Below are positions 1 to 64,000 of a stretch of 64,000 nucleotides of DNA, piece after piece. The translations under genes were made by a program, and so were the position numbers. Origin of the DNA: Catenulispora pinistramenti (lineage in GTDB: Bacteria > Actinomycetota > Actinomycetes > Streptomycetales > Catenulisporaceae); contig NZ_JAAFYZ010000004.1 of the NCBI RefSeq assembly GCF_018274385.1, positions 1 to 64,000 on the forward strand. Reading direction: 5' to 3'. Position 1 is the stretch's first letter. Each line of letters opens with the position of its first letter. Below the pieces are notes generated by a model. That model saw nothing but the letters and a program-made list of their open reading frames with translations. It was not told the origin of the DNA and ran no database searches.

Positions 1-468
1 GGTGGGGTCTGTTGGGGCGTTGTTGGCTGGGGTCGGCTGCGGGTCGGTGCCTAGGAGTACCTCCGGCTTGGGGCGCAGGGTGTCGGCGTCGAGCCAGCCT
101 TGCTTGACCGCCTCTTGTTGGCAGCCGGTGCGGGAGCGGCCGTGGGCGTGGCTGATGGCTTTCCAGTTTTCGCCGGTGCGGATGCGGCGGAGGAGGTCTT
201 GGCGCTCGTCGTCGGTCCAGCGGGTGCCGTGGTTGGGCCATTGGGCTTTGCGGAGGGCTGATTCGGGGTTGGGTTGTTTGGCGAACCAGGTGATGGAGCG
301 GAGTTGGCCTTGGGCGGCCACGTAGACGATGTCGCCTTGGTGGTGGAAGACGAGTTGGTCGTCGTGGAACTCGACGCCGTCGGCGGGGATCATCAGTTGG
401 GCGCCGGGGGTGGTTTCGGGGCCGGCTATGAGTTCCGCGCGGAGCCAGGGGTGGGTTTGGGTGGACAT
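1..468 (-). CDS. SANT/Myb-like DNA-binding protein, C-terminus cut by the window edge
   Basis: The ATG at 468-466 follows a GAGGGGG ribosome binding site, and 156 codons stay open to base 1, so the C-terminus is missing. Residues about 83-125 (RWTDDERQDLLRRI, then W102 and W125) show three tryptophans about 18-23 residues apart in a charged helical context. That is the spacing of SANT/Myb-type helix-turn-helix domains. The N-terminal 60 residues look like a compact beta-rich module. The tail near the edge is Pro/Ala-rich. A DNA-binding role is inferred from the tryptophan pattern only; no target is evident. A G-rich tract lies 50-90 bp upstream of the start. Confidence 0.6.
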   Translation of the reverse strand, partial: MSTQTHPWLRAELIAGPETTPGAQLMIPADGVEFHDDQLVFHHQGDIVYVAAQGQLRSITWFAKQPNPESALRKAQWPNHGTRWTDDERQDLLRRIRTGENWKAISHAHGRSRTGCQQEAVKQGWLDADTLRPKPEVLLGTDPQPTPANNAPTDPT

Positions 469-520
469 TGGTTCCCCCTCTGTGGTGGTTTGAACCTTTT
501 GGTGACACCAGGGTGACAGA

Positions 521-558
521 GGGGTCTGACGGTTTTTGGGGGTTTGGGGGGATTGGGG
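521..558 (+). other. Four-tract G-rich motif, possible G-quadruplex
   Basis: Runs of four, five, six and four guanines lie at 521-524, 538-542, 546-551 and 555-558 on the plus strand. The last three tracts are separated by only three bases each. The motif is in the gap between the LapA-like gene and the start of the left-edge gene, so it is in the promoter-proximal DNA of the latter. Confidence 0.45.
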
Positions 559-573
559 ATAAGAGGTTTTATA

Positions 574-849
574 TTACCTTTGGCTCTTTTTGCGCCTCTT
601 GGCCCGGGTGCTGGTGAGCAGGAGGCTGGTGAGCATGCCGGCCAGGAAGGTGCCTGCCAGGGTCAGCCACATGGGGCTGGTCACGGTTACCACCCAGAAG
701 GTGATGCTGGCTTTGTGGGTGTTGGCCAGGATGAACCAGATCGCCACCACCGCGATGACGATGCCGCCGATCATGCGGGAGCGCTGGGCCTTGTCGGCCG
801 CGTTGAGCGGGGCTTGGGCCGGCGGGGGCTTCGGGGCGTCGGTCGTCAT
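574..849 (-). CDS. LapA-family (DUF1049) small membrane protein
   Basis: This 91-residue protein has a Pro/Ala-rich cytoplasmic N-terminus of about 25 residues. Two hydrophobic segments follow (about 27-45 and 57-79), joined by a short polar turn, and the tail is strongly basic (RAKRRKKSQR). Length, two-helix hairpin and basic tail fit the lipopolysaccharide assembly protein A (LapA, DUF1049) family. In Gram-positive bacteria the exact role of that family is unknown. It is the last minus-strand gene before the left-edge gene and is separated from the DUF1707-FHA gene by 73 bp. Confidence 0.75.
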   Translation of the reverse strand: MTTDAPKPPPAQAPLNAADKAQRSRMIGGIVIAVVAIWFILANTHKASITFWVVTVTSPMWLTLAGTFLAGMLTSLLLTSTRAKRRKKSQR

Positions 850-922
850 GTCCGCACCTGTTGCCGCGCTGGTGCCTCGGGAACCGTTTATTGCCCCGAA
901 CAGGGGAAGGGGCGGGTGTGGG

Positions 923-1492
923 TCAGCGGTTGTTGAGGGAGAAGACCACTGAGCCGAAGGAGACCTCGTCGCCTGGGTGGACGGCGGTGGGAGCGGTGAT
1001 GCGCCAGCCGTTGACTCGGGTGCCGTTGGTGGAGCCCAGGTCCACCAGGAACCAGCCGGTTTGGGAGCGGCGGAACTCGGCGTGGTAGCGGGACACCGTG
1101 GTGTCGAACAGTTGCAGGTCGCATTCGGGCATGCGGCCGATGCGCAGGGTGCCCTGGGGACCGCCGGGCAGGGACAGGCGGGGCAGGGAGGGGCCGCGCC
1201 AGGCGGCCTTGACCTTGAAGCGGAAGTGGGCGACGGCCGAGACGGCGTTCACCACGCGCTGGCCGAAACCCGGGCTGTCGGGCGGGATCGGCAGGTCGGA
1301 GACGAGTTGGGTCAGCTCGCTGTGCGACTGGACCGCCAGTACCCGGTCGATGCGGTGGGAAAAGGTGTCGCTGGACAGCCGGCCGGCCTGGGCGCCGGCC
1401 GACAGCGCTTCGATGGCGTCGTCGCGCTCGGCGTCGGACGGCCGAAAGTCCGGCGGCTGCCACGCCGCGCTCCCGAACGAAGGACCTCCCAT
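923..1492 (-). CDS. DUF1707-FHA protein
   Basis: A 189-residue protein. Residues about 16-65 (FRPSDAERDDAIEAL...) are a DUF1707 domain, an actinobacterial module usually found at the N-terminus of small membrane or signalling proteins. Residues about 105-189 form a forkhead-associated domain: GR at its start, SRYH in the middle and STNGT..VNG near the end, the phosphothreonine-binding signature. No transmembrane segment is visible. It likely reads a Ser/Thr-kinase phosphorylation signal, but no kinase lies nearby. The start was chosen at the ATG just before the DUF1707 domain, since upstream codons run toward the serpin gene. The ribosome binding site is weak. Confidence 0.8.
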   Translation of the reverse strand: MGGPSFGSAAWQPPDFRPSDAERDDAIEALSAGAQAGRLSSDTFSHRIDRVLAVQSHSELTQLVSDLPIPPDSPGFGQRVVNAVSAVAHFRFKVKAAWRGPSLPRLSLPGGPQGTLRIGRMPECDLQLFDTTVSRYHAEFRRSQTGWFLVDLGSTNGTRVNGWRITAPTAVHPGDEVSFGSVVFSLNNR

Positions 1493-1560
1493 GGAAGAGA
1501 TTGTCCAATGTCGGCGGATCGGGTGTCCAGCAAGAGTGCGGGGCGTGATCGAGCCCTGTG

Positions 1561-2868
1561 TTACCCGCGGGGGTCGGTCACCTGGCCGAGGAACAGGATC
1601 TGGCCGCTCACGGTGTCCCGGATCAGGACCAGGAAGGGCCGGTCGACGTGCATTTCCGTCGGCTGGCGCGGCGGTCCCGGGGCGGCGCCGGCGATCACCG
1701 TGACGCCCGACGCCGCGGCCGCCGTGGTGCCCTGCTCGTCGACGGCGACGTGGGTCTTCTGCGCGACCATGCCCACGTGGAGCGGTTCGGCCGTGGCCGG
1801 CAGGCCGCTCAGATCCGCCGATTTCGGGTCGAACGCCGAGGTCATGCCCAGTTTCTGAAGCGCGGTTCCCAACTGGGCGCCGGTGTCGAAGGTGAACTTC
1901 GGGAGTTCGAGGGCGACGGTGCCCGGCGCGGCCGTGTTGATCATCGCGCTGAGGTTGTCGGCGGTGAGCGCCTTGCGGAAGGTGTCGAAGGACCCGGCTG
2001 ACGGGAGCAGGATGCCCATCGCCATGTGGTCCTGTTGGTACGGCAGTTCCGCGTACTGCCAGCCGCTGCCGGAGGCGTAGCCGAAGCTGCTCTCGTCGCT
2101 CATCATGGAGACGTTCGCGGTACCGCCGTCGAGCAGGTGGAACGGCTTGTCCGCGGTTTCGTTCTTGTCGAAGGCCCCGGCCCACGCGGCTTTGAAGTAC
2201 AGCGCGTCGGTGAGCGCGAGTCGGGTGTCGGCGGTCATCGAACCGGGTCCGAAGAGGTCCTTGATGAGGCCGTTCGTCTGGTCCTCGACGTTTTTGTCGA
2301 TCGTCTGGCGGGCGGCGTCGGGGTTCGTGAAGTCGGTCTCGTGGACGCTGGTGTCGAAGGCCGCGGACAGAGCCTGCGCATACGACTGCTGGAGGCCGTA
2401 GCCCTGCTGCGTCCACACGGTGTCGTACTGCCGCAGGTCCGCTTTGTCGGCGAGTTCGCGCTGCATGGTCGCCGAGTCGAGCGCACCGAGTGCGTCGGCG
2501 AACTGGCCGGCCGGCATGGTGGTGTGCAGGACCTTGGCCATCTGGGCCTCGGTCTGGCCCTTGGCGCCGGGCATCAGCATCGCCAGCACCGTGGCCAGGC
2601 TGGTCGGCGAGACCATGACGTTGCCCTCGCTGCCGTCCGAGACGGAGTGGAAGATGTCGACGCCGAACGCGTTCACGCTGGCCGAGGCGGAGCTCAGCTC
2701 GGCCGGCCCGACGAGCGACTGTGCGTTGTCGACCCGTACGGGGCCGGTGTGTTCGGGGCCGGTGCGCACCGGTGCACCGTGACCGTGCGTACTGCTGCCG
2801 GAGGAAGCGCACGCCGTCAGGGCGGCGAGGGACGCGGCGGCGATCGCGGCTATCTGCTTGCGTGGCAT
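1561..2868 (-). CDS. Secreted serpin (serine protease inhibitor) lipoprotein
   Basis: A 435-residue protein. Residues 1-20 form a lipoprotein signal with lipobox LTAC and Cys20. The rest is a full-length serpin fold ending in the family signature MHVDRPFLVLI, about 35 residues from the C-terminus. The reactive-centre hinge is intact: E378, G380, T381 and a run of small residues (TTAAAASG), the pattern of inhibitory rather than substrate serpins. Counting from the hinge (P15 = G380) puts P1 near Gly394 with Ala at P1' and P2', give or take a residue. Such small residues suggest elastase- or subtilisin-like targets. It is probably anchored on the outer face of the membrane and protects against foreign or self proteases. 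Confidence 0.9.
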   Translation of the reverse strand: MPRKQIAAIAAASLAALTACASSGSSTHGHGAPVRTGPEHTGPVRVDNAQSLVGPAELSSASASVNAFGVDIFHSVSDGSEGNVMVSPTSLATVLAMLMPGAKGQTEAQMAKVLHTTMPAGQFADALGALDSATMQRELADKADLRQYDTVWTQQGYGLQQSYAQALSAAFDTSVHETDFTNPDAARQTIDKNVEDQTNGLIKDLFGPGSMTADTRLALTDALYFKAAWAGAFDKNETADKPFHLLDGGTANVSMMSDESSFGYASGSGWQYAELPYQQDHMAMGILLPSAGSFDTFRKALTADNLSAMINTAAPGTVALELPKFTFDTGAQLGTALQKLGMTSAFDPKSADLSGLPATAEPLHVGMVAQKTHVAVDEQGTTAAAASGVTVIAGAAPGPPRQPTEMHVDRPFLVLIRDTVSGQILFLGQVTDPRG

Positions 2869-2948
2869 GCGGATTGGACGCGGACCGGGCCGTCTCGGTT
2901 TCCCCGACGAGGGGGTGACCGCGTCCGGGGTTGATCGTTGAAGCGGGC

Positions 2949-3515
2949 ATGAACGCCATGACCGTGCCCCCGATGACCAGCCCGGCGATGCCGCAGAACC
3001 AGGATCAGGAAGTACCCGGGGAAGTCGTTGACATCCCGCAGCAACAGGACGCCGAGTCGCCCGCGCAGGACGCCGGGGAGGTGTCTGTGGAAGCCGCTGT
3101 GGAGCCGGAGCCAGTCGCCGAGGTCGGCGAGCAGAGCGACGAGAAAGACGGCCAGGACGACAAGGACGGCAAAGAAGGCGGGGACGAGAAGGATCTCCGG
3201 GAGGAGAAGGAAGAGAAAGACGAGAAGGAGGACAAGGATGAGAAGAAGGCGGCGGCCAAGCCGAAGCGCAAGAGCGCCCCGCGCAAGGCCGCCGGCGGCA
3301 CCAAGAGCCTTGTCGTCCTGAAGGAGGGCCGGGTCCAGTACGCCGACGTGGACACCGTCGTCGTGGTGGACCTCGATGAGGCCGCCTCCCCCGACACTGA
3401 TGTGCACGACGTCCTGGACCGGCTCACCGAGCTGCGCGACGCCACCGAGTCGCCAGCCAAGGCGGGCGCGGTCAGGGCACTGACAGACCTGATCCAGGAG
3501 AAGGCCCTCGGCTAG
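2949..3515 (+). CDS. Highly charged hypothetical protein
   Basis: A 188-residue protein that I do not recognise. Residues about 15-55 are acidic. Residues about 60-105 are a nearly pure Asp/Glu/Lys/Gly tract of repeated EKDEK-type blocks, predicted to be disordered or a single charged helix, and then comes a Lys/Arg/Ala/Pro-rich stretch. The last 70 residues look like a small folded domain (SLVVLKEGRVQYADVDTVV onward, ending in two amphipathic helices). The ATG at 2949 is preferred over an in-frame TTG at 2931. The gene is divergent from the serpin, and its TAG stop is the outer edge of the inverted-repeat element that follows. Confidence 0.65.
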   Translation: MNAMTVPPMTSPAMPQNQDQEVPGEVVDIPQQQDAESPAQDAGEVSVEAAVEPEPVAEVGEQSDEKDGQDDKDGKEGGDEKDLREEKEEKDEKEDKDEKKAAAKPKRKSAPRKAAGGTKSLVVLKEGRVQYADVDTVVVVDLDEAASPDTDVHDVLDRLTELRDATESPAKAGAVRALTDLIQEKALG

Positions 3516-3731
3516 ATGATTGATTCCTGGGGGTACCGGCGCGAAACGTCACGCAGCCTCTGGCTGCCAAGGGCACAGTAGCGGCGCCTGGCCGCCCCGG
3601 CCGGCCACCCACAGCCAAACCAGGCTGAGGGCGGCCGTCCGGGTCGCCCATGCTTGCTGCTGAGCCGTTTCGCAATTTCACGTGTCAGCGGCGGTTCCGT
3701 ATGCCGGAACCCCCAGGAATCAATCATCTAG
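3512..3731. mobile_element. MITE-like element with 28-bp terminal inverted repeats
   Basis: The left arm at 3512-3539 (beginning CTAGATGATTGATTCC) and the right arm at 3704-3731 (ending GGAATCAATCATCTAG) are inverted copies matching at 27 of 28 positions. Together they enclose 164 bp with no credible gene. Both ends carry the palindrome CTAG, a target preferred by some IS5- and IS630-family elements. A nested hairpin (GGTTCCG...CGGAACC, 3693-3711) uses part of the right arm. The element fills the whole gap between two convergent genes, and the outer CTAG supplies the TAG stop of the gene on its left. No transposase is present, so it would be non-autonomous. Confidence 0.65.
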
Positions 3732-3738
3732 TCGCCGA

Positions 3739-4410
3739 TCAGGCGTCGGCGGGCGGCTGCCACAGCGGTTCGTCGACCGTGAAGCCCACCGGCTCGCCCC
3801 AGCCGTTCCGGTACGCGACCTCGTGCGCGGGACGGCGCGGGGCGACTCCCCATCGTCCGGTCGGGTAGCCGAAGGACACGCAGCAGGACTGGGTCCACTT
3901 CTCCTCGGCCGGCACGCCGAGGATCTCCTTGACTTCCTGATCATGGAAGCCGCCGAGGATCGTGGTCAGCGAGCTGCCGACGCCCTGGGCCCGGGCCGCC
4001 AGCTGCGCGCTCCAGACCGCCGGGAAGATCGAGCCGCCGGTGCGGTCGCGCTGGACGAAGGCGAACAGGAACAGCGGGACCTGTTCGAAGTGCTCGCTGA
4101 GCCACTGCGAGGACTTCGTGACCTTCGCCATCTGCCGGGACTCGGGGCTGTCCGGGTCGGCGGCCATGGCTTCCAGCAGCGGGGCGTAGACGGTCTTGTA
4201 GAGCTGGTCCATGGCGTCGCGGTAGAGCGGACCGAGGAGGTTCTTCTTCTCTGGGTCGTCGAGGAGCAGGAATCGCCAGTTCTGCCCGTTGCCCCCGGAG
4301 GGCGCGCGGATGGCGGCGTCCAGGATCTGGGCCTGGACCGACTCCGGAATCGGGTCGGGCTTGACCCGGCGCATCGCCCGGGTGGTGTAGAGCGCTTCGT
4401 AAATGTCCAT
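3739..4410 (-). CDS. Nitroreductase-family oxidoreductase
   Basis: A 223-residue protein beginning MDIYEALYTTRAMRR, the typical first helix of FMN-dependent nitroreductases with the FMN-contacting RAMRR motif. The segment APSGGNGQNWRFLLL (about 35-50) is the second FMN-binding block, and SLTTILGGFHDQEVKEILG with FGYP near the C-terminus completes the family. It probably reduces nitro or quinone compounds or acts in a biosynthetic dehydrogenation, using NAD(P)H in the cytoplasm. I chose the ATG at 4410 over an upstream in-frame alternative because it starts exactly at the family N-terminus. The C-terminus ends 8 bp from the MITE-like element. Confidence 0.85.
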   Translation of the reverse strand: MDIYEALYTTRAMRRVKPDPIPESVQAQILDAAIRAPSGGNGQNWRFLLLDDPEKKNLLGPLYRDAMDQLYKTVYAPLLEAMAADPDSPESRQMAKVTKSSQWLSEHFEQVPLFLFAFVQRDRTGGSIFPAVWSAQLAARAQGVGSSLTTILGGFHDQEVKEILGVPAEEKWTQSCCVSFGYPTGRWGVAPRRPAHEVAYRNGWGEPVGFTVDEPLWQPPADA

Positions 4411-4457
4411 GGTGTACCGAACAGTAGGTTTCCCCTGAGGCCGGCACAAGCGCCCGC

Positions 4458-5012
4458 TCAGTCATGGCGCAGCGCATAGCTCAGGCGGTCCGCGACGGCG
4501 GCCCGGGCCAGCCGCACGGCGGTCGCGTTGTCCACAGCTAGGAACACCAGGCCGCCGTCGTCCGGGGCGGAACGGGTGAGCGAACCGGCGTCCGCTGAGT
4601 GCGCGATCTCGAGGACCGAGACGTCCGTCGCGACAGCGGTCTGAGCCCGTGGCGGGCCGGGGTCGGAGTCGGGAGCCGGGCCCGCAAGAGCGTCGGGTGG
4701 GCCCGGTGGTCCGCCCGGACCGCCGTCCCGGGCGGCCAGCACGTCGATCCGGTCGCCGGGGCGCAGATACCCGGTGCTGCCGGGGTCGGCGAACCGCACC
4801 GGGACCGCGACCAGGCCGCTCATCAGGGATTCCGCCGCGAACCGGGGCGGTCGGCGCGGCGGTGGGGCCGAGTGTTCGGCGGTCAGCAGGGCCATTGAGA
4901 CCCCGGCGAAACCGGCGGCGCCCAGGACGCGCAGCCTCCGGGTGCGCGACGAGTGGCGCCGGCCGGTCAGTCGGGCGACGAGCTTCGGGCGGGTGGTGGT
5001 GGGTGACGGCAT
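4458..5012 (-). CDS. SAF-domain protein, CpaB/RcpC-like (Flp pilus assembly type)
   Basis: A 184-residue protein with a strong GGGGGAG ribosome binding site. Basic N-terminal residues are followed by one hydrophobic segment (about 28-45) and then a SAF-type domain: LVAVPVRFADPGSTGYLRPG followed by DRIDVLAA is the typical CpaB stretch. The family anchors Flp/Tad pilus assembly across the membrane, but no other tad/cpa gene lies in the window. Streptomycete SAF proteins of this stand-alone type have no proven function. A Pro/Gly-rich loop interrupts the domain at about 100-122. Upstream lies a cluster of DnaA-box-like sequences. Confidence 0.65.
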   Translation of the reverse strand: MPSPTTTRPKLVARLTGRRHSSRTRRLRVLGAAGFAGVSMALLTAEHSAPPPRRPPRFAAESLMSGLVAVPVRFADPGSTGYLRPGDRIDVLAARDGGPGGPPGPPDALAGPAPDSDPGPPRAQTAVATDVSVLEIAHSADAGSLTRSAPDDGGLVFLAVDNATAVRLARAAVADRLSYALRHD

Positions 5013-5096
5013 TGCTCCCCCAGGCGTAGTCGGGACGCTTCAGGGAGTAATGATCCGAGGGGGCCGTCAAGCCTGTCCACCGGTTGCCGGGCAGCC

Positions 5097-5138
5097 TGTG
5101 GATAACTGGGGAGATTCTGTGGATAACCCGGTGGATAA
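5097..5138. promoter_or_regulatory. Cluster of DnaA-box-like sequences
   Basis: Two perfect TGTGGATAA sequences (5097-5105 and 5118-5126, the reverse of the classical TTATCCACA DnaA box) and one single-mismatch copy (5130-5138) lie in the same orientation, 21 and 12 bp apart. They sit 85-125 bp upstream of the SAF-domain gene start and just past the FmdB stop. The match to the box is direct; binding by DnaA is inferred. Confidence 0.5.
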
Positions 5139-5148
5139 CCGGGGTGGC

Positions 5149-5532
5149 TCAGCTCTTTGTGGACGACGAAGAACTCGAGCTTGACGACGACGAGGACGAC
5201 GTGCTCGACGACGAGGACGACGACTCGCCCTTGGCCGAGCCCTTGGTCGAGCCCTTCGACTCGCCGGAACCGCCCGAGCTGCCGGAGTCGCCCGAACCCG
5301 ACGACCCGGACGAACCGTTCGACGAGGACGACGGCGGCGTGGACGAGCTCGAAGCCGAGCGGCTGTCGGTGCGGTAGAAGCCGCTGCCCTTGAACACGAT
5401 GCCCACGGCGGAGAAGACCTTGCGCAGTTCGCCTTGGCAGTTCGGGCACACGGTCAGCGCGTCGTCCGTGAACTTCTGCACGACCTCCAGCGCCTCACCG
5501 CAGTCTTTGCACTGGTACTGGTAAGTCGGCAC
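5149..5532 (-). CDS. FmdB-family zinc ribbon protein with a long polyserine tail
   Basis: A 127-residue protein starting at a GTG 7 bp after GGAG. Residues 1-45 are the FmdB/CxxC_CxxC regulatory zinc ribbon: MPTYQYQCKDCG with the second CPNC pair about 22 residues later. Residues about 58-127 are almost entirely Ser, Gly, Lys and Thr, with runs of 13 serines, and form a disordered tail. Family members are small cytoplasmic proteins of unclear function, first noted near formamidase and amidase operons. The length of the tail is unusual for the family, where the ribbon plus a short basic tail is normal. Confidence 0.85.
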   Translation of the reverse strand: MPTYQYQCKDCGEALEVVQKFTDDALTVCPNCQGELRKVFSAVGIVFKGSGFYRTDSRSASSSSTPPSSSSNGSSGSSGSGDSGSSGGSGESKGSTKGSAKGESSSSSSSTSSSSSSSSSSSSSTKS

Positions 5533-5626
5533 GGGGAAACTCCTTCATCGACCTGGCACTCTGGCCGCCAGACTGCCAATTCTGCGGGATCGGTGCGCGG
5601 ACTGTCCAATGCGGTGGGGCAGTATC

Positions 5627-5640
5627 GTGACACACGTCAC
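5627..5640. promoter_or_regulatory. Crp-type palindrome upstream of fmdB-like gene
   Basis: GTGACACACGTCAC is a GTGA-N6-TCAC dyad and also fits the GTG-N6-GNCAC form I recall for Streptomyces Crp. It lies about 95 bp upstream of the FmdB-like start, in the gap after the phosphatase gene. Confidence 0.35.
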
Positions 5641-5698
5641 TAAAGACACCGCTCAGACGGCCGTCGCGCGCTTAGAGACCCTCGCACAACGGGGGATC

Positions 5699-8029
5699 TC
5701 AGAACAGCGGGATCTCGAACCAGACGAACTTCCCGGCGTCAGTGGGCCGCGCGCCCCATCGGGCCGACAGTGCGTCCACGAGATACAACCCGCGGCCGCC
5801 CTCATCTGTTTCCGCGGCCTGCCGGATGCGCGGCAACCGCACGTCCGGGTCGTGCACCTCGATCCACAGGGCCCGCAGGCCCCGGCGCAGCACCAGGTCC
5901 AGCCGCCGCGAACCGCCGGGGGCGGCCAGCGTGCCGTCCAGCATCCCCAGCTCGTCCAGCAGGCCGGGCTCGGCGAGCAGGTCCATCTCGTTGTCCTCGT
6001 CCAGGGCGCCGAGGTGGTCGGCGTACTCCCGGACGGCGGCCAGCTCCATCATGTCCTCGGCCATCGGCGGCGGCTCCGGCTCCGGGTACTGGTCGGAGTC
6101 GGAGAACGACCACGGGGTCGGGCGTGGTCCGCTGGCGTGCCGCACCGCGTTCGTGATCAGTTCGGAGACCAGCAGCTCGGCCAGTTCGGCGTGCTCGCTC
6201 AGGCCCCACTCGCGAAGTACGGCCCGGGTGTGGTGCCGGGCCGCGAACGCCGCCTCGGGGCGCGCGGGGAGGGCCAGCCGCGACAGCGGGAGGTCGACGG
6301 TGGACGTCGCCATGGCCAGCACGGCCTGGTCGTCGTGCGCTTCGCTGCCGGCGGCCCGCAGGGCGGCCCGGCAGATCGCCCGAGGCTCGCGCACCACGCG
6401 CTCGATGGCCAGACACAGGGTGCGGACTCCCGTGTCCACCGACTGGTCGCGACGTTCCACGACCCCGTCCGTGTACATCACCAGGACGTCCCCGGGAGGG
6501 ATGCTGAAGATGTGATCCTCGAACTGCACGGCGCCCTTGCCGCCACCCGGTCCGAGCGGACCGATGCCCAGCGGGACGTCCGGCGGCACCTCCATCGGAT
6601 AGGTGCCGTGTGCGGAAGCCAATAGCGGCGGCGGATGTCCGGCGTTCGCTAAAGCGCAGCGCCGCGTGAAGGGGTCGTAGATGGCGTATACGCAGGTGAA
6701 GAGGATTTCTTCGTTCAGCCCACGGACCAACTCATCCAGATATGAGAGCAGCTGTCCGGGCTGAACATCCAGTACCGCATAAGCGCGCAGAGCGGCGCGC
6801 AACTGCCCCATCACCGCAGCGGCGTGCGCACCGCGTCCCTGTACATCTCCGATGACCACGCCGATCCGCCCCGCCGACAGCTCGACCACGTCATAGAGGT
6901 CACCGCTGACTTCGGAGGCGGCACCCGGCGCATAGCCGACGCGGATGGAGACGCCATCAGGAAGCGGGAGATCGGTCGGCAGTAGCGACTTCTGCAGAGC
7001 CAGGGCCAGGGTCCGCTGCCGGTCGAACATGGCCGCGTTCTCCAGAGCCAGTCCGGCCCGCGCCGCCAACTCCTCTACGAGTTCCAGGTCCGCGGTGTCA
7101 TAGCGCGGGGTCGGGTCGGCGTCCTCAGTGAGCGCGATCGCCAGCACTCCGCGCACACCGCTCGGTGCCAGCAGCGGAACGGCGATCAGCGACTTCGCAT
7201 CCAGCAGGAGCGCCTTGCGGTCGCACTCCTCATCCGGATCCAGCGCCTTGACCCGCGGCGCGCCCTGGATGAGGACTGGGCGTCCGGTACGCAGCGCACG
7301 GTCACAAGGATGGCGCGCCGGGTAGTGGATCTCTGTACCCGCACGCATAGGGGGACACGGAGAGGTGTCCGTACTGTGCACGGTCACCAGGCGCTGCGCA
7401 GTGCCGTTCTCGTCCAGCAGGTCCACGACGCAGGTGTCGGCGAAAGCCGGAACCAGGATCTCGGCGAGCGCGGCCAGAGTCCGGCCGGTGTCTAGAGAGG
7501 TCCCTAACTGCATCCCCGCACGGGACAACACTGCGGCGCGTACCGCCGCCCGGGCCGCGGCCCGCTGCTGGTCGTCCCGGCTGGCGTCGGAGCCGAAGAG
7601 GTCGATCGCGGTCACCACGGTGCCGGTGACCATGCCGCCGTTCATCATGGGAGCCGCGCGCACCCGGGCGAGCAGAGAGTCGCCGTTACGCGTGGTGATG
7701 GGGAAGGAACCCTCCCATGTCCCGCCACGTTGGACAGTCGAACCGATGGAGTCCAGGTGTGACAGCGCGTTGCCATTGGTGTCGTCGACGACCACGAACT
7801 CGGTCCACGGCCGGCCCAGCACCTCTTCGCCGTACCAGCCGAACAGCTCCTCGGCGGCCGGGTTCCAGCCGGTGATCTGGCCTCGGTGGTTCAGGACCAC
7901 CACCGGGTCGGGCAGGGCCTCCAGGACCGAGATCGCCGCGGTCTGGGTGCTGTTCGCCGGTACGAGCTCGGCGGCCGGCCGCGGCCGGGCATGCGGGAGC
8001 TGTTCCCCGGTCCCCGGCTGACGTCGCAT
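5699..8029 (-). CDS. PAS-GAF-PP2C (SpoIIE-type) phosphatase with C-terminal anti-sigma-like ATPase domain
   Basis: A 776-residue cytoplasmic signalling protein. In order it has a PAS domain (about 30-135, ALPDPVVVLNHRGQITGWNP), a GAF domain (about 185-335) and a SpoIIE/RsbU-type PP2C phosphatase (about 345-560) with the metal ligands in SGDLYDVVEL, GDVQGRG, YTDGVVE and HDDQAVLAM. Last is an HATPase_c domain (about 575-776) whose N-box is ELITNAVRHA. The design couples ligand or redox sensing to dephosphorylation of an anti-anti-sigma factor and, through the ATPase, to partner switching. The ATPase is split by an acidic insert of about 80 residues right after the N-box. The start was set at the ATG at 8029; a TTG lies four codons upstream. 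Confidence 0.9.
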   Translation of the reverse strand: MRRQPGTGEQLPHARPRPAAELVPANSTQTAAISVLEALPDPVVVLNHRGQITGWNPAAEELFGWYGEEVLGRPWTEFVVVDDTNGNALSHLDSIGSTVQRGGTWEGSFPITTRNGDSLLARVRAAPMMNGGMVTGTVVTAIDLFGSDASRDDQQRAAARAAVRAAVLSRAGMQLGTSLDTGRTLAALAEILVPAFADTCVVDLLDENGTAQRLVTVHSTDTSPCPPMRAGTEIHYPARHPCDRALRTGRPVLIQGAPRVKALDPDEECDRKALLLDAKSLIAVPLLAPSGVRGVLAIALTEDADPTPRYDTADLELVEELAARAGLALENAAMFDRQRTLALALQKSLLPTDLPLPDGVSIRVGYAPGAASEVSGDLYDVVELSAGRIGVVIGDVQGRGAHAAAVMGQLRAALRAYAVLDVQPGQLLSYLDELVRGLNEEILFTCVYAIYDPFTRRCALANAGHPPPLLASAHGTYPMEVPPDVPLGIGPLGPGGGKGAVQFEDHIFSIPPGDVLVMYTDGVVERRDQSVDTGVRTLCLAIERVVREPRAICRAALRAAGSEAHDDQAVLAMATSTVDLPLSRLALPARPEAAFAARHHTRAVLREWGLSEHAELAELLVSELITNAVRHASGPRPTPWSFSDSDQYPEPEPPPMAEDMMELAAVREYADHLGALDEDNEMDLLAEPGLLDELGMLDGTLAAPGGSRRLDLVLRRGLRALWIEVHDPDVRLPRIRQAAETDEGGRGLYLVDALSARWGARPTDAGKFVWFEIPLF

Positions 8030-8095
8030 GTGAGGTACCAACCGCTCTGCCGACCCTGCGTTCTTTAAGCGCCGAGTCTGCCACTAGCGGTCCCC

Positions 8096-8758
8096 TCAGC
8101 GCGAGAGAACCTCGCCGGGAGATTCGTTCCAGCGGCGAACGGTCTGCCCGGCGACCGCCATATCCACCGGCCGGTCGTGTGGTTCCACGGGGAGGTCGAC
8201 ATCGAGTTCGTCCGGGTAGAGCAGGGCCGCCACCCGGGGGCGTACGGCGCGCGGGGACGCCTCGATCCTGGCCAGCACCCGGTCGTAGCTGCCGCCGCCC
8301 CGCCCCATCCGGTGACCGCTCGGTGACACCGCGAGGGCCGGGACCACGATCCAGGAGGCTGACAACACAGCGTCCACACCCAGTGACTCGGCCGGCTCCG
8401 GGATCGGGCTCGGCCGCGAGCCGCCCGGCGGGATCCTTCGAACGAGTGAATCAGGGCCGGAGTAGTACCCCCACGACAGGTCCATGTCATTCTCTAGAAT
8501 AGGTAACAGGACGCGGATACCGCGCCCGCGCAATCCCGCCAGCAACGGGCCGGTGTCCGGCTCGGTGCCGAAAGAGGCGTAGGCGGCGACCGTGTTCGCC
8601 GCTCCGATCTGCCCCACCAGGATCTGTCCCACCAGCACTTCGCACGCCGCGCTCGACCACGCCGCGCGCTGCTCCGGGGCGCACGCGCGCCGGGCGGCCA
8701 GCAACCGTGACCGGATCGTGCCCTTGGCATGGGCCGGGTCGTTGGATTGATTCGTCAT
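8096..8758 (-). CDS. 5-formyltetrahydrofolate cyclo-ligase
   Basis: A 220-residue protein of usual family length. It converts 5-formyltetrahydrofolate to 5,10-methenyltetrahydrofolate with ATP, recycling stored folate into one-carbon metabolism in the cytoplasm. The N-terminus has the basic helix KGTIRSRLLAARRA, and the C-terminal half carries the diagnostic GHRMGRGGGSYDRVL segment (ATP and folate site). The start at 8758 is preferred over an ATG 13 codons upstream. It is divergent from the diguanylate cyclase gene, with 41 bp between the starts, and 66 bp separate it from the PAS-GAF phosphatase downstream. Confidence 0.92.
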   Translation of the reverse strand: MTNQSNDPAHAKGTIRSRLLAARRACAPEQRAAWSSAACEVLVGQILVGQIGAANTVAAYASFGTEPDTGPLLAGLRGRGIRVLLPILENDMDLSWGYYSGPDSLVRRIPPGGSRPSPIPEPAESLGVDAVLSASWIVVPALAVSPSGHRMGRGGGSYDRVLARIEASPRAVRPRVAALLYPDELDVDLPVEPHDRPVDMAVAGQTVRRWNESPGEVLSR

Positions 8759-8799
8759 GCTGTGCTCAAGAATGCCAGGTCGGGAGAGGAGCCCCACCC

Positions 8800-9486
8800 A
8801 TGTCTCTCACGGCGCTCGGCTTGGTGTTGCTGGCGGTGGCCTGTTTGGCCTTAGCCGGCCTGAACCTGGCACTGCGTCGGCGACTGGAACACCTGGAGGA
8901 GTCCACCCGCACCGCCCTGGCCGAGGCCGCCAGCGAGGTGACCGGGCTGGAACAGGGCCGGGAGGACCTGGAACGGCTGTCCGCGCTGGACCCGCTGACC
9001 GGGGTGTGGAACTACCGCCACTTGCAGGGCATGTTGGCCCGGGAGCTTGAGGCCGCCCGCACCACGGGCATCGGCGGGGCGCTGTTGATGATCGATGTCG
9101 ACGACTTCCGTCAGGTGAACGCCGCGCACGGCCACCAGCGCGGCTCGGCTGTGCTCCGCGAGCTGGCGCAGCGGTTGGCGCTGGAAGTGCGACACGCCGA
9201 CACTTTCGCCAGATACGGCGGTGAGGAGTTCGTCCTCATTTTGCCCGGAACCAACGCCGAAACAGCGACGAAGGTCGCTGAGAGACTGTGTTACGCGGTC
9301 CGCAAACTCACTTTCGACGCAGGTCCGGACGGAGACGCGGAGCAGGGCCCGTTCCAGTTGACCATCTCCGTCGGCGGCGTGATCTTCCCCGACCACGGAA
9401 CGCATGCCGCGACCCTGTTGCGCGTCGCTGATGAACAACTCATGGAAGCTAAACGTGACTCTCATGGAAGTTGGCGGATCACCTGA
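8800..9486 (+). CDS. GGDEF diguanylate cyclase with N-terminal membrane anchor
   Basis: A 228-residue protein that would make cyclic-di-GMP from two GTP. Residues 3-25 are one hydrophobic helix, followed by a short coiled coil (about 28-62), then the GGDEF domain. The active site is YGGEEF, the metal-binding block is MIDVDDFRQVN, and an intact inhibitory I-site RHAD lies five residues before the active motif, so product feedback is expected. A GAGAGGAG ribosome binding site fixes the ATG at 8800. Its small extracellular portion argues for sensing within the membrane or by dimerisation through the coiled coil. galU starts 15 bp downstream, so the two are probably cotranscribed. Confidence 0.92.
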   Translation: MSLTALGLVLLAVACLALAGLNLALRRRLEHLEESTRTALAEAASEVTGLEQGREDLERLSALDPLTGVWNYRHLQGMLARELEAARTTGIGGALLMIDVDDFRQVNAAHGHQRGSAVLRELAQRLALEVRHADTFARYGGEEFVLILPGTNAETATKVAERLCYAVRKLTFDAGPDGDAEQGPFQLTISVGGVIFPDHGTHAATLLRVADEQLMEAKRDSHGSWRIT

Positions 9487-9500
9487 TAGCGTCCCGATTT

Positions 9501-10421
9501 ATGGTGGAGGTTCGCAAAGCAGTCATCCCGTCGGCAGGTCTGGGAACGCGGTTCCTGCCGGCCACCAAGGCGACGCCCAAGGAGATGCTTCCGGTCATCG
9601 ACAAACCGACGATCCAGTACGTCGTCGAGGAAGCCGTGACCGCCGGACTGACCGACATCCTCATGGTGACCGGCCGGAACAAGCGGCCGCTGGAGGATCA
9701 CTTCGACCGCGCCGCAGAGCTCGAGGAGGCACTGGCCGCCAAGGGCGACGAGAAGCGCCTGCAACTGGTCCGGGCGTCGTCGGAGATGGCGAACGTGCAC
9801 TATGTCCGACAGGGCGACCCCAAGGGTCTCGGGCACGCCGTCCTTAAGGCGGAGTCCTATGTGAACGGCGAACCGTTCGCCGTCCTGCTCGGTGACGACT
9901 TCATCGACGACCGCGATCCGCTGCTCCCCGCGATGATCGAGGTCCGGCAGCGCTATGGCGGATCCGTGGTCGGGCTCATCGAGGTTCCTGAAGAGCAGAT
10001 CCATATGTACGGCTGTGCCGCGGTGAAGCCGGCGGCCGACGGCCCGGGCCTGTCCCAGGCGCACACCAGCCTGATCCAGATCACCGACCTGGTGGAGAAG
10101 CCCTCGGCGGCCCAGGCCCCCTCCAACCTGGCCGTGATCGGCCGCTACGTGCTGGACCCGGCCGTCATGGAAGTCCTGCGCGAGACTCCTCCGGGACGCG
10201 GCGGGGAGATCCAGCTGACCGACGCGCTGCGCACCCTGGCGAGTGACCCGGACATCGGCGGACCGGTCCACGGCGTGGTCTTCACCGGGCGCCGCTACGA
10301 CACCGGTAACCCGATCGACTACCTGAAGACCGTGGTGCAGCTCGCGGTCGACCGCCCCGACCTCGGCCGGGAGTTCCGCGACTGGCTGTCGTCCTATGTG
10401 CGTGAAGGCTTCCAGTCCTGA
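9501..10421 (+). CDS. galU: UTP-glucose-1-phosphate uridylyltransferase
   Basis: A 306-residue enzyme that makes UDP-glucose from glucose 1-phosphate and UTP for cell-envelope and trehalose or glycan synthesis. The N-terminal nucleotide-binding block AGLGTRFLPATKATPKEM, the catalytic PVIDKPTIQYVVEEA region, LLGDDFID and the late DTGNPIDYLK segment are all typical of GalU. The ATG at 9501 is preferred because MVEVRKAVIPSAGLG matches the family start; the upstream in-frame codons overlap the diguanylate cyclase gene. No strong ribosome binding site precedes it, so translation may be coupled to the upstream gene. Confidence 0.95.
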   Translation: MVEVRKAVIPSAGLGTRFLPATKATPKEMLPVIDKPTIQYVVEEAVTAGLTDILMVTGRNKRPLEDHFDRAAELEEALAAKGDEKRLQLVRASSEMANVHYVRQGDPKGLGHAVLKAESYVNGEPFAVLLGDDFIDDRDPLLPAMIEVRQRYGGSVVGLIEVPEEQIHMYGCAAVKPAADGPGLSQAHTSLIQITDLVEKPSAAQAPSNLAVIGRYVLDPAVMEVLRETPPGRGGEIQLTDALRTLASDPDIGGPVHGVVFTGRRYDTGNPIDYLKTVVQLAVDRPDLGREFRDWLSSYVREGFQS

Positions 10422-10437
10422 AGCACCGACTTCCTCC

Positions 10438-10473
10438 CTTATAGGTATAGGTCACCTTATAGATACAGATCAC
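10438..10473. repeat. 18-bp imperfect tandem repeat upstream of moeA
   Basis: Two adjacent AT-rich 18-bp units, CTTATAGGTATAGGTCAC (10438-10455) and CTTATAGATACAGATCAC (10456-10473), match at 15 of 18 positions. They sit 45-80 bp upstream of the moeA start in an otherwise GC-rich gap, as expected for paired regulator half-sites or iterons. Confidence 0.5.
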
Positions 10474-10518
10474 TCCGCCAACGGCGTTCGCGTCGGCGGC
10501 ATAAGGGATGATGGACGC

Positions 10519-11760
10519 ATGTCCGATTCCGATAACGCGACGATGCGCAGCGTCGACGACCACCTGAAGACGGTCCTCGACACCGTGCAACTGCTCGCCC
10601 CGATGGAGCTCCCGATCACCGATGTGAACGGGCTGGTGCTGGCCGATGACGTGGTGTCGGCCATCTCGCTGCCTCCGTTCGACAACTCTTCGGTGGACGG
10701 CTACGCGGTGCGCCTGGCCGATCTGGAGGGCGCCGGCGAGGACAGCCCGGCGGAGCTGCGGGTGCTCGGCGACGTCGCGGCCGGCTCGGTCCACGAGGGC
10801 ATCCTGGAGCCGGGCACCTGCCTGCGCATCATGACCGGCGCGATGGTGCCGTACGGCGCCGAGGCGATCGTGCCGCTGGAGTGGACCGACCGCGGTACGG
10901 AGAGCGTGCGCATCACCCGGGCCCCGGAGCGCAACGAGCACATCCGGATACTCGGTTCCGACGTGACGGCCGGCGACGTCGTGCTCAAGGCCGGCACCCA
11001 CCTGGGCCCGCGCCAGATCGGCCTGCTGGCCGCGATCGGCCAGGTCCACGCCCCGGTGCACCCGCACCCGCGGGTCGTGGTGCTGTCCACCGGCTCCGAG
11101 CTGGTCGAGCCGGGCACCCCGCTGGGCCCGGGCCAGATCAACGACGGCAACGGTCCGGCGCTGACCGCCGCGGTGAACGCCATGGGCGCCACCGGCATCC
11201 GGGTCGGCATCATCGGCGACGACCCGCAGGGCGTGCTGGACGCGATCGAGGACCAGCTGATCCGCGCCGACATCGTGATCACCACCGGCGGGGTCTCGGT
11301 CGGCGCCTACGACGTGGTCAAGGAAGTGCTCTCGACCCTGGGCACCGTGGAGTTCTCCAAGGTCGCGATGCAGCCGGGGATGCCGCAGGGCTTCGGCACG
11401 GTCGGCGAGGACCGGATCCCGATCTTCACGCTGCCGGGCAACCCGGTGTCCGCCTACGTCTCCTTCGAGATCTACATCCGCCCGGCGATCGAGAAGATGA
11501 TGGGAATCGAGACCGGGCCCCGCAACACCGTGACCGCGACCTGCTTCGGGGCCTTCAAATCGCCCGACGGCAAGCGCCAGTTCGCCCGCGGCGTGTTCGA
11601 CCCGGTCGGGCTGTCGGTGCGGCCGGTCGGCGGGCACGGCTCGCATCTGGTCGGTGACCTGGCCCTGGCCAACGCGTTGATAGTGGTGCCGGAGCACGTG
11701 ACCGAGGTGGTCGACGGCGACGACGTCGAGGTGATCGTGCTGGACGGCGGTCCGCGGTGA
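10519..11760 (+). CDS. moeA: Molybdopterin molybdotransferase
   Basis: A 413-residue protein that inserts molybdate into adenylylated molybdopterin, releasing AMP, the last step of molybdenum cofactor synthesis. The N-terminal PPFDNSSVDGYAVR, the LRIMTGAMVPYGAEAIVP block, the STGSELVEPG motif with DGNGPALTAAV, the TTGGVSVGAYD stretch and the LPGNPVSAYVSFE motif follow in family order. The ATG at 10519 gives the usual N-terminus. Its stop overlaps the GTG start of moaC (GTGA), so the two are translationally coupled. A tandem repeat lies in its promoter region. Confidence 0.95.
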   Translation: MSDSDNATMRSVDDHLKTVLDTVQLLAPMELPITDVNGLVLADDVVSAISLPPFDNSSVDGYAVRLADLEGAGEDSPAELRVLGDVAAGSVHEGILEPGTCLRIMTGAMVPYGAEAIVPLEWTDRGTESVRITRAPERNEHIRILGSDVTAGDVVLKAGTHLGPRQIGLLAAIGQVHAPVHPHPRVVVLSTGSELVEPGTPLGPGQINDGNGPALTAAVNAMGATGIRVGIIGDDPQGVLDAIEDQLIRADIVITTGGVSVGAYDVVKEVLSTLGTVEFSKVAMQPGMPQGFGTVGEDRIPIFTLPGNPVSAYVSFEIYIRPAIEKMMGIETGPRNTVTATCFGAFKSPDGKRQFARGVFDPVGLSVRPVGGHGSHLVGDLALANALIVVPEHVTEVVDGDDVEVIVLDGGPR

Positions 11761-12353
11761 CCGCCGCCGAGGCAGCGGGGCCGGACCAGGCAGCAGGGCC
11801 GGCGGCAGCAACCGGAGCCGCCGGAGCGACCGGAGCCGCCGGGTCGGCCGGGTCCGCTGGGTCCGCCGCGGGCGGCAAGTCCGACCGCCTGACCCACATC
11901 GACGCCTCGGGCGACGCGCGCATGGTGGACGTGACCGCCAAGCCGGTCTCCGCGCGCCAGGCCCGCGCGACCGGCTTCGTCGAGGTCTCCCCCGAGGTCG
12001 TGGAGCTGCTGCGCGGCGAGGGCGTGCCCAAGGGCGACGCCCTGTCGGTGGCGCGCATCGCCGGCATCATGGGTGCGAAGAAGACCTCCGAGCTGGTGCC
12101 GCTCTGTCACCCGATCGGGATCAGCGGGGTGAAGGTGGCGCTGGAGGTCGAGGACGCCGGCGTGGCCATCGCCGTCACGGTGAAGACCGCGGACCGCACC
12201 GGCGTGGAGATGGAAGCGCTGACCGCGGTGGCGGTCGCCGGATTGACGGTCATTGACATGGTCAAGGCGGTCGACCCGGCCGCGGTGCTGACGAAGGTGC
12301 AGGTCGAGGCCAAATCCGGCGGTGTCTCTGGAGACTGGTCGCGGCCGGACTAG
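11757..12353 (+). CDS. moaC: Cyclic pyranopterin monophosphate synthase MoaC
   Basis: A 198-residue protein. MoaC turns the MoaA product into cyclic pyranopterin monophosphate early in molybdenum cofactor synthesis. The catalytic core (about 43-198) shows LTHIDASGDARMVDV, MGAKKTSELVPLCHP and TADRTGVEMEALTAV. Residues 1-42 are a low-complexity Ala/Gly/Thr/Ser extension encoded by 9-bp tandem repeats that the family does not need. A start inside the extension cannot be excluded, but the GTG overlapping the moeA stop is the natural coupled start. moaA, moaD and moaE are not in the window. Confidence 0.95.
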   Translation: MTAAEAAGPDQAAGPAAATGAAGATGAAGSAGSAGSAAGGKSDRLTHIDASGDARMVDVTAKPVSARQARATGFVEVSPEVVELLRGEGVPKGDALSVARIAGIMGAKKTSELVPLCHPIGISGVKVALEVEDAGVAIAVTVKTADRTGVEMEALTAVAVAGLTVIDMVKAVDPAAVLTKVQVEAKSGGVSGDWSRPD

Positions 12354-12415
12354 AACACGTACTCGATAACTCTTGCGACTTGAAGGTCTCGGTGTCATGG
12401 TGCCCCGAACGCGGC

Positions 12416-12433
12416 TTGTGAGGCTTCTCACAG
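12416..12433. promoter_or_regulatory. Crp/Rex-type palindrome upstream of the MFS exporter
   Basis: TTGTGAGGCTTCTCACAG contains a perfect TGTGA-N6-TCACA dyad and matches 11 of 14 fixed bases of the Rex operator form I recall. Its right edge is 51 bp upstream of the transporter ATG, a promoter position. Confidence 0.45.
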
Positions 12434-12484
12434 GTCGTGGCCCTAGGCCGATCGGACATCTCCCCGAGATCTCAAGGACGCGCC

Positions 12485-14149
12485 ATGACCGAATCGAGTA
12501 CCGCGCCCGCACCGCCGCCAGATAACGACACCGGGCGCCTGGATCACGCGTCCCGGGCGCGCATCTTCTCCGTCATCGTGGTCGTCGTGCTGTTCGCCGA
12601 GGTCGCGCCGCTGCAGTACACGATGGTCTCGCCGGCGGCCCAGCTGATCGGCCGCAGCTTCCCCGGGGTGGGGAGCAACATCGCGTGGATGACCATCGTG
12701 TTCGGGCTGGTCGGCGGGGCCGCGACGCCGATCCTGGGCAAACTGTCCGACCTGTACGGCAAGCGCAACATGCTGCTGGCGGTCGGCGTGTCGTTCCTGT
12801 TCGGCTCGGTGATCTGCGCGACCACGAGCAACTGGACGCTGTTCCTGATCGGCCGGGCGTTCCAGGCGGTGGCCATCGCCGCGGCCACCGTCGCCTACGG
12901 CCTGATCCGGGACCTGATCCCGCGCAAGTACGTGCCGCTGGCGATCGGGCTGGTATCGACCGGGCTCGGGGTGTCCGGGGTCGGCGGGATCATGCTCTCC
13001 GGAGTGCTGACCGATTCCGCCGGCTGGAGCTACAAGTCGTTGTTCTGGTTCCTGACGATCTACACGTTGGTGACGCTGCCGTTGGTGTTCCTGATCTGCC
13101 CGGAGACCAAGTTCCGCGCCCGGCAGAAGCTGGACCCGCTGGGTGCGCTGCTGCTGGCCGGCGGCGTCGGATTCGGGCTGCTCTACGTCTCCAACGGGGC
13201 GAACGTCGGCTGGACCGATCCGCTCTACCTCGGCTACCTGATTCTCGGCCTGCTCCTCATAGCGGCGTTCGTCGCCTTGGAACGCAGAGTCAGCCAGCCG
13301 ATCATCGATTTGAAGCTGCTGTTCTCGCCACAGGTCTCGGTGGTGCTGTTCATCGGGTTCTTCGCCGCGATCGTGGTGGGCATCCAAGCCTTCGCGATCC
13401 CTTATATGGTCTCCACCCCGAGCCACAGCGAACTGATCGCCGCGGGGCAACAAGGCGCGGCGGCCCGCTTCAAGGGGATGGTGCAGCCGAATCAGGTCCC
13501 GGTGAAGGTACTGGGAGACGTCGGCTACGCTCTCGGATTCACGTTGCTGGGCTTGGCGTTCCACGTCCAGGTATATGGCTCCTCGGTGTCCATGGTCTCC
13601 GGTGCGGCCTCGGGGCAGCTGTCGGGGAAGATCGGTGCGCGTAGACCGCTTCTGCTCGGTATGTTCGCCTTCGCCTTGACCAGCGGTATATATGCCGCAT
13701 GGCATCACGGAGCGCTGACGCTTGCCCTTGTCGGTGTTGTCTTCGGGGTTGGATTCGGTGCGTATTACGCGACAACGCCGAACCTGTTGGTGGAAGCGTC
13801 TCCGCCGGAACAACAGGGCATCACCGCGGGGATGCTCGGAGTGTCCAACTCCATAGGCACTGCGGTGGGGACCGCTATAGCGGCGGCGTTCCAGGCGGCG
13901 CATCCTGTGAAGCTGGTGGTTGCCGGGCAGACGGTGCTCGCAGGGACACCAGATCCGAAGACCGGTATAACGGAGCGCGCGGCGGTCTTCACAGACGCTG
14001 CCTATACGCAGATCTTCATCGCCTGCGCTATAGCCGGCCTGATCGCGCTGATCGGTACGTACTTCATGCGGTCTGGACGTACGCCTTCTACCGGCGGCCT
14101 CGGCTATCTGTCCGAGTCGACACCCGCTAAACAGGCCGCGACCGCATAG
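12485..14149 (+). CDS. MFS transporter, DHA2-like drug exporter
   Basis: A 554-residue membrane protein with about 14 hydrophobic segments, the size and layout of DHA2 drug:proton antiporters. The motif A loop between helices 2 and 3 reads GKLSDLYGKRN, and a motif-C-like glycine-rich stretch (GLGVSGVGGIMLSG) lies in helix 5, the antiporter signature. It probably exports toxic organic compounds. An AAGGAC ribosome binding site precedes the ATG. Codon use shifts within the gene: the last third carries several rare ATA isoleucine codons. The gene converges on the MBL-Rieske gene with only 23 bp between the stops. Confidence 0.88.
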   Translation: MTESSTAPAPPPDNDTGRLDHASRARIFSVIVVVVLFAEVAPLQYTMVSPAAQLIGRSFPGVGSNIAWMTIVFGLVGGAATPILGKLSDLYGKRNMLLAVGVSFLFGSVICATTSNWTLFLIGRAFQAVAIAAATVAYGLIRDLIPRKYVPLAIGLVSTGLGVSGVGGIMLSGVLTDSAGWSYKSLFWFLTIYTLVTLPLVFLICPETKFRARQKLDPLGALLLAGGVGFGLLYVSNGANVGWTDPLYLGYLILGLLLIAAFVALERRVSQPIIDLKLLFSPQVSVVLFIGFFAAIVVGIQAFAIPYMVSTPSHSELIAAGQQGAAARFKGMVQPNQVPVKVLGDVGYALGFTLLGLAFHVQVYGSSVSMVSGAASGQLSGKIGARRPLLLGMFAFALTSGIYAAWHHGALTLALVGVVFGVGFGAYYATTPNLLVEASPPEQQGITAGMLGVSNSIGTAVGTAIAAAFQAAHPVKLVVAGQTVLAGTPDPKTGITERAAVFTDAAYTQIFIACAIAGLIALIGTYFMRSGRTPSTGGLGYLSESTPAKQAATA

Positions 14150-14172
14150 GGAAGTTTGACCGCATAACGGTC

Positions 14173-15609
14173 TTAGACAGGCGCCGCCACACTGATGGGC
14201 TCGCACCGGGCGTTCAAGCACAGGCCGGTGGTGAGCGAGAAGTCGAAGTTGTGCGCTAGGCAGCGCAGAACCAGGCCCTCCGGCGCCTCGTCTATCACCG
14301 CTCCCTCAGCGAGGTCTTCGCCTGAGTGCGGGCAGTAGCGCGTCACTTCGAAGGCGCGGTCACCGGCGCTTAAGGTGACAGTCGCGTTCGGGTCGCGCTT
14401 GTCGTAGTCCTCAACAGCCTGCAACGCGTCTGCGTCGGCGTGCTTGAGCAAACCGAACAGGTAGGTGCCATCGGCATCTGGAGTGTGCTCTATGAGCAGA
14501 CGCCGCGACAAGAACAAGTCGTCCCAACGGATCTCCCCGCTGAGTACTGCCTCCAGCCAGCGAGCTTCCACACTGAATGTGTACTGAGGAGCCTGCTGGG
14601 AGTGGGACGCCCCGAGGTCGACATCCCATACGCCGCCGTCGGCTCCAGAGACGTCGAAGCGTACCGTCATGCTGATTCGCTCTAAGAAGTACGGACTTAG
14701 CCGACCTAGCCGTACGAAGTGCTCCTTGAAGCGCTTTGCAAGACCTGAGCCCGCACCGGGATCCGGATGCGCTGCCCACACTTCGGCGATCTCCTGCGCG
14801 CGTGAGGAGGCGTACGCATCTAGATGCTCGCTATAAGCGAATCCCTCCCAGTGCGGATCCCTTATGACGTCATGGGTTGTGGGCGCTATGCGGACACTGT
14901 CCCCGGGAAGCATCCGCAGAGTCTCGGTCGGGAGTTCGCCGGGCTCACAGAGGTGCTGGTTGTGCTGTGCCAGGGCCGGATCCAGGAAGCACGCCGGTCC
15001 TGAGTACGTCATCACCAGACGCGGCTTCACAGAGCGCACCAACCGCTTCACCGCTTTGAACCTGGGCTCCGACGCGTCCAGCGCCATCAGGTCCAGCGGT
15101 CCGCCGACCTCGACCATGGCCCGGCGCGTCTGCGACAAGGACAGTCGCGCATCGTTGCCGTGCAATACGGAAACGCCGTCCGCGACGATCAGGAACGCGG
15201 CGCGGTGTTCCGCCGGCGACTGCTCGGGTATCGCGGTCAGCCAGTCACCCCGGTCGTTGAGCGGCAGCCGCTCCCAGGCCGCGACCTCGACGATGTCCTT
15301 GACACCGGCCTCGGAGAGCCGGTCTCGGAAGACGGATGACGGATACTCGGGGATCACCACGCGGACGCCGTCGCTGAGCGCTGACAAGAACGCCAAGTCC
15401 ATGTGGTCCAGATGCGCGCTCGACACGGCGACCCACTCGGCGTGCCAAAGCCCTGGCATAAGCCGCAGATGGCTGTTGTCCGGGAACGGGAACCGCGCGC
15501 CGAGGTACGCGCCGCCCGGCGATACCCACGGATCGCACAGGACCCGCAGATTCTGGGTCTGCAGTCGCAGACCCATGTGTCCCGTCGAACTTATGAGTGG
15601 ACCGAGCAC
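14173..15609 (-). CDS. Metallo-beta-lactamase fold protein with C-terminal Rieske [2Fe-2S] domain
   Basis: A 478-residue cytoplasmic protein. Residues about 5-330 form an UlaG-like metallo-beta-lactamase fold (GHMGLRLQTQNLRVLCDPW at the start), with the metal loop SSAHLDHMD in which Ser stands where the first His of HxHxDH is expected. Residues about 400-478 form a Rieske domain: CPH and, 22 residues on, CLAH, the four cluster ligands. The combination recalls CMP-sialic acid hydroxylase-like proteins, but the Rieske domain is C-terminal here. The substrate is unknown; an electron-transfer oxygenase is one guess. The GTG at 15609 follows GGATGAG. Confidence 0.75.
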   Translation of the reverse strand: MLGPLISSTGHMGLRLQTQNLRVLCDPWVSPGGAYLGARFPFPDNSHLRLMPGLWHAEWVAVSSAHLDHMDLAFLSALSDGVRVVIPEYPSSVFRDRLSEAGVKDIVEVAAWERLPLNDRGDWLTAIPEQSPAEHRAAFLIVADGVSVLHGNDARLSLSQTRRAMVEVGGPLDLMALDASEPRFKAVKRLVRSVKPRLVMTYSGPACFLDPALAQHNQHLCEPGELPTETLRMLPGDSVRIAPTTHDVIRDPHWEGFAYSEHLDAYASSRAQEIAEVWAAHPDPGAGSGLAKRFKEHFVRLGRLSPYFLERISMTVRFDVSGADGGVWDVDLGASHSQQAPQYTFSVEARWLEAVLSGEIRWDDLFLSRRLLIEHTPDADGTYLFGLLKHADADALQAVEDYDKRDPNATVTLSAGDRAFEVTRYCPHSGEDLAEGAVIDEAPEGLVLRCLAHNFDFSLTTGLCLNARCEPISVAAPV

Positions 15610-15627
15610 CGGCTCATCCTGCCCCAC

Positions 15628-15670
15628 AAAGCCACCGGGGCCAACCCTGCAAAGCCACCGGGGCCAACCC
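15628..15670. repeat. 20-bp direct repeat that duplicates the terminator arm
   Basis: AAAGCCACCGGGGCCAACCC occurs at 15628-15647 and again, identically, at 15651-15670. The second copy forms the left arm of the strong hairpin at 15658-15689, so the first copy could compete for the same pairing partner. Confidence 0.6.
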
Positions 15671-15689
15671 CGCGAAGGGGTGGCCCCGG
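15658..15689 (-). terminator. Transcription terminator after the SGNH hydrolase gene
   Basis: CCGGGGCCAACCCC and GGGGTGGCCCCGG pair along 13 positions with one bulged base, around a five-base loop. It lies between the SGNH hydrolase stop (15744) and the MBL-Rieske start (15609), both on the minus strand. Confidence 0.7.
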
Positions 15690-15743
15690 CTGAACAGCGC
15701 CTATGTGCCGCAGGTGAGCGGGTAGGCGAGTGAGCGGGCGATG

Positions 15744-16628
15744 TCAGATCGCTGCTTCGAAGGCCTTCGCCATCACCTGGTAACCCGCGTCGTTCGCGTG
15801 GATGTTGGGACCGACCGGGGCCGGCGCGCACATCCAGGTCCACTGGCAGATCCGGGCCACGTTCAGCGGCACGGTGACCCCCGGCTTCAGCGGCACCTGG
15901 TCGATGAAGTCGTTGCTGTCGAAGGCCGAGGCGACGTCGGCGACCCGGACGCCGTTCAGCGGGTACTCGACGGCGAAGACCCCATTGAAGAGGTTGAGGA
16001 AGACGCCCGACAGCTCGGCGTTGGTCTGGCCGGAGGAGCCGGTGAGCCAGGTCGCGAGGAAGGGGTTGTAGTACGTCGACCCGACGAACTCGGTCTTGTG
16101 GCCGGCCGCGGCGCGCAGCGTCTGCAGGATGACGGGCAGGTCCTGCGCGGTCTGCTTGATGCCGTTCAGGCCGCACTGGATATCCAGGCCGTTGGCACCC
16201 GCGCAGCCGTCGACGTCGTTCGCGCCGATGTCCAGGGTCACCATGACCCGGTCGCCCTTGTGCGCCTTGAGGAACGTGGCGGCGGCGTCGAGCTGGCTCT
16301 TGTACGGCTCCGGGTACGGGCAGCCGCCGTGGATCATCGAGCCGGTGGTCTCGCCGGGGCACGCCAGGTTCACGTACTTGGTGCCCTGGGCCTTCAGCGT
16401 GGCGGCGATGTCGTCGGCGTAGCCGTGGCCGCTGATGTAGCCCTGGCCGGTCACCGCGTCGGGCTGCCAGCCGGCGCCGAGCGAGTCGCCCAGTGCGAGG
16501 TAGTAGTCGTACGGCTGGTGCTTCCAGCCGTCGGCGGCGCTCGCCGGGCCGGCGCTGACCGCCAGGCCGCACAGCGCGGCGGCCGCTATCGCGGCGGCCT
16601 TGCGCAGGCCGAGTCTGGGAACGTGCAT
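15744..16628 (-). CDS. Secreted SGNH/GDSL hydrolase (lipase/esterase type)
   Basis: A 294-residue secreted enzyme. Residues 1-31 form a Sec signal ending in ASA just before ADGW. Mature block I has the nucleophile serine in ALGDSLGAGW, block III is DIGANDVDGC, and block V (NIHANDAGYQVMA) supplies the catalytic His, so the SGNH set is complete. The size, the six or so cysteines and the overall order match the actinomycete secreted lipase/esterase group. It should hydrolyse acyl esters outside the cell. The ATG at 16628 follows GGGAGGGGA; an upstream in-frame ATG would spoil the signal peptide. Confidence 0.88.
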   Translation of the reverse strand: MHVPRLGLRKAAAIAAAALCGLAVSAGPASAADGWKHQPYDYYLALGDSLGAGWQPDAVTGQGYISGHGYADDIAATLKAQGTKYVNLACPGETTGSMIHGGCPYPEPYKSQLDAAATFLKAHKGDRVMVTLDIGANDVDGCAGANGLDIQCGLNGIKQTAQDLPVILQTLRAAAGHKTEFVGSTYYNPFLATWLTGSSGQTNAELSGVFLNLFNGVFAVEYPLNGVRVADVASAFDSNDFIDQVPLKPGVTVPLNVARICQWTWMCAPAPVGPNIHANDAGYQVMAKAFEAAI

Positions 16629-16803
16629 ACTCTTCGGTCCCCTCCCGTGGAGATGGCGCCGCCCGGCGAGGATGGCTCGCACAGAGAGTTGGCGGCGAAC
16701 ACCTGGATGCTACTGGCAGGTAGCCAGGAGGGGTAGAGGACCGGTCCTCTCTTGGAACGCAGAGGAAACGCCATAGCGCCCATAGCGCTATCGTCAGGAG
16801 AAA

Positions 16804-16817
16804 GACCGGTTTCGGTC
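16804..16817 (-). terminator. Possible small terminator after the MarR gene
   Basis: GACCG and CGGTC arms flank a four-base loop. On the minus strand the stem is followed by TTTCTCC, 30 bp after the MarR stop. The stem is short, so this is weak evidence. Confidence 0.35.
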
Positions 16818-16846
16818 GAAAGTCACCGCTATGTCAGGTCGCTGCG

Positions 16847-17422
16847 TCAGTTGTCGAAAGGCAGAACCAGCGTCCGCAGCAATCCGGCCAGCGCCTCCCG
16901 ATCGGCCATCGAAATGCTGCCCAGCAGATCCCGCTCCTGGGCGAGCAGCCCCTCGAACGCGCCGTCCACCCGCTTGCGCCCGGTGTCCGACAGCTGCACC
17001 AGCACCCCGCGCCGGTCGCCGGGGTCGGGGAGGCGCTTGACCAGGTCCTTGGCGGCCAGGCGGTCGATGCGGTTGGTCATCGTGCCGCTGGTGACCAGGG
17101 TCTGGGTCAGCAGTTTGCTGGGGGTGAGCTGGTAGGGGGCGCCCGCGCGGCGCAGGGCGGACAGGACGTCGAACTCCCAGGGTTCGAGGTCGTGCTCGGC
17201 GAACGCGGTGCGGCGGGCGCGGTCCAGGTGGCGGGCCAGGCGGGAGACTCTGGAGAGGACTTCGAGGGGGGCGACGTCCAGGTCCGGGCGTTCGCGGTGC
17301 CAGGCTTCGATGAGGCGGTCCACCTCGTCCCGGCAGGCCTGGGCGCCGGGGTCCTCGGGTTTGGCGCCGTTGCCGGCGGTGGTCGCGACGGCGTCCAGGT
17401 CGTGCGTGTGTGGCGTCTCCAC
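16847..17422 (-). CDS. MarR-family transcriptional regulator
   Basis: A 191-residue protein with the MarR winged helix at about 60-165: WEFDVLSALRRAGAPYQLTPSKLL, then TSGTMTNRIDRLAAKDLVKRLPDPGDRRGVLVQLSDTG, which spans the recognition helix and the wing. The first 40 residues are a family-atypical lead. The GTG at 17422 follows GAGAAGG. It is divergent from the Tam-type methyltransferase gene, and the 203-bp gap holds two related palindromes, so it most likely represses both itself and the methyltransferase until a ligand is bound. Confidence 0.9.
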   Translation of the reverse strand: METPHTHDLDAVATTAGNGAKPEDPGAQACRDEVDRLIEAWHRERPDLDVAPLEVLSRVSRLARHLDRARRTAFAEHDLEPWEFDVLSALRRAGAPYQLTPSKLLTQTLVTSGTMTNRIDRLAAKDLVKRLPDPGDRRGVLVQLSDTGRKRVDGAFEGLLAQERDLLGSISMADREALAGLLRTLVLPFDN

Positions 17423-17484
17423 CGCGTACCTTCTCCTCGCCGATGATCCGAGATCCCAGCCTACCGGGAAGGTCGGCGCCGAGC

Positions 17485-17500
17485 ATCTTGACATCGAGAT
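17485..17500. promoter_or_regulatory. Second, imperfect MarR-type operator
   Basis: ATCTTGACATCGAGAT matches the core of the perfect palindrome at 17530 (ATCTCGATATCGAGAT) at 14 of 16 positions. It is 63 bp upstream of the MarR start. Confidence 0.55.
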
Positions 17501-17529
17501 TCTTGACCGGGCAGACTCTCGGTACATCG

Positions 17530-17549
17530 GTATCTCGATATCGAGATAC
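17530..17549. promoter_or_regulatory. Perfect 20-bp palindrome, probable MarR operator
   Basis: GTATCTCGATATCGAGATAC is fully self-complementary. It lies in the divergent promoter gap, 107 bp from the MarR start and 77 bp from the methyltransferase start. AT-rich perfect dyads of this size are typical MarR-family sites. Confidence 0.7.
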
Positions 17550-17625
17550 TTGGTGGAGATACTTGATGGAGACCCGACCCGGAACCCCGACCCGGAGATC
17601 CGACCCCCAGCGGAGGCACAACACC

Positions 17626-18432
17626 ATGGCCGGCGACATCTGGAACGCCCAGCAGTACCTGCGGTTCGAGAACGACCGCCTGCGCCCCTTCCTGGACCTG
17701 GTCACCCAGCTGGATCCGGACGGCGAGGTGCGCACCGTCGTGGATCTGGGCTGCGGCCCCGGCAACGCGACCGCGCTGCTGGTCGACTGGTGGCCGGACG
17801 CCCGGATCGTCGGCGTCGACTCCTCGCCGGCGATGATCGAGGCCGCGCGGCAGCACGCCGTGCCCGGCCACATCGAGTTCGAGCTCGGCGACCTGCGCGA
17901 CTGGCACCCGGACGACAAGGTCGACGTCCTGCTCGCCAACGCCGTGCTCCAGTGGATCCCGGACCACCTGGACCTGCTCCCGAGCCTGACCGCGCAGGTC
18001 GCCCCCGGCGGCGTGTTCGGCTTTCAAGTCCCCGGCAATTTCGAGGCGCCCTCGCACCTGGCGCTGGCCGAGGTGAAGCGCAAGTGGGCCGACCGCGTCC
18101 CGCCCGGCCTGGACCGGCCCGGATCCCACGACCCGGCGGTCTACCTCGGGAAGCTGGCCGAGGCCGGGTTGGAGCCGGACGTGTGGGAGACCACGTACAC
18201 CTACCTCGTCCCGGCCGACCCGGACCCGGGCGTGCCCTGCGGCGTGACCGAGTTCGTCCGCGGCACCGCGCTGCGGCCGGTGGTCAAGGCGCTGAACGAG
18301 GCGGACGCCGCCGACTTCGTCGCCGAGTACGACGCCCTGGTCCGTACCGCCTACCCGCTGCACGAGATCGGCGGCCGCACCGTGCAGCTGCTGGACTACC
18401 GGCGGATCTTCGCCATCGGCCGGTCTGCCTGA
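17626..18432 (+). CDS. tam: Trans-aconitate 2-methyltransferase (Tam family)
   Basis: A 268-residue SAM-dependent methyltransferase, the usual length for Tam. The SAM site is VVDLGCGPGNATALL (about 38-52), followed by the acidic motif II IVGVDSSPAMIEAA, and DVLLANAVLQWIPDH and FQVPGNFEAPSH are characteristic of Tam. The known family activity is methyl-esterification of trans-aconitate, an inhibitor formed from the TCA-cycle intermediate cis-aconitate. A GGAGG ribosome binding site precedes the ATG. It is divergent from MarR and followed 74 bp on by a VOC protein. Tam versus a related methyltransferase is not fully certain. Confidence 0.85.
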   Translation: MAGDIWNAQQYLRFENDRLRPFLDLVTQLDPDGEVRTVVDLGCGPGNATALLVDWWPDARIVGVDSSPAMIEAARQHAVPGHIEFELGDLRDWHPDDKVDVLLANAVLQWIPDHLDLLPSLTAQVAPGGVFGFQVPGNFEAPSHLALAEVKRKWADRVPPGLDRPGSHDPAVYLGKLAEAGLEPDVWETTYTYLVPADPDPGVPCGVTEFVRGTALRPVVKALNEADAADFVAEYDALVRTAYPLHEIGGRTVQLLDYRRIFAIGRSA

Positions 18433-18452
18433 CACATCGGCCGGTCTGCCTG
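18415..18452. repeat. 17-bp direct repeat at the end of tam
   Basis: ATCGGCCGGTCTGCCTG at 18415-18431 is repeated exactly at 18436-18452. The first copy spans the last codons and stop of the methyltransferase gene, so the second looks like a local duplication of the gene end. Confidence 0.6.
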
Positions 18453-18506
18453 GAATCGGCCACAGAACCGCGCAAACCGAGTATCGCTGAACAGGGGAGA
18501 AGAAGG

Positions 18507-18863
18507 ATGCTCACAACACTCCACCACGTACAGGTAGCGGTCCCGAAGGGGGTCGACGACGTCTCGCGCGCCTACTACGTCGGCGTCCTGGGCATGACCG
18601 AGCTGACCAAGCCACCGACGCTGGCGGCCCGCGGCGGCTGCTGGTTCGCCGGCGGCGGCCTGGAGATCCACACCGGCGTCGTGGAGGATTTCGTCCCGGC
18701 GCGCAAGGCACACCCGGGGATCATGGTCACCGACATCGACGAGCTGGTCGCCGCGCTCACCGCCGGCGGGCACGAGTACACCTGGGACGAGACCATCCCG
18801 GACCGCCGCCGGGTGCACACCTTCGACCCGCACGGCAACCGGCTGGAGTTCATCCAGCAGTAG
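18507..18863 (+). CDS. VOC (glyoxalase/bleomycin-resistance fold) protein
   Basis: A 118-residue protein made of the two beta-alpha-beta-beta-beta modules of the vicinal oxygen chelate fold. LHHVQVAVPKG, with a metal-type His, starts the first. FDPHGNRLEFIQQ, with the late Glu ligand, ends the second. Candidate ligands are in HHVQV, EIHTGV and RLEF. Single-domain VOC proteins of this size act as glyoxalase-like enzymes or antibiotic-binding proteins, and the substrate cannot be told. A GGGGAGAAG ribosome binding site precedes the ATG. It probably shares a transcript with tam. Confidence 0.85.
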   Translation: MLTTLHHVQVAVPKGVDDVSRAYYVGVLGMTELTKPPTLAARGGCWFAGGGLEIHTGVVEDFVPARKAHPGIMVTDIDELVAALTAGGHEYTWDETIPDRRRVHTFDPHGNRLEFIQQ

Positions 18864-18920
18864 CCGCAGGGGTAGCAGTAGAAGCAGCAGCAGTAGAAGA
18901 AGCAACAGAAGAAGCAGCGG
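18864..18920. repeat. AGC/AGA trinucleotide-rich tract after the VOC gene
   Basis: The 57 bp after the stop codon are mostly CAG, TAG and AAG triplets in the frame of the upstream gene, with several further in-frame TAG stops. It looks like a worn simple-sequence repeat. Confidence 0.55.
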
Positions 18921-18960
18921 TCAGCGGTAGCCGCTGTAGCCAGCCGGTTCGCGACAGCCG

Positions 18961-19464
18961 CTACTCGTCCGTGAGCTCCCGGTCCCGCTGATCGAGTTCC
19001 TTCAGCAGGGCCTGGAGCTCGCCGCGCACGTAGTCCCGGGTGGCGACCTCGCCGACCGCCATCCTGAGCGAGGCGATCTCCCGGGTCAGGTACTCCATCG
19101 TCGCGATCGACATCTCCTCGCGGGCCTTGTCCTCGGCGATCTGCACCTTGTCCCGCTCGGCCTGCCGGTTCTGCGCCAGCAGGATCAGCGGGGCGGCGTA
19201 CGCGGCCTGCGTGGAGAACGCCAGGTTCAGCAGGATGAACGGGTACGGGTCCCACCGGATCGTCTTGGTGATCACCATGATGTTGAGGATGATCCAGACC
19301 ACGACGATCAGGCTCTGGATGATCAGGTACCGGGCCGTGCCGAAGAACCGCGCGATGCTCTCCGACACCCGCCCGAAGGCGTCCGGGTCGAACGAGGGTT
19401 TCAGCGACACCTGTCGCCGGCCGCGCGGCTGGTCCAGTCGCGGCGGGGTGTATTCGCGCGCCAT
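18961..19464 (-). CDS. DUF1003 membrane protein
   Basis: A 167-residue protein with an N-terminal basic stretch and SESIARFFGTARYLIIQSL, the start of DUF1003. Two transmembrane helices follow (about 45-66 and 75-97, around ILLNLAFSTQAAYAAPLILL), then a charged coiled coil of about 60 residues containing QNRQAERDK. DUF1003 function is unknown. Its ATG directly follows the TAA of the MgtE_N/CBS gene, and the GGGGGAGGG ribosome binding site lies within that gene's end, so the two are coupled. The pairing suggests the DUF1003 helices serve as membrane partner for the soluble MgtE_N/CBS protein. Confidence 0.88.
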   Translation of the reverse strand: MAREYTPPRLDQPRGRRQVSLKPSFDPDAFGRVSESIARFFGTARYLIIQSLIVVVWIILNIMVITKTIRWDPYPFILLNLAFSTQAAYAAPLILLAQNRQAERDKVQIAEDKAREEMSIATMEYLTREIASLRMAVGEVATRDYVRGELQALLKELDQRDRELTDE

Positions 19465-20892
19465 TTAGCCCTCCCCCGCCTCGTTGTTCCGCTTGAGCGC
19501 CGATCGCTCGCGCTCGGCTTCCTGCTCCTCCAGCAGGTCCACCACCTCGCGGGCCTCGCGCTGCAGCTCGTCGAGCGCGTGCCTGGAGGGCTGCTTGCGC
19601 CAGTCGTCCGGCAGCAGGTGGTCCAGCACGTCGTCCACGGTCACCGCGCCGAGCAGCCGGTCGTCGGTGTCCACCACCGGTGCGGCCACCAGGTTGTACG
19701 TGGCCATGTACGCCGTCACCTCGTTCAGCGGAGTGTCCGGGGGCAGCGGCTCCAGCTCCAGGTCCACCACCGAGGCCGCCAGCGCCATCGGCGGCTCGCG
19801 CAGCAGCCGCTGGATGTGAACGGCGCCGAGGTAGCGGCCGGTCGGGGTCTCGGTGGGGGCGCGGGTCACGAACACCAGGGAGGCGTTCGCCGGCGTCCGC
19901 TCCGGATCGCGCACCAGGGCCAGCGCCTCGGCCACGGTCGCGTTCGGCGGCAGGATGATCGGGTCGGAGTTCATCAGGCCGCCAGCGGTGTCCTCCCGGT
20001 AGGTCAGCAGCCGCCGCACCGGGTTCGCCTCCTGCGGCTCCATCAGCGCCAGCAGCCGTTCGGCCTCCTCGGGGCTGAGCTCCCCCAACAGGTCGGCGGC
20101 GTCGTCCGGGTCCATCGCCTCCAGCACGTCGGCGGCCCGCTCGGACTCCAGGTCGCCCAGGATCTCCACCTGGTCGTCCTCGGGCAGCTCCTCCAGGACG
20201 TCGGCCAGGCGATCGTCGTCCAGCGCCGCCGCCACCTCGCCGCGCCGCCGGGGGGTCAGCTCGTGGATGACCTGGGCCAGGTCCGCGGCGTGCAGCTTGT
20301 CCAGGGCGGCCACCAGTTCGGCGGCGCCCTGGGTGCCGGCCGCGGCCAGCCCGGTGACCGCGTCCCAGTCCACGGTCAGTGACTCGCCGCGGCGCCGCAG
20401 GCCGCCCTTGATCCCGCTCTTGACCGGCTTCTGGACGAACAGCTTGCTGACCACGATCTCCTTGCCGCCGCGCTCGGGTTCGATCGCGACGTCGCGCACG
20501 GTGGCCGGGCCGCCGCCGGCCTTGAGGTGCACCTGCCGGTCCAGCAGTTCGGTCAGCACCAGCGTCTCGCCGGGCCGCTGCTGGAAGTGCCGCATGTTGA
20601 CCAGGCCGCTGGAGACCACGTGCTCGTTGTCGATCGACTTCACCCGGCCGATCGGCAGGAACACCCGGCGCCGGCCGTGCATCTCCAGCACCAGGCCGAG
20701 CACTCGGGGCGCGGACTCGCCGGAGCCCATGCCGACCACGATGTCGCGGATCCGGCCGACCGGGTCGCCGTCCGCGTCGAACACGGACCGGCCCGCCAGG
20801 TGCGAGACGTAGACGCGGGACAGGGCGCTCAAGTCATCCTCCGCATCCGGGTCGGCCGGCCGACGGTACCGCGGACCGCCGCCGGTGGTCAT
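19465..20892 (-). CDS. PRC-barrel / MgtE_N / CBS protein without a channel domain
   Basis: A 475-residue soluble protein. A PRC-barrel (about 27-85, VYVSHLAGRSVFDADGDPV) and a second similar strand block (about 88-165) come first. An MgtE-type N-terminal helical domain follows (about 190-295, repeated D-LADVLEEL, ERAADVLEAM and DDAADLLGEL superhelix turns), then two CBS motifs (about 300-425) and a charged tail. MgtE uses the last two parts as its magnesium-sensing cytoplasmic gate, but the five-helix channel is absent here. It probably senses Mg2+ or nucleotide and acts on the neighbouring DUF1003 membrane protein. The ATG at 20892 lacks a good ribosome binding site. Confidence 0.85.
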   Translation of the reverse strand: MTTGGGPRYRRPADPDAEDDLSALSRVYVSHLAGRSVFDADGDPVGRIRDIVVGMGSGESAPRVLGLVLEMHGRRRVFLPIGRVKSIDNEHVVSSGLVNMRHFQQRPGETLVLTELLDRQVHLKAGGGPATVRDVAIEPERGGKEIVVSKLFVQKPVKSGIKGGLRRRGESLTVDWDAVTGLAAAGTQGAAELVAALDKLHAADLAQVIHELTPRRRGEVAAALDDDRLADVLEELPEDDQVEILGDLESERAADVLEAMDPDDAADLLGELSPEEAERLLALMEPQEANPVRRLLTYREDTAGGLMNSDPIILPPNATVAEALALVRDPERTPANASLVFVTRAPTETPTGRYLGAVHIQRLLREPPMALAASVVDLELEPLPPDTPLNEVTAYMATYNLVAAPVVDTDDRLLGAVTVDDVLDHLLPDDWRKQPSRHALDELQREAREVVDLLEEQEAERERSALKRNNEAGEG

Positions 20893-21067
20893 GGTGAATG
20901 TGCTGCCGGCGGCGGTCGCCGAAACGCCGCCGACCGCGGGACATCCCAGGTCTGATGATGTGATCAGGCTACCGGTTCCGGGCCGGAGGCGGCCGACTCC
21001 GCTACTCCGTCCCCGCCGCGTACTCGGACCGTCTAGTCTCGTGGCGTCACCGATCGACTGGAGTACC

Positions 21068-21865
21068 GTGCGCACGTCCCGAGGAACCGCCGTCCGAGCA
21101 GGCGCCGTGGCGATAGCGGCCGTGGCGGCCCTGGCCGGGTGCGGCTCCACCGGCACGAACGGCGTGGCGAAGAAGGGGACCGGCTCGATCGTCGCCGACG
21201 CCGAGGACGCCGTGCTCAACGCCAGCAGCGTCCACATCCAGGGCCAGTTCAAGTCCGGCAACCAGCCGGTCGCGCTGGACCTGCGGCTGGAGCAGGACAA
21301 GGGCGCCTCCGGCACGGTCACCATCGGCAACGAGGTGATCGAACTGCTGCGGGTCGGGCCGGACGTCTACGTCAAGGGTGATGAGGAGTTCTACCGCTCC
21401 GTGCTGTCCCGGCTCGGCGACGGCTCGCCGGCCCCGTCGGCGGCGCCGAGCGGGACCGGGGCGCCCTCGGCCGCCGGGTCCGCGGCCGCCAGCGGCAGCT
21501 CCAGCGCGCCGGACAACATCGCGGTGACCGCGATGCAGATCAACTTCCTGCACATCGGCCCGGCCGACGCGCAGTACCAGACCTTCGCCTCGCTGACCGA
21601 CCCGCGGCAGCTGCTGGCGCAGGTCATGCAGGGCATCGGGTCATTGGACAAGGACGGTCAGAAGGACATCCGGGGTACCAAGTCGATCGTGCTGTCCGGG
21701 GGCAAGGGCACCCGGGTGTACGTGGCCATCGACGGTCAGCCGTTCTTGGAGCGGGTGCTGCCGCCCGGCGGCGGGACGCTGGACTTCATGGACTACGACC
21801 AGCCGGTGACGCTGAACCCGCCGCCGCCGGGGCAGGTCGTGGACATAGCCAAGATCGCGAAATAG
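21068..21865 (+). CDS. LppX/LprG-like secreted lipoprotein
   Basis: A 265-residue lipoprotein with signal residues 1-24 and lipobox LAGC (Cys25). The mature part begins with SIVADAEDAVLNASSVHIQG and QPVALDLRLEQDKGASGTV, which resembles the opening of the mycobacterial LppX/LprG lipid-binding fold. A Ser/Ala/Pro/Gly linker (about 125-155) interrupts it. A role in carrying lipids or sensing the cell surface is an inference from this resemblance. The GTG at 21068 follows TGGAG by five bases. The gene is divergent from the MgtE_N/CBS gene. Confidence 0.7.
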   Translation: MRTSRGTAVRAGAVAIAAVAALAGCGSTGTNGVAKKGTGSIVADAEDAVLNASSVHIQGQFKSGNQPVALDLRLEQDKGASGTVTIGNEVIELLRVGPDVYVKGDEEFYRSVLSRLGDGSPAPSAAPSGTGAPSAAGSAAASGSSSAPDNIAVTAMQINFLHIGPADAQYQTFASLTDPRQLLAQVMQGIGSLDKDGQKDIRGTKSIVLSGGKGTRVYVAIDGQPFLERVLPPGGGTLDFMDYDQPVTLNPPPPGQVVDIAKIAK

Positions 21866-21869
21866 CCGC

Positions 21870-21926
21870 GATCCGGCGCACCGCCGATCCGACACAGCAT
21901 CACAGATCCAGCGCACCGCCGATCCG
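21870..21926. repeat. 22-bp direct repeat between convergent genes
   Basis: Copies beginning GATCCGGCGCACCGCC (21870-21891) and GATCCAGCGCACCGCC (21905-21926) match at 21 of 22 bases. The second copy abuts the stop codon of the phosphodiesterase gene. Confidence 0.55.
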
Positions 21927-22766
21927 TCACCCCACCGAGGCGAAAGCCTTGCCGTCGAGGACGATCCCCGGCTCGACCCCCAGCGCCGCGTAGACGTGCG
22001 CCGCGACGTCGACGTGCCGCAGCCTGCCGTACTCGGCGCCGCCCTCGATGCCCGGACCGCACGCCGCGATCCACGCCGTCCGCTCGGCCTCGCTGTCCCC
22101 GCCGTGCCCGCCCGCCAGCACCTGGCCGTGGTCGGTCACCAGGATGAAGGTCCAGTTCTCGGCGGCCCGGTCCGGCCGGGACGCCACCGCCGCCAGCAAC
22201 TGGCCGACCCGCTCGTCGGTCCGGCGGATAGCCGCCCGGTAGAGGTCGCCGCAGCCCTGGTCGTGGCCGGTGGCGTCGTTCACGCCGAGGTAGACGAACG
22301 CCGCGCTGACGTCCTCGGCGGCCAGGACCCGCACGGCGTCGCCGGTGACCGCCTCGTCGCCGCGGTCGCAGCCCGGCGCCGACTGCCCGAACGTGGCGAA
22401 GCTCAGCCGGGACGGCGCCGCGAACATCGGGCCGTGGTCGGCGGTGGTGGCCAGGGGCGGCCAGGCGCCGACGGCGAGGTAGGTGTGCAGGCCGAAGTCG
22501 CGGGTCAGCACGGTCAGGAAGTCCGGGTGCTCGGCGAGGCGGTGTCCGGCGAAGTCGTTGCCGGTGACGTGGTGCCGGTCGATCGTGGTGCCGGTGACCG
22601 CGGTGGCCCAACAGGGCCCTGACACCGTCGGCGTGCCGTCCTCGATCCAGACCGGTGCGAGGAAGCCCTCACCGATGACGCGGCCGATGTCGGGGGTGGG
22701 TTCGGCGTCGAGGAAGTCGAGCCGGGTGCCGTCGATCCCGATGACCAAAACGCGTGAAGTGCTCAT
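21927..22766 (-). CDS. Alkaline-phosphatase-superfamily nucleotide pyrophosphatase/phosphodiesterase
   Basis: A 279-residue protein without a signal peptide. VLVIGIDGTRLDFL supplies the first metal Asp, TPTVSGPCWATAVTG holds the nucleophile Thr, NDATGHDQG and VTDHGQVLAGGHGGD carry the further Asp/His ligands. This is the type I phosphodiesterase/nucleotide pyrophosphatase pattern in a short cytoplasmic form. The substrate could be a nucleotide sugar or phosphonate. It follows the 2-hydroxyacid dehydrogenase by 24 bp, so it is likely part of the LacI-controlled island A, transcribed away from the lyase operon. A GGGGAG ribosome binding site precedes the ATG. Confidence 0.82.
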   Translation of the reverse strand: MSTSRVLVIGIDGTRLDFLDAEPTPDIGRVIGEGFLAPVWIEDGTPTVSGPCWATAVTGTTIDRHHVTGNDFAGHRLAEHPDFLTVLTRDFGLHTYLAVGAWPPLATTADHGPMFAAPSRLSFATFGQSAPGCDRGDEAVTGDAVRVLAAEDVSAAFVYLGVNDATGHDQGCGDLYRAAIRRTDERVGQLLAAVASRPDRAAENWTFILVTDHGQVLAGGHGGDSEAERTAWIAACGPGIEGGAEYGRLRHVDVAAHVYAALGVEPGIVLDGKAFASVG

Positions 22767-22790
22767 GTCTCCCCAGGCCTCGCCAGCCGA

Positions 22791-23813
22791 CTACGCGATC
22801 CGTGCGAGATCATCCTCACGGACCGCGCCGAGCAGCGGAAGCCCCGCGGCGTAACGCTCCACCTCGGCGACGGCGTACTCGCCGAGCAGCGCCACCTCGG
22901 TGCCCATCGCCCCGGCCAGGTGCGGCGTCACGACCACGTTCGGCAGCAGGAACAACGGATGCCCGGGCGGCAGCGGCTCATCCGGGTCGGTGACGTCGAG
23001 GAACGCGTCGATCCGACCGGTCGCGCAGTGCCGCACCAGCGCCTCGGTGTCGATCAGCGCGCCGCGCGCGGTGTTGACGAGCACTGATCCGTCGCGCATC
23101 AGCCCCAGCCGCCGATCATCGAGCAGGTGGTGGGTCTCGGGCAGGGACGGCGCGTGCAGCGTCACCACATCGCTGCGGCGCAGCAGATCGTCGAGCTCGA
23201 CGAGTTCGATCGACCACGGCGCGGGCATCAACGCCGCGGCGTCTGCGGCGCTCAGCGTCGGGTCGGCGAGGAGTACCCGGAAGCCTTCGCGGGCCAGCAT
23301 CGGCAGGACCAGCCGACCGATCCGCGACGCGCCGACCACCCCGACCGTGCGGCCGGTGTTGCCGAAGTGCCGCGAGCTCGCAGAGTGCTTATATTCACCC
23401 TCGGCGTATCGCCGCGCCATCAGGAAAGTCCGTTTGCCGGCCAGCAGAATCACGCTCATCGTGAACTGCGCGACCGGATAGGCGTTGGCGTCCGCGGCCG
23501 AGGACGCGAGGATTCCGCGGGCCCAGAAGTCCGGGCCCAGATGCTGCTTCACCGACCCGGCCGCGTGGATCACGGCGCGCAGGTTCGGCGCCGCGTCCAG
23601 CACCGCGGCGGTCAGCGGCGGACAGCCCCACCCGGTGAGCAGGACCTCCGCTCCGGCCAGCGCCCGCCGGGCACGCGGCTCGGCGAAATCGGTCACGACC
23701 AGGCCGTGGTCGATGTCCACGACGGCGTCGAGCCGGGTGCGCAGCGCGGGCCCGAACGCCGCGTCGGCGACGTCCGGGCGCATGGCGGATAACGCGGCGG
23801 CGCGGTCGGCCAT
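22791..23813 (-). CDS. D-isomer-specific 2-hydroxyacid dehydrogenase
   Basis: A 340-residue NAD(P)-dependent dehydrogenase. The Rossmann site is GVVGASRIGRLVLP (about 160-173, a variant of GxGxxG). The catalytic Arg is in NTARGALID, and the His is in VVVTPHLAGAMG. The family oxidises or reduces 2-hydroxy acids such as glycerate, gluconate-derived keto acids or phosphoglycerate. Beside a uronate-type lyase, a keto-sugar-acid substrate is likely. A GGGAGGGGA ribosome binding site precedes the ATG. It is divergent from the heparinase-like gene across a 120-bp gap holding a LacI-type operator. Confidence 0.85.
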   Translation of the reverse strand: MADRAAALSAMRPDVADAAFGPALRTRLDAVVDIDHGLVVTDFAEPRARRALAGAEVLLTGWGCPPLTAAVLDAAPNLRAVIHAAGSVKQHLGPDFWARGILASSAADANAYPVAQFTMSVILLAGKRTFLMARRYAEGEYKHSASSRHFGNTGRTVGVVGASRIGRLVLPMLAREGFRVLLADPTLSAADAAALMPAPWSIELVELDDLLRRSDVVTLHAPSLPETHHLLDDRRLGLMRDGSVLVNTARGALIDTEALVRHCATGRIDAFLDVTDPDEPLPPGHPLFLLPNVVVTPHLAGAMGTEVALLGEYAVAEVERYAAGLPLLGAVREDDLARIA

Positions 23814-23886
23814 GGGGTCCCCTCCCAGTCAGGGTGATGTTCTGCCGGTACAGGTATGCCCGTTCGTTCCTCGCCGAGACATGTAA

Positions 23887-23900
23887 TGTAACCGTTTTCG
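23887..23900. promoter_or_regulatory. LacI-type operator in the divergent promoter of island A
   Basis: TGTAACCGTTTTCG fits the LacI/GalR consensus TGNAANCGNTTNCA at every fixed base but the last. It lies 34 bp upstream of the heparinase-like start and 74 bp from the dehydrogenase start. Confidence 0.6.
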
Positions 23901-23933
23901 TACGCCGGGACGAAGACCTGAAAGGATCGGCGC

Positions 23934-25742
23934 ATGAACTACCTGGCCGCCCTGGAAGACGAGGTCCGCGAGGCCGTGGCGCACGCGGCCGGGTCCGCCG
24001 CGCCCGAGCTGACCTACACGCTGTACCGGCAGTTCGGTGACACCGGGTACCGGTACGGCTACGAGCATCCCTATTTCGAGCGGCGCGGGCGGCTGGTCGC
24101 GGCCGGTGCGGCGGCGATGTTCGACGTGCGCGCGGGCGGCGCTGACGGCGCCGACGGCACGGTCAGCGCGGACGTGCTGGCCGTCCTCGCCGACGAGCTG
24201 TGGCGGGTGTGCGACGAGTACACCTGGGCCCTGCCCGCCCACGAGCATCACGCCCGGGACGGCGACATGCGGCGCTGCGTCGACCTGTTCGCCGCCGAGA
24301 CCGCGCACACGGTCGCGGAACTGATCGGGCGCTTCGGGAAGCAGCTGCCCGAGGACGTGACGATGCGCTGCCGCGAGGAGCTGCTGGACCGGGTCTTCAT
24401 CCCGTTCGCCGACGACCAGCGGCCGATGGCGTTCGAGGCGATGACGAACAACTGGCTGGCCGTGGTGGCCGGCGGCGTCGGGATGGCGGCGTTGGCCTTC
24501 TTCCCGGGCGACGCCAAGCGGTTGGCGATGATCCTCAAGCGCGCGCAGAAGTCCTTGCGCCGCTTCATCGAGCACTACCCGGAGGACGGTGGCTGCTCGG
24601 AGGGCATGGACTACTGGGTATACGGGTTCGGATACTTCGCCTACTTCGCCGAGGCGTGGCGGGAGCGCGGCGGCCCGGATCTGTTGCTGGACAAGAAGAT
24701 CCGGGAGATCGCGGCCTTCCCGGCGCGCGTCGGGTTCGGCGACGGCCGGTTCCCCAGCTTCTCCGACGGCTCCGAGAACGCGGAGATCCCCACCGGGCTG
24801 ATGTCGCGGCTGGTCGAACGGCTCGGGGTGCCGGTGCCTTGTCTGGCAACGGTTCCGAGCCTGGCATCAGACTTCTGTCATCGATGGCCGCACGTCGCCA
24901 AGAACATCGAGTGGACCAGCGAGCGGGTCCTGGGCAAGCCGGTCAGTCCGGGCGTGTCGTATCTGCCGGATCTGGCGTGGGTCGTGGACCGGGGCGCCGA
25001 GGCGGAGTTCGCGGCCAAGGGCGGGCACAACGACGAGTTCCACAACCATCTGGACGTCGGCACCTTCATCCTGCGGGGCCACGGCGAGACCTTCCTCGCC
25101 GACCTCGGCGCGGGTGAGTACAACGCGGACTACTTCGGGCCCGAGCGGTATAAGGACATTCATACGGCCGCCGAAGGTCACTCGATCCCGCTGATCGACG
25201 GCCGGGGGCAGCTGCCGGGGGCCGAACACGCCGCGGAGGTCGAGCGGTTCGCCGACACCGGCCGGGGTGCCATCCTCACCTTGGATCTGACCAAGGCCTA
25301 CGAAGTCCCCGGGCTGCTCGCGGTCGGCCGCCGCTTCACCTGGCAGCGGCATGGCAGCCTGGCGGTGGTCGACCGGATCGAGGCGGACCGCCCGATGCCT
25401 TTCGAAGAGGTCTACATCAGCCGGATCCGGCCGGCGATTGAGCTGGCCGACCGGGTGGCCTCGGAGCGGCAGTCGACCCGCGGCGTGGCTTCCGATGGCG
25501 CGGCTCGGGAAGGTGAGCCGGCGGTGGGCGGCCCTGTGCCCGACCGCGTGGTCTGGGAGGGCGAGAAGGCGCGCTGCGTGCTGACCTTTCCGGCCGCCAT
25601 GACCCCCGAGCTGGAGACCATCGAGACCACCGGTCATCGCGGAGAGCTGGAAAGCGTTTTCCGGCTTCGGCTACGATGCTCCCTCGAGGCTGGTGGCAGC
25701 CGGCTGGAGTCCGTGTTCACCGTCGAGCGCAAGGAGCGTTGA
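23934..25742 (+). CDS. Cytosolic heparinase II/III-like polysaccharide lyase
   Basis: A 602-residue protein with no signal peptide. The N-terminal two-thirds is an (alpha/alpha) toroid with WALPAHEHH (about 98-106), the TNNW segment (Asn172-Trp174) and EGMDYWVYGFGYF (about 223-235) that in heparinase II/III-type lyases carry Asn, His and Tyr catalytic groups. GGHNDEFHNHLD (363-374) begins the beta-sandwich and is the strongest family mark. Such enzymes cleave uronic-acid-containing glycans (heparin, alginate, related oligomers) by beta-elimination. Cytosolic location implies imported oligosaccharides. It opens an operon with overlapping DUF2264 and isomerase genes. Confidence 0.85.
   Translation: MNYLAALEDEVREAVAHAAGSAAPELTYTLYRQFGDTGYRYGYEHPYFERRGRLVAAGAAAMFDVRAGGADGADGTVSADVLAVLADELWRVCDEYTWALPAHEHHARDGDMRRCVDLFAAETAHTVAELIGRFGKQLPEDVTMRCREELLDRVFIPFADDQRPMAFEAMTNNWLAVVAGGVGMAALAFFPGDAKRLAMILKRAQKSLRRFIEHYPEDGGCSEGMDYWVYGFGYFAYFAEAWRERGGPDLLLDKKIREIAAFPARVGFGDGRFPSFSDGSENAEIPTGLMSRLVERLGVPVPCLATVPSLASDFCHRWPHVAKNIEWTSERVLGKPVSPGVSYLPDLAWVVDRGAEAEFAAKGGHNDEFHNHLDVGTFILRGHGETFLADLGAGEYNADYFGPERYKDIHTAAEGHSIPLIDGRGQLPGAEHAAEVERFADTGRGAILTLDLTKAYEVPGLLAVGRRFTWQRHGSLAVVDRIEADRPMPFEEVYISRIRPAIELADRVASERQSTRGVASDGAAREGEPAVGGPVPDRVVWEGEKARCVLTFPAAMTPELETIETTGHRGELESVFRLRLRCSLEAGGSRLESVFTVERKER
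25649..25662. promoter_or_regulatory. LacI-type operator inside the lyase coding sequence
   Basis: GGAAAGCGTTTTCC has the CG centre and the fixed bases of the LacI/GalR consensus and is nearly symmetric. It is in codons for ESVF near the 3' end of the lyase gene, 80 bp upstream of the DUF2264 start. Confidence 0.45.
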
Positions 25743-27613
25743 TGGCCGGCGCGTTGGATGTCCCCGAGGACCGCGAGCTGTCCGGGTACACCGGCTGGAC
25801 GCGGGAGCACTGGCTCACGCAGGCCGACTACCTGCTGGATTCGCTGAAGCCGTACGCCTCGCCGCACTCGGCACGCTTCGAACTGCCGGGGCGGCCCAGC
25901 GTCTCGGGCTTCGACTCGGACGCGCTGGAGGGCTTCGCCCGGACCTTCCTGCTGGCGGCTTGGCGGATCGCCGCCGACCGGGGGCGGGGACCGGTCGCCG
26001 AGGACCTGATCGCGCGGTACTCCTCGGGCCTCGCGGCCGGTGCTGACGCCGCGCATCCCGAGTCCTGGCCCCGGATCCCGCAGGGCCGGCCGGGACAGCC
26101 GATGGTCGAGGCGGCGTCGATCGCGCTCGGTCTGCACTACACGCGCGAATGGCTGTGGGACAAACTGGACACCCGGGCTCAGGGGCTGGTCGCCGACTGG
26201 CTCGGCGAGTTCGTCGGCAATCCGACCTGGCCCAACAACTGGATGCTGTTCCAGACGGTCAGTGAGGAATTCCTCGCCTCGATCGGCGCGCGGTATGAGG
26301 AGTCTGAGATCTTTCGCGGTCTCGACGCGACTGAGGAGTGGTACGTCGGCGACGGTTGGTACACCGACGGCGCCGGTCGCAACTTCGACTACTACATCGG
26401 CTGGGCTATGCATCTGTATCCACTGCTGTGGACACAGATGGCCGAGGGCGGCGCGCGTAACGACCGTGCGCTGTCGGCGCGCGAGGTCTACCGGGACCGG
26501 CTGCGCCAGTTCCTGGAGCGCTATTTCGACTTCTTCGGTTCCGACGGCGCGCCGATCCACCAGGGCCGGTCGCTGACCTACCGGTTCGCCACCGCCGCGC
26601 CGATCTGGATCGGGGAGATGTTCGACTGCTCCCCTTACGGCGCCGGGCTTTCGCGGCGTGCGGCCAGCGGCGTGCTGAAGCACTTCGCCGAGCACGGCGC
26701 CCCGGATTCGCGCGGCCTGCTGACCATGGGCTGGCACGATCCGTTCCCGCCGATGGTGCAGAACTATTCGGGCCCTGCTTCGCCCTATTGGGCTTCGAAG
26801 GGCTTCATCGGGCTGATGCTTCCGGCTGACCACAGGGTGTGGACGACGCCGGAGTCGCCGCTGCCGGTGGAAGCCGGCAACTTCCAGACGTCCATCGTGC
26901 CGGTCGGCTGGGCGCTGAGCGGCACCAAGGACGACGGCGTGGTCCGGTTGCTGAACCACGGCAGCGACAAGGCCCGGCACCACACTCCACCCTTCGACCA
27001 GCACACCGACGTCTTCTACGCGCCGCTGGCCTTCTCGACCGTGACCGCGCCGGACACCGCCCCGGAGGCGTGGGCCAAGCGGGTCGGGAACCAGGTCACG
27101 CTGATCGCGCCGGACGGCCGGATCTCCTCGCGTGCGGTGATCGAGCCGGGTCTGGCCGCTGACGGGCACGTCTCGTCGTCGTACGTCCCCGGCTTCGAGA
27201 CCGAGCCGGGCGGGGCGGTGCTGCCCATCGAGGGCACGGAGATCTCGACCAGGGTGTTCGTGAAGGACGGCATCGAGACCCGGGAGCACTCGGTCACGGC
27301 GCCGGCCGGGTGGACGGTACGCGAGGGCGGCTACCCGGTCGCCGGCCCCGAGCAGCCGGTGCGGGGCGAGAAGGAGACGCGGCCCGGGGCGTTCGCCGTC
27401 AACGACCTCGGGGTGATGTCGCAGATCGAGGCGCTGAGCGGATGGACCGCGGCCGGGGTGGACGACGAACTGGGTGCCAACGCGCTGGGAGCCTTTTCGG
27501 CGACGCCCTATTTGACCGCCGAACATCCCGGCGGCACCAAGAGCTACCTGTCCGAGGTCAGGGTCTATCGGCTCCCCGATGAAGATGACGACGGGAATGA
27601 GGGCGTGGAATGA
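25742..27613 (+). CDS. DUF2264 protein
   Basis: A 623-residue cytoplasmic protein. The first 380 residues have the tryptophan- and tyrosine-rich alpha/alpha-toroid look of DUF2264: GFARTFLLAAWRIAADRG, WPNNWMLFQTVSEEFL, WYVGDGWYTDGAGRNFDYYIGWAMHLY and GRSLTYRFATAAPIW. The remainder is beta-rich, as in glycoside-lyase sandwiches. The family is of unknown function; its fold suggests a glycosidase or lyase acting with the preceding enzyme. The ATG overlaps the lyase stop (TGATG) after AAGGAG, and the stop overlaps the isomerase start, so all three proteins are made together. Confidence 0.88.
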   Translation: MAGALDVPEDRELSGYTGWTREHWLTQADYLLDSLKPYASPHSARFELPGRPSVSGFDSDALEGFARTFLLAAWRIAADRGRGPVAEDLIARYSSGLAAGADAAHPESWPRIPQGRPGQPMVEAASIALGLHYTREWLWDKLDTRAQGLVADWLGEFVGNPTWPNNWMLFQTVSEEFLASIGARYEESEIFRGLDATEEWYVGDGWYTDGAGRNFDYYIGWAMHLYPLLWTQMAEGGARNDRALSAREVYRDRLRQFLERYFDFFGSDGAPIHQGRSLTYRFATAAPIWIGEMFDCSPYGAGLSRRAASGVLKHFAEHGAPDSRGLLTMGWHDPFPPMVQNYSGPASPYWASKGFIGLMLPADHRVWTTPESPLPVEAGNFQTSIVPVGWALSGTKDDGVVRLLNHGSDKARHHTPPFDQHTDVFYAPLAFSTVTAPDTAPEAWAKRVGNQVTLIAPDGRISSRAVIEPGLAADGHVSSSYVPGFETEPGGAVLPIEGTEISTRVFVKDGIETREHSVTAPAGWTVREGGYPVAGPEQPVRGEKETRPGAFAVNDLGVMSQIEALSGWTAAGVDDELGANALGAFSATPYLTAEHPGGTKSYLSEVRVYRLPDEDDDGNEGVE

Positions 27614-28383
27614 GCTGGCCGTTGGCGTTTTCCACACTGGGCTGTTCCGGGATGCCGTTGGCGGACGTCGCGGAACTGGCGCGGTCCACCGGGTGGCTCG
27701 GGTTGGAGCTGCGGGCCGCCGATGACGAGCCGGTGCATGTCGGGTTGTCGGCGCGGGAGCGGGCCGCGGCGCGCGAGGTGCTGGAGTCCGGCGGCGTCAC
27801 GGTGTTGGCGGTCGCGTCTTATGTCAAAGTGGCGAGCGGTGCGGTCAGCGATGACGAGTGCGTCGCCGCGACTTTGGCACACGCGGAACTCGCACGGGAT
27901 CTCGGGGCGCCTTACGTGCGCGTCTTCCCCGGCGCCGAGGAGCCCGGGGCCGAGGCGGACGCGCGTGCGGTGCGTCGGCTGAACGCCGCCGCGGCACGGC
28001 TGCCCGAGGGCGTCGCGATCCTGTTGGAAACCCACGACAGTCATCCACAGGGTGTGGATATCGCGCGGGTGCTGTCTCAGGTGTCCGGTGACGTCGGCAC
28101 GATCTGGGACGTCATGCATCCGTGGCGGACCGGCGAGCCGATCGCCGTGACGAAGGAGGCGCTGGCGCCGTATCTGCGGCACGTGCAGGTCAAGGACGTG
28201 CTGTCGCCGGAGGAGCGGAAGCCATTGCCGTTGGGCGAGGGCACGATTCCGCTCGGCGAGTTCTACGCCGCGCTGCGCGAGTTGGGATATCAGGGCTGGA
28301 TGTCGCTGGAGTGGGAGTCGAAGTGGCACCCCGACGCGGTGCCGCTGGCCGAGGCGTTGAAGGTGAAGCCGGTCTTCGACTAG
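27610..28383 (+). CDS. Sugar phosphate isomerase/epimerase (xylose-isomerase-like TIM barrel)
   Basis: A 257-residue TIM barrel beginning WPLAFSTLGCSGMPLADVAELA, with metal ligands expected in ILLETHDSHPQG (Glu), GTIWDVMHPW (Asp, His) and MSLEWESKWHP (Glu). This is the AP-endonuclease-2/xylose-isomerase-like layout. It should isomerise or epimerise a keto-sugar acid or inositol-type intermediate released by the upstream enzymes. The ATG overlaps the DUF2264 stop (ATGA). It converges on lacI, and a 6-bp-arm hairpin lies between the stops. Confidence 0.85.
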   Translation: MSWPLAFSTLGCSGMPLADVAELARSTGWLGLELRAADDEPVHVGLSARERAAAREVLESGGVTVLAVASYVKVASGAVSDDECVAATLAHAELARDLGAPYVRVFPGAEEPGAEADARAVRRLNAAAARLPEGVAILLETHDSHPQGVDIARVLSQVSGDVGTIWDVMHPWRTGEPIAVTKEALAPYLRHVQVKDVLSPEERKPLPLGEGTIPLGEFYAALRELGYQGWMSLEWESKWHPDAVPLAEALKVKPVFD

Positions 28384-28384
28384 A

Positions 28385-28400
28385 CGATTGGAATCAATCG
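28385..28400. terminator. Short hairpin between convergent isomerase and lacI genes
   Basis: CGATTG and CAATCG flank the four bases GAAT directly after the isomerase stop. Six base pairs without a U-run is weak; it may help termination from both sides. Confidence 0.35.
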
Positions 28401-28418
28401 GCTGGGCCCGCCGCGCGC

Positions 28419-29501
28419 TCACCGGTTGATGAGCGGCCGCACCGAATCCCGCAGCACGATGTGGGTGCCCAGCATGACGTGCTGGCTCGGGGCGGCCGGT
28501 TCGTTGCGGTGCAGGGCCAGCCGGACGGCTTCGCGGCCGAGTTCCGTGTGCGGGATGGAGACGGTGGTCAGCGCCGGATAGACGTCCTGCGCCTCGCGTT
28601 CGTCGTTGTATCCGATCACTGATACGTCCGCCGGCACTGACACCTTGGCCTCCCGCAGCGCCACGAGTGCGCGGGCGGCCATGTGGTCGTCCCAGGCGAA
28701 GACGGCGGTGAAGTCCGGCGGGCCGGCGGCGAGGCGCTCCTTGAGAGCGGCGTAGGCGAACGGCGGCAGCTGGCCGCCGACGATGATCAGGCCCGGGTCC
28801 TCCTCGATGCCGTACGCCGCGGTGGCGCGGCGGTAGCCGTCGAGCCGGTCGCGGGTCGTGGTGTTGGCCGGGTCGCCGCCGATGAACAGGATCCTGCGAT
28901 GCCCCTGGGACAGCAGGTGGCCGGCCGCGGCGAAGGCGCCGCCGGCGTTGTCGTATTCGACCACTGTCACGGGCAGGTTCTCGCCGGGCGAGGGACGTCC
29001 GCAGACCACCAGGCGCGAGCCTGCGCTGTCCAGCAGCCGGGCCAGCCGGGCCATGTGCTCGCGGTACTCGGGGGTGTCGACGACGCCGCCGACCAGGACC
29101 ACCGCGTCCACGTTCTGCTCGCGCAGCGTCTCGACCAGCTTCACCTCGCGCTCCGGGTCGCCGCCGGTGGTGCTCACCATGCACAGCCGGTCCTCGGCCA
29201 TCGCCTGCTGCTCCACGCCGGAGGCCACGCGGTTGTAGAAGGGGGAGGTGAGGTTGGACAGCAGGACCGCGATGGTCTTGGAGCGGGTGCCGGCCAGGGC
29301 CCGGGCGTGCGCGTTGACGACGTAGTCCAGGTCGCGGACCGCGCGCAGGACCTTGGCGCGGGTGGCGGCGGCGACCGGGTAGTTGCCGGTGAGGACCCGG
29401 GAGACGGTGGCGACCGAGACTCCGGCGCGGCTGGCGACGTCGCGGATGGTCGCGGCCCGGCCGTGAAGGGAATCGCCGTCGTTATGGGGTCGTCTCGGCA
29501 C
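28419..29501 (-). CDS. LacI-family transcriptional regulator (island A)
   Basis: A 360-residue repressor. The N-terminal helix-turn-helix is TIRDVASRAGVSVATVSRVLTG (18-39) with the LacI hinge after it. The periplasmic-binding-protein-like ligand domain runs from TIAVLLSNLTSPFYNRV to SVRPLINR. It probably controls the lyase-DUF2264-isomerase operon and the divergent dehydrogenase, since operators with the shared half CGTTTTC lie at 23887, 25649 and in front of this gene (29508). The start is a GTG at 29501 without a clear ribosome binding site. The LuxR-type gene ends 32 bp upstream. Confidence 0.9.
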   Translation of the reverse strand: MPRRPHNDGDSLHGRAATIRDVASRAGVSVATVSRVLTGNYPVAAATRAKVLRAVRDLDYVVNAHARALAGTRSKTIAVLLSNLTSPFYNRVASGVEQQAMAEDRLCMVSTTGGDPEREVKLVETLREQNVDAVVLVGGVVDTPEYREHMARLARLLDSAGSRLVVCGRPSPGENLPVTVVEYDNAGGAFAAAGHLLSQGHRRILFIGGDPANTTTRDRLDGYRRATAAYGIEEDPGLIIVGGQLPPFAYAALKERLAAGPPDFTAVFAWDDHMAARALVALREAKVSVPADVSVIGYNDEREAQDVYPALTTVSIPHTELGREAVRLALHRNEPAAPSQHVMLGTHIVLRDSVRPLINR

Positions 29502-29507
29502 GGGGAG

Positions 29508-29521
29508 AGAATACGTTTTCT
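29508..29521. promoter_or_regulatory. LacI-type operator directly in front of lacI
   Basis: AGAATACGTTTTCT has the central CG and matches the fixed inner bases of the LacI/GalR consensus with one exception. It ends 7 bp before the GTG, as for an autorepressed gene. Confidence 0.5.
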
Positions 29522-29533
29522 AAAGGGCTTCGC

Positions 29534-32500
29534 CTAATCATCCCGCAAAAGCACGGCCAGCTGCGTGCGCGATCGGACGCCGAGCTTTCTGTAGACGCCG
29601 GTCAGAACGGATTCGACGGTTTTCACCGACAGGAACAGGTTCGCGGCGATCTCGCGGTTCGGCAGGCCCTCGGTGACCAACGCGACGATGCGCTGCTCCG
29701 CGGCGGTCAGATCCGGCGCCGGTGCCTCGCCGACCACTTCGGCCGGTTCCCACAACGGGGCCTGCGCGCGTCGGAAGACCGCCTCGGCCTGGTCGTGGAA
29801 GTGCCGGGCGGAGGCCGCGCGGCGCCGACGCTTGTCGATGTTCGAGCGGGTCAGCAGGACGCGGCCGCGCTCCAGCGGCAGGCCGAGCGTGCGGAAGGTG
29901 TGGTCGGCGCGGTGCAGGAGGGCTTCGGCGCGCGGGTGATCGCCTTGCGCCGCCTTGAGGACCGCGTCCGCGCGGTCCAACGTGGCCAGGACTCCGCGCC
30001 GTCGCAACCGCTCGGCTTCGCGCCGGGCGTCGGCTATCACGGCTGCGGCTTCGTCGCCTTGGCCGAGCGTCACCAGCACTTCGGCCAGGTCGGCGTGGAA
30101 GCGTACGGCTGACGGGTCGACGAGGCCCTGCTCCTCTACCAGGGTCCTGACTCGCTGGAGATCGTCGGCCGCCGCGGGGGTGTCGCGCAACAGGACGTGA
30201 ACCATGCCGGACAAAGCGAGGCAGCGCGTGAGGAAGATCTGGTCCTGCTCCTGCGCCGAGGCGGCGGTCCCCCGCTCGGCGAGGCGCAGTGCCTCCTCCA
30301 GCGTGCCGCCGGCCAACTGCGCCAGCGCGGATGTGAAGAACGCCGGGCCGGGGGAGGCGCGCTCGGCGCCCGGGAGCTCTTCGAGCCGGCGTGCGTTCCG
30401 GATCGCGGCGGCCCCGTGCCCCGCCCGCGCGTCGATCTCCACGGACCCGCGCAACAGCAGCGCGCGGTCGGCGTGGCTGCCGCTGCGCTCGGCGTGCGGC
30501 GTGAGCTGGCGGAGGTGGTGGCGCGCCTCGTCGAGCTGGTCGGCGAAGAGCGCGAAGCGGACCGACAGCCAGCGCGGGGAGTTGAGCAGCGCGCCGGGCA
30601 CCGGATCGGAGCTGAGCGCGAGTGCGCGGCGCAGCACGCGCGGGTAGGACGGCTCGCCGAGCAGCTGCTCGATGCGCGCGAGCATGACCAGCGCCGCCGC
30701 CCGCGACTCAGGATTCTGCGAGAGCTCGGCGGCCCGCACCGCGGCCCGGGCGGCATCATGCGCGCGCCGGTTGTCGCCCAGCGCGAGGTGCGCGTGCCAG
30801 GCGACCCGCAGATGCACAGCGGAGAGCAGCGCCGGATCCGCGGCCGCCTCGGCATCGGCCAACGCCCGGCCGAGGAGGTCATCGAGCCCGCCCACGGCCT
30901 GCCCGGCGGCATCCACGACCGCGAGCCGAGCCCGCGCGCGAGCCAGATGATCGGACTCGGTGCGATCAAGCCGCGTGACGGCGGTGCGGGCCAGGTGCGG
31001 GCGGCCGGCGGCTGCGGCGTCGGTGGCGGCGGCCAGGAGGAGGGCCGAGACGGCGGTGGGGCTGGGGTTGGGTGGTGAGGTCGGCGGGATCGCCGGTTCG
31101 GGCTGTTGCTCGGCGGTGGGGGTGGCTGCGGTTTCGTCGCGATGCTGCGCAGGGTGTTGCTGATTGGCGGTGGGCGCGAGGTTGCTGGGCGGAGCCGGTG
31201 GTTTCGCAATTTGCTGCTGCTGCTGCTGCTCGGCGGCGAGTGCGAGGTCGCTGGGCGGAGCTGGTAGTGCGGCGTCGAGGTGCTGGGCAGGCTCGCTTGC
31301 CGCCGAAGCCTGCGCGGGGTCGGCGGCGGTGCGAGGTGAGCGCTCACTGGCAAGCTGCTGATTGGCGGTGGGCGCTGGGTCCCGGGGCGGAACTGGTCGC
31401 GTTGTGGGGGCGGGCTGTTGCTCGGCCGCCGGCTTGTTCGCCGTCCCGCTGACCGGCGCGGGCAGCGGCGCCAGCGATCCGTCCGCCGCGCCCGCCTCAT
31501 CCGCGTTACCCGTCTCACTTGCCTCATCCCGGGCCGGCATCATCTCCGCCGCCAGCAGCCACAACTCCGCCGCCCGTCCCGGGTCCCCGCGCCGTCGCAC
31601 TGCTCGCGCCGCGGCTGCCAGCTCGGATGCGACCCCCAGATCCGGGTGGTCGCGGGCGGCTGAGGCCCGGTGCCATAGGCGCGCTGTGGAGTCGGTTGCT
31701 GTTTCGGCCAGAAGTAGGTGCACTGTGCGGAGCGTTTCTTGTGATGCGTCGGCGAGGACCGTGTCGCGGACCGCGGTGGCTGGGAAGGAAACCGTTCCGT
31801 GGACGTCGACCGCGATCAGTCCCGCCTGCTCCGCGCAGGCCAGTGCTTCCAATGTGTCCGGTCCTGCCGTGCGGCGCAGTGTCGGTATCGAGGGGTCGGC
31901 GGCGAGTGCGGTGATCAGGAGTGTGCGCCAGATGCCGTCCGGCGTCGGCAGTTCGTCGATCCAGCCGCGGACGCAGCGCCGTGCCGCTGTCGGGGTCGTC
32001 ACCACGTCCAGTGCGCCGGATGACGCGTCCAGGCCGCGTGCGATCTCGACCGTCAGGCGCGCGTTGCCGCCGGCCGCCGCGTGGACGCGGGCCGCGACGC
32101 GGAGGCCGATTCCGCGTTCCTGGAGCAGGGTCGCGGTCTGTTCGGCGGTGAGTGCGGGGACCGGTAGTTCGATGGCGTCGCGGCCGAGGAAGTCCACCGG
32201 GCCGCCGGGGCGGGTCGCCGCTACGACGGGGATTCCGTGGCGTGCGAGGTAGGCCAGGGCGTCGAGGCTGTCCGGGTCCCACCATTGGGTGTCGTCGGCT
32301 AACAGCAGGACGCGCTTGGTGGGTGGCGGCGCCGAATCCACGCATGCCTTTGCGGCTAAGCGGATCGCCACGCGGTCTGGTCGGCCGGGTATTCGGCGGA
32401 GCGCCTGGCGTACCGCTTCCAGCCAGAGGGCGGGGAGGCCGGGTGCTTCGCAGAGGAGGTCGGCGAGGGCGGCGAAGGGGACTTCGTGGTCGGTGGGGGC

Positions 32501-32662
32501 GGCGGTGAGCCAGATGACGTGGTCTTCGCGGGTGATCCAGGGCTCTGCGACCGCGTCCAGGAGGGCCGACTTGCCGCGGCCCGGCGGTGCCGACAGGACC
32601 GTGGGGGCGCCGTCGGCGGCGCGTGCGGCCAGGTCGGCGACGAGCTCCCGGTGCCCGATCAT
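29534..32662 (-). CDS. Large ATP-binding LuxR-family (LAL) regulator
   Basis: A 1042-residue regulator of the MalT/LAL type. A P-loop lies at residues 25-32 (APPGRGKS), Walker B in RVLLLADDTQWWDPDSLDAL, a winged-helix/AAA region runs to about 375, TPR-like helical repeats span about 540-960, and a C-terminal LuxR helix-turn-helix (LTAAEQRIVALVTEG to TVESVLTGVYRKLGVRSR) ends the protein. Between the ATPase and TPR parts, residues about 380-535 are a Pro/Ala/Gln-rich low-complexity linker with glutamine runs. LALs activate transcription after ATP and ligand binding. Its place between two catabolic islands suggests it governs one of them. The ATG at 32662 follows AAGGAC; an in-frame upstream start at 32794 is less likely. 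Confidence 0.88.
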   Translation of the reverse strand: MIGHRELVADLAARAADGAPTVLSAPPGRGKSALLDAVAEPWITREDHVIWLTAAPTDHEVPFAALADLLCEAPGLPALWLEAVRQALRRIPGRPDRVAIRLAAKACVDSAPPPTKRVLLLADDTQWWDPDSLDALAYLARHGIPVVAATRPGGPVDFLGRDAIELPVPALTAEQTATLLQERGIGLRVAARVHAAAGGNARLTVEIARGLDASSGALDVVTTPTAARRCVRGWIDELPTPDGIWRTLLITALAADPSIPTLRRTAGPDTLEALACAEQAGLIAVDVHGTVSFPATAVRDTVLADASQETLRTVHLLLAETATDSTARLWHRASAARDHPDLGVASELAAAARAVRRRGDPGRAAELWLLAAEMMPARDEASETGNADEAGAADGSLAPLPAPVSGTANKPAAEQQPAPTTRPVPPRDPAPTANQQLASERSPRTAADPAQASAASEPAQHLDAALPAPPSDLALAAEQQQQQQIAKPPAPPSNLAPTANQQHPAQHRDETAATPTAEQQPEPAIPPTSPPNPSPTAVSALLLAAATDAAAAGRPHLARTAVTRLDRTESDHLARARARLAVVDAAGQAVGGLDDLLGRALADAEAAADPALLSAVHLRVAWHAHLALGDNRRAHDAARAAVRAAELSQNPESRAAALVMLARIEQLLGEPSYPRVLRRALALSSDPVPGALLNSPRWLSVRFALFADQLDEARHHLRQLTPHAERSGSHADRALLLRGSVEIDARAGHGAAAIRNARRLEELPGAERASPGPAFFTSALAQLAGGTLEEALRLAERGTAASAQEQDQIFLTRCLALSGMVHVLLRDTPAAADDLQRVRTLVEEQGLVDPSAVRFHADLAEVLVTLGQGDEAAAVIADARREAERLRRRGVLATLDRADAVLKAAQGDHPRAEALLHRADHTFRTLGLPLERGRVLLTRSNIDKRRRRAASARHFHDQAEAVFRRAQAPLWEPAEVVGEAPAPDLTAAEQRIVALVTEGLPNREIAANLFLSVKTVESVLTGVYRKLGVRSRTQLAVLLRDD

Positions 32663-33059
32663 GTCAAGTCCTTGGCGGTCGCGATGCCGGTGACGGCCGC
32701 GGGTGCCGGATCCGGCGGGGTGCGGCGGTCGTTCGGGGAAGATTACGCCGTGATTGTCGTCGGTCACAAGGGGTCCCGTTGTGTTTCCAGCCACGCCACT
32801 GTGATTGAGAGCCGGCTATGAAGCGACACATCAAGGGTTTCCCCAGATGCGGCTCCGCCTGCACGGTGTGCAGCCTACGGAAACGCGGATTTTGTGCGAC
32901 CGCATAAACGCCGTCGGAAACGCCGCCCCGACGGGGTGGAGGCGGCGAACGCGGCGCCACGTTGTTGGACGACGTGGCGGCGTTAAGTGATCAGCTCTCT
33001 GCGACCGAGCGCGGCTCCGGCTCCCTCAAGCCGGATCCGCGCTCGTCGTCGGGCGGCTG
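32663..33059. other. 397-bp gap: luxR promoter region and operon-end hairpins
   Basis: No gene is visible. The luxR-proximal half must hold that gene's promoter, but I see no clear operator. The far half holds a strong terminator (33007-33044) and weaker dyads, including AACGC...GCCACGT with ACGTGGCGGCGTT at about 32949-32985. Confidence 0.5.
33007..33044 (-). terminator. Strong terminator hairpin at the end of island B operon
   Basis: Sixteen-base arms (GAGCGCGGCTCCGGCT and AGCCGGATCCGCGCTC) pair with a single mismatch around a six-base loop, 15 bp past the isomerase stop on the minus strand. Confidence 0.75.
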
Positions 33060-33890
33060 TCAGATCCCCGAGGCGGCGCTGACCGCCTCGTGGCGGGCGC
33101 GGACGGTGGCGATGGTCTGGTCGCCGTCCGCGTCCCAGATCTCCTGGTTGAAGATCTCCACCTCGGCGGAGCCGGTCCAGCCCGCGGCGGTCACCAGCCG
33201 GCGCATCCGCGCGAAGTCGATGTGGCCGTCGCCGACGTGGCCGCGGCCCAGCAGCATGTCGGCCGGCAGCGGCACGACCCAGTCGCACTCCTGGTAGGAG
33301 TGGATGCGATTGCCCTTGCCGGCGCGGGCGATCGACGCCTCAAGCTCCGGGTCCCACCACACGTGGTAGGTGTCGACCACGACGCCCACCCGCTCGGCCG
33401 GGAACGCCTCGGCGATGTCCAGCGCCTGCCCGAGCGTGGAGACCACGGCGCGGTCCGCGCAGAACATCGGGTGCAGCGGCTCGATCGCCAGCTTCACACC
33501 GTGCTCGCCGGCGAACGGCGCGAGGTCGGCGATGCTCTCGGCGACCGCGGTGCGGGCGGCGGGCAGGTCCTTGGAGCCGAGCGGGAGGCCGCCGACCACG
33601 AGGACCAGGACGTCGGTGCCGACACCGGCCGCTTCCAGGACCGCCTGCCGGTTGTCGGCGAGGGCGGCGGCCCGGTCCTCGGCGGAGGTCGCGGTCAGGA
33701 AGCCGCCGCGGCACAGGCTGGTGACTTCGATCCCTGATCCGCGCACGATCTTCGCGGCGGCCTCGATGCCGATCTCCTGGACCCGGTCGCGCCACAGGCC
33801 GATCGCGGGGACGCCGCCCCGGACGCAGCCGTCGACGGCTTCGGCGAGGGTCAGGCGCTTCACGGTGGCCTGGTTCAGGGAGAGCTTCAC
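33060..33890 (-). CDS. Sugar phosphate isomerase/epimerase (TIM barrel)
   Basis: A 276-residue xylose-isomerase-like barrel: MKLSLNQATVKRLTLAEAV, then GLWRDRVQEIG, LAIEPLHPMFCADRAV (Glu ligand), VGVVVDTYHVWWDPEL (Asp, His) and GSAEVEIFNQEIW (Glu). It closes the operon made of Gfo/Idh, DUF993 and this gene, and probably converts the keto intermediate formed by the oxidoreductase. The GTG at 33890 overlaps the stop of a small ORF by GTGA. A strong terminator follows 15 bp downstream. Confidence 0.87.
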   Translation of the reverse strand: MKLSLNQATVKRLTLAEAVDGCVRGGVPAIGLWRDRVQEIGIEAAAKIVRGSGIEVTSLCRGGFLTATSAEDRAAALADNRQAVLEAAGVGTDVLVLVVGGLPLGSKDLPAARTAVAESIADLAPFAGEHGVKLAIEPLHPMFCADRAVVSTLGQALDIAEAFPAERVGVVVDTYHVWWDPELEASIARAGKGNRIHSYQECDWVVPLPADMLLGRGHVGDGHIDFARMRRLVTAAGWTGSAEVEIFNQEIWDADGDQTIATVRARHEAVSAASGI

Positions 33891-34093
33891 GCGGTCACCG
33901 CCAGGGGTGCGATAGTCAGTAGACTGATATCGGTGCCGATGAACAGGCGCTCGCGCGGGCTCATGCCATCGCTGGCGCTGGCGCTGACACGGATGCTGTT
34001 GTTGTTGCGAGCGGGGCCGGCGGCTGAGTCCGAGCCGGCGGCCGAGTTCGGGCCGGCGGCCGAGTCCGGGCCGAGCGGCGCGCGCGAGTTCAC
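33887..34093 (-). CDS. Small ORF between DUF993 and isomerase genes, doubtful
   Basis: A 68-residue ORF whose GTG overlaps the DUF993 stop (GTGA) and whose TGA overlaps the isomerase GTG. This double coupling would explain an otherwise uncovered 200-bp gap in a tight operon. The protein begins with three DSAAGP-like repeats from an 18-bp tandem repeat and then has SIRVSASASDG and a hydrophobic end. I recognise no family. It may instead be a spacer with an internal promoter, because a dyad lies near 33916. Confidence 0.3.
   Translation of the reverse strand: MNSRAPLGPDSAAGPNSAAGSDSAAGPARNNNSIRVSASASDGMSPRERLFIGTDISLLTIAPLAVTA
33914..33930. promoter_or_regulatory. Dyad in front of the island B isomerase
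   Basis: TCAGT-AG-ACTGA is a perfect spaced palindrome inside an AT-richer stretch, 25 bp upstream of the isomerase GTG. It may be an internal operator or promoter. Confidence 0.3.
34016..34069. repeat. Three 18-bp tandem repeats
   Basis: Three units of GCCGGCGGCCGAGTCCGG type (34016-34033, 34034-34051, 34052-34069) differ at two or three positions each. They lie in the gap between the DUF993 and isomerase genes and encode Ala-rich hexapeptides in the small ORF. Confidence 0.6.
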
Positions 34094-35166
34094 GAGACCA
34101 CTGCCTGGAAGCGCGCGGCGGCCGACTCCGGGTCGTCGATGACCCCGGCGATCTCCGCCAGCCGCAACAGTTCCGTCAGGTGCGCCGCGTCGCGGGCCGT
34201 CTCCAGGCCGCCGACCATGCGGAAGTGGTCCTGGTGGCCGTTCAGGTAGGCGAGGAAGACCAGGCCCGTCTTGTAGTTGAAGGTCGGCCTCTCGAAGATG
34301 TGCCGGGACAGCTCGACGGTCGGCGTCATCAGCCGGTCGTAGGCGTCCAGGTCGCCGCGGTCCAGTGCTTGCAGGGCCTGCGAGGCGGGGCGGGCGATGC
34401 CGTCGAAGATGCCGAGCAGGGCGTCCGAGTGGCCGTGCTCGTCGCCCTTGATGAGGTCGGGGTAGTTGAAGTCGTCGCCGGTGTAGAGGCGGACGCCTTC
34501 GGGCAGGCGGCGGCGCAGTTCGAGCTCGTAGTCGGCGTTCAGGAGGGAGACCTTGATGCCGTCGACCTTCGCCGGGTCGGCGTTGATCAGGTCCAGGACC
34601 GTGTCCATCGCCGTCGGGATGTCGGACGAGCCCCAGTAGCCGGCCAGCGCCGGGTCGAACATGTCGCCCAGCCAGTGCAGGATCACCGGGTTCGAGGCCT
34701 GATTCAGCAGCGATCCGTAGACGGTCAGGTAGTCCTCCGCCGACTTCGCCGAAGCCGCCATCGCGCGGCTCGCCATCAGGATGACGCGCGCTCCGGCGCC
34801 CTCGACCACGCCGAGCTGTTCCTCGTACGCGGCCTGGATGTCAGGGAGCGGATGTGCACCGGCGGCGAGCTGGTCGGTGCCCGCACCACACGCCAGCAGC
34901 GACGGCACGTTCGCCGCGTCCACCGCCTTCGCCGCCGCGCCGCTGCGCCGGATCAGCTCCTGGGTGGCCGGCCAGTCCAGTCCCATGCCGCGCTGCGCGG
35001 TGTCCATGGCGTCGGCGATGCCGAAGCCGAGCGACCACAGGTGCTCGCGGAAGCGCAGGGTGGCGTCCCAGTCCAGGACCGCGGGCCGGCCGGGGCCGTT
35101 GTCGGCGTTCGGGTCCGCCACGACGTGCGCGGCGGCGTACACGACCCGCGAGGTGAAGCCGGTCAT
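34090..35166 (-). CDS. DUF993 dihydrodipicolinate-synthase-like TIM barrel
   Basis: A 358-residue protein starting MTGFTSRVVYAAAHVVADP, the family's usual beginning. Alternatively, a GTG at 35178 overlaps the Gfo/Idh stop. DUF993 proteins are distantly DHDPS-like barrels. Lys205 in VDGIKVSLLN lies where the Schiff-base lysine of that superfamily falls, so an aldolase or dehydratase on a keto-sugar acid is plausible but unproven. It is the second gene of the island B operon, after the Gfo/Idh oxidoreductase. Confidence 0.85.
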   Translation of the reverse strand: MTGFTSRVVYAAAHVVADPNADNGPGRPAVLDWDATLRFREHLWSLGFGIADAMDTAQRGMGLDWPATQELIRRSGAAAKAVDAANVPSLLACGAGTDQLAAGAHPLPDIQAAYEEQLGVVEGAGARVILMASRAMAASAKSAEDYLTVYGSLLNQASNPVILHWLGDMFDPALAGYWGSSDIPTAMDTVLDLINADPAKVDGIKVSLLNADYELELRRRLPEGVRLYTGDDFNYPDLIKGDEHGHSDALLGIFDGIARPASQALQALDRGDLDAYDRLMTPTVELSRHIFERPTFNYKTGLVFLAYLNGHQDHFRMVGGLETARDAAHLTELLRLAEIAGVIDDPESAAARFQAVVS

Positions 35167-35174
35167 CGCGGTGC

Positions 35175-36335
35175 TCACTTCCCGGTCCGGTCGAGCTCCG
35201 GCACGGCGATCTTGCGGCCCTCGCGCCAGGACTGCGCGCCGAGTTCGGCCAGCTGCACGCCGCGGGCGCCGGCCCACAGGTCGTGGCTGTACGGCGCGTC
35301 GGCGACCAGGTGCGCCAGGAACATCTCCCACTGCACCTTGAAGCCGTTGTCCATGACGGCGTTGTCCGGGACCTCCTGCCACTGCGCGAGGAAGTCCTCG
35401 GTCGCCGGGATGTCCGGGTTCCAGACCGGCTTCGGGGTGGCGGTGCGGTGCTGCGCCTTGCAGTTGCGCAGGCCCGCGACGGCGCTGCCGTGGGTGCCGT
35501 CGATCTGGAACTCGACCAGTTCCTCGCGGTTGACGCGGGTGACCCAGGAGGAGTTCAGCGAGGCGACGATGCCGCCCTGGAGCTCGAAGATCGCGTACGC
35601 CGAGTCGTCGGCGGTGGCCTTGTACTCCCGGCCCTGCTCGTCCCACCGGGCCGGGATGTCGGTGCGGGCCTCGGCGTAGACGCTCTGGACCGGCGCGACC
35701 ACGTGGTCCAGCACGTAACGCCAGTGCGGGAACATGTCCAGGATGATGCCGCCGCCGTCCTCGACCCGGTAGTTCCACGACGGCCGCTGCGCCGGCTGCC
35801 AGTCGCCCTCGAAGACCCAGTAGCCGAACTCGCCGCGGACCGACAGGATGCGGCCGAAGAAGCCGGAGTCCACCAGGCGCTTCAGCTTCAGCAGGCCCGG
35901 CAGGAACAGCTTGTCCTGGACCACGCCGTGCTTGATCCCGGCGTCGTCGGCCAGCTGCGCGAGGCGGATCGCCTCGTGGAGCGTCTCGGCGGTCGGCTTC
36001 TCGGTGTAGATGTGCTTGCCCGCTTCGATCGCCCGGGTGATGGCCGGGACGCGGGCCTGGGTGACCTGCGCGTCGAAGTAGACGGTGACCGACGGGTCGG
36101 CCAGGGCTTCGTCCAGGGAGGTGGTCCACTTGTCCAGGCCGTGCCGGGCGGCCAGCGCCTCGATCTTCTCGGCGTCGCGGCCGACCAGGACCGGCTCGGG
36201 CCAGACCGTGCGGCCGTCGGGCAGGACCAGGCCGCCCTGCTCGCGGATGGCGAGGATGGACCGCAGCAGGTGCTGCCGGTAGCCCATGCGTCCGGTGACG
36301 CCGTTCATAGCTATTCCGATAGTCTCGCGCGTCAT
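35175..36335 (-). CDS. Gfo/Idh/MocA-family oxidoreductase
   Basis: A 386-residue NAD(P)-dependent dehydrogenase. The N-terminal Rossmann part is IGIAMNGVTGRMGYRQHL, with the signature EKP at IYTEKPTAETLHEA (about 112-125). The C-terminal part has a DGGGIILDMFPHWRYVLD segment, with the His/Asp that usually bind the substrate. This family oxidises sugars, inositols and glycosides at a hydroxyl next to the ring. It starts the operon with DUF993 and the isomerase, and its promoter faces the divergent lacI across a gap with a symmetric LacI operator. Confidence 0.9.
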   Translation of the reverse strand: MTRETIGIAMNGVTGRMGYRQHLLRSILAIREQGGLVLPDGRTVWPEPVLVGRDAEKIEALAARHGLDKWTTSLDEALADPSVTVYFDAQVTQARVPAITRAIEAGKHIYTEKPTAETLHEAIRLAQLADDAGIKHGVVQDKLFLPGLLKLKRLVDSGFFGRILSVRGEFGYWVFEGDWQPAQRPSWNYRVEDGGGIILDMFPHWRYVLDHVVAPVQSVYAEARTDIPARWDEQGREYKATADDSAYAIFELQGGIVASLNSSWVTRVNREELVEFQIDGTHGSAVAGLRNCKAQHRTATPKPVWNPDIPATEDFLAQWQEVPDNAVMDNGFKVQWEMFLAHLVADAPYSHDLWAGARGVQLAELGAQSWREGRKIAVPELDRTGK

Positions 36336-36435
36336 CGCTGCTCCCAGGGGGTCTGGCGGTCGGTTTGGGGTGGTCTGCGCGGTTCGCGCGCCGAGGGAGA
36401 TCGATTCGTGATCCGCGGCCGGCCCGGCGGGCGCT

Positions 36436-36449
36436 GGAAAGCGCTTTCC
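36436..36449. promoter_or_regulatory. Symmetric LacI operator between Gfo/Idh and lacI genes
   Basis: GGAAAGCGCTTTCC is a perfect 14-bp palindrome with the CG centre and inner bases of the LacI/GalR consensus. It lies 31 bp before the lacI GTG and 101 bp from the Gfo/Idh start, so it can control both. Confidence 0.75.
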
Positions 36450-36479
36450 GAACCTGCCCCGAGGCGATAGGTTACGAGC

Positions 36480-37619
36480 GTGTCCACGCAGCGGTCAACA
36501 CCCCCGCCGGCCCCGCGCCGTGGCGGCGCCACCCTGCAGCAGGTGGCCGACGCCGCGGGGGTCTCGCTCGCCACCGCTTCGCGGGTGCTGAACGGCAGCA
36601 CCCGGACCGTGAACGCCGAGCTCAGCGAGCACGTGCGCGAGGTCGCCACCCGGCTGCGCTACGTCTCGCACGGCCCGGCCCAGGCCCTGGCCCGGGCCAC
36701 CACGTCGCTGGTCGGGCTGCTGGTCCACGACGTCAACGACCCGTACTTCTCGGCGATCGCCGCCGGCGCGATGCGGGTGGCCCGCGAGCGGGACCTGCTG
36801 GTGATGGTCGCGAACACCTACCGCGACCCCGCGTTGGAACTGGACTACATCACCCGCCTGGGCGCACAGCGGGCCCGGGCGATCCTGGTGGCCGGCTCCC
36901 CGCCGGTGGATCCGGCGCTGGCCGAGCCGTTGCGCGAGCGGCTGTTGGACTACCAGCACGGCGGCGGCCGCGTGGTGACCATCGGCGACCAGGGGCCGGA
37001 GATCGATGCGGTGCTGCCGGCGAACGCCGCCGGCGCCCGCGCGGCGGCGCTGCACCTGACCGCGCTGGGGCACCGGGAGATCGGCCTGGTCGCCGGCCCC
37101 GGCGGGCTGGTGACGATCGCCGACCGCTCCGCCGGCTTCCGGGCCGGCCTGATGGCGAGCGACAACGATCCGCACGGCATCGCGATCGAGGGCGACTTCA
37201 CCCGCGACGGAGGCTACGCCGCGACCCGGCGCCTGCTGACCGAGCACCCCGAGGTGACGGCGCTGTTCGTGATGGCCGACGTGATGGCCGTCGGCGCGCT
37301 GGCCGCGCTGCGGGACGCGGGCCGCCGGGTGCCGGCGGACATCAGCCTGGTCGGCTTCGACGACCTGCCGATCTGCGCCGATCTGGTGCCGGCGTTGACG
37401 ACCGTGCGGGTCGACACCGAGGGCATGGGCGAGCAGGCGATGCGGATGGTGGTGGCCGAGCCCGAGCTTTCCGGGGAGCCGGACGGGGCTGCTTCGGAGG
37501 TTGCTTCGGAGGCGGCTTCGGAGGCGGCTTCGGAGGCGGAAGATCCGTATCGCGGGCGCACGGTCGTGCACAGCGCCACGGAACTCGTCGTTCGGGGGAG
37601 CACCGGGCCGGTGACCTGA
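36480..37619 (+). CDS. LacI-family transcriptional regulator (island B)
   Basis: A 379-residue repressor with helix-turn-helix ATLQQVADAAGVSLATASRVLNG (17-39) and the ligand domain from VGLLVHDVNDPYFSAI to ELVVRGS. Near the C-terminus, four copies of a 12-bp repeat insert VASEAASEAASEAE after the last conserved ligand-domain strand, a feature not needed by the family. The GTG start is short of a good ribosome binding site. It likely represses the divergent Gfo/Idh-DUF993-isomerase operon and itself through the operator at 36436, and perhaps the EamA transporter behind it. Confidence 0.9.
   Translation: MSTQRSTPPPAPRRGGATLQQVADAAGVSLATASRVLNGSTRTVNAELSEHVREVATRLRYVSHGPAQALARATTSLVGLLVHDVNDPYFSAIAAGAMRVARERDLLVMVANTYRDPALELDYITRLGAQRARAILVAGSPPVDPALAEPLRERLLDYQHGGGRVVTIGDQGPEIDAVLPANAAGARAAALHLTALGHREIGLVAGPGGLVTIADRSAGFRAGLMASDNDPHGIAIEGDFTRDGGYAATRRLLTEHPEVTALFVMADVMAVGALAALRDAGRRVPADISLVGFDDLPICADLVPALTTVRVDTEGMGEQAMRMVVAEPELSGEPDGAASEVASEAASEAASEAEDPYRGRTVVHSATELVVRGSTGPVT
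37491..37538. repeat. Four 12-bp tandem repeats inside lacI
   Basis: GCTTCGGAGGCG units (37491-37538) repeat four times, with a TT for CG change in the first. They encode Ala-Ser-Glu-Ala/Val blocks near the LacI C-terminus, so copy-number change keeps the frame. Confidence 0.85.
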
Positions 37620-37654
37620 GCCGGTTCGCAGCACACGTATATAAGGGTGGGGAT

Positions 37655-38575
37655 TTGAGTCTGCTCAGTGCCGAGGCTTCGGCTGCCGGCGCACCCGGAA
37701 TCCTGGTCCCCGTCGTCCTTTCCGCGGCTTTCTTGCATGCGTGCTGGAACGCGATCCTCAAGTTCGTCCCCGACAAGCTGACCGCGTCACTGCTGATGAC
37801 GGTGTCCGGCGGCGTGCTGGCTGGGCTCGGCGCGTTCGTGGTGCCGGTACCGGCTCGCGCGTCGTGGGTGCTGTTGCTGGTGTCGGCGGCGCTGCACGTC
37901 GGCTACTTCCTGATGCTGATCAAGACCTTCGAGATCGGCGACTTCAACCAGGTGTATCCGCTGGCGCGAGGGCTGTCGCCGGTGGTGGTCGCGGGCTTCG
38001 CGACACTGCTGGGCGACCCGATGTCGCGGCACCAGACCCTGGGCATCGCAGTGGTCTGCGGCGGACTGGCCACGCTGGTCTTCTCGGCCGGGCGGCCGAA
38101 ACGTACGCAGGGCAAGGCCTTGTTCTGGGCTGCGATGACCGGGCTGTCGATCGCGACCTACACGGTCACCGACGGCGTCGCGGTGCGGCATTCGGGGACC
38201 GCGGCTGGCTACACGGCGTGGATGATGCTCGCGGAGAGCACGATGATGACGGCCGCGTGCGTGACGATCATGGTGCGCCGGGGTGCGGCGGCACCCGGCG
38301 GGCAGGACGCGGGACTGCGTGCCGCGCTTCGCCAGCTGAGCCGCGGCGATGTGGTGCGCGCAGTGATCGCCGGAGCGTTGTCGCTGCTGGCTTACGGCTT
38401 GGTCCTGTGGGCCCAGACGCGCGGCGCGCTGGCGGCGGTGTCGGCACTGCGCGAGACCAGCGTGATCTTCGGCGCGGCGCTCGGGTCGGTGTTCCTGCGC
38501 GAGCCGTTCGGGCGGTATCGGATCCTCGCCGCGGTGACGATCGCCAGCGGGATCTTGATTCTTGAGGCGGCGTAA
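37655..38575 (+). CDS. EamA/DMT-family membrane transporter
   Basis: A 306-residue protein with about ten hydrophobic helices in two repeated halves, typical of EamA drug/metabolite transporters: HACWNAILKFVPDKLTASLL in the first half, YPLARGLSPVVVAGFATLLGD, and ALRETSVIFGAALGSVFLREPFG in the second. These export or import small metabolites. Here it may move the island B substrate or a toxic intermediate. The start is a TTG at 37655 behind GGGTGGGGA. It follows lacI by 35 bp and is probably cotranscribed with it. Confidence 0.8.
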   Translation: MSLLSAEASAAGAPGILVPVVLSAAFLHACWNAILKFVPDKLTASLLMTVSGGVLAGLGAFVVPVPARASWVLLLVSAALHVGYFLMLIKTFEIGDFNQVYPLARGLSPVVVAGFATLLGDPMSRHQTLGIAVVCGGLATLVFSAGRPKRTQGKALFWAAMTGLSIATYTVTDGVAVRHSGTAAGYTAWMMLAESTMMTAACVTIMVRRGAAAPGGQDAGLRAALRQLSRGDVVRAVIAGALSLLAYGLVLWAQTRGALAAVSALRETSVIFGAALGSVFLREPFGRYRILAAVTIASGILILEAA

Positions 38576-38587
38576 CGTCTTTAAGCG

Positions 38588-39204
38588 CTAGATCCGCACC
38601 GCGTCCAAAGCCGCCCGCATCCGCAGCACCCGCCGCTCCAGCCGCCCGACCGGGCCCTCGCGTCCGTTCTGGTCGATCAGCAGCGCGAGGGTGCCCTCGA
38701 TCGCGCCGAGACGGTTCGACAGTTCGTCCAGCATCCGCGGGGTGACGCCGGCTTGTTCGCGCAGCATCTCCGCCTGCTCCTTGAGCTGGCGGTTCTTGCG
38801 ATGCAGTTCCGCGAACACGCCGACCTTCGCGCGCAGGACCCAGGGGTCGAACGGCTTCGTCAGGTAGTCCGCGGCGCCGGCGGCGTAGCCGCGCAGTGTC
38901 TGGTGCGGGCCGTCGCCGGCGGCGGTCAGGAAGATGATCGGGGTGTCGCGGGAGCGTTCGCGGAGGCGGACGTGGGCCGCCACCTCGAAGCCGTCCATGC
39001 CGGGCATGCGGACGTCCAGCAGGATCACCGCGAAGTCCTCGCGCAGCACCGCTCGTAGGGCCTGTTCGCCGGAGGACGCGGTGATCAGTTCGTGGCCCAG
39101 GGATCCCAGGATCGACTCCAGCGCCAGCAGGTTCTCCGGGCGGTCGTCGACCAGCAGGATCTTGATGTCGGCGCCGGACGGGGCCGAGGCGCGGTGCGTG
39201 TCGT

Positions 39205-39208
<4 letters not shown>
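38588..39208 (-). CDS. Single-domain response regulator with C-terminal coiled coil
   Basis: A 206-residue protein. The receiver domain (about 14-135) has acidic residues in LVDDRP, phosphoacceptor Asp in ILLDVRMPGMDG, Thr in IFLTAAG and the Lys of YLTKPFDP. A coiled coil of about 45 residues follows and then a leucine-rich end, with no DNA-binding output. It should pass or bind phosphoryl signals rather than bind DNA. The GTG at 39208 overlaps the stop of the hybrid kinase (GTGA), so kinase and regulator are a translationally coupled pair. Confidence 0.9.
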
Positions 39209-42567
<3,359 letters not shown>

Positions 42568-42774
42568 CGCCGCGCCTCCTTGACGTGGGCGGCGGCCTGC
42601 ACCGGGTGCGCGACGCTGAATGGCTCCGGCGTGCTCGTGGAGTCACCCGACGTGCGGCGGCTGCCGCCCGGTGTTCTCTCGTTCTGACACAGTCTGGCAG
42701 ATCGTTCGGGCGGAAACGGATGAACCATACGATTAGCCCGCGCAGACGCCCCGGCCGGGTTAGGCTCGAAGGCG

Positions 42775-44058
42775 ATGGCCCAGCGCACCCCCCGTACGTC
42801 TCTTCCCCGAGACCGCCCCGAAGAAGCGGTCCGGCTCACCTTGCTTTCCCAAGCCGGCGAACTGCTCACCGGCACCCTGGACCGGCGCCGCCTCGCGGCC
42901 CTTGCCGCCCAGCTCATCGTGCCCAGGCTGGCCGACTGGGTGGCAATCTATCCCGCCGCGGATCACTCGAACGTGTCATCCGCATGGACGCCGGAACACA
43001 TTTGGCACCGGGAAGAGCGCAGGTTGGACGCCTTGGGCGTGGCGCTGAAGAACTGGCAGCCGCCGCTGCCCGGCGACAGTGGCAGGACTCACATCCCGGG
43101 GATCGGTCAGAACGACTGGCCGGTCCCGGTCGCCTCCCCCTACGGCCAGGCGCTGCCGATCCCGCTCACCGCGCGCGGCGTGTCACTGGGCACCCTGGTC
43201 CTGGGCGGGCCCGGCAAGGGCGGTTTCGCCGGGCCCATGCTGCCGCTGGCGGTCGAGCTGGCGGCCCGGATCGCGGCGGCGCTGGACAACGCCCGGCAGT
43301 ACGCCGAACAAGTGGAGATCATCCGAGGGCTGCAACGCTCGCTGCTGCCGCCCTCGCTGCCCACGGTGGGCGGCCTGGACATCGGCGTGGTCTACGAGGC
43401 CGCCTCCAACAGCGACGGCGTGCACGTCGGCGGCGACTTCTACGACGTGTTCCCGATCAGCCGGAAGGTCTGGGGCTTCGCGGTCGGCGACGTCTGCGGC
43501 ACCGGTCCGGAGGCCGCCGCGCTGACCGGCCTGGCCCGGCACTCGCTGCGGCTGCTGGCCCGCGAGGGCCGCTCGCCGGTCTCGGTGGTCGAGCGGCTGA
43601 ACCAGGCGGTCCTGGAAGAGGGCGAACTCGCCGGCGACGCCGGGCGGTTCATCACCCTGCTGTACGGCGAGGTCGAACCCCGGCCCGACGGCTCGGCGCA
43701 GCTGGTGATGGTCTGCGCCGGCCACCCGCTGCCGCTGATCCTGCGCCAGGACGGCAGCGTCCGCGCCGCCGCGAACCCGCAGCCGCTGCTCGGCGTCCTG
43801 CCGGATCCGACGCTGTACGCCGAGGACGTGGAACTCGGCGTCGGCGAGGTGCTGCTGGTCTACACCGACGGCGCCAGCGAGCGCCGCAACGGCCGGCAGA
43901 TGCTGGGCGACGAGGGCGTGGCCGCGGCGCTGTCCGGCTGCTCGGGGATGACCGCGCCGGGGGTGGTGGCGCGGGTGCGGCAGGCGGTCGTGGACTTCGG
44001 GGACTCCGGGACGCGGGACGACCTGGCGCTGTTGGCCCTGCGGGCTTACAAGGGCTGA
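42775..44058 (+). CDS. GAF-like/PP2C (SpoIIE-type) phosphatase
   Basis: A 427-residue protein. A poorly conserved GAF-like sensor (about 20-185) precedes a SpoIIE/RsbU PP2C domain (about 195-427) with VGGDFYDVF, GDVCGTGPEAA, LLVYTDGASERRN and GTRDDLALLAL, so the metal site is complete. It should dephosphorylate an anti-anti-sigma factor. It is divergent from the hybrid kinase gene, 207 bp apart. No STAS or anti-sigma partner is adjacent, and it lacks the C-terminal ATPase found in the first phosphatase of this window. The start ATG follows GAAGG. Confidence 0.88.
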   Translation: MAQRTPRTSLPRDRPEEAVRLTLLSQAGELLTGTLDRRRLAALAAQLIVPRLADWVAIYPAADHSNVSSAWTPEHIWHREERRLDALGVALKNWQPPLPGDSGRTHIPGIGQNDWPVPVASPYGQALPIPLTARGVSLGTLVLGGPGKGGFAGPMLPLAVELAARIAAALDNARQYAEQVEIIRGLQRSLLPPSLPTVGGLDIGVVYEAASNSDGVHVGGDFYDVFPISRKVWGFAVGDVCGTGPEAAALTGLARHSLRLLAREGRSPVSVVERLNQAVLEEGELAGDAGRFITLLYGEVEPRPDGSAQLVMVCAGHPLPLILRQDGSVRAAANPQPLLGVLPDPTLYAEDVELGVGEVLLVYTDGASERRNGRQMLGDEGVAAALSGCSGMTAPGVVARVRQAVVDFGDSGTRDDLALLALRAYKG

Positions 44059-44125
44059 GGGAGCAAGGGCTGGCAAGAGCTAGCAAGGGCTGAGGAAGCA
44101 AGCGATTCGGCCCGGACACACAGGT

Positions 44126-44159
44126 GCGGTCCCGAGCCGGGGGGAACGTTCGGGACCGC
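44126..44159. terminator. Bidirectional terminator hairpin
   Basis: GCGGTCCCGA and TCGGGACCGC are perfectly complementary across a 14-base loop. They lie between the convergent PP2C gene and the single-TM gene of the first sigma module. Confidence 0.6.
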
Positions 44160-44213
44160 TGCCGGCCTGAGCCGGCTATCTATAGGACGCCTGCGAGCCA
44201 CGGTTGGGTTGTG

Positions 44214-45218
44214 TTACGACAGGCCCTTGACATCCGGACCGCTCAGGGCGGCGGCGAGGGCGGCGGCGGTCCACGGGACCGGCTTCAGCGCGGCGCCGGC
44301 GGTGTAATCCGGCCCCTTCGGCAGGCTCAGCATCGGTACCGGCTCGCCGTGGTCGTAGACGATGGCCGGGGCGGCGGCGATGACCACTGTCGAACCGTTG
44401 GGGAAGGTCCGGGCGGCCACCGTCATCGACTCGGCGCCGGCATCCAGCGAGTGCGTGGTGTCGATGAACGAACCGTCGCTCTGGCGCTGCTTCTCACAGG
44501 GCGACCAGTTCTTCGGGGCGCCGTCGGGCGACGTCTCGAACAGCCCGCCGCCCAGGCCGCACGGCGCGGTCGATGCCGGAGTGTCGGGCCCGACCTGCGG
44601 ATCCAGCAGCTTGATGGTCACCAACCCTACGGGTTTCGACGGGTCGGAACCGTGTCCGTCCAGGGATGGCTTGGTGACGCCCTGCGGAACCCAGTAACCG
44701 GTGCCGCCGATCTCCACGGCGTGCACGCCGGCCGGCAGCGTTCCGACGTCGAAGGGACCGGTGCCGCCCTCGGCCTGGATCCGGGCCCGGGTCGGATCCA
44801 GACCGAGCAGGATGTGGTCGATCGTGGTGGCGGCGGCTGCCGGGTACATCTGGGTGTGGGTCCGGCTGGCACCGGTGCTGTATGTCCGCGACAGGGTGAG
44901 GTACGTGGTGAGGTTCGCGTGCGTCGAGGACGGGTCGCCGGACGCCGACGAGACGGCTTCTGCGCCGCCGCCCGACCCGCCGCCGAGGGTGGTGAAAGCC
45001 GTCGCCGAGATCCCCACGATCGCTGCCGCGGCCAGGGTGCCGCTCAGTCGGAGCCGCGTCCGTCGGCTGGCGCTCACGCCTGCCGCCGCCACGGCGTCGG
45101 GGACCCAGTGTGGTTCCTGCTGACCGGTCCGCACACGGTCGAAGACACCGCGGGCCCAGTCGTCTTCTTGGATTTCGAGATCTGTCACGGGATCGTCCCT
45201 CATATCGAGATCAGGCAT
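44214..45218 (-). CDS. Single-TM regulatory protein of SigE-type sigma module 1
   Basis: A 334-residue protein. About 57 charged cytoplasmic residues precede one transmembrane helix (about 58-80, LRLSGTLAAAAIVGISATAF), followed by an extracytoplasmic Ser/Thr/Gly-rich linker and a beta-rich domain with an odd number of cysteines. It follows the sigma gene by 7 bp and so should regulate it, but it has no zinc-anti-sigma HxxxCxxC motif. Two ATGs five codons apart come from a 15-bp tandem duplication, and the upstream one is listed. The exact family is not recognised. Confidence 0.7.
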   Translation of the reverse strand: MPDLDMRDDPVTDLEIQEDDWARGVFDRVRTGQQEPHWVPDAVAAAGVSASRRTRLRLSGTLAAAAIVGISATAFTTLGGGSGGGAEAVSSASGDPSSTHANLTTYLTLSRTYSTGASRTHTQMYPAAAATTIDHILLGLDPTRARIQAEGGTGPFDVGTLPAGVHAVEIGGTGYWVPQGVTKPSLDGHGSDPSKPVGLVTIKLLDPQVGPDTPASTAPCGLGGGLFETSPDGAPKNWSPCEKQRQSDGSFIDTTHSLDAGAESMTVAARTFPNGSTVVIAAAPAIVYDHGEPVPMLSLPKGPDYTAGAALKPVPWTAAALAAALSGPDVKGLS

Positions 45219-45230
45219 ATCGAGATCAGT
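45201..45230. repeat. 15-bp tandem duplication at the sigma/TM-protein junction
   Basis: CATATCGAGATCAGG (45201-45215) and CATATCGAGATCAGT (45216-45230) differ only in the last base. Each holds an ATG on the minus strand, and the second also holds the TGA of the sigma gene. Confidence 0.85.
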
Positions 45231-45738
45231 GTTCTGCCGGCGCGGGCTCGAAGACCGTGCCGGCCAGGAGCGGGCGCAGTGCGGCGAGTCCCTTGGCGGC
45301 CTGGCTCTTGACGGTGCCCGCGGCGCACCCCAAGATCCCGGCCGTCTCCTGCACGCTCAGGTCCTCCCAGTAACGCAGGACCAGGACCGCACGCTGCCGG
45401 GGCGGGATCCGGCGCAGCGCCGCGACCAGCACGTCGCGGTCCTCGCTGGGCTCGGTGCCCGGCGCCTGGAGATCCGGCAGGTACTCGGCCGGGGTCTCCC
45501 GCCGCCACTTCAGGCGGCGGGTGTCGAGGTAGGCGTGAAAGAGCGTCGTGCGCAGGTAGGCGTCGAAGGAGTCCTGGCGCCGGATCCGGCGCCAGTGCAG
45601 ATGGACCTTGACGAACACGGTCTGGACCAGGTCCTCTGCCAGGTGCCAGTCTCCGGACATCAAGTAGGCGGTGCGCCGGAGCGCGCCGCCTTTGGCGGCG
45701 ACGAGTTCGGCGAACTCCGCCTCGTAGGACTTGTCCAT
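45226..45738 (-). CDS. RNA polymerase sigma factor, SigE (ECF) family, module 1
   Basis: A 170-residue sigma factor. Region 2 has ALRRTAYLMSGDWHLAEDLVQTVFVKVHLHW (about 19-49), and region 4 has LRRIPPRQRAVLVLRYWEDLSVQETAGILGCAAGTVKSQAAKGL (about 108-151), the order of actinobacterial SigE-family ECF factors. It directs polymerase to a dedicated promoter set. The ATG follows GAGGTGGGG. A single-TM protein downstream probably holds it inactive until a surface signal. The CFA synthase gene starts the same strand run upstream. Confidence 0.9.
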   Translation of the reverse strand: MDKSYEAEFAELVAAKGGALRRTAYLMSGDWHLAEDLVQTVFVKVHLHWRRIRRQDSFDAYLRTTLFHAYLDTRRLKWRRETPAEYLPDLQAPGTEPSEDRDVLVAALRRIPPRQRAVLVLRYWEDLSVQETAGILGCAAGTVKSQAAKGLAALRPLLAGTVFEPAPAEH

Positions 45739-45807
45739 CCCCCACCTCTTCCTGTACCTGCGCTGGCAGGAGTTATACGGAAGTCGGGGGCGGTTGGGTT
45801 GCCCGGC

Positions 45808-47079
45808 TCAGCGCCTGGTGTAGGCCAGCTGCGAGACCCCGATGTAGCCCGAGGCGAATCCGGCCTCGCAGTAGGCCAGGTAGAACCGCCAGGTCCGGCG
45901 GAACACCTCGTCGAAGCCGAGCGCGGCGACCCGCGGCCACTGCTCCTCGAACCGGTGCCGCCACGCGCGCAGGGTGCGGGCGTAGTCGAGGCCGAAGTCG
46001 CGGCGGGCGGCCAGCCGCAGGCCCGCGGTGCCGGCGGCGTAGTCGAGTTCGGGGATCGACGGGATCAGGCCGCCGGGGAAGATGTACTTGTGGATCCAGG
46101 AGTACGAGTCCTGGGTGGCGAGCATCCGGTGGTGCGCCATGGTGATGGCCTGGATCGCGACCCGGCCGCCGGGGGCCAGATTGCGCTCGATGGCCTGGAA
46201 GTAGTCCGGCAGATACCGGCGGCCGACCGCCTCGATCATCTCCACCGAGACCACTGCGTCGAACATTTGTTCCTCGGCTACCTCGCGGTAGTCGGCCAGG
46301 CGCACCTCGATCCGGTCGGACAGGCCGGCCGCGGCGATGCGCCTGCGGGCCAGTTCCCGCTGTTCCTCCGAAAGGGTCACGGTCAGCACCGTGGCACCGC
46401 GCTCGCCGGCCGCCTTGATCGCCAGCGAACCCCAGCCGGAGCCGATCTCCAGCACCCGCGTGCCCTTGCGGACCCCGGCCGCGTCCAGCATCGCGTCGAT
46501 CTTGCGGAGCTGGGCGGCGTGCAGGTCGCCGGGGCCGTCGGCGTCCGCGACCGGGTCGAACAGCGCCGAGGAGTAGGTCATCGAGGGGTCGAGGAAGGCC
46601 TCGAACATTTCGTTGGACAGGTCGTAGTGCGCGTGCGCGTTGTGCCGCGCCCCGTGCTCGTCGCCGTCGTGCTCGCGCGGGACGTGGTCGGCCGCCAGCC
46701 CGCGCAGCTTCTGCAGCGGCCTGGGGATCAGGCCCTCCAGCCGGGAGGCCAGCTCGGTCAGCAGCGCTACCAGCTCGTCGCCGGTGGCGGTGTCCCAGGC
46801 GCCGGTCTGATACGCCTCGCCGAAGCCGATCAGGCCGTCGGCGCCCAGCCGGTTCAGGAACTCCTTCGGCCGCCGGACGCGCAGCACGGGGCCGCCGCCT
46901 CCGGGCACCCCGGCGCCGGCCAGGGCCAGCCCGTTCGGGGCGACCACGGTCACCGGGATTTCCTTCAGTGCGTGAGTGAAAAGTCGGCGCGCTATGCGCG
47001 CCCGGACCGGACGGTCCGGGACCCGGGCCAGGTCCGGCCAGCGGGCGGTGTCGATCAGCGGGATCGGCGGGTGCGTCAT
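45808..47079 (-). CDS. Cyclopropane-fatty-acyl-phospholipid synthase family methyltransferase
   Basis: A 423-residue SAM-dependent enzyme. The characteristic HYDLSNEMFEAFLDPSMTYSSALF (about 148-171), the SAM site VLEIGSGWGSLAIKAAGERGA and SVEMIEAVGRRYL are those of CFA synthases and related fatty-acid C-methyltransferases. The N-terminal 90 residues match the lipid-binding part. It would add a methylene or methyl group to unsaturated acyl chains of membrane lipids under stress. It sits between the sigma module and the hydrolase. The start ATG at 47079 is free of competing upstream starts. Confidence 0.9.
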   Translation of the reverse strand: MTHPPIPLIDTARWPDLARVPDRPVRARIARRLFTHALKEIPVTVVAPNGLALAGAGVPGGGGPVLRVRRPKEFLNRLGADGLIGFGEAYQTGAWDTATGDELVALLTELASRLEGLIPRPLQKLRGLAADHVPREHDGDEHGARHNAHAHYDLSNEMFEAFLDPSMTYSSALFDPVADADGPGDLHAAQLRKIDAMLDAAGVRKGTRVLEIGSGWGSLAIKAAGERGATVLTVTLSEEQRELARRRIAAAGLSDRIEVRLADYREVAEEQMFDAVVSVEMIEAVGRRYLPDYFQAIERNLAPGGRVAIQAITMAHHRMLATQDSYSWIHKYIFPGGLIPSIPELDYAAGTAGLRLAARRDFGLDYARTLRAWRHRFEEQWPRVAALGFDEVFRRTWRFYLAYCEAGFASGYIGVSQLAYTRR

Positions 47080-47144
47080 GGTTCTCGCTCCGAGATGGTG
47101 ATCTGTCTCTGAACGCCTTCAGTAACGTAACACGCTCTTGATCG

Positions 47145-47909
47145 TTAAGCGCGGACTCGCCCGGCGGGGGTCAGGACCCGTTGTAAGCCCTCGGGCGCGG
47201 CCGCTTGGAAGGCCTCGGCGATCACCTCGGCGTAGCGGGGCGGCCGGGCTCCGGCCTCGTCCGCGGCGCCGTTCTGATCGAGGAGACACGTATAACTGAA
47301 TGCCAGGACCAGCCGATTCCAATCCCGGGCGCGGGAAAGAAGTGTGTGGCCCGAGCCCGGCAGGACGATCCGCGCCACGTCGTGGCCCTCGGCCCGGGCG
47401 CGCGCGGCGTACTCGAAGGACGAGCGCGGCGACGTGACGTGATCGCGGGTTCCGTGCGCGAGCAGCAGACGCCGCCCGGCCAGCTGCCCGGTGGGCTCCT
47501 CTGCCGGCAGCCAGGGCGCCAGCCCCAGCACGCCGACCACGCCGGGCGCGTCCGCGGCGTTCACCACGGCCCGGCCGCCGAGCGAGTGCCCGGCCAGTAC
47601 CAACGGCACGTCGCCGTACCGCTCGGCCAACCGCGTGACGGCCCATCGCACATCCGGCACCGGAGCGCTCTCGGCCCCGTTCCACCCCTGATACCGGAAG
47701 CACATCGTGTGCACCGCGACCCCGCGCCCGGCCAGCACCGGGGCCACGGCGCGCGCGATCATCCGCACCCGGGTCACCGGCCCGCCCCGCCGCCGCGGCG
47801 CCTGGTGCGAAAGCTCTTTGCCGCCGTGCGTCAACAGCAGGACGCCGACCACCTTGTCCGGGAGCTGATGGACCGGCGGGTCGAGGCGGGGTTCGGATTC
47901 CCTGCTCAC
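47145..47909 (-). CDS. Alpha/beta hydrolase (dienelactone-hydrolase-like)
   Basis: A 254-residue cytoplasmic hydrolase. The oxyanion region is VGVLLLTHGGKE, the nucleophile elbow GHSLGGRA, an Asp is likely in LLAHGTRDHVTSP and the catalytic His is in VLPGSGHTLLSRARDWN. The fold and order are those of dienelactone-hydrolase-type alpha/beta hydrolases; the substrate is unknown. It starts at a GTG at 47909, 202 bp downstream of the NADH dehydrogenase stop, and a strong terminator separates the two. Confidence 0.82.
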   Translation of the reverse strand: MSRESEPRLDPPVHQLPDKVVGVLLLTHGGKELSHQAPRRRGGPVTRVRMIARAVAPVLAGRGVAVHTMCFRYQGWNGAESAPVPDVRWAVTRLAERYGDVPLVLAGHSLGGRAVVNAADAPGVVGVLGLAPWLPAEEPTGQLAGRRLLLAHGTRDHVTSPRSSFEYAARARAEGHDVARIVLPGSGHTLLSRARDWNRLVLAFSYTCLLDQNGAADEAGARPPRYAEVIAEAFQAAAPEGLQRVLTPAGRVRA

Positions 47910-48056
47910 GGGAGCGAGGGTACCGCTGAAAGGTTCGCGTTGCTAAGCATCATCTCAACGGGCGGGTGAACGAGGGCCGTCGGTGCGGGGCTGATACCCG
48001 CGCTGTCGGCTGATCCGATCGAAGCACGGCGACACTCCCGCGAGCGAAAACCCCGA

Positions 48057-48086
48057 AGCCCGTCGGAGCCGAAGCTCCGACGGGCT
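48057..48086 (-). terminator. Intrinsic terminator after the NADH dehydrogenase gene
   Basis: AGCCCGTCGGAGC and its exact complement flank a four-base loop. Read on the minus strand the loop is TTCG closed by C-G (the extra-stable UUCG tetraloop), followed by TCGGGGTTTT. Confidence 0.85.
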
Positions 48087-48111
48087 CCGAACCGGGACCG
48101 GGCGGTCGACC

Positions 48112-49449
48112 TCACGCTGCCTTGCGCTGGTCTCCCGCGGCCTCGGCGAACTCGTCGCGCGGGCGCTCGATGGAGCCCAGGCCGACGGCCTCGCGGCGGA
48201 AGAACAGGGCCAGCGTCCAGTCGGCGATGACGCGGATCTTGCGGTTGAAGGTGGGGACCCGGCTCATGTGGTACGTGCGGTGCATGAACCAGGCCGGCCA
48301 GCCGCGCAGCCGGATGTTGTAGACGTCGGCGACGCCCTTGTGCAGGCCGAGGGAGGCCACCGAGCCGACGTGCTTGTGCTTGTACTCGCGGGGCTCGAAG
48401 CCGCGGACGGCCGCCACCACGTTGTCCGCCAGCTGCTTGGCCTGCCGGACCGCGTGCTGCGCCGACGGGGAGCACCACTTGCCGGGGTTGGCCAGGTCCG
48501 GGACCTGCGCGCCGTCGCCGGCCGCCCAGACGTTGGTGAAGCCCTCGACCAGCAGGGTCGGGTCGGCCTTGACGTGGCCGCGCTCGCCCAGCGGGACGCC
48601 GAACTTCTGCACCACCGGGTTCGGCTTGACGCCGGCGGTCCACACGATCGTGGAGGCCACCATCTTGGTGCCGTCCGACAGCTGCACCCGGCGGTTGACG
48701 CAGGACTCCAGGAAGGTGTTCAGCTTGACCTGGATTCCGCGCTTCTCCAGCTCGTGCACGGTGTACTCGCCGAGCGCCGGCCGCACCTCGGGCAGGATGC
48801 GCCCGGAGCCCTCGACCATCACCCAGCGCATGTCCTCCGGCTGGATGTTGGGGTAGATCTTGCAGGCGTCGCGGGCCATGTCCTCCAGCTCGGCGATGGC
48901 CTCGATGCCGGCGAAGCCGCCGCCGATGAAGACGAAGGTGAGCGCGCGGCGGCGGATCTTCTCGTCCTTGGTGGTGGCCGCGATGTCCATCTGGCCCAGG
49001 ACGTGGTTGCGCAGCGCTATGGCCTCTTCGATCTGCTTGAAGCCGATGCCGTTCTCGGCCAGCCCGGGGATCGGCAGGGTGCGCGCGATCGAGCCGACCG
49101 CGATCACCACCTGGTCGAACTCCAGCTCGTAGGGGTCGCCGGCGATCGGCTCGATCGAGGCCACCTTGCGCTCGTGGTCGATGTCGGTGACCCGGGCGGT
49201 GAGCACCTCGGCGCGCTTGAGCACCGAGCGCAGCGGCACCACGACGTGCCGCGGGGACAGGGAGCCGGCCGCCGCTTCGGGCAGGAACGGCTGGTAGGTC
49301 ATGTACGAACGCGGGTCGACGACCGTGACCAGCGCTTCGTCCTTGCCGAGCTTCTTGAGAATGCGGTGCGCCGTGTACATCCCGACGTACCCGCCGCCAA
49401 CGATCAGAATCCGAGGGATCGCCTTGCCGTTCCCGCTCGCCTTGCCCAC
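48112..49449 (-). CDS. ndh: Type II NADH dehydrogenase
   Basis: A 445-residue non-proton-pumping NADH:quinone oxidoreductase. FAD binding is in ILIVGGGYVGMYTA (about 14-27), NAD binding in FVFIGGGFAGIEAIAELEDMA (about 165-185), a second FAD block is WAAGDGAQVPD, and the quinone/membrane part holds RLRGWPAWFMHRTYHMSRVP. It passes electrons from NADH to menaquinone at the inner membrane face. It begins at a GTG (49449) with GGAGG 11 bp ahead. A Rex-like palindrome (49624) upstream suggests redox control. A terminator closes the gene. Confidence 0.92.
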   Translation of the reverse strand: MGKASGNGKAIPRILIVGGGYVGMYTAHRILKKLGKDEALVTVVDPRSYMTYQPFLPEAAAGSLSPRHVVVPLRSVLKRAEVLTARVTDIDHERKVASIEPIAGDPYELEFDQVVIAVGSIARTLPIPGLAENGIGFKQIEEAIALRNHVLGQMDIAATTKDEKIRRRALTFVFIGGGFAGIEAIAELEDMARDACKIYPNIQPEDMRWVMVEGSGRILPEVRPALGEYTVHELEKRGIQVKLNTFLESCVNRRVQLSDGTKMVASTIVWTAGVKPNPVVQKFGVPLGERGHVKADPTLLVEGFTNVWAAGDGAQVPDLANPGKWCSPSAQHAVRQAKQLADNVVAAVRGFEPREYKHKHVGSVASLGLHKGVADVYNIRLRGWPAWFMHRTYHMSRVPTFNRKIRVIADWTLALFFRREAVGLGSIERPRDEFAEAAGDQRKAA

Positions 49450-49623
49450 TTTGATGCTCGCCTCCGCCGCCTAGTCCAAGGCCGCCGTCTCGACGCTCGA
49501 TCTTCTTACTTTTCAAGCGTAGAGACGTTCAGAGCGTGCCCGGTGCGACGTGTGTTAACGGCAGATGTCGGCGGGAAGATTTGGGCGCATTTGGCGCCAG
49601 ATGTGCCGGTGACGCTGGTCACA

Positions 49624-49641
49624 TTGTGAGGAACATTACAG
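49624..49641. promoter_or_regulatory. Rex-like dyad upstream of ndh
   Basis: TTGTGAGGAACATTACAG matches 10 of 14 fixed bases of the Rex operator form I recall for Streptomyces, and shares its left half with the site at 12416. It is about 175 bp upstream of the ndh start. Confidence 0.35.
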
Positions 49642-49674
49642 CTGCTCAGACACAGTGTCAGGTACTGAGACACA

Positions 49675-49722
49675 TTCGACGTCGCGTAGAAGAATGCGTT
49701 CGACGAAGTGTAGAAGAAAACG
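49675..49722. repeat. 24-bp imperfect tandem repeat
   Basis: Two adjacent units starting TTCGACG and sharing GTAGAAGAA (49675-49698, 49699-49722) match at 19 of 24 positions. They lie between the ndh promoter and the upstream gene's terminator. Confidence 0.5.
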
Positions 49723-49748
49723 CCGCCCGGGTAATACGAGCGGCGTTT
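49718..49748 (-). terminator. Terminator after the single-TM gene of module 2
   Basis: AAACGCCGC and GCGGCGTTT pair around a 13-base loop. On the minus strand the stem is followed by TCTTCT, 22 bp past the stop. Confidence 0.6.
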
Positions 49749-49770
49749 CCCGTTGGTTCCCGCCCCGGGC

Positions 49771-50712
49771 TCAGTTCCCGAACGGCTGGATCTGCTGGTC
49801 CGCCTGCGCGATGAAGGACTGGTCCATCGTCAGCGCCCAGCGCGGGTCCGCCACGATCGCGTAGAGCTGGTCGTCGGTCAGCGGGCCGTTGCTCCACTCC
49901 ACGACGTTGATCTGGAGGTGGTCCGGCCGTTCGATGGTGATCGAGTTGTTGTGCGTCTTCGGGCCGTTGGCCGGCTCGCCGGTGCCGTGGACGACATAGA
50001 CGATCGTCCCGTCGGAGAGCGTGCCCGCCGCGCAGTAGTCCGTCTCGTACATCGGATTGCAGGTCGACTGCAGGTGGTGGCCGTCCAACTCACTCTTGTT
50101 CACCGAGACCGAGAACCTGGTCGTCCCCCGCGGCGTGCTCCAGCTCAGGGTGGTGTTCGCGTTGGTGCCGGGGGGTTCGGCGCCGCCGCCGAACCCGGAC
50201 GCCGAGCCGGGCCCGGTCTTGCGCAGGTCGTCCCGCAGGATCCAGGCGACGGCCTGCCCGTCCGCGGTCGCCGGGTCGGTCGGGGTCCCGGTCGCGGTCG
50301 GGGGCTTCCAGGAGGCCGGGATCGAGCCGATCACGGTGTTCGGGCCCGACGTCGAGGAGCCGGGGTTCGTCGGCGGCTGGGACTGCGGGGTCCGCGCCGG
50401 TGGCGTGGCCCCGGCTGGCGTCGGGCCGGCGGCCGTCGTGACCGGAGCGGACTGCGCGGCCGGTGTACCGCTAGGGCCGCCGGCGTTCACCGAGTGCGAC
50501 CCGCCGGAGGCGAACCCGCCGCCCAGCGCGACCGCCCCGGCGGCCACCCCGGCCACCGCCGCGGCGCCGCCGACCATGCCGAACAGCCTTTCGCGGCGCC
50601 GGATCCGGCGGCCGTGGGTCAGCGCCTCGCCGGCCAGACCGCCGAGCGGCGGCGGTCGCAGACCGGCCAGCTCGTCCTCGATCCGGTCGCGGATGTTGTC
50701 TTCAGACGTCAT
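49771..50712 (-). CDS. Single-TM regulatory protein of SigE-type sigma module 2
   Basis: A 313-residue protein built like the module 1 partner. A charged cytoplasmic N-terminus (about 1-43), one transmembrane helix (about 44-66, LFGMVGGAAAVAGVAAGAVAL), a long Pro/Thr/Ser/Ala linker (about 70-150) and a C-terminal folded domain with two cysteines (STCNPMYETDYCAAGTL). It lies 44 bp past the sigma gene and likely controls it. No zinc-anti-sigma motif is present, so the mode of control is not known. Confidence 0.68.
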   Translation of the reverse strand: MTSEDNIRDRIEDELAGLRPPPLGGLAGEALTHGRRIRRRERLFGMVGGAAAVAGVAAGAVALGGGFASGGSHSVNAGGPSGTPAAQSAPVTTAAGPTPAGATPPARTPQSQPPTNPGSSTSGPNTVIGSIPASWKPPTATGTPTDPATADGQAVAWILRDDLRKTGPGSASGFGGGAEPPGTNANTTLSWSTPRGTTRFSVSVNKSELDGHHLQSTCNPMYETDYCAAGTLSDGTIVYVVHGTGEPANGPKTHNNSITIERPDHLQINVVEWSNGPLTDDQLYAIVADPRWALTMDQSFIAQADQQIQPFGN

Positions 50713-50756
50713 GAGGATTCTCCAATCGCGTGCCGTGGAAGTGGGCCGCGGGGCCC

Positions 50757-51257
50757 TCAGACCGGCAGGTCCTCGCCGAGCAGGTTCCGGAGTTCGGCCA
50801 GGCCGCGCAGGCTGGCCGACTTCACCGCGGACCGGCTCATCCGCAACGCTGACGCCGTCTCCTCGACACTGCGGTCCTCCCAGTACCGCAGGACGATGAC
50901 GGCGCGCCGCTTCGGCGTCAGCCGGGCCAGCGCGGCCAGCAGGGACAGGCGCAGTTCGGCGCGGTCCTGGCCGCCGTCCCCCGCCTGCTCCGGCAGGTCG
51001 TCGGACGGCCGCTCGTGCCAGGACCGGCGCCTTTGCTGGCTCAGGAACTCGCGCACGATGATCTGCCGCACATAGGCGTCGACGGCGCCGTCACCGTGGA
51101 TCCGGTGCCACGCCGCGTAGGCCTTCGCCAGGCCGATCTGTGTGAGGTCCTGCGCCCGGTGCCAGTCCCCGCACATCAGGTACGCCGTGCGGCGTAACCG
51201 ATCGGCCCGCGCCACCGCGAACTCCGTGAACTCCTGGTCCCTGATCGCCCGGTCCAC
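50757..51257 (-). CDS. RNA polymerase sigma factor, SigE (ECF) family, module 2
   Basis: A 166-residue sigma factor. Region 2 is RADRLRRTAYLMCGDWHRAQDLTQIGLAKAYAAW (about 17-50), and region 4 is LARLTPKRRAVIVLRYWEDRSVEETASALRMSRSAVKSASLRGLAELR (about 109-156). It is similar in layout to the module 1 factor. The start is a GTG at 51257. The hairpin of the ppx terminator lies between it and the upstream ppx gene, so it is an independent transcription unit together with the single-TM gene. Confidence 0.9.
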   Translation of the reverse strand: MDRAIRDQEFTEFAVARADRLRRTAYLMCGDWHRAQDLTQIGLAKAYAAWHRIHGDGAVDAYVRQIIVREFLSQQRRRSWHERPSDDLPEQAGDGGQDRAELRLSLLAALARLTPKRRAVIVLRYWEDRSVEETASALRMSRSAVKSASLRGLAELRNLLGEDLPV

Positions 51258-51284
51258 CCCGACCCGCTTCCCTCGTGTGTGAGC

Positions 51285-51331
51285 CCGAAGGCCGCTGTCA
51301 CAAGGAGGTATGCAGTGACAGCGGCCTTCGG
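51285..51331. terminator. Long perfect hairpin after ppx
   Basis: Two 17-base arms (CCGAAGGCCGCTGTCAC and its exact complement) flank a 13-base loop, 15 bp past the ppx stop on the minus strand. No T-run follows on either strand, yet the stem is among the strongest in the window. Confidence 0.7.
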
Positions 51332-51345
51332 ATGCACTTCGCAGG

Positions 51346-52311
51346 TCAGGCGATGCTCGCGGCGATCCCGTCCAGGATGTCCCGCTCGCTGACCACGACC
51401 TCCGGCACGGTCAGGCCGGACGCCACCCGCTCCATGATCGCCAGCAGGATCAGCGCTCCGGCGCCGATCACGTCGGCGCGGCCGGGGTGGATCGCCGGGA
51501 CCGCCTTGCGCTGCTCGGCGGTCATGCCGAGCAGCTGGTCGGTGAGGTCCCGGATCCGGCCGAGCGAGAGATGCGACAGGTGGACGCGGGAGGAGTCGTA
51601 CTCGGCCAGGTCCAGCGCGACCGCGCCGAGCGTGGTCACCGTGCCGGCCAGGCCGACCAGGGTGCGGGCCTCGTCCAGCGGCACCGCCTCGGCGGCCCGG
51701 TCGATCAGCTTCCCGATGTCCGCGCGCGCGGCCTTGACCTGGGCCTCGGTCGCGATCCCGGAGCCTTTCAGGTGCCGCTCGTACATCCGCACCGAGCCCA
51801 TGTCGACGCTGCGGGCGGCGATCACCCCGCGCTCGCCGTCGCCGAGGACGAACTCCGTGGAGCCGCCGCCGATGTCGATGACCAGGTAGGGCGCCTGGTG
51901 CCGGTCGTGCGGCAGTTCGGTGGTGGCGCCGGCGAAGGAGAACCGGGCCTCCTCGTCGCCGCTGGCCACATACGGCTCGACGCCCAGGATGCCCTTCACG
52001 CCCCGGACGAACTCCCGCCGGTTCTCGGCGTCGCGGGTGGCGCTGGTGGCGACGAAGCGCAGCGGGATCGGCGTGCCGCCGCTGTGCCGCTCGATCAGGT
52101 CCTGGTACTCCAGGCAGGCGGCGAAGGTGCGCTCCAGCGCGGCCGGGGCCAGCCGGCCGGTGGCGTCCACCCCCTCGCCGAGCCGCACGATGCGCATCTC
52201 GCGCACCACGTCGTCGGTCTTACCGGTCTTCTGGTGGACGTCCGCGATCAACAGCCTGATGGAGTTGGTGCCGCAGTCGATCGCGGCGACGCGCTTGGTC
52301 ATGTCGTTCAT
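51346..52311 (-). CDS. ppx: Exopolyphosphatase / guanosine-pentaphosphate phosphohydrolase (Ppx/GppA)
   Basis: A 321-residue enzyme of the ASKHA fold. The phosphate-binding loop 1 is AAIDCGTNSIRLLIAD, loop 2 is VIDIGGGSTEFVL (about 140-152), and VGLAGTVTTLGAVAL follows. This is the actinobacterial Ppx2 form, which hydrolyses short polyphosphate or pppGpp terminal phosphates. It follows the DUF501 gene by 6 bp, the conserved actinobacterial order, although ftsB and eno, often found upstream of it, are not here. Confidence 0.92.
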   Translation of the reverse strand: MNDMTKRVAAIDCGTNSIRLLIADVHQKTGKTDDVVREMRIVRLGEGVDATGRLAPAALERTFAACLEYQDLIERHSGGTPIPLRFVATSATRDAENRREFVRGVKGILGVEPYVASGDEEARFSFAGATTELPHDRHQAPYLVIDIGGGSTEFVLGDGERGVIAARSVDMGSVRMYERHLKGSGIATEAQVKAARADIGKLIDRAAEAVPLDEARTLVGLAGTVTTLGAVALDLAEYDSSRVHLSHLSLGRIRDLTDQLLGMTAEQRKAVPAIHPGRADVIGAGALILLAIMERVASGLTVPEVVVSERDILDGIAASIA

Positions 52312-52317
52312 GTTCCG

Positions 52318-52905
52318 CTACGCACCCGGTTCTACGCCCGGTACGACACATTGCCCGGCCTTCCACCACTCCGGCAGCAGCGCCAGCGCCTCGTCACCCA
52401 GCGGGTTCACCCCGGGGCCGACGGCCAGGGTGTGGCCGACCAGGACGTGCAGGCACTTCACCCGGTCCGGCATGCCGCCGGCGGTCGGGAATCCGTCCAG
52501 CACCTCGATGGCGTCGCGCCGGGCCCGGTAGTCCTCGTCGGCGGCGCGGTAGGCGGCGGCCAGCTCCGGGTCGGTCTTCAGGCGCTCGGTCATCTCCTTC
52601 ATGAGACCGGAGGCCTCCAGGGTGCCGATCGCCGAGGCCGCCTTCGGGCAGGTCAGGTAGAACAGCGTCGGGAACGGCGTGCCGTCGGGCAGCCGCGGCG
52701 CGGTCTGGACGACGTCCGGGTTGCCGCACGGGCAGCGGTGCGCGACCTGGCGCACGCCGCGGGGCGTACGGCCCAGTTGGGCCTGGACGGCGGCCAGGTC
52801 GACCTGGTCGACCGGGGGCGGCGCGGCGGCGTCGGCGCTCGCGGCCGCTTCCGGGGCGACGGGGGCGGTGCGGGCGGGGTCCGGGGTGGGGGCGTCGTTC
52901 GTCAT
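52318..52905 (-). CDS. DUF501 protein
   Basis: A 195-residue protein. An Ala/Pro-rich N-terminus (about 1-33) precedes the DUF501 domain, with LGRTPRGVRQVAHRCPCGNPDVVQTAPRL, FPTLFYLTCPKAASAIGTLEA and the paired cysteines CPCG and TCP plus KCLHVLVGHTLAVGPG near the end. The cysteine pattern suggests metal or redox binding; function is unknown. It is coupled with ppx by a 6-bp gap. The start ATG sits 181 bp from the divergent gene at 53087. Confidence 0.9.
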   Translation of the reverse strand: MTNDAPTPDPARTAPVAPEAAASADAAAPPPVDQVDLAAVQAQLGRTPRGVRQVAHRCPCGNPDVVQTAPRLPDGTPFPTLFYLTCPKAASAIGTLEASGLMKEMTERLKTDPELAAAYRAADEDYRARRDAIEVLDGFPTAGGMPDRVKCLHVLVGHTLAVGPGVNPLGDEALALLPEWWKAGQCVVPGVEPGA

Positions 52906-53086
52906 GGCCTGTCCAGCCTACGTGCCCTCGGCGCTACGCACTTCCTCCGGCGGCGCCGAGGGAGGTACTTCCGTTGGAGTACGGCTGCTGACTCCTGATG
53001 GGGGACGCGTAGATCAAACGCGTGCTGCGAGGGTCGTGAGGTCATCGCGAACCTGAGTCACGTATACGTCGAGGGGGACGTACCAG

Positions 53087-53503
53087 ATGCTTCCGGCTTT
53101 GCGCGTGGTGGCAGTGCTCCACGCGCTCTCCTTCCTACTGCAACCGATTCTGGCCGGGCTGTTCCTGTCCGGCCAGGATTCGGCCATCGATTCGCACGCC
53201 ACCAACGCCGGGATCGTGGTGCTGCTGTGCCTGATCCTGACCGTCCTGGCGTTCCCGGCCTGGCGCAAGGACCTCGTTCCGCGCGCGGCGTTCACCACGT
53301 CCCTGTCGTTGCTGGTCGCCGAGGGCGTCCAGATGTACGCCGGCTTCGCGCACCTGATGTGGCTGCACGTCCCGCTCGGTGTGGTGATGATGGGCGGCCT
53401 GGCGACGGTGATGCCGCTGGTGATGCGGCCGTACAAGCCGGCGATGGCGGCCGGTTCGGCCGGTGCCGTCGTGGCCTTCCCCGGTGCGGAGGCCGGGGAA
53501 TGA
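53087..53503 (+). CDS. Four-helix membrane protein, partner of the multicopper oxidase
   Basis: A 138-residue protein with four hydrophobic segments (about 5-28, 42-60, 68-88, 94-113), polar loops and a short Ala/Gly tail. A GAGGGGG site precedes the ATG. No catalytic motif is visible, and the family is not recognised by name. Its stop overlaps the multicopper oxidase ATG (ATGA), so the two are always made together, which suggests a membrane anchor, copper handling or redox partner for that enzyme. Confidence 0.75.
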   Translation: MLPALRVVAVLHALSFLLQPILAGLFLSGQDSAIDSHATNAGIVVLLCLILTVLAFPAWRKDLVPRAAFTTSLSLLVAEGVQMYAGFAHLMWLHVPLGVVMMGGLATVMPLVMRPYKPAMAAGSAGAVVAFPGAEAGE

Positions 53504-55086
53504 GTGCTTTGCGTCTGTCCCGCCGCAGCGCGCTGCGGCTCTTCGGCGGTGCCGGGATGGCCGCGGTGCTGGCGCCGACGCTGGCCGGTTGTGCCAAGCC
53601 CGGCAGCGACGGGATCAACCCCGGGACCCTGAAGAGCTCGGCGAAACTGCCGCAGCCGTTCACCGTGCCGCTGCCGATCCTGAAAGCTCTGGCCCCGGAC
53701 TCCACCGACGCGCAGGGCGTCCACTACTCGATGACGCTGAAGCAGGCCGAGGTCGAGATCCTGCCCGGCTACCAGACGAAGATCTTCGGCTACAACGGGA
53801 CCTTCCCCGGGCCGTATCTGGACGTCCACGCCGGCACGCCGGTGGTCGTGCACCAGACCAACCAGCTGCCGGTGCCGATCGTCACCCACCTGCACGGCGG
53901 CCTGACCCCGCCGAGCGACGACGGCTTCCCCACCGACCTGGTGTTCCCGCAGGCGCTGGCGGACATGGCGAATCCGGGGATGGCGGCGTCGATGTCCGGG
54001 ATGGACGGGATGCCGTCGATGACGGACCCGCTGGCGCGCATGACCGCGGTGCAGCGGGACTACGTCTTCCCGCTCAACCAGCGCGCGGCCACGCTCTGGT
54101 ACCACGACCACCGGATGGACTTCACCGGGGTGCAGGTGTGGCGGGGCTTGTTCGGGCTCTGCGTCGTGCGCGACGCCGAGGACGACAAGCTGCCGCTGCC
54201 CAAGGGCGAGCGCGAGATCCCGCTGATGATCGTGGATCGCGCCTTCGACGGCGACGGCCAGCTGATCTACCCGGAGAAGGACCCGACGCTGCTCGGGAAA
54301 CCGAGCATGGACAAGTCGATCTCGGCCGGTGCGCAGGGCGACGTGGTGCTGGTGAACGGTGCGCCGTGGCCGTACCTGGAGGTCGCGGCGGTCAAGTACC
54401 GGCTGCGGATCCTCAACGCCTCCAACGCGCGCCGCTACGAGCTGAAACTGGACGGCCCAGGGGGCGGGGAGTTCATCCAGGTCGGCTCGGACGGCGGCCT
54501 GCTGGCCGCGCCGGTCACCCACTCCACGCTGGCCATGGCCGCGGCCGAGCGTTTCGACGTGGTCGTGGACTTCTCGAAGTACCCGGTCGGTTCGACGGTG
54601 ACGCTGAAGAACGCCGCCGACAGCGGCGGTCCCGGCCTGGTGATGCAGTTCAAGGTGACGTCGCAGGCCACTGACGATTCCTCGGTCCCGGCGACGCTGT
54701 CCACCATCGACAAGCCGGCGGTCGACGGGGCCAAGCGAAAGCTGGTCTTCTCGTTGCAGGCAGACAAGTGGCAGATCAACGGTAAGGACTTCGATCCGGC
54801 GCACCCGCTGCTGAAGCCGGTGTTCGGCAAGACCGAGGAGTGGACGGTGACCTCGGTCGAACGGCACTCGGTGCACGTCCACGGGGCGCACTTCCAGGTC
54901 ACCGCGCGGGGCACCGGCGGGGCCGGGGAGTACGACCACGGCTGGAAGGACACCGTGGAGCTGTCTCCGGGTTCTGAGGTCAAGTTCGCGATCCGGTTCG
55001 ACGGCTATCGCGGCCGGTATGTCGCGCACTGCCACAACCTGGAACACGAGGACATGGCGATGATGGCGGCCATCCAAGTGGTCTGA
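53500..55086 (+). CDS. Tat-exported multicopper oxidase lipoprotein
   Basis: A 528-residue secreted oxidase. The twin-arginine signal is SRRSALRLF (7-15) and a lipobox LAGC gives Cys31. Copper-ligand blocks are THLHGG (H130, H132), WYHDHRMD, HSVHVHGAHFQV and HCHNLEHEDMAMM, the full trinuclear and type 1 set with an axial Met. Residues about 170-190 (MAASMSGMDGMPSM) form a Met-rich loop like that of CueO. This suggests Cu(I) oxidation for copper tolerance or laccase-like activity on phenols. It overlaps the four-helix membrane gene and is closed by a bidirectional hairpin. Confidence 0.92.
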   Translation: MSALRLSRRSALRLFGGAGMAAVLAPTLAGCAKPGSDGINPGTLKSSAKLPQPFTVPLPILKALAPDSTDAQGVHYSMTLKQAEVEILPGYQTKIFGYNGTFPGPYLDVHAGTPVVVHQTNQLPVPIVTHLHGGLTPPSDDGFPTDLVFPQALADMANPGMAASMSGMDGMPSMTDPLARMTAVQRDYVFPLNQRAATLWYHDHRMDFTGVQVWRGLFGLCVVRDAEDDKLPLPKGEREIPLMIVDRAFDGDGQLIYPEKDPTLLGKPSMDKSISAGAQGDVVLVNGAPWPYLEVAAVKYRLRILNASNARRYELKLDGPGGGEFIQVGSDGGLLAAPVTHSTLAMAAAERFDVVVDFSKYPVGSTVTLKNAADSGGPGLVMQFKVTSQATDDSSVPATLSTIDKPAVDGAKRKLVFSLQADKWQINGKDFDPAHPLLKPVFGKTEEWTVTSVERHSVHVHGAHFQVTARGTGGAGEYDHGWKDTVELSPGSEVKFAIRFDGYRGRYVAHCHNLEHEDMAMMAAIQVV

Positions 55087-55112
55087 TCCGCTGTCGGTGA
55101 TCCGGGCCGGTC

Positions 55113-55131
55113 CGCCGCCGATCCGGCGGCG
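55113..55131. terminator. Bidirectional terminator between oxidase and kinase genes
   Basis: CGCCGCCG and CGGCGGCG, eight complementary bases each, flank a three-base loop between two convergent genes. Confidence 0.55.
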
Positions 55132-55152
55132 ATCAGCCGCCGATTCACCGAT

Positions 55153-56376
55153 CTACTGCGGCCGATGTGCCGCCGCCGGCGCCAGGGGCACCCGCCAGAC
55201 CACGCGGGTGCCCTCGGCGTCTTCGGCGGGCCCGGCGTGGAAGCTGCCGCCGAGTTCGTCCGCGCGGGCGGCGAGGTTCGCCAGCCCTTGCGCGGCGGTG
55301 CGCGGGTTCGGTTCCCAGGCCGGCATCGGGGCGCTGCCGTCGTCGTGGACGTCGAGGGTCAGTGTGGTGGCCGGTCCGGTCTCGACCGTCACCACCACCT
55401 CGACCCTGGTCGCACCGGCGTGTTTGGCCGTGTTGGCCAGCGTTTCGCGGACGGCGGCCACCAGGTGCGCGCCGGTGCCGGCGGTGACGAGGGAGTCCAG
55501 CGGGCCGGTGAAGCGGACCGAGGGCTCGAAGCCGAGGACGCGGGCCGCGCGGGAGGCCTCGCGCAGGACCCGGGCGCGCGTGGAGGTGGCCTCCTGGTCG
55601 GCGGAGAGCTGGAGGTCGAAGATGGTGGTGCGGATCTCGGCGATCGCGGCGTCGAGTTCGTCCATCACACTGTCCAGGCGGTCGGCGGCGGCCGGGAGGT
55701 CCGGGCCGGGCCCAGTGAGGCGGCGGCGCAGCGTCTGCAAGGACAGGCCGGCGGCGAAGATGCGCTGGATGGTGAGGTCGTGCAGATCGCGGGCGATGCG
55801 CTCGCGGTCGGCGTAGACGGCCAGCCGGTCCTCGGCGGCCCGGGCCTCGGTGAGGGCCAGTGCCAGCCCGGCCTGGTGCGCGAAGGCGGTGGCCAGCCGG
55901 GCGTCCTCGTCGTCGAAGGTCCGCCGGCCCGGTGCGTTGGCCAGGACCAGGGTGCCGATGGGGCGGTCGTCGCGTTGCGCCAGGGCGGCGTAGACGAGCG
56001 CTCCGAACCGGCGGTAGGGCGGCGCGAGCTCCTCGGGTTCGGCGTCCCCGGCCTCCATGACGAAGGCGCGGCCGGTGAGGGCCACTTCCACCGAGCGCCG
56101 ATGCGGTTCCACCCGCGCGCCGCGCACCTCGTCGGCGGCCAGCCCGGTGGCCACGTCGACGCGCCAGGTGCCGCCCTCGTGGTGCAGCAGCAAGGAGCAG
56201 TGGTCGGCGCCGGAGGCTTCGCGGGCCCGCTCGGCGACCAGGACGAGGACTTCGTGGGGATCCTCGGCGAGCAGCATCAGGGTGATGACGTCCGTGGCCG
56301 CCGAGAGCCAGGACTCGCGGCGGCGGGCGGCGGCCAGGTCGGCGCGCAGGGCGGCTATTTCGGGCGATTCGGACAT
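55153..56376 (-). CDS. Orphan GAF histidine kinase (HisKA_3 type)
   Basis: A 407-residue soluble kinase. A short coiled coil (about 5-25) and a GAF domain (about 30-175, with VLVLVAERAREASGADHCSLLL) are followed by HisKA_3 with the phospho-His in ERIARDLHDLTIQRIFA (about 195-212) and a HATPase_c domain with ETLANTAKHAGATRV and DDGSAPM. The build is that of DevS/NarX-like kinases, but no haem-binding clue or adjacent response regulator is present. The ATG at 56376 avoids an upstream extension that runs into the previous gene's terminator. Confidence 0.85.
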   Translation of the reverse strand: MSESPEIAALRADLAAARRRESWLSAATDVITLMLLAEDPHEVLVLVAERAREASGADHCSLLLHHEGGTWRVDVATGLAADEVRGARVEPHRRSVEVALTGRAFVMEAGDAEPEELAPPYRRFGALVYAALAQRDDRPIGTLVLANAPGRRTFDDEDARLATAFAHQAGLALALTEARAAEDRLAVYADRERIARDLHDLTIQRIFAAGLSLQTLRRRLTGPGPDLPAAADRLDSVMDELDAAIAEIRTTIFDLQLSADQEATSTRARVLREASRAARVLGFEPSVRFTGPLDSLVTAGTGAHLVAAVRETLANTAKHAGATRVEVVVTVETGPATTLTLDVHDDGSAPMPAWEPNPRTAAQGLANLAARADELGGSFHAGPAEDAEGTRVVWRVPLAPAAAHRPQ

Positions 56377-56434
56377 CGCCTCGATCTTAAGCCGCCCGCG
56401 CGCCGCCTGCCTTCTGTGCTGCTCCCGCCGGCTG

Positions 56435-56466
56435 CCGGCCCCGCAGGCCATTTCCTGCGGGGCCGG
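56435..56466 (-). terminator. Strong terminator after the aminotransferase gene
   Basis: CCGGCCCCGCAGG and its exact complement CCTGCGGGGCCGG flank a six-base loop, 10 bp past the aminotransferase stop on the minus strand. Confidence 0.8.
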
Positions 56467-56475
56467 TGTCCGGTG

Positions 56476-57546
56476 CTACTCCCGGAACTCGCCGGCGACC
56501 CGCAACAGGATGTCGTTCGCCTCGACCTCGCCGATGGTGACCCGCACGCCCTCGCCGGCGAACGGCCGGACCACGATGCCGGAGACCTCGGCCATCGCGG
56601 CGAACTCCACGGTGCGCTCGCCCAGCCGCAGCCAGACGAAGTTGGCCTGGCTCTCCGGGACGGTCCAGCCCTGTGCGCGCAGCCCCTCGATGACCCGGGT
56701 GCGCTCCTGGACCAGCGCCTCGCAGCGCTCCAGCAGCGGCTTCTCGGCCCGCAGCGACTCGATCGCGGCCACCTGGGCCAGGCTGTTCACGCCGAACGGC
56801 ACCGCGGTCTGGCGCAGCGCCGCGGCCACCGGCTCGTGCGCGACGGCGAAGCCGATCCGCAGACCGGCCAGGCCGTAGGCCTTGGAGAAGGTGCGCAGGA
56901 CGGCCACGTTGGGGCGGTCGCGGTAGAGCTCCAGGCCGTCCGGGCTGCTGTCGTCCCGCACGAACTCCCGGTACGCCTCGTCGATCACCACCAGCACGTC
57001 GCTCGGCACCCGGTCCAGGAACCGCACCAGGTCGTCCTTGGAGATCGCGACGCCGGTCGGGTTGTTCGGGTTGCAGACGAAGATCAGGCGGGTGCGGTCG
57101 GTCACCGCGGCGGCCATCGCGTCCAGGTCGTGGTGCTCGTCGGGGGTCAGCGGCACCTTGATCGAGGTGGCCCCGGAGATCTGGGTGATGATCGGGTACG
57201 CCTCGAACGAGCGCCACGCGTAGATCACCTCGTCGCCCGGGCCCGAGGTGGCCTGCAGCAGTTGCTGCGCCACGCCGACCGAGCCGGTGCCGGTGGCGAT
57301 GTGCTCCGCCGGGACGCCGAAGTGCTCGGCGAGCTCGGCGGTCAGCGCCGCGACGCCCATGTCGGGGTAGCGGTTGAAGCTCTCCGCGGACTTCTGGACC
57401 GCTGCCAGCACGCCCGGGAGCGGCGGGTAAGGGTTCTCATTCGAGGACAGCTTGAAGGCGGAGGTGTCGGGGATCTTTCCCGCTTTGTAAACGGGGATGC
57501 CGCGCAATGCTCCACGGAGCTTCGGGGTCTGGACGTCGTCGGCCAC
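56476..57546 (-). CDS. HisC-type histidinol-phosphate/aromatic aminotransferase
   Basis: A 356-residue PLP enzyme of aminotransferase class [16 protein letters not shown] (about 32-44) is the HisC-like start, CNPNNPTGV and [11 protein letters not shown] follow, and the PLP lysine is in [17 protein letters not shown] (about 217-233). It may make histidinol phosphate or aromatic amino acids; a stand-alone gene away from other his genes fits the Pat/ArAT-like branch. The GTG at 57546 follows AAGGAG, and a terminator closes the gene. Confidence 0.88.
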
Positions 57547-57630
57547 GGCTGGAATCTCCTTCTCGGGGTTGATCTCAGATTAACCGCCGCCGGACTTTTC
57601 GCCGACCGTCCTGAGCGGGACAAATGAGGT

Positions 57631-58749
57631 GTGACCCTCAACGGATTCCCTTACGGAGAGTTGCTGTTCGGTACGGACGGTCAGGTGGCCGACCCCTCTC
57701 AACGCGGCGTCGCCCCGGCGGTGGCGCTCGGCGCGGATGTCACGGACGTTCTGGTGCTCTCACACGGCTGGCTGGACGACGCCTCGCGTGCGCAGATCCT
57801 GTACGACGGCCTGACCCGGGCCATGGTCCAGGCCGGCGGCGCCCCGCCGGGACTGGCCGTGCTCGGGATCGTGTGGCCGGCCCGGCGATTCGACGCGGCT
57901 CCGGAGGTCGAGGCCACGGCGGCCATGAACGATCCGAGCGGCCGGACCGCCGCGTCCTACGTCACCCGGCTCCGGAACCGGGTCCGGACCGAGATCATCG
58001 ACCTGCCGGCCGCGGCGGAGTACGCCAACCCCGGCGACCATCAGGCCACGTTCTTGGGGCTGGACCCCAGGGAACTGCTGGCGAGGTTCGGTCGGCTGGA
58101 GGACGGGATCTACGCCGTCATGAACCTGGCGACCTACTACGAGATGAAGGCGCGGTCCGGCAACGTCGGCCGGGGTTTGGCGCCGGTGTTGGCGGCGGTG
58201 CGGGCGGCCCGGCCCTCCGTGCGGCTGCACCTTGCCGGGCACAGCCTCGGGTCCCGGGTGATGGCCTCGGCGCTGGCCAACTGCGAGCCGCTGCCGGTGT
58301 CGTCGGCGATGCTGATCCAGGGCGCGCTGTCGCAGTTCGGCTTCGCGAAGCACTGGGACGGTGTGCACGACGGCCTGTTCCGCCCCGGGCTGTTCGGCGG
58401 GCGGCTGCGGGGGCCGGTGGTCGTGACGCACTCGCGGCACGACGAGATGGTCGGCATCATCTACGACCTGGCCTCGCGGCTGGTCGACGACCAGACGGAC
58501 TCGGCCGGCCGGGCTCCGGAGGACGCCGCGCGTGCGGAGTTCGCGGCGATCGGGTCCCATGGCGCGCTGTGCACACCGGAGTCGGTGTGGGGCGAGATGC
58601 TGCCGGTCTCGGGGGCCGGCTACGCGTTCCGGGCCGGGGCGATCAGCAATCTGGATTCGAGTGCCTACATCCGGAGCCACTTCGACGTGATGACGCCGGA
58701 GGTGGGGAAGGCGCTGGTCGGGATGGTCACGGCGGGCGAGGTGCGCTGA
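57631..58749 (+). CDS. Alpha/beta-hydrolase-like protein (lipase-type elbow)
   Basis: A 372-residue protein, probably cytoplasmic. VTDVLVLSHGWLDD is an oxyanion-type strand, GHSLGSRVM the nucleophile elbow (about 205), VVVTHSRHDEMVG a likely acid loop and SHFDVMTPEVG a possible His. The central 100 residues, including NPGDHQATFLGLD, are not shared with common lipases. The substrate is unknown. It starts at a GTG 84 bp from the divergent aminotransferase gene and stands alone. Confidence 0.7.
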   Translation: MTLNGFPYGELLFGTDGQVADPSQRGVAPAVALGADVTDVLVLSHGWLDDASRAQILYDGLTRAMVQAGGAPPGLAVLGIVWPARRFDAAPEVEATAAMNDPSGRTAASYVTRLRNRVRTEIIDLPAAAEYANPGDHQATFLGLDPRELLARFGRLEDGIYAVMNLATYYEMKARSGNVGRGLAPVLAAVRAARPSVRLHLAGHSLGSRVMASALANCEPLPVSSAMLIQGALSQFGFAKHWDGVHDGLFRPGLFGGRLRGPVVVTHSRHDEMVGIIYDLASRLVDDQTDSAGRAPEDAARAEFAAIGSHGALCTPESVWGEMLPVSGAGYAFRAGAISNLDSSAYIRSHFDVMTPEVGKALVGMVTAGEVR

Positions 58750-58769
58750 GCGGACCGGCGGCGACGCTT

Positions 58770-58799
58770 CATGGCCGGATCTGTCATGGCCGGATCTGT
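58770..58799. repeat. 15-bp exact tandem repeat
   Basis: CATGGCCGGATCTGT occurs twice in direct succession (58770-58784, 58785-58799) in the gap upstream of the GATase1-AraC gene. Confidence 0.8.
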
Positions 58800-58841
58800 C
58801 ACTCGCGTGTCATTGCGGACTTCGGCGCGTGCGGCGACGCT

Positions 58842-59819
58842 ATGAATATGAGCCGCCGCGTGGTGTTCCTGGTCTTCCCGCGGTTCCAGCTGCTCGATCT
58901 GACCGGGCCGCTGGAGGTGTTCGCGCAGGCCGACTCGCTGTTCGGGCCGGGGCGTGAGCGTTACCAGACCTCGGTCGTGGCGCTTGATCCCGCGGCGGTG
59001 ACGGCGTCGGACGGATTGGCCGTCGTGCCGCATCAGACGATGGCCGAGGCCGCCGATGCGGCGATCGACACGCTGGTGGTGGTCGGCGGGCGCGGGGTGC
59101 GCACCGCGATCCACGATCCGGTTTACGTGGACTGGGTCCGGGCCAGCGCCGCTCGGGCCCGGCGGGTCACCTCGGTCTGCACGGGCGCGTTCCTGCTCGC
59201 GGCGGCCGGGCTGCTGGACGGTCGGCGGGTGGCGACGCACTGGAACGCCTGCGAGGAGTTCGCCGCCCTGTTCCCGCACGTCCGGGTCGAGGCGGACCCG
59301 ATCTTCATCCGCGACGACCCGATCTGGACGTCGGCCGGGGTCACCGCCGGTGTGGACCTGGCGCTGGCGCTGGTCGAGGACGACTTCGGCGCGGCGGTGG
59401 CGCGGCGGATCGCGAAGCAGCTGGTGGTGTTCGTGCAGCGGCCCGGCGGGCAGGCGCAGTTCAGCACGCAGCTGGCGGCGCAGCGTCCGGAGCGTGATGC
59501 GCTGCGGGAGGTGCAGGACTGGATCGCCGACCATCTCGAAGACGATCTGAGCCTGCCGGCGCTGGCCCGGCGGGCGGCGCTGAGCGAGCGGCACTTCTCG
59601 CGCGTGTTCCGGGCCGAGACCGGGATGACGGTGGCGGCCTACGTCGAGGCCGCACGGCTCGAAGCGGCGCAGCGGCTGCTGGAGAGCACGGGGGACGGCC
59701 TGGACCGGATCGCGCGCAGCTGCGGGTTCGGGACCGTCGAGACCATGCACCGGACCTTCAACCGGACGATCCGGGTGACACCCGGGGAGTACCGGCGGCA
59801 TTTCAGTTCCCACCGTTAG
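58842..59819 (+). CDS. GATase1-AraC transcriptional regulator
   Basis: A 325-residue protein. An N-terminal DJ-1/PfpI-like domain (about 5-190) has VFLVFPRFQLLDLTGPLEVF and the elbow SVCTGAFLLAAAGLLDGRRVATHW. A C-terminal AraC domain (about 225-325) has two helix-turn-helices: LSLPALARRAALSERHFSRVFR and IARSCGFGTVETMHRTFNRTIRVTP. Such regulators control genes for small amine or amide metabolism. The downstream PfpI-type gene is 25 bp away and likely its target or partner. Confidence 0.9.
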   Translation: MNMSRRVVFLVFPRFQLLDLTGPLEVFAQADSLFGPGRERYQTSVVALDPAAVTASDGLAVVPHQTMAEAADAAIDTLVVVGGRGVRTAIHDPVYVDWVRASAARARRVTSVCTGAFLLAAAGLLDGRRVATHWNACEEFAALFPHVRVEADPIFIRDDPIWTSAGVTAGVDLALALVEDDFGAAVARRIAKQLVVFVQRPGGQAQFSTQLAAQRPERDALREVQDWIADHLEDDLSLPALARRAALSERHFSRVFRAETGMTVAAYVEAARLEAAQRLLESTGDGLDRIARSCGFGTVETMHRTFNRTIRVTPGEYRRHFSSHR

Positions 59820-59844
59820 GGATCCGTAGAAAGAGGAAGTCACC

Positions 59845-60495
59845 ATGACCCGCCGCATCGCCATCCCCCTGTTCCCCGGCTTCATGCCCCTGGACCTCGT
59901 CGGCCCCTACGACGTCCTGCGCTTCCTGCCGGACACCGAGACCGTCTTCGTCGCCGCCGAACCCGGCGTCATCCCCGGCGCCGACGGCGGCTTCGGCCTC
60001 CAGGCCCAGGCCGCCCCGGCCGACATCGAATCCTGCGACATCCTGCTGGTCCCCGGCGGCGGCGGAACCCGCGACTACGAGGCGCGCAAACCGCTGATCG
60101 ACTGGATCGGCCGCATGCACGAGACCACCACCTGGACCACCTCGGTCTGCACCGGCTCCCTCCTGCTCGGCGCGGCGGGCATCCTGAAAGATCTCGACGC
60201 CACCACCCACTGGAACGCCGTCAAGGATCTGGAGTCGCACGGCGCCCACTACACCGCCGACCGCGTGGTCCGCCGCGGCAAGGTGATCACGGCCGCCGGC
60301 GTCTCCTCGGGGATCGACATGGCCCTCACGCTGGCCGGCCTGATCGAGGGCGACGAGTTCGCGAAGGCGGTGCAGCTGTGGATCGAGTACGACCCGCAGC
60401 CGCCGCACGACACCGGGTCGGTGGCGAAGGCGGGGCCGGAGTTGGTGCGGCGGACGCCGGAGCTGATTCGGGAGGGCGGCGCGCGGCGGGGGTAG
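59845..60495 (+). CDS. DJ-1/PfpI-family protein (isonitrile-hydratase-like)
   Basis: A 216-residue protein beginning TRRIAIPLFPGFMPLDLVGPYDVL, with nucleophile elbow TSVCTGSLLLGAAG (Cys about 103) and ATTHWNAVKDLESHGA. This matches the isonitrile hydratase/GATase1-like group more than proteases. It could hydrate isonitriles to N-formamides or be a glyoxalase-III-like enzyme. An AAAGAGGAAG ribosome binding site precedes the ATG. It is cotranscribed with the GATase1-AraC gene. Confidence 0.88.
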   Translation: MTRRIAIPLFPGFMPLDLVGPYDVLRFLPDTETVFVAAEPGVIPGADGGFGLQAQAAPADIESCDILLVPGGGGTRDYEARKPLIDWIGRMHETTTWTTSVCTGSLLLGAAGILKDLDATTHWNAVKDLESHGAHYTADRVVRRGKVITAAGVSSGIDMALTLAGLIEGDEFAKAVQLWIEYDPQPPHDTGSVAKAGPELVRRTPELIREGGARRG

Positions 60496-60665
60496 TGCGA
60501 GGCGCTGCCTGAGCCGCGAGTGGGTTCGCTGCCGAGCGGCGCGGGCCGCGGGCAAAGCCGTGGCCGGCGCGGGCCGCGGGTAGGAGTCGGCACTGCATGA
60601 TCGTGCTGGTTGCTCAGCGGCGAGATGACCTGTCCGAACACCGCCAGCCCCGCCGCACTCCGCTG

Positions 60666-60716
60666 CCTAAGGTCGGTGAAGTGGTCGCGATTTCAACCAC
60701 TTCACCAAGCCTTAGG
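60666..60716. promoter_or_regulatory. Large inverted repeat at the 5' end of the SDR gene
   Basis: GGTGAAGTGGT (60675-60685) and ACCACTTCACC (60696-60706) are exact inverted copies around a ten-base centre. An outer CCTAAGG/CCTTAGG pair (60666-60672, 60710-60716) extends the dyad. The right end overlaps AGGGGA, the probable ribosome binding site, 8 bp before the ATG. It fits a TetR-like operator or an RNA hairpin that hides the ribosome binding site. Confidence 0.65.
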
Positions 60717-60724
60717 GGATTGTC

Positions 60725-61528
60725 ATGGATCTTGCATTGCGCGGCCGCGTCGCCGTTGTCACCGGCGGCAGTAAGGGCATCGGCCTCGCTGTGGTCAGGA
60801 CGTTGCTGGAGGAGGGCGCGTTCGTCGTCGCGGCTTCGCGCTCCGAGTCGGCGGGGCTGGCGGCGTTGGCCGGCCCGAACCTGCTTCATGCGGCCGGCGA
60901 TCTGCTGGATCCGGTGTTTCCGGGGCAGGTGGTGGCTCGGGCCGTGGACGCTTTCGGCGGCCTCGACATTCTGGTCAACAACGCCGGTGGTCCCCCGCCG
61001 GGTGTCGTGCTGCCGCGCGGGCCGTTCCTGGACGGGACCGACGTCGACTGGCAGGCGATCTTCGAGTTCAACCTGTTCGCCGTCATGCGGCTGACGCGCG
61101 CCGCGCTGCCGCACTTGGTCGAGCGCGGCGGGACGATCGTCAACGTCTCCTCCTCGCTGGCGCGGCAGCCCGGGACCAACAACTACGAGTACTCGGCCGC
61201 CAAGGCGGCGCTCGCGCATGTCTCGAAGGGATTGGCCGAGGAGTTCGGGCCGCGGGGAGTGCGGGTCAATGCCGTGTCGCCCGGTGTCACGCGGACCAAT
61301 TGGTGGACCGACGAGGGCGGGGTCGCGGACATGTTCGCCGGGGCCATGGGGGTGGACCGCGACACGTTGCTCGACAAGACGTTGCCGGAGATGTTGCGAC
61401 TGAGCACCGGCCGCTTCGTGGAGCCGCAGGAGGTCGCGGATGTGGTGGCGTTGTTGGCGTCGCCGCGGTCGGGGAGTGTCAACGGGGCGGACTTCGTCGT
61501 GGACGGCGGCATGTTGAAGGAGCTGTAG
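60725..61528 (+). CDS. Short-chain dehydrogenase/reductase
   Basis: A 267-residue classical SDR. The cofactor site is TGGSKGIG (about 14-21), NNAGG follows (about 88-92), and the catalytic Ser, Tyr and Lys are in NVSSSLARQ and YEYSAAKAALAHV. The C-terminal FVVDGGMLKEL is typical of fatty-acyl or hydroxysteroid-type SDRs. It oxidises or reduces a secondary alcohol with NAD(P)(H). The substrate is unknown. The large dyad in front of the ATG means it is tightly controlled. Confidence 0.9.
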   Translation: MDLALRGRVAVVTGGSKGIGLAVVRTLLEEGAFVVAASRSESAGLAALAGPNLLHAAGDLLDPVFPGQVVARAVDAFGGLDILVNNAGGPPPGVVLPRGPFLDGTDVDWQAIFEFNLFAVMRLTRAALPHLVERGGTIVNVSSSLARQPGTNNYEYSAAKAALAHVSKGLAEEFGPRGVRVNAVSPGVTRTNWWTDEGGVADMFAGAMGVDRDTLLDKTLPEMLRLSTGRFVEPQEVADVVALLASPRSGSVNGADFVVDGGMLKEL

Positions 61529-61669
61529 CGGGCTTGCGTGCGGGGTGGCCGCCCGAACAGCCTCCGCCGGGCGGCGCGCGTGGTTTGTGATCGATTGCGG
61601 AGCCGCGCGTGGCGGTTTAGGTTACTGGCGAGTAGTACGAGTAGCGCCCGCGCCGAGGAAGAGGCCGCC

Positions 61670-63262
<1,593 letters not shown>

Positions 63263-63291
63263 CCCGTTTGCGGGCCGCCGCCGCGCGGATC

Positions 63292-63305
63292 GTGACGACA
63301 GTCAC
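63292..63305. promoter_or_regulatory. Crp-type palindrome upstream of the carboxylase alpha gene
   Basis: GTGACGACAGTCAC is a GTGA-N6-TCAC dyad and fits GTG-N6-GNCAC. It lies between the carboxylase beta and alpha genes, 41 bp before the alpha ATG, and may mark a second promoter. Confidence 0.4.
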
Positions 63306-63346
63306 AGCTCCACGACCGACATTCCGACCTGTGAGACAGTGACGCC

Positions 63347-64000
63347 ATGCCGACGAATCCGACGTTCTCCACCGTGCTAGTGGCCAATCGGGGCGAGATC
63401 GCCCGGCGGGTCTTCCGCACTGCCAAGGCCATGGGCCTGCGCACCGTCGCCGTGTATTCCGAGCCGGACGCGGACGCCCCGCACGTGCGCGAGGCCGACG
63501 TCGCGGTGGCCCTCGGCGGCAGTACCAGCGCGGAGTCGTACCTGGATGTCGCGAAGATCCTGGAGGCGGCGCGCAAGACCGGCGCGGACGCCGTCCACCC
63601 CGGCTACGGCTTCCTGTCGGAGAACGCCGGCTTCGCCGAGGCCTGCGCCGAGGCCGGGATCGTGTTCGTCGGCCCGTCCCCGGACGCGATCCGGAAGATG
63701 GGGATCAAGCACGAGGCGAAGGCGATCGCCAAGGCGGCCGGGGTCCCGGTGCTGCCGGACGCGCTGCTCACCACCGACGAGCCCGACGACTGGCGCAAGG
63801 CCGGCGAAGGCGTCGGATTCCCGTTGCTGGTCAAGGCTTCGGCCGGCGGCGGCGGCAAGGGTATGCGGCTGGTGACCGTGGTGGACGAACTGGAGAACGC
63901 GGTCTCCGGGGCCCGGCGCGAGGCGGCAGCCGCGTTCGGGGACGGGACCGTGTTCCTGGAGCGCTACCTGACCGAATCCCGGCATATCGAGATCCAGGTC
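63347..64000 (+). CDS. Biotin-dependent acyl-CoA carboxylase alpha subunit, N-terminal part
   Basis: The first 218 residues are visible before the window ends. They are the biotin carboxylase domain: VLVANRGEIARRVFRTAKAMG, DAVHPGYGFLSENAGFA, and the ATP-grasp loop KASAGGGGKGMRLV (about 164-177). It carboxylates biotin with bicarbonate and ATP. The BCCP end is out of view. With the upstream beta subunit it should form the methylcrotonyl-CoA-carboxylase-like complex. Confidence 0.92.
   Translation, partial: MPTNPTFSTVLVANRGEIARRVFRTAKAMGLRTVAVYSEPDADAPHVREADVAVALGGSTSAESYLDVAKILEAARKTGADAVHPGYGFLSENAGFAEACAEAGIVFVGPSPDAIRKMGIKHEAKAIAKAAGVPVLPDALLTTDEPDDWRKAGEGVGFPLLVKASAGGGGKGMRLVTVVDELENAVSGARREAAAAFGDGTVFLERYLTESRHIEIQV

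Follow-up and report, generated by a model that had tools for sequence, protein, structure and literature searches.

A CTAG-targeted MITE of Catenulispora pinistramenti with IS982-type ends and a conserved, possibly RNA-like core

In the first 64,000 nucleotides of contig NZ_JAAFYZ010000004.1 of Catenulispora pinistramenti (referred to here as the window), the space between two convergent genes is filled by a long inverted repeat. This raises the question of whether the repeat is a mobile element or a terminator native to the gene pair, and of what is conserved in its interior. A preliminary description, made from the window alone, had proposed a nonautonomous MITE that might serve as a portable bidirectional terminator. 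Its account of the structure was largely upheld: the element is 220 bp long, its 28-bp arms match at 27 of 28 positions and end in CTAG on both sides, its 164-bp interior is devoid of a conserved open reading frame, the stop codon of the upstream gene lies inside the left CTAG, and a nested hairpin is present in the right arm (Table 1). The distance to the next gene, given as 8 bp, is corrected here to 7 bases, counted to the end of the nitroreductase gene. No second pair of 28-nt arms (at least 26 matches, 40 to 400 bp apart) was detected in the 64-kb window. When folded as RNA, positions 3505 to 3740 reach -150 kcal/mol (z = -11.7; none of 200 shuffles was as good), and the fold of the entire element, core included, is a single long irregular hairpin that extends beyond the arms. 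A bacterial serpin gene (PF00079, E = 8e-97) lies near the element at window positions 1561 to 2868 on the minus strand.

Table 1. Coordinates of the element, its parts, and its flanking genes in the window
Feature	Positions	Strand	Remarks
Whole MITE, 220-bp class	3512..3731	.	CTAG insertion; at least 8 near-complete genome copies; empty sites in relatives
Left terminal inverted repeat, CTAGATGATTGATTCCTGGGGGTACCGG	3512..3539	+	Pairs with right arm at 27/28; IS982-type ends
Right terminal inverted repeat	3704..3731	-	Partner of left arm
Left target CTAG copy	3512..3515	.	Empty alleles of relatives have one CTAG
Right target CTAG copy	3728..3731	.	Empty alleles of relatives have one CTAG
TAG stop of ORF 2931-3515	3513..3515	+	Within target CTAG; regenerated by insertion
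Conserved structured core, GCGAAACGG...CGTTTCGC, long variant with additional ~24-nt hairpin	3541..3673	-	
Core apical hairpin, CTCAGCCTGGTTTGGCTGTG	3610..3629	-	Best-conserved part of the core
Nested subterminal hairpin, GGTTCC...GGAACC	3693..3711	.	
Upstream flanking gene, 194 aa, without Pfam match	2931..3515	+	Ends in left CTAG
Convergent flanking gene, nitroreductase family (PF00881)	3739..4449	-	

The genome of C. pinistramenti gave at least 40 matches when searched with the element, including at least eight near-complete copies (81 to 100% identity, the window copy among them), at least one further copy interrupted by an insertion, and at least about ten fragments. Copies fall into two size classes, 220 and 195 bp, the long class being distinguished by an additional 24-nt hairpin. 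Matches to the element were found in all nine relatives from the genus, and arms with at most one mismatch in 8 of the 10 Catenulispora genomes; the arms were absent from IMG/VR viral contigs, and the window element had no relevant plasmid match. The joined flanks of eight copies were then searched in ten genomes for empty sites. At the window locus, seven relatives read straight across the junction with no insertion, and the nearest of them (G008), with 97% flank identity, reads GGCTAGACG; eight relatives retain an intact CTATCTAGACAG at the site of the contig C42 copy. Because the relatives keep contiguous empty sites with one CTAG, the insertions are recent and precise, with CTAG as the target. 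Since CTAG is palindromic, a 4-bp CTAG duplication and a 2-bp TA duplication are not distinguishable; TTAG on one side only, seen in a few copies, fits TA duplication or later mutation. The preliminary description had held that a sequence occurring once only, in the same arrangement in relatives, would instead be a long inverted-repeat terminator. Multiple copies and empty sites were found, and its MITE reading is borne out by the dispersed copies, the empty sites of sister species, and a matching transposon family. As judged from these genome comparisons, the element is a mobile repeat and not a native terminator.

The position of the window element at a stop codon is not peculiar to this locus. 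CTAG is rare in pooled Catenulispora sequence (109 occurrences, MITE ends included, versus 277 expected). The empty alleles of 44 insertions were reconstructed in silico and compared with a background of 69 CTAGs. With genes called by a simple GC-by-codon-position script, which makes the site-class fractions approximate, the CTAG used for insertion was the TAG stop of a gene in 21 of 44 cases versus 9 of 69 in the background (odds ratio, 6.1; p = 7e-5), insertions lay within genes in 4 of 44 versus 24 of 69 (p = 0.002), and other intergenic CTAGs accounted for 19 of 44 and 36 of 69, respectively. As insertions are enriched at CTAG stop codons, the stop-codon site of the window element reflects a general feature of the family. 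Among 65 copies, 17 occupy convergent and 7 divergent gaps, and in codirectional gaps the orientation of the core is mixed (14 same-sense, 20 antisense). This inconsistent orientation with respect to neighboring genes disfavors a simple read-through function or switch. At the orthologous locus of G003, the same CTAG is occupied by another, distinct palindromic element, about 220 bp long and with the ends CTAGTGTCCCGCGCCGGA (C1 ~109390-109614; L293:591-812). As the closest relatives of the window species have no insertion there, independent insertion is the simplest account of the two elements.

An IS5- or IS630-family transposase with the same ends had been anticipated, but the ends of the window copy point to IS982 instead, and IS5-type ends were found on sister elements with the same core. 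When about 85,000 species genomes were scanned for the arms, hits came from Catenulispora and three outsiders, two of which carry elements of ~0.9 to 1 kb with MITE-type ends. The element of Nonomuraea basaltis (~1 kb) has the same ends and an intact 322-aa IS982 transposase frame (NF033520, 158.9 bits, cutoff 130), and one of its ends, the right one, equals the MITE end over 23 bases; that of a Corynebacterium MAG, judged by eye, is a broken relative. IS982 homologues are also present in six Catenulispora genomes. In G001, an intact 313-aa IS982 transposase (170.2 bits) lies between CTAG-flanked ends CTAGATGATTGAGTCC, and in the C. pinistramenti genome five contig ends lie inside an IS982 copy whose first 16 bases are those of the G001 element; 15 of these 16 are common to the MITE, after which the sequences diverge. 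In G009 (L332), one CTAG serves both a MITE and an IS982 end. None of the Catenulispora genomes yielded an IS982 copy whose ends equal those of the MITE exactly. Because the ends and the CTAG target are common to IS982 elements, the window MITE was probably moved by an IS982-type transposase, on evidence that is strong but circumstantial.

Other candidate parents were rejected. In the genus, IS630-type (DDE_3) elements carry the ends CTAGTGC..., and ends in common with IS5 elements were seen in the sister MITEs with CTAGGGCGTGTTTGAGAAG ends and not in the window copy. The ends CTAGGGCGTGTTTTAGAAGTC of the IS5-family element of G001 (L138, 245.7 bits) agree at 20 of 21 bases with the CTAGGGCGTGTTTGAGAAGTC arms of these sister MITEs and differ from those of the window copy. 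Searches with DDE_3 (IS630), DDE_Tnp_1, DDE_5 (IS701), and DUF4096 (IS5) in the same genome or the genus returned CTAG-flanked elements with other ends. An IS1182-like element (G000 C13:6924-10208, L076) that resembled a parent proved to have inserted into an internal CTAG of a MITE copy; this insertion of ~3.06 kb has the ends GGAGCGTGGGTCAGTA, a frame-broken transposase, and genes for a MerR regulator and a zinc-type oxidoreductase. A CTAG-flanked repeat, CTAGTGCYGYRTCAGGCAACGTTYGCC, that is common to an IS630-type element adjoins MITE copies (L017, L018, L074), and several element types thus collect at CTAG sites.

Matches to the middle of the element alone identified a core of about 110 nt, an irregular hairpin that had escaped the preliminary description and which covariance model R1 places at 3565 to 3674 in the window copy (81.7 bits). 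The same core is enclosed by the arms CTAGAYGATTGATTCC (IS982-type), CTAGGGCGTGTTTGAGAAGTC (IS5-type), AGAGGGCGGATTGTGRCRATT, GGGCCTGTCCTGCCGATCTTG, and others. Its structure comprises 34 pairs with 98.2% of cells paired, and two-sided changes are seen in 17 of the pairs, as in the replacement of GCGAAACG/CGTTTCGC by GCGCGACG/CGTCGCGC; none of 500 shuffles was as good, and slid alignments fail. At the threshold used, G003 was the one Catenulisporaceae genome examined in which R1 did not detect the core, and R1 hits extended to about 50 genomes from another family, the Streptomycetaceae. The G003 element matches R1 at a rough E value of 2e-4, and its core is homologous, with an alignment score of 89 versus at most 35 for shuffled sequence. 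A model built from order relatives alone (R2) recovered the Catenulispora cores at full length, with E values, rough as for R1, down to 5e-10 and of 7e-7 for the window copy. The Streptomycetaceae element was found in 54 plasmid records (53 from Streptomyces and 1 from Embleya), at up to 15 places per record and mostly with no annotation beneath, and had no phage match. Rfam returned no family above the curated threshold, with just sub-threshold matches to miRNA hairpins in the elements. On the basis of these sequence matches, the core is considered to recur across the Streptomycetales under the ends of different transposon families.

The two strands of the core are not equivalent. Within the structure, the ratio of G-U pairs to A-C mismatches is 15:2 in Catenulispora and 94:3 in the Streptomyces-family set. 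The sense strand (the minus strand of the window) folds more stably in 16 of 18 Catenulispora and all 18 Streptomyces-family sequences, with an average advantage of 26 kcal/mol in the latter. Its use in deriving the consensus structure favors it somewhat, but the antisense strand refolded from scratch reaches -20.7 versus -61.2 kcal/mol for the sense strand. Because random decay or arm-to-arm correction of a DNA palindrome would be symmetric, we conclude that a folded single strand of one polarity is under selection. The strand is probably most simply RNA, with single-stranded DNA as the alternative.

Imperfect palindromes are known to undergo mutational correction by template switching, and the whole element is palindromic. 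The compensatory changes in the core might have arisen in this way, by switching between the arms of a plain DNA quasi-palindrome, with no selection on a folded strand. Such correction should, however, remove the mismatches and loops that are seen to be conserved and should make G-U and A-C equally common, contrary to the ratios observed, and we regard this explanation as improbable. The similar cores might also be convergent GC-rich hairpins, each element type having a separate origin. Matches of R1 and R2 between Catenulispora and Streptomyces are indeed moderate, and covariance scores are inflated by long hairpins; the types nevertheless agree in their apical sequence (TACTGGNTGTA / CATCCTGGTTGGCTG) and in conserved positions that are unpaired, the G003 core aligns well above shuffled sequence, and full-length hits are reciprocal between the Catenulispora and Streptomyces models, which renders separate origins very improbable.

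Termination of transcription has to be weighed in two forms. A portable bidirectional terminator, the hairpin of which would halt transcription from both convergent genes and for which the element would be kept, is in keeping with the high stability of the hairpin on both strands and with the finding that nearly one in two family A insertions coincides with the stop codon of a gene. It is nonetheless unlikely: a GC-rich stem followed by a U-tract was looked for and found at 0 sites on either strand, convergent gaps hold just 17 of the 65 copies while 7 are divergent, the empty sites of close relatives indicate that the convergent pair manages without the element, and neither a conserved loop sequence nor strand polarity is needed for termination. 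As for an immobile long inverted-repeat terminator native to the gene pair, the location between convergent genes would suit it, but with many copies elsewhere and seven relatives without the element at the precise CTAG it has virtually no probability left.

We therefore favor, with a probability of roughly 0.85, a nonautonomous MITE that would have been moved in trans by an IS982-family transposase into a CTAG stop codon and whose interior would be a conserved folded single strand. The transposase would recognize the ends GAYGATTGATTCC... and insert at CTAG, which at this locus held the TAG stop of the upstream gene; duplication of the target leaves that gene with its stop, and the insertion would be harmless. 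The core may act as an RNA. A stable RNA, produced by read-through from a neighboring gene or from the element itself, may be retained for its contribution to the persistence of the element, for instance as a 3'-end structure, and the terminal repeats may have been swapped around the core through recombination. The likeliest function, which seems to us about an even bet, is that the folded strand promotes persistence of the element, whether by forming a 3'-end structure that gives protection where the element follows a gene or by acting at some stage of transposition. A broader proposal is more tentative and falls a little short of even odds: the cores may constitute a Streptomycetales family of mobile structured RNAs that forms its own unit of selection, exchanges its ends, relies on IS982-, IS5-, and other transposases as carriers, and settles harmlessly in stop codons, with an RNA that may act in trans or in transposition.

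MITE interiors are usually regarded as the debris of deleted transposons. In the present family it is the interior that is conserved and the ends that vary, and the compensatory changes together with the strand polarity suggest an RNA function. This provides a concrete and testable structured RNA within the many unannotated repeats of actinomycetes, and points to a safe-site strategy, in which CTAG stop codons are used as targets and are restored by target duplication.

MITEs, their hairpins, and their use of insertion sequence transposases are already known (PMC10969869), as is a class of mobile structured motifs from structured-RNA searches (PMC11109978). QMITE2 of Coxiella burnetii, with a TIR of 23 to 29 bp, a core of 113 to 145 bp, and a stable transcript hairpin, resembles the Catenulispora element in size, terminal repeats, noncoding core, intergenic sites, and predicted hairpin transcript (PMC10969869). 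Unlike in QMITE2, covariation maintains the Catenulispora core in different genera and within differing terminal repeats, and stop codons are favored as insertion sites. The terminal 13 to 23 bases and the CTAG target are those of the IS982 elements of Catenulispora, Nonomuraea, and the Corynebacterium MAG, whereas the MITE has no transposase gene and an unrelated interior. With the mobile or repeat candidates of PMC11109978 it has in common a multicopy structured motif, a probably selfish nature, and inconsistent gene orientation; it differs from them in having a distinct motif, for which the transposon ends, the target, and a likely transposase could be assigned. No published description of the family, of Streptomyces or Catenulispora MITEs, of IS982 with CTAG, or of the arms was found in the open-access literature, and what appears to be new is the combination of an RNA-like conserved core with exchangeable ends and a preference for stop codons.

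Several related repeats were also observed. Sister elements with the ends AGAGGGCGGATTGTGRCRATTTGCGG (L016, L026, L038, L184-L186, L217-L227) have the same core and no CTAG flanks. Streptomyces elements with the ends AGGGCTGTCCCGTAAT are TA-flanked, unannotated repeats (L346, L250, L257, and Streptomyces plasmids). Very short derivatives of about 57 to 110 bp (L018, L086, L011, L324, L313) keep both arms with most of the core deleted, and some of them are nearly arm-to-arm palindromes.
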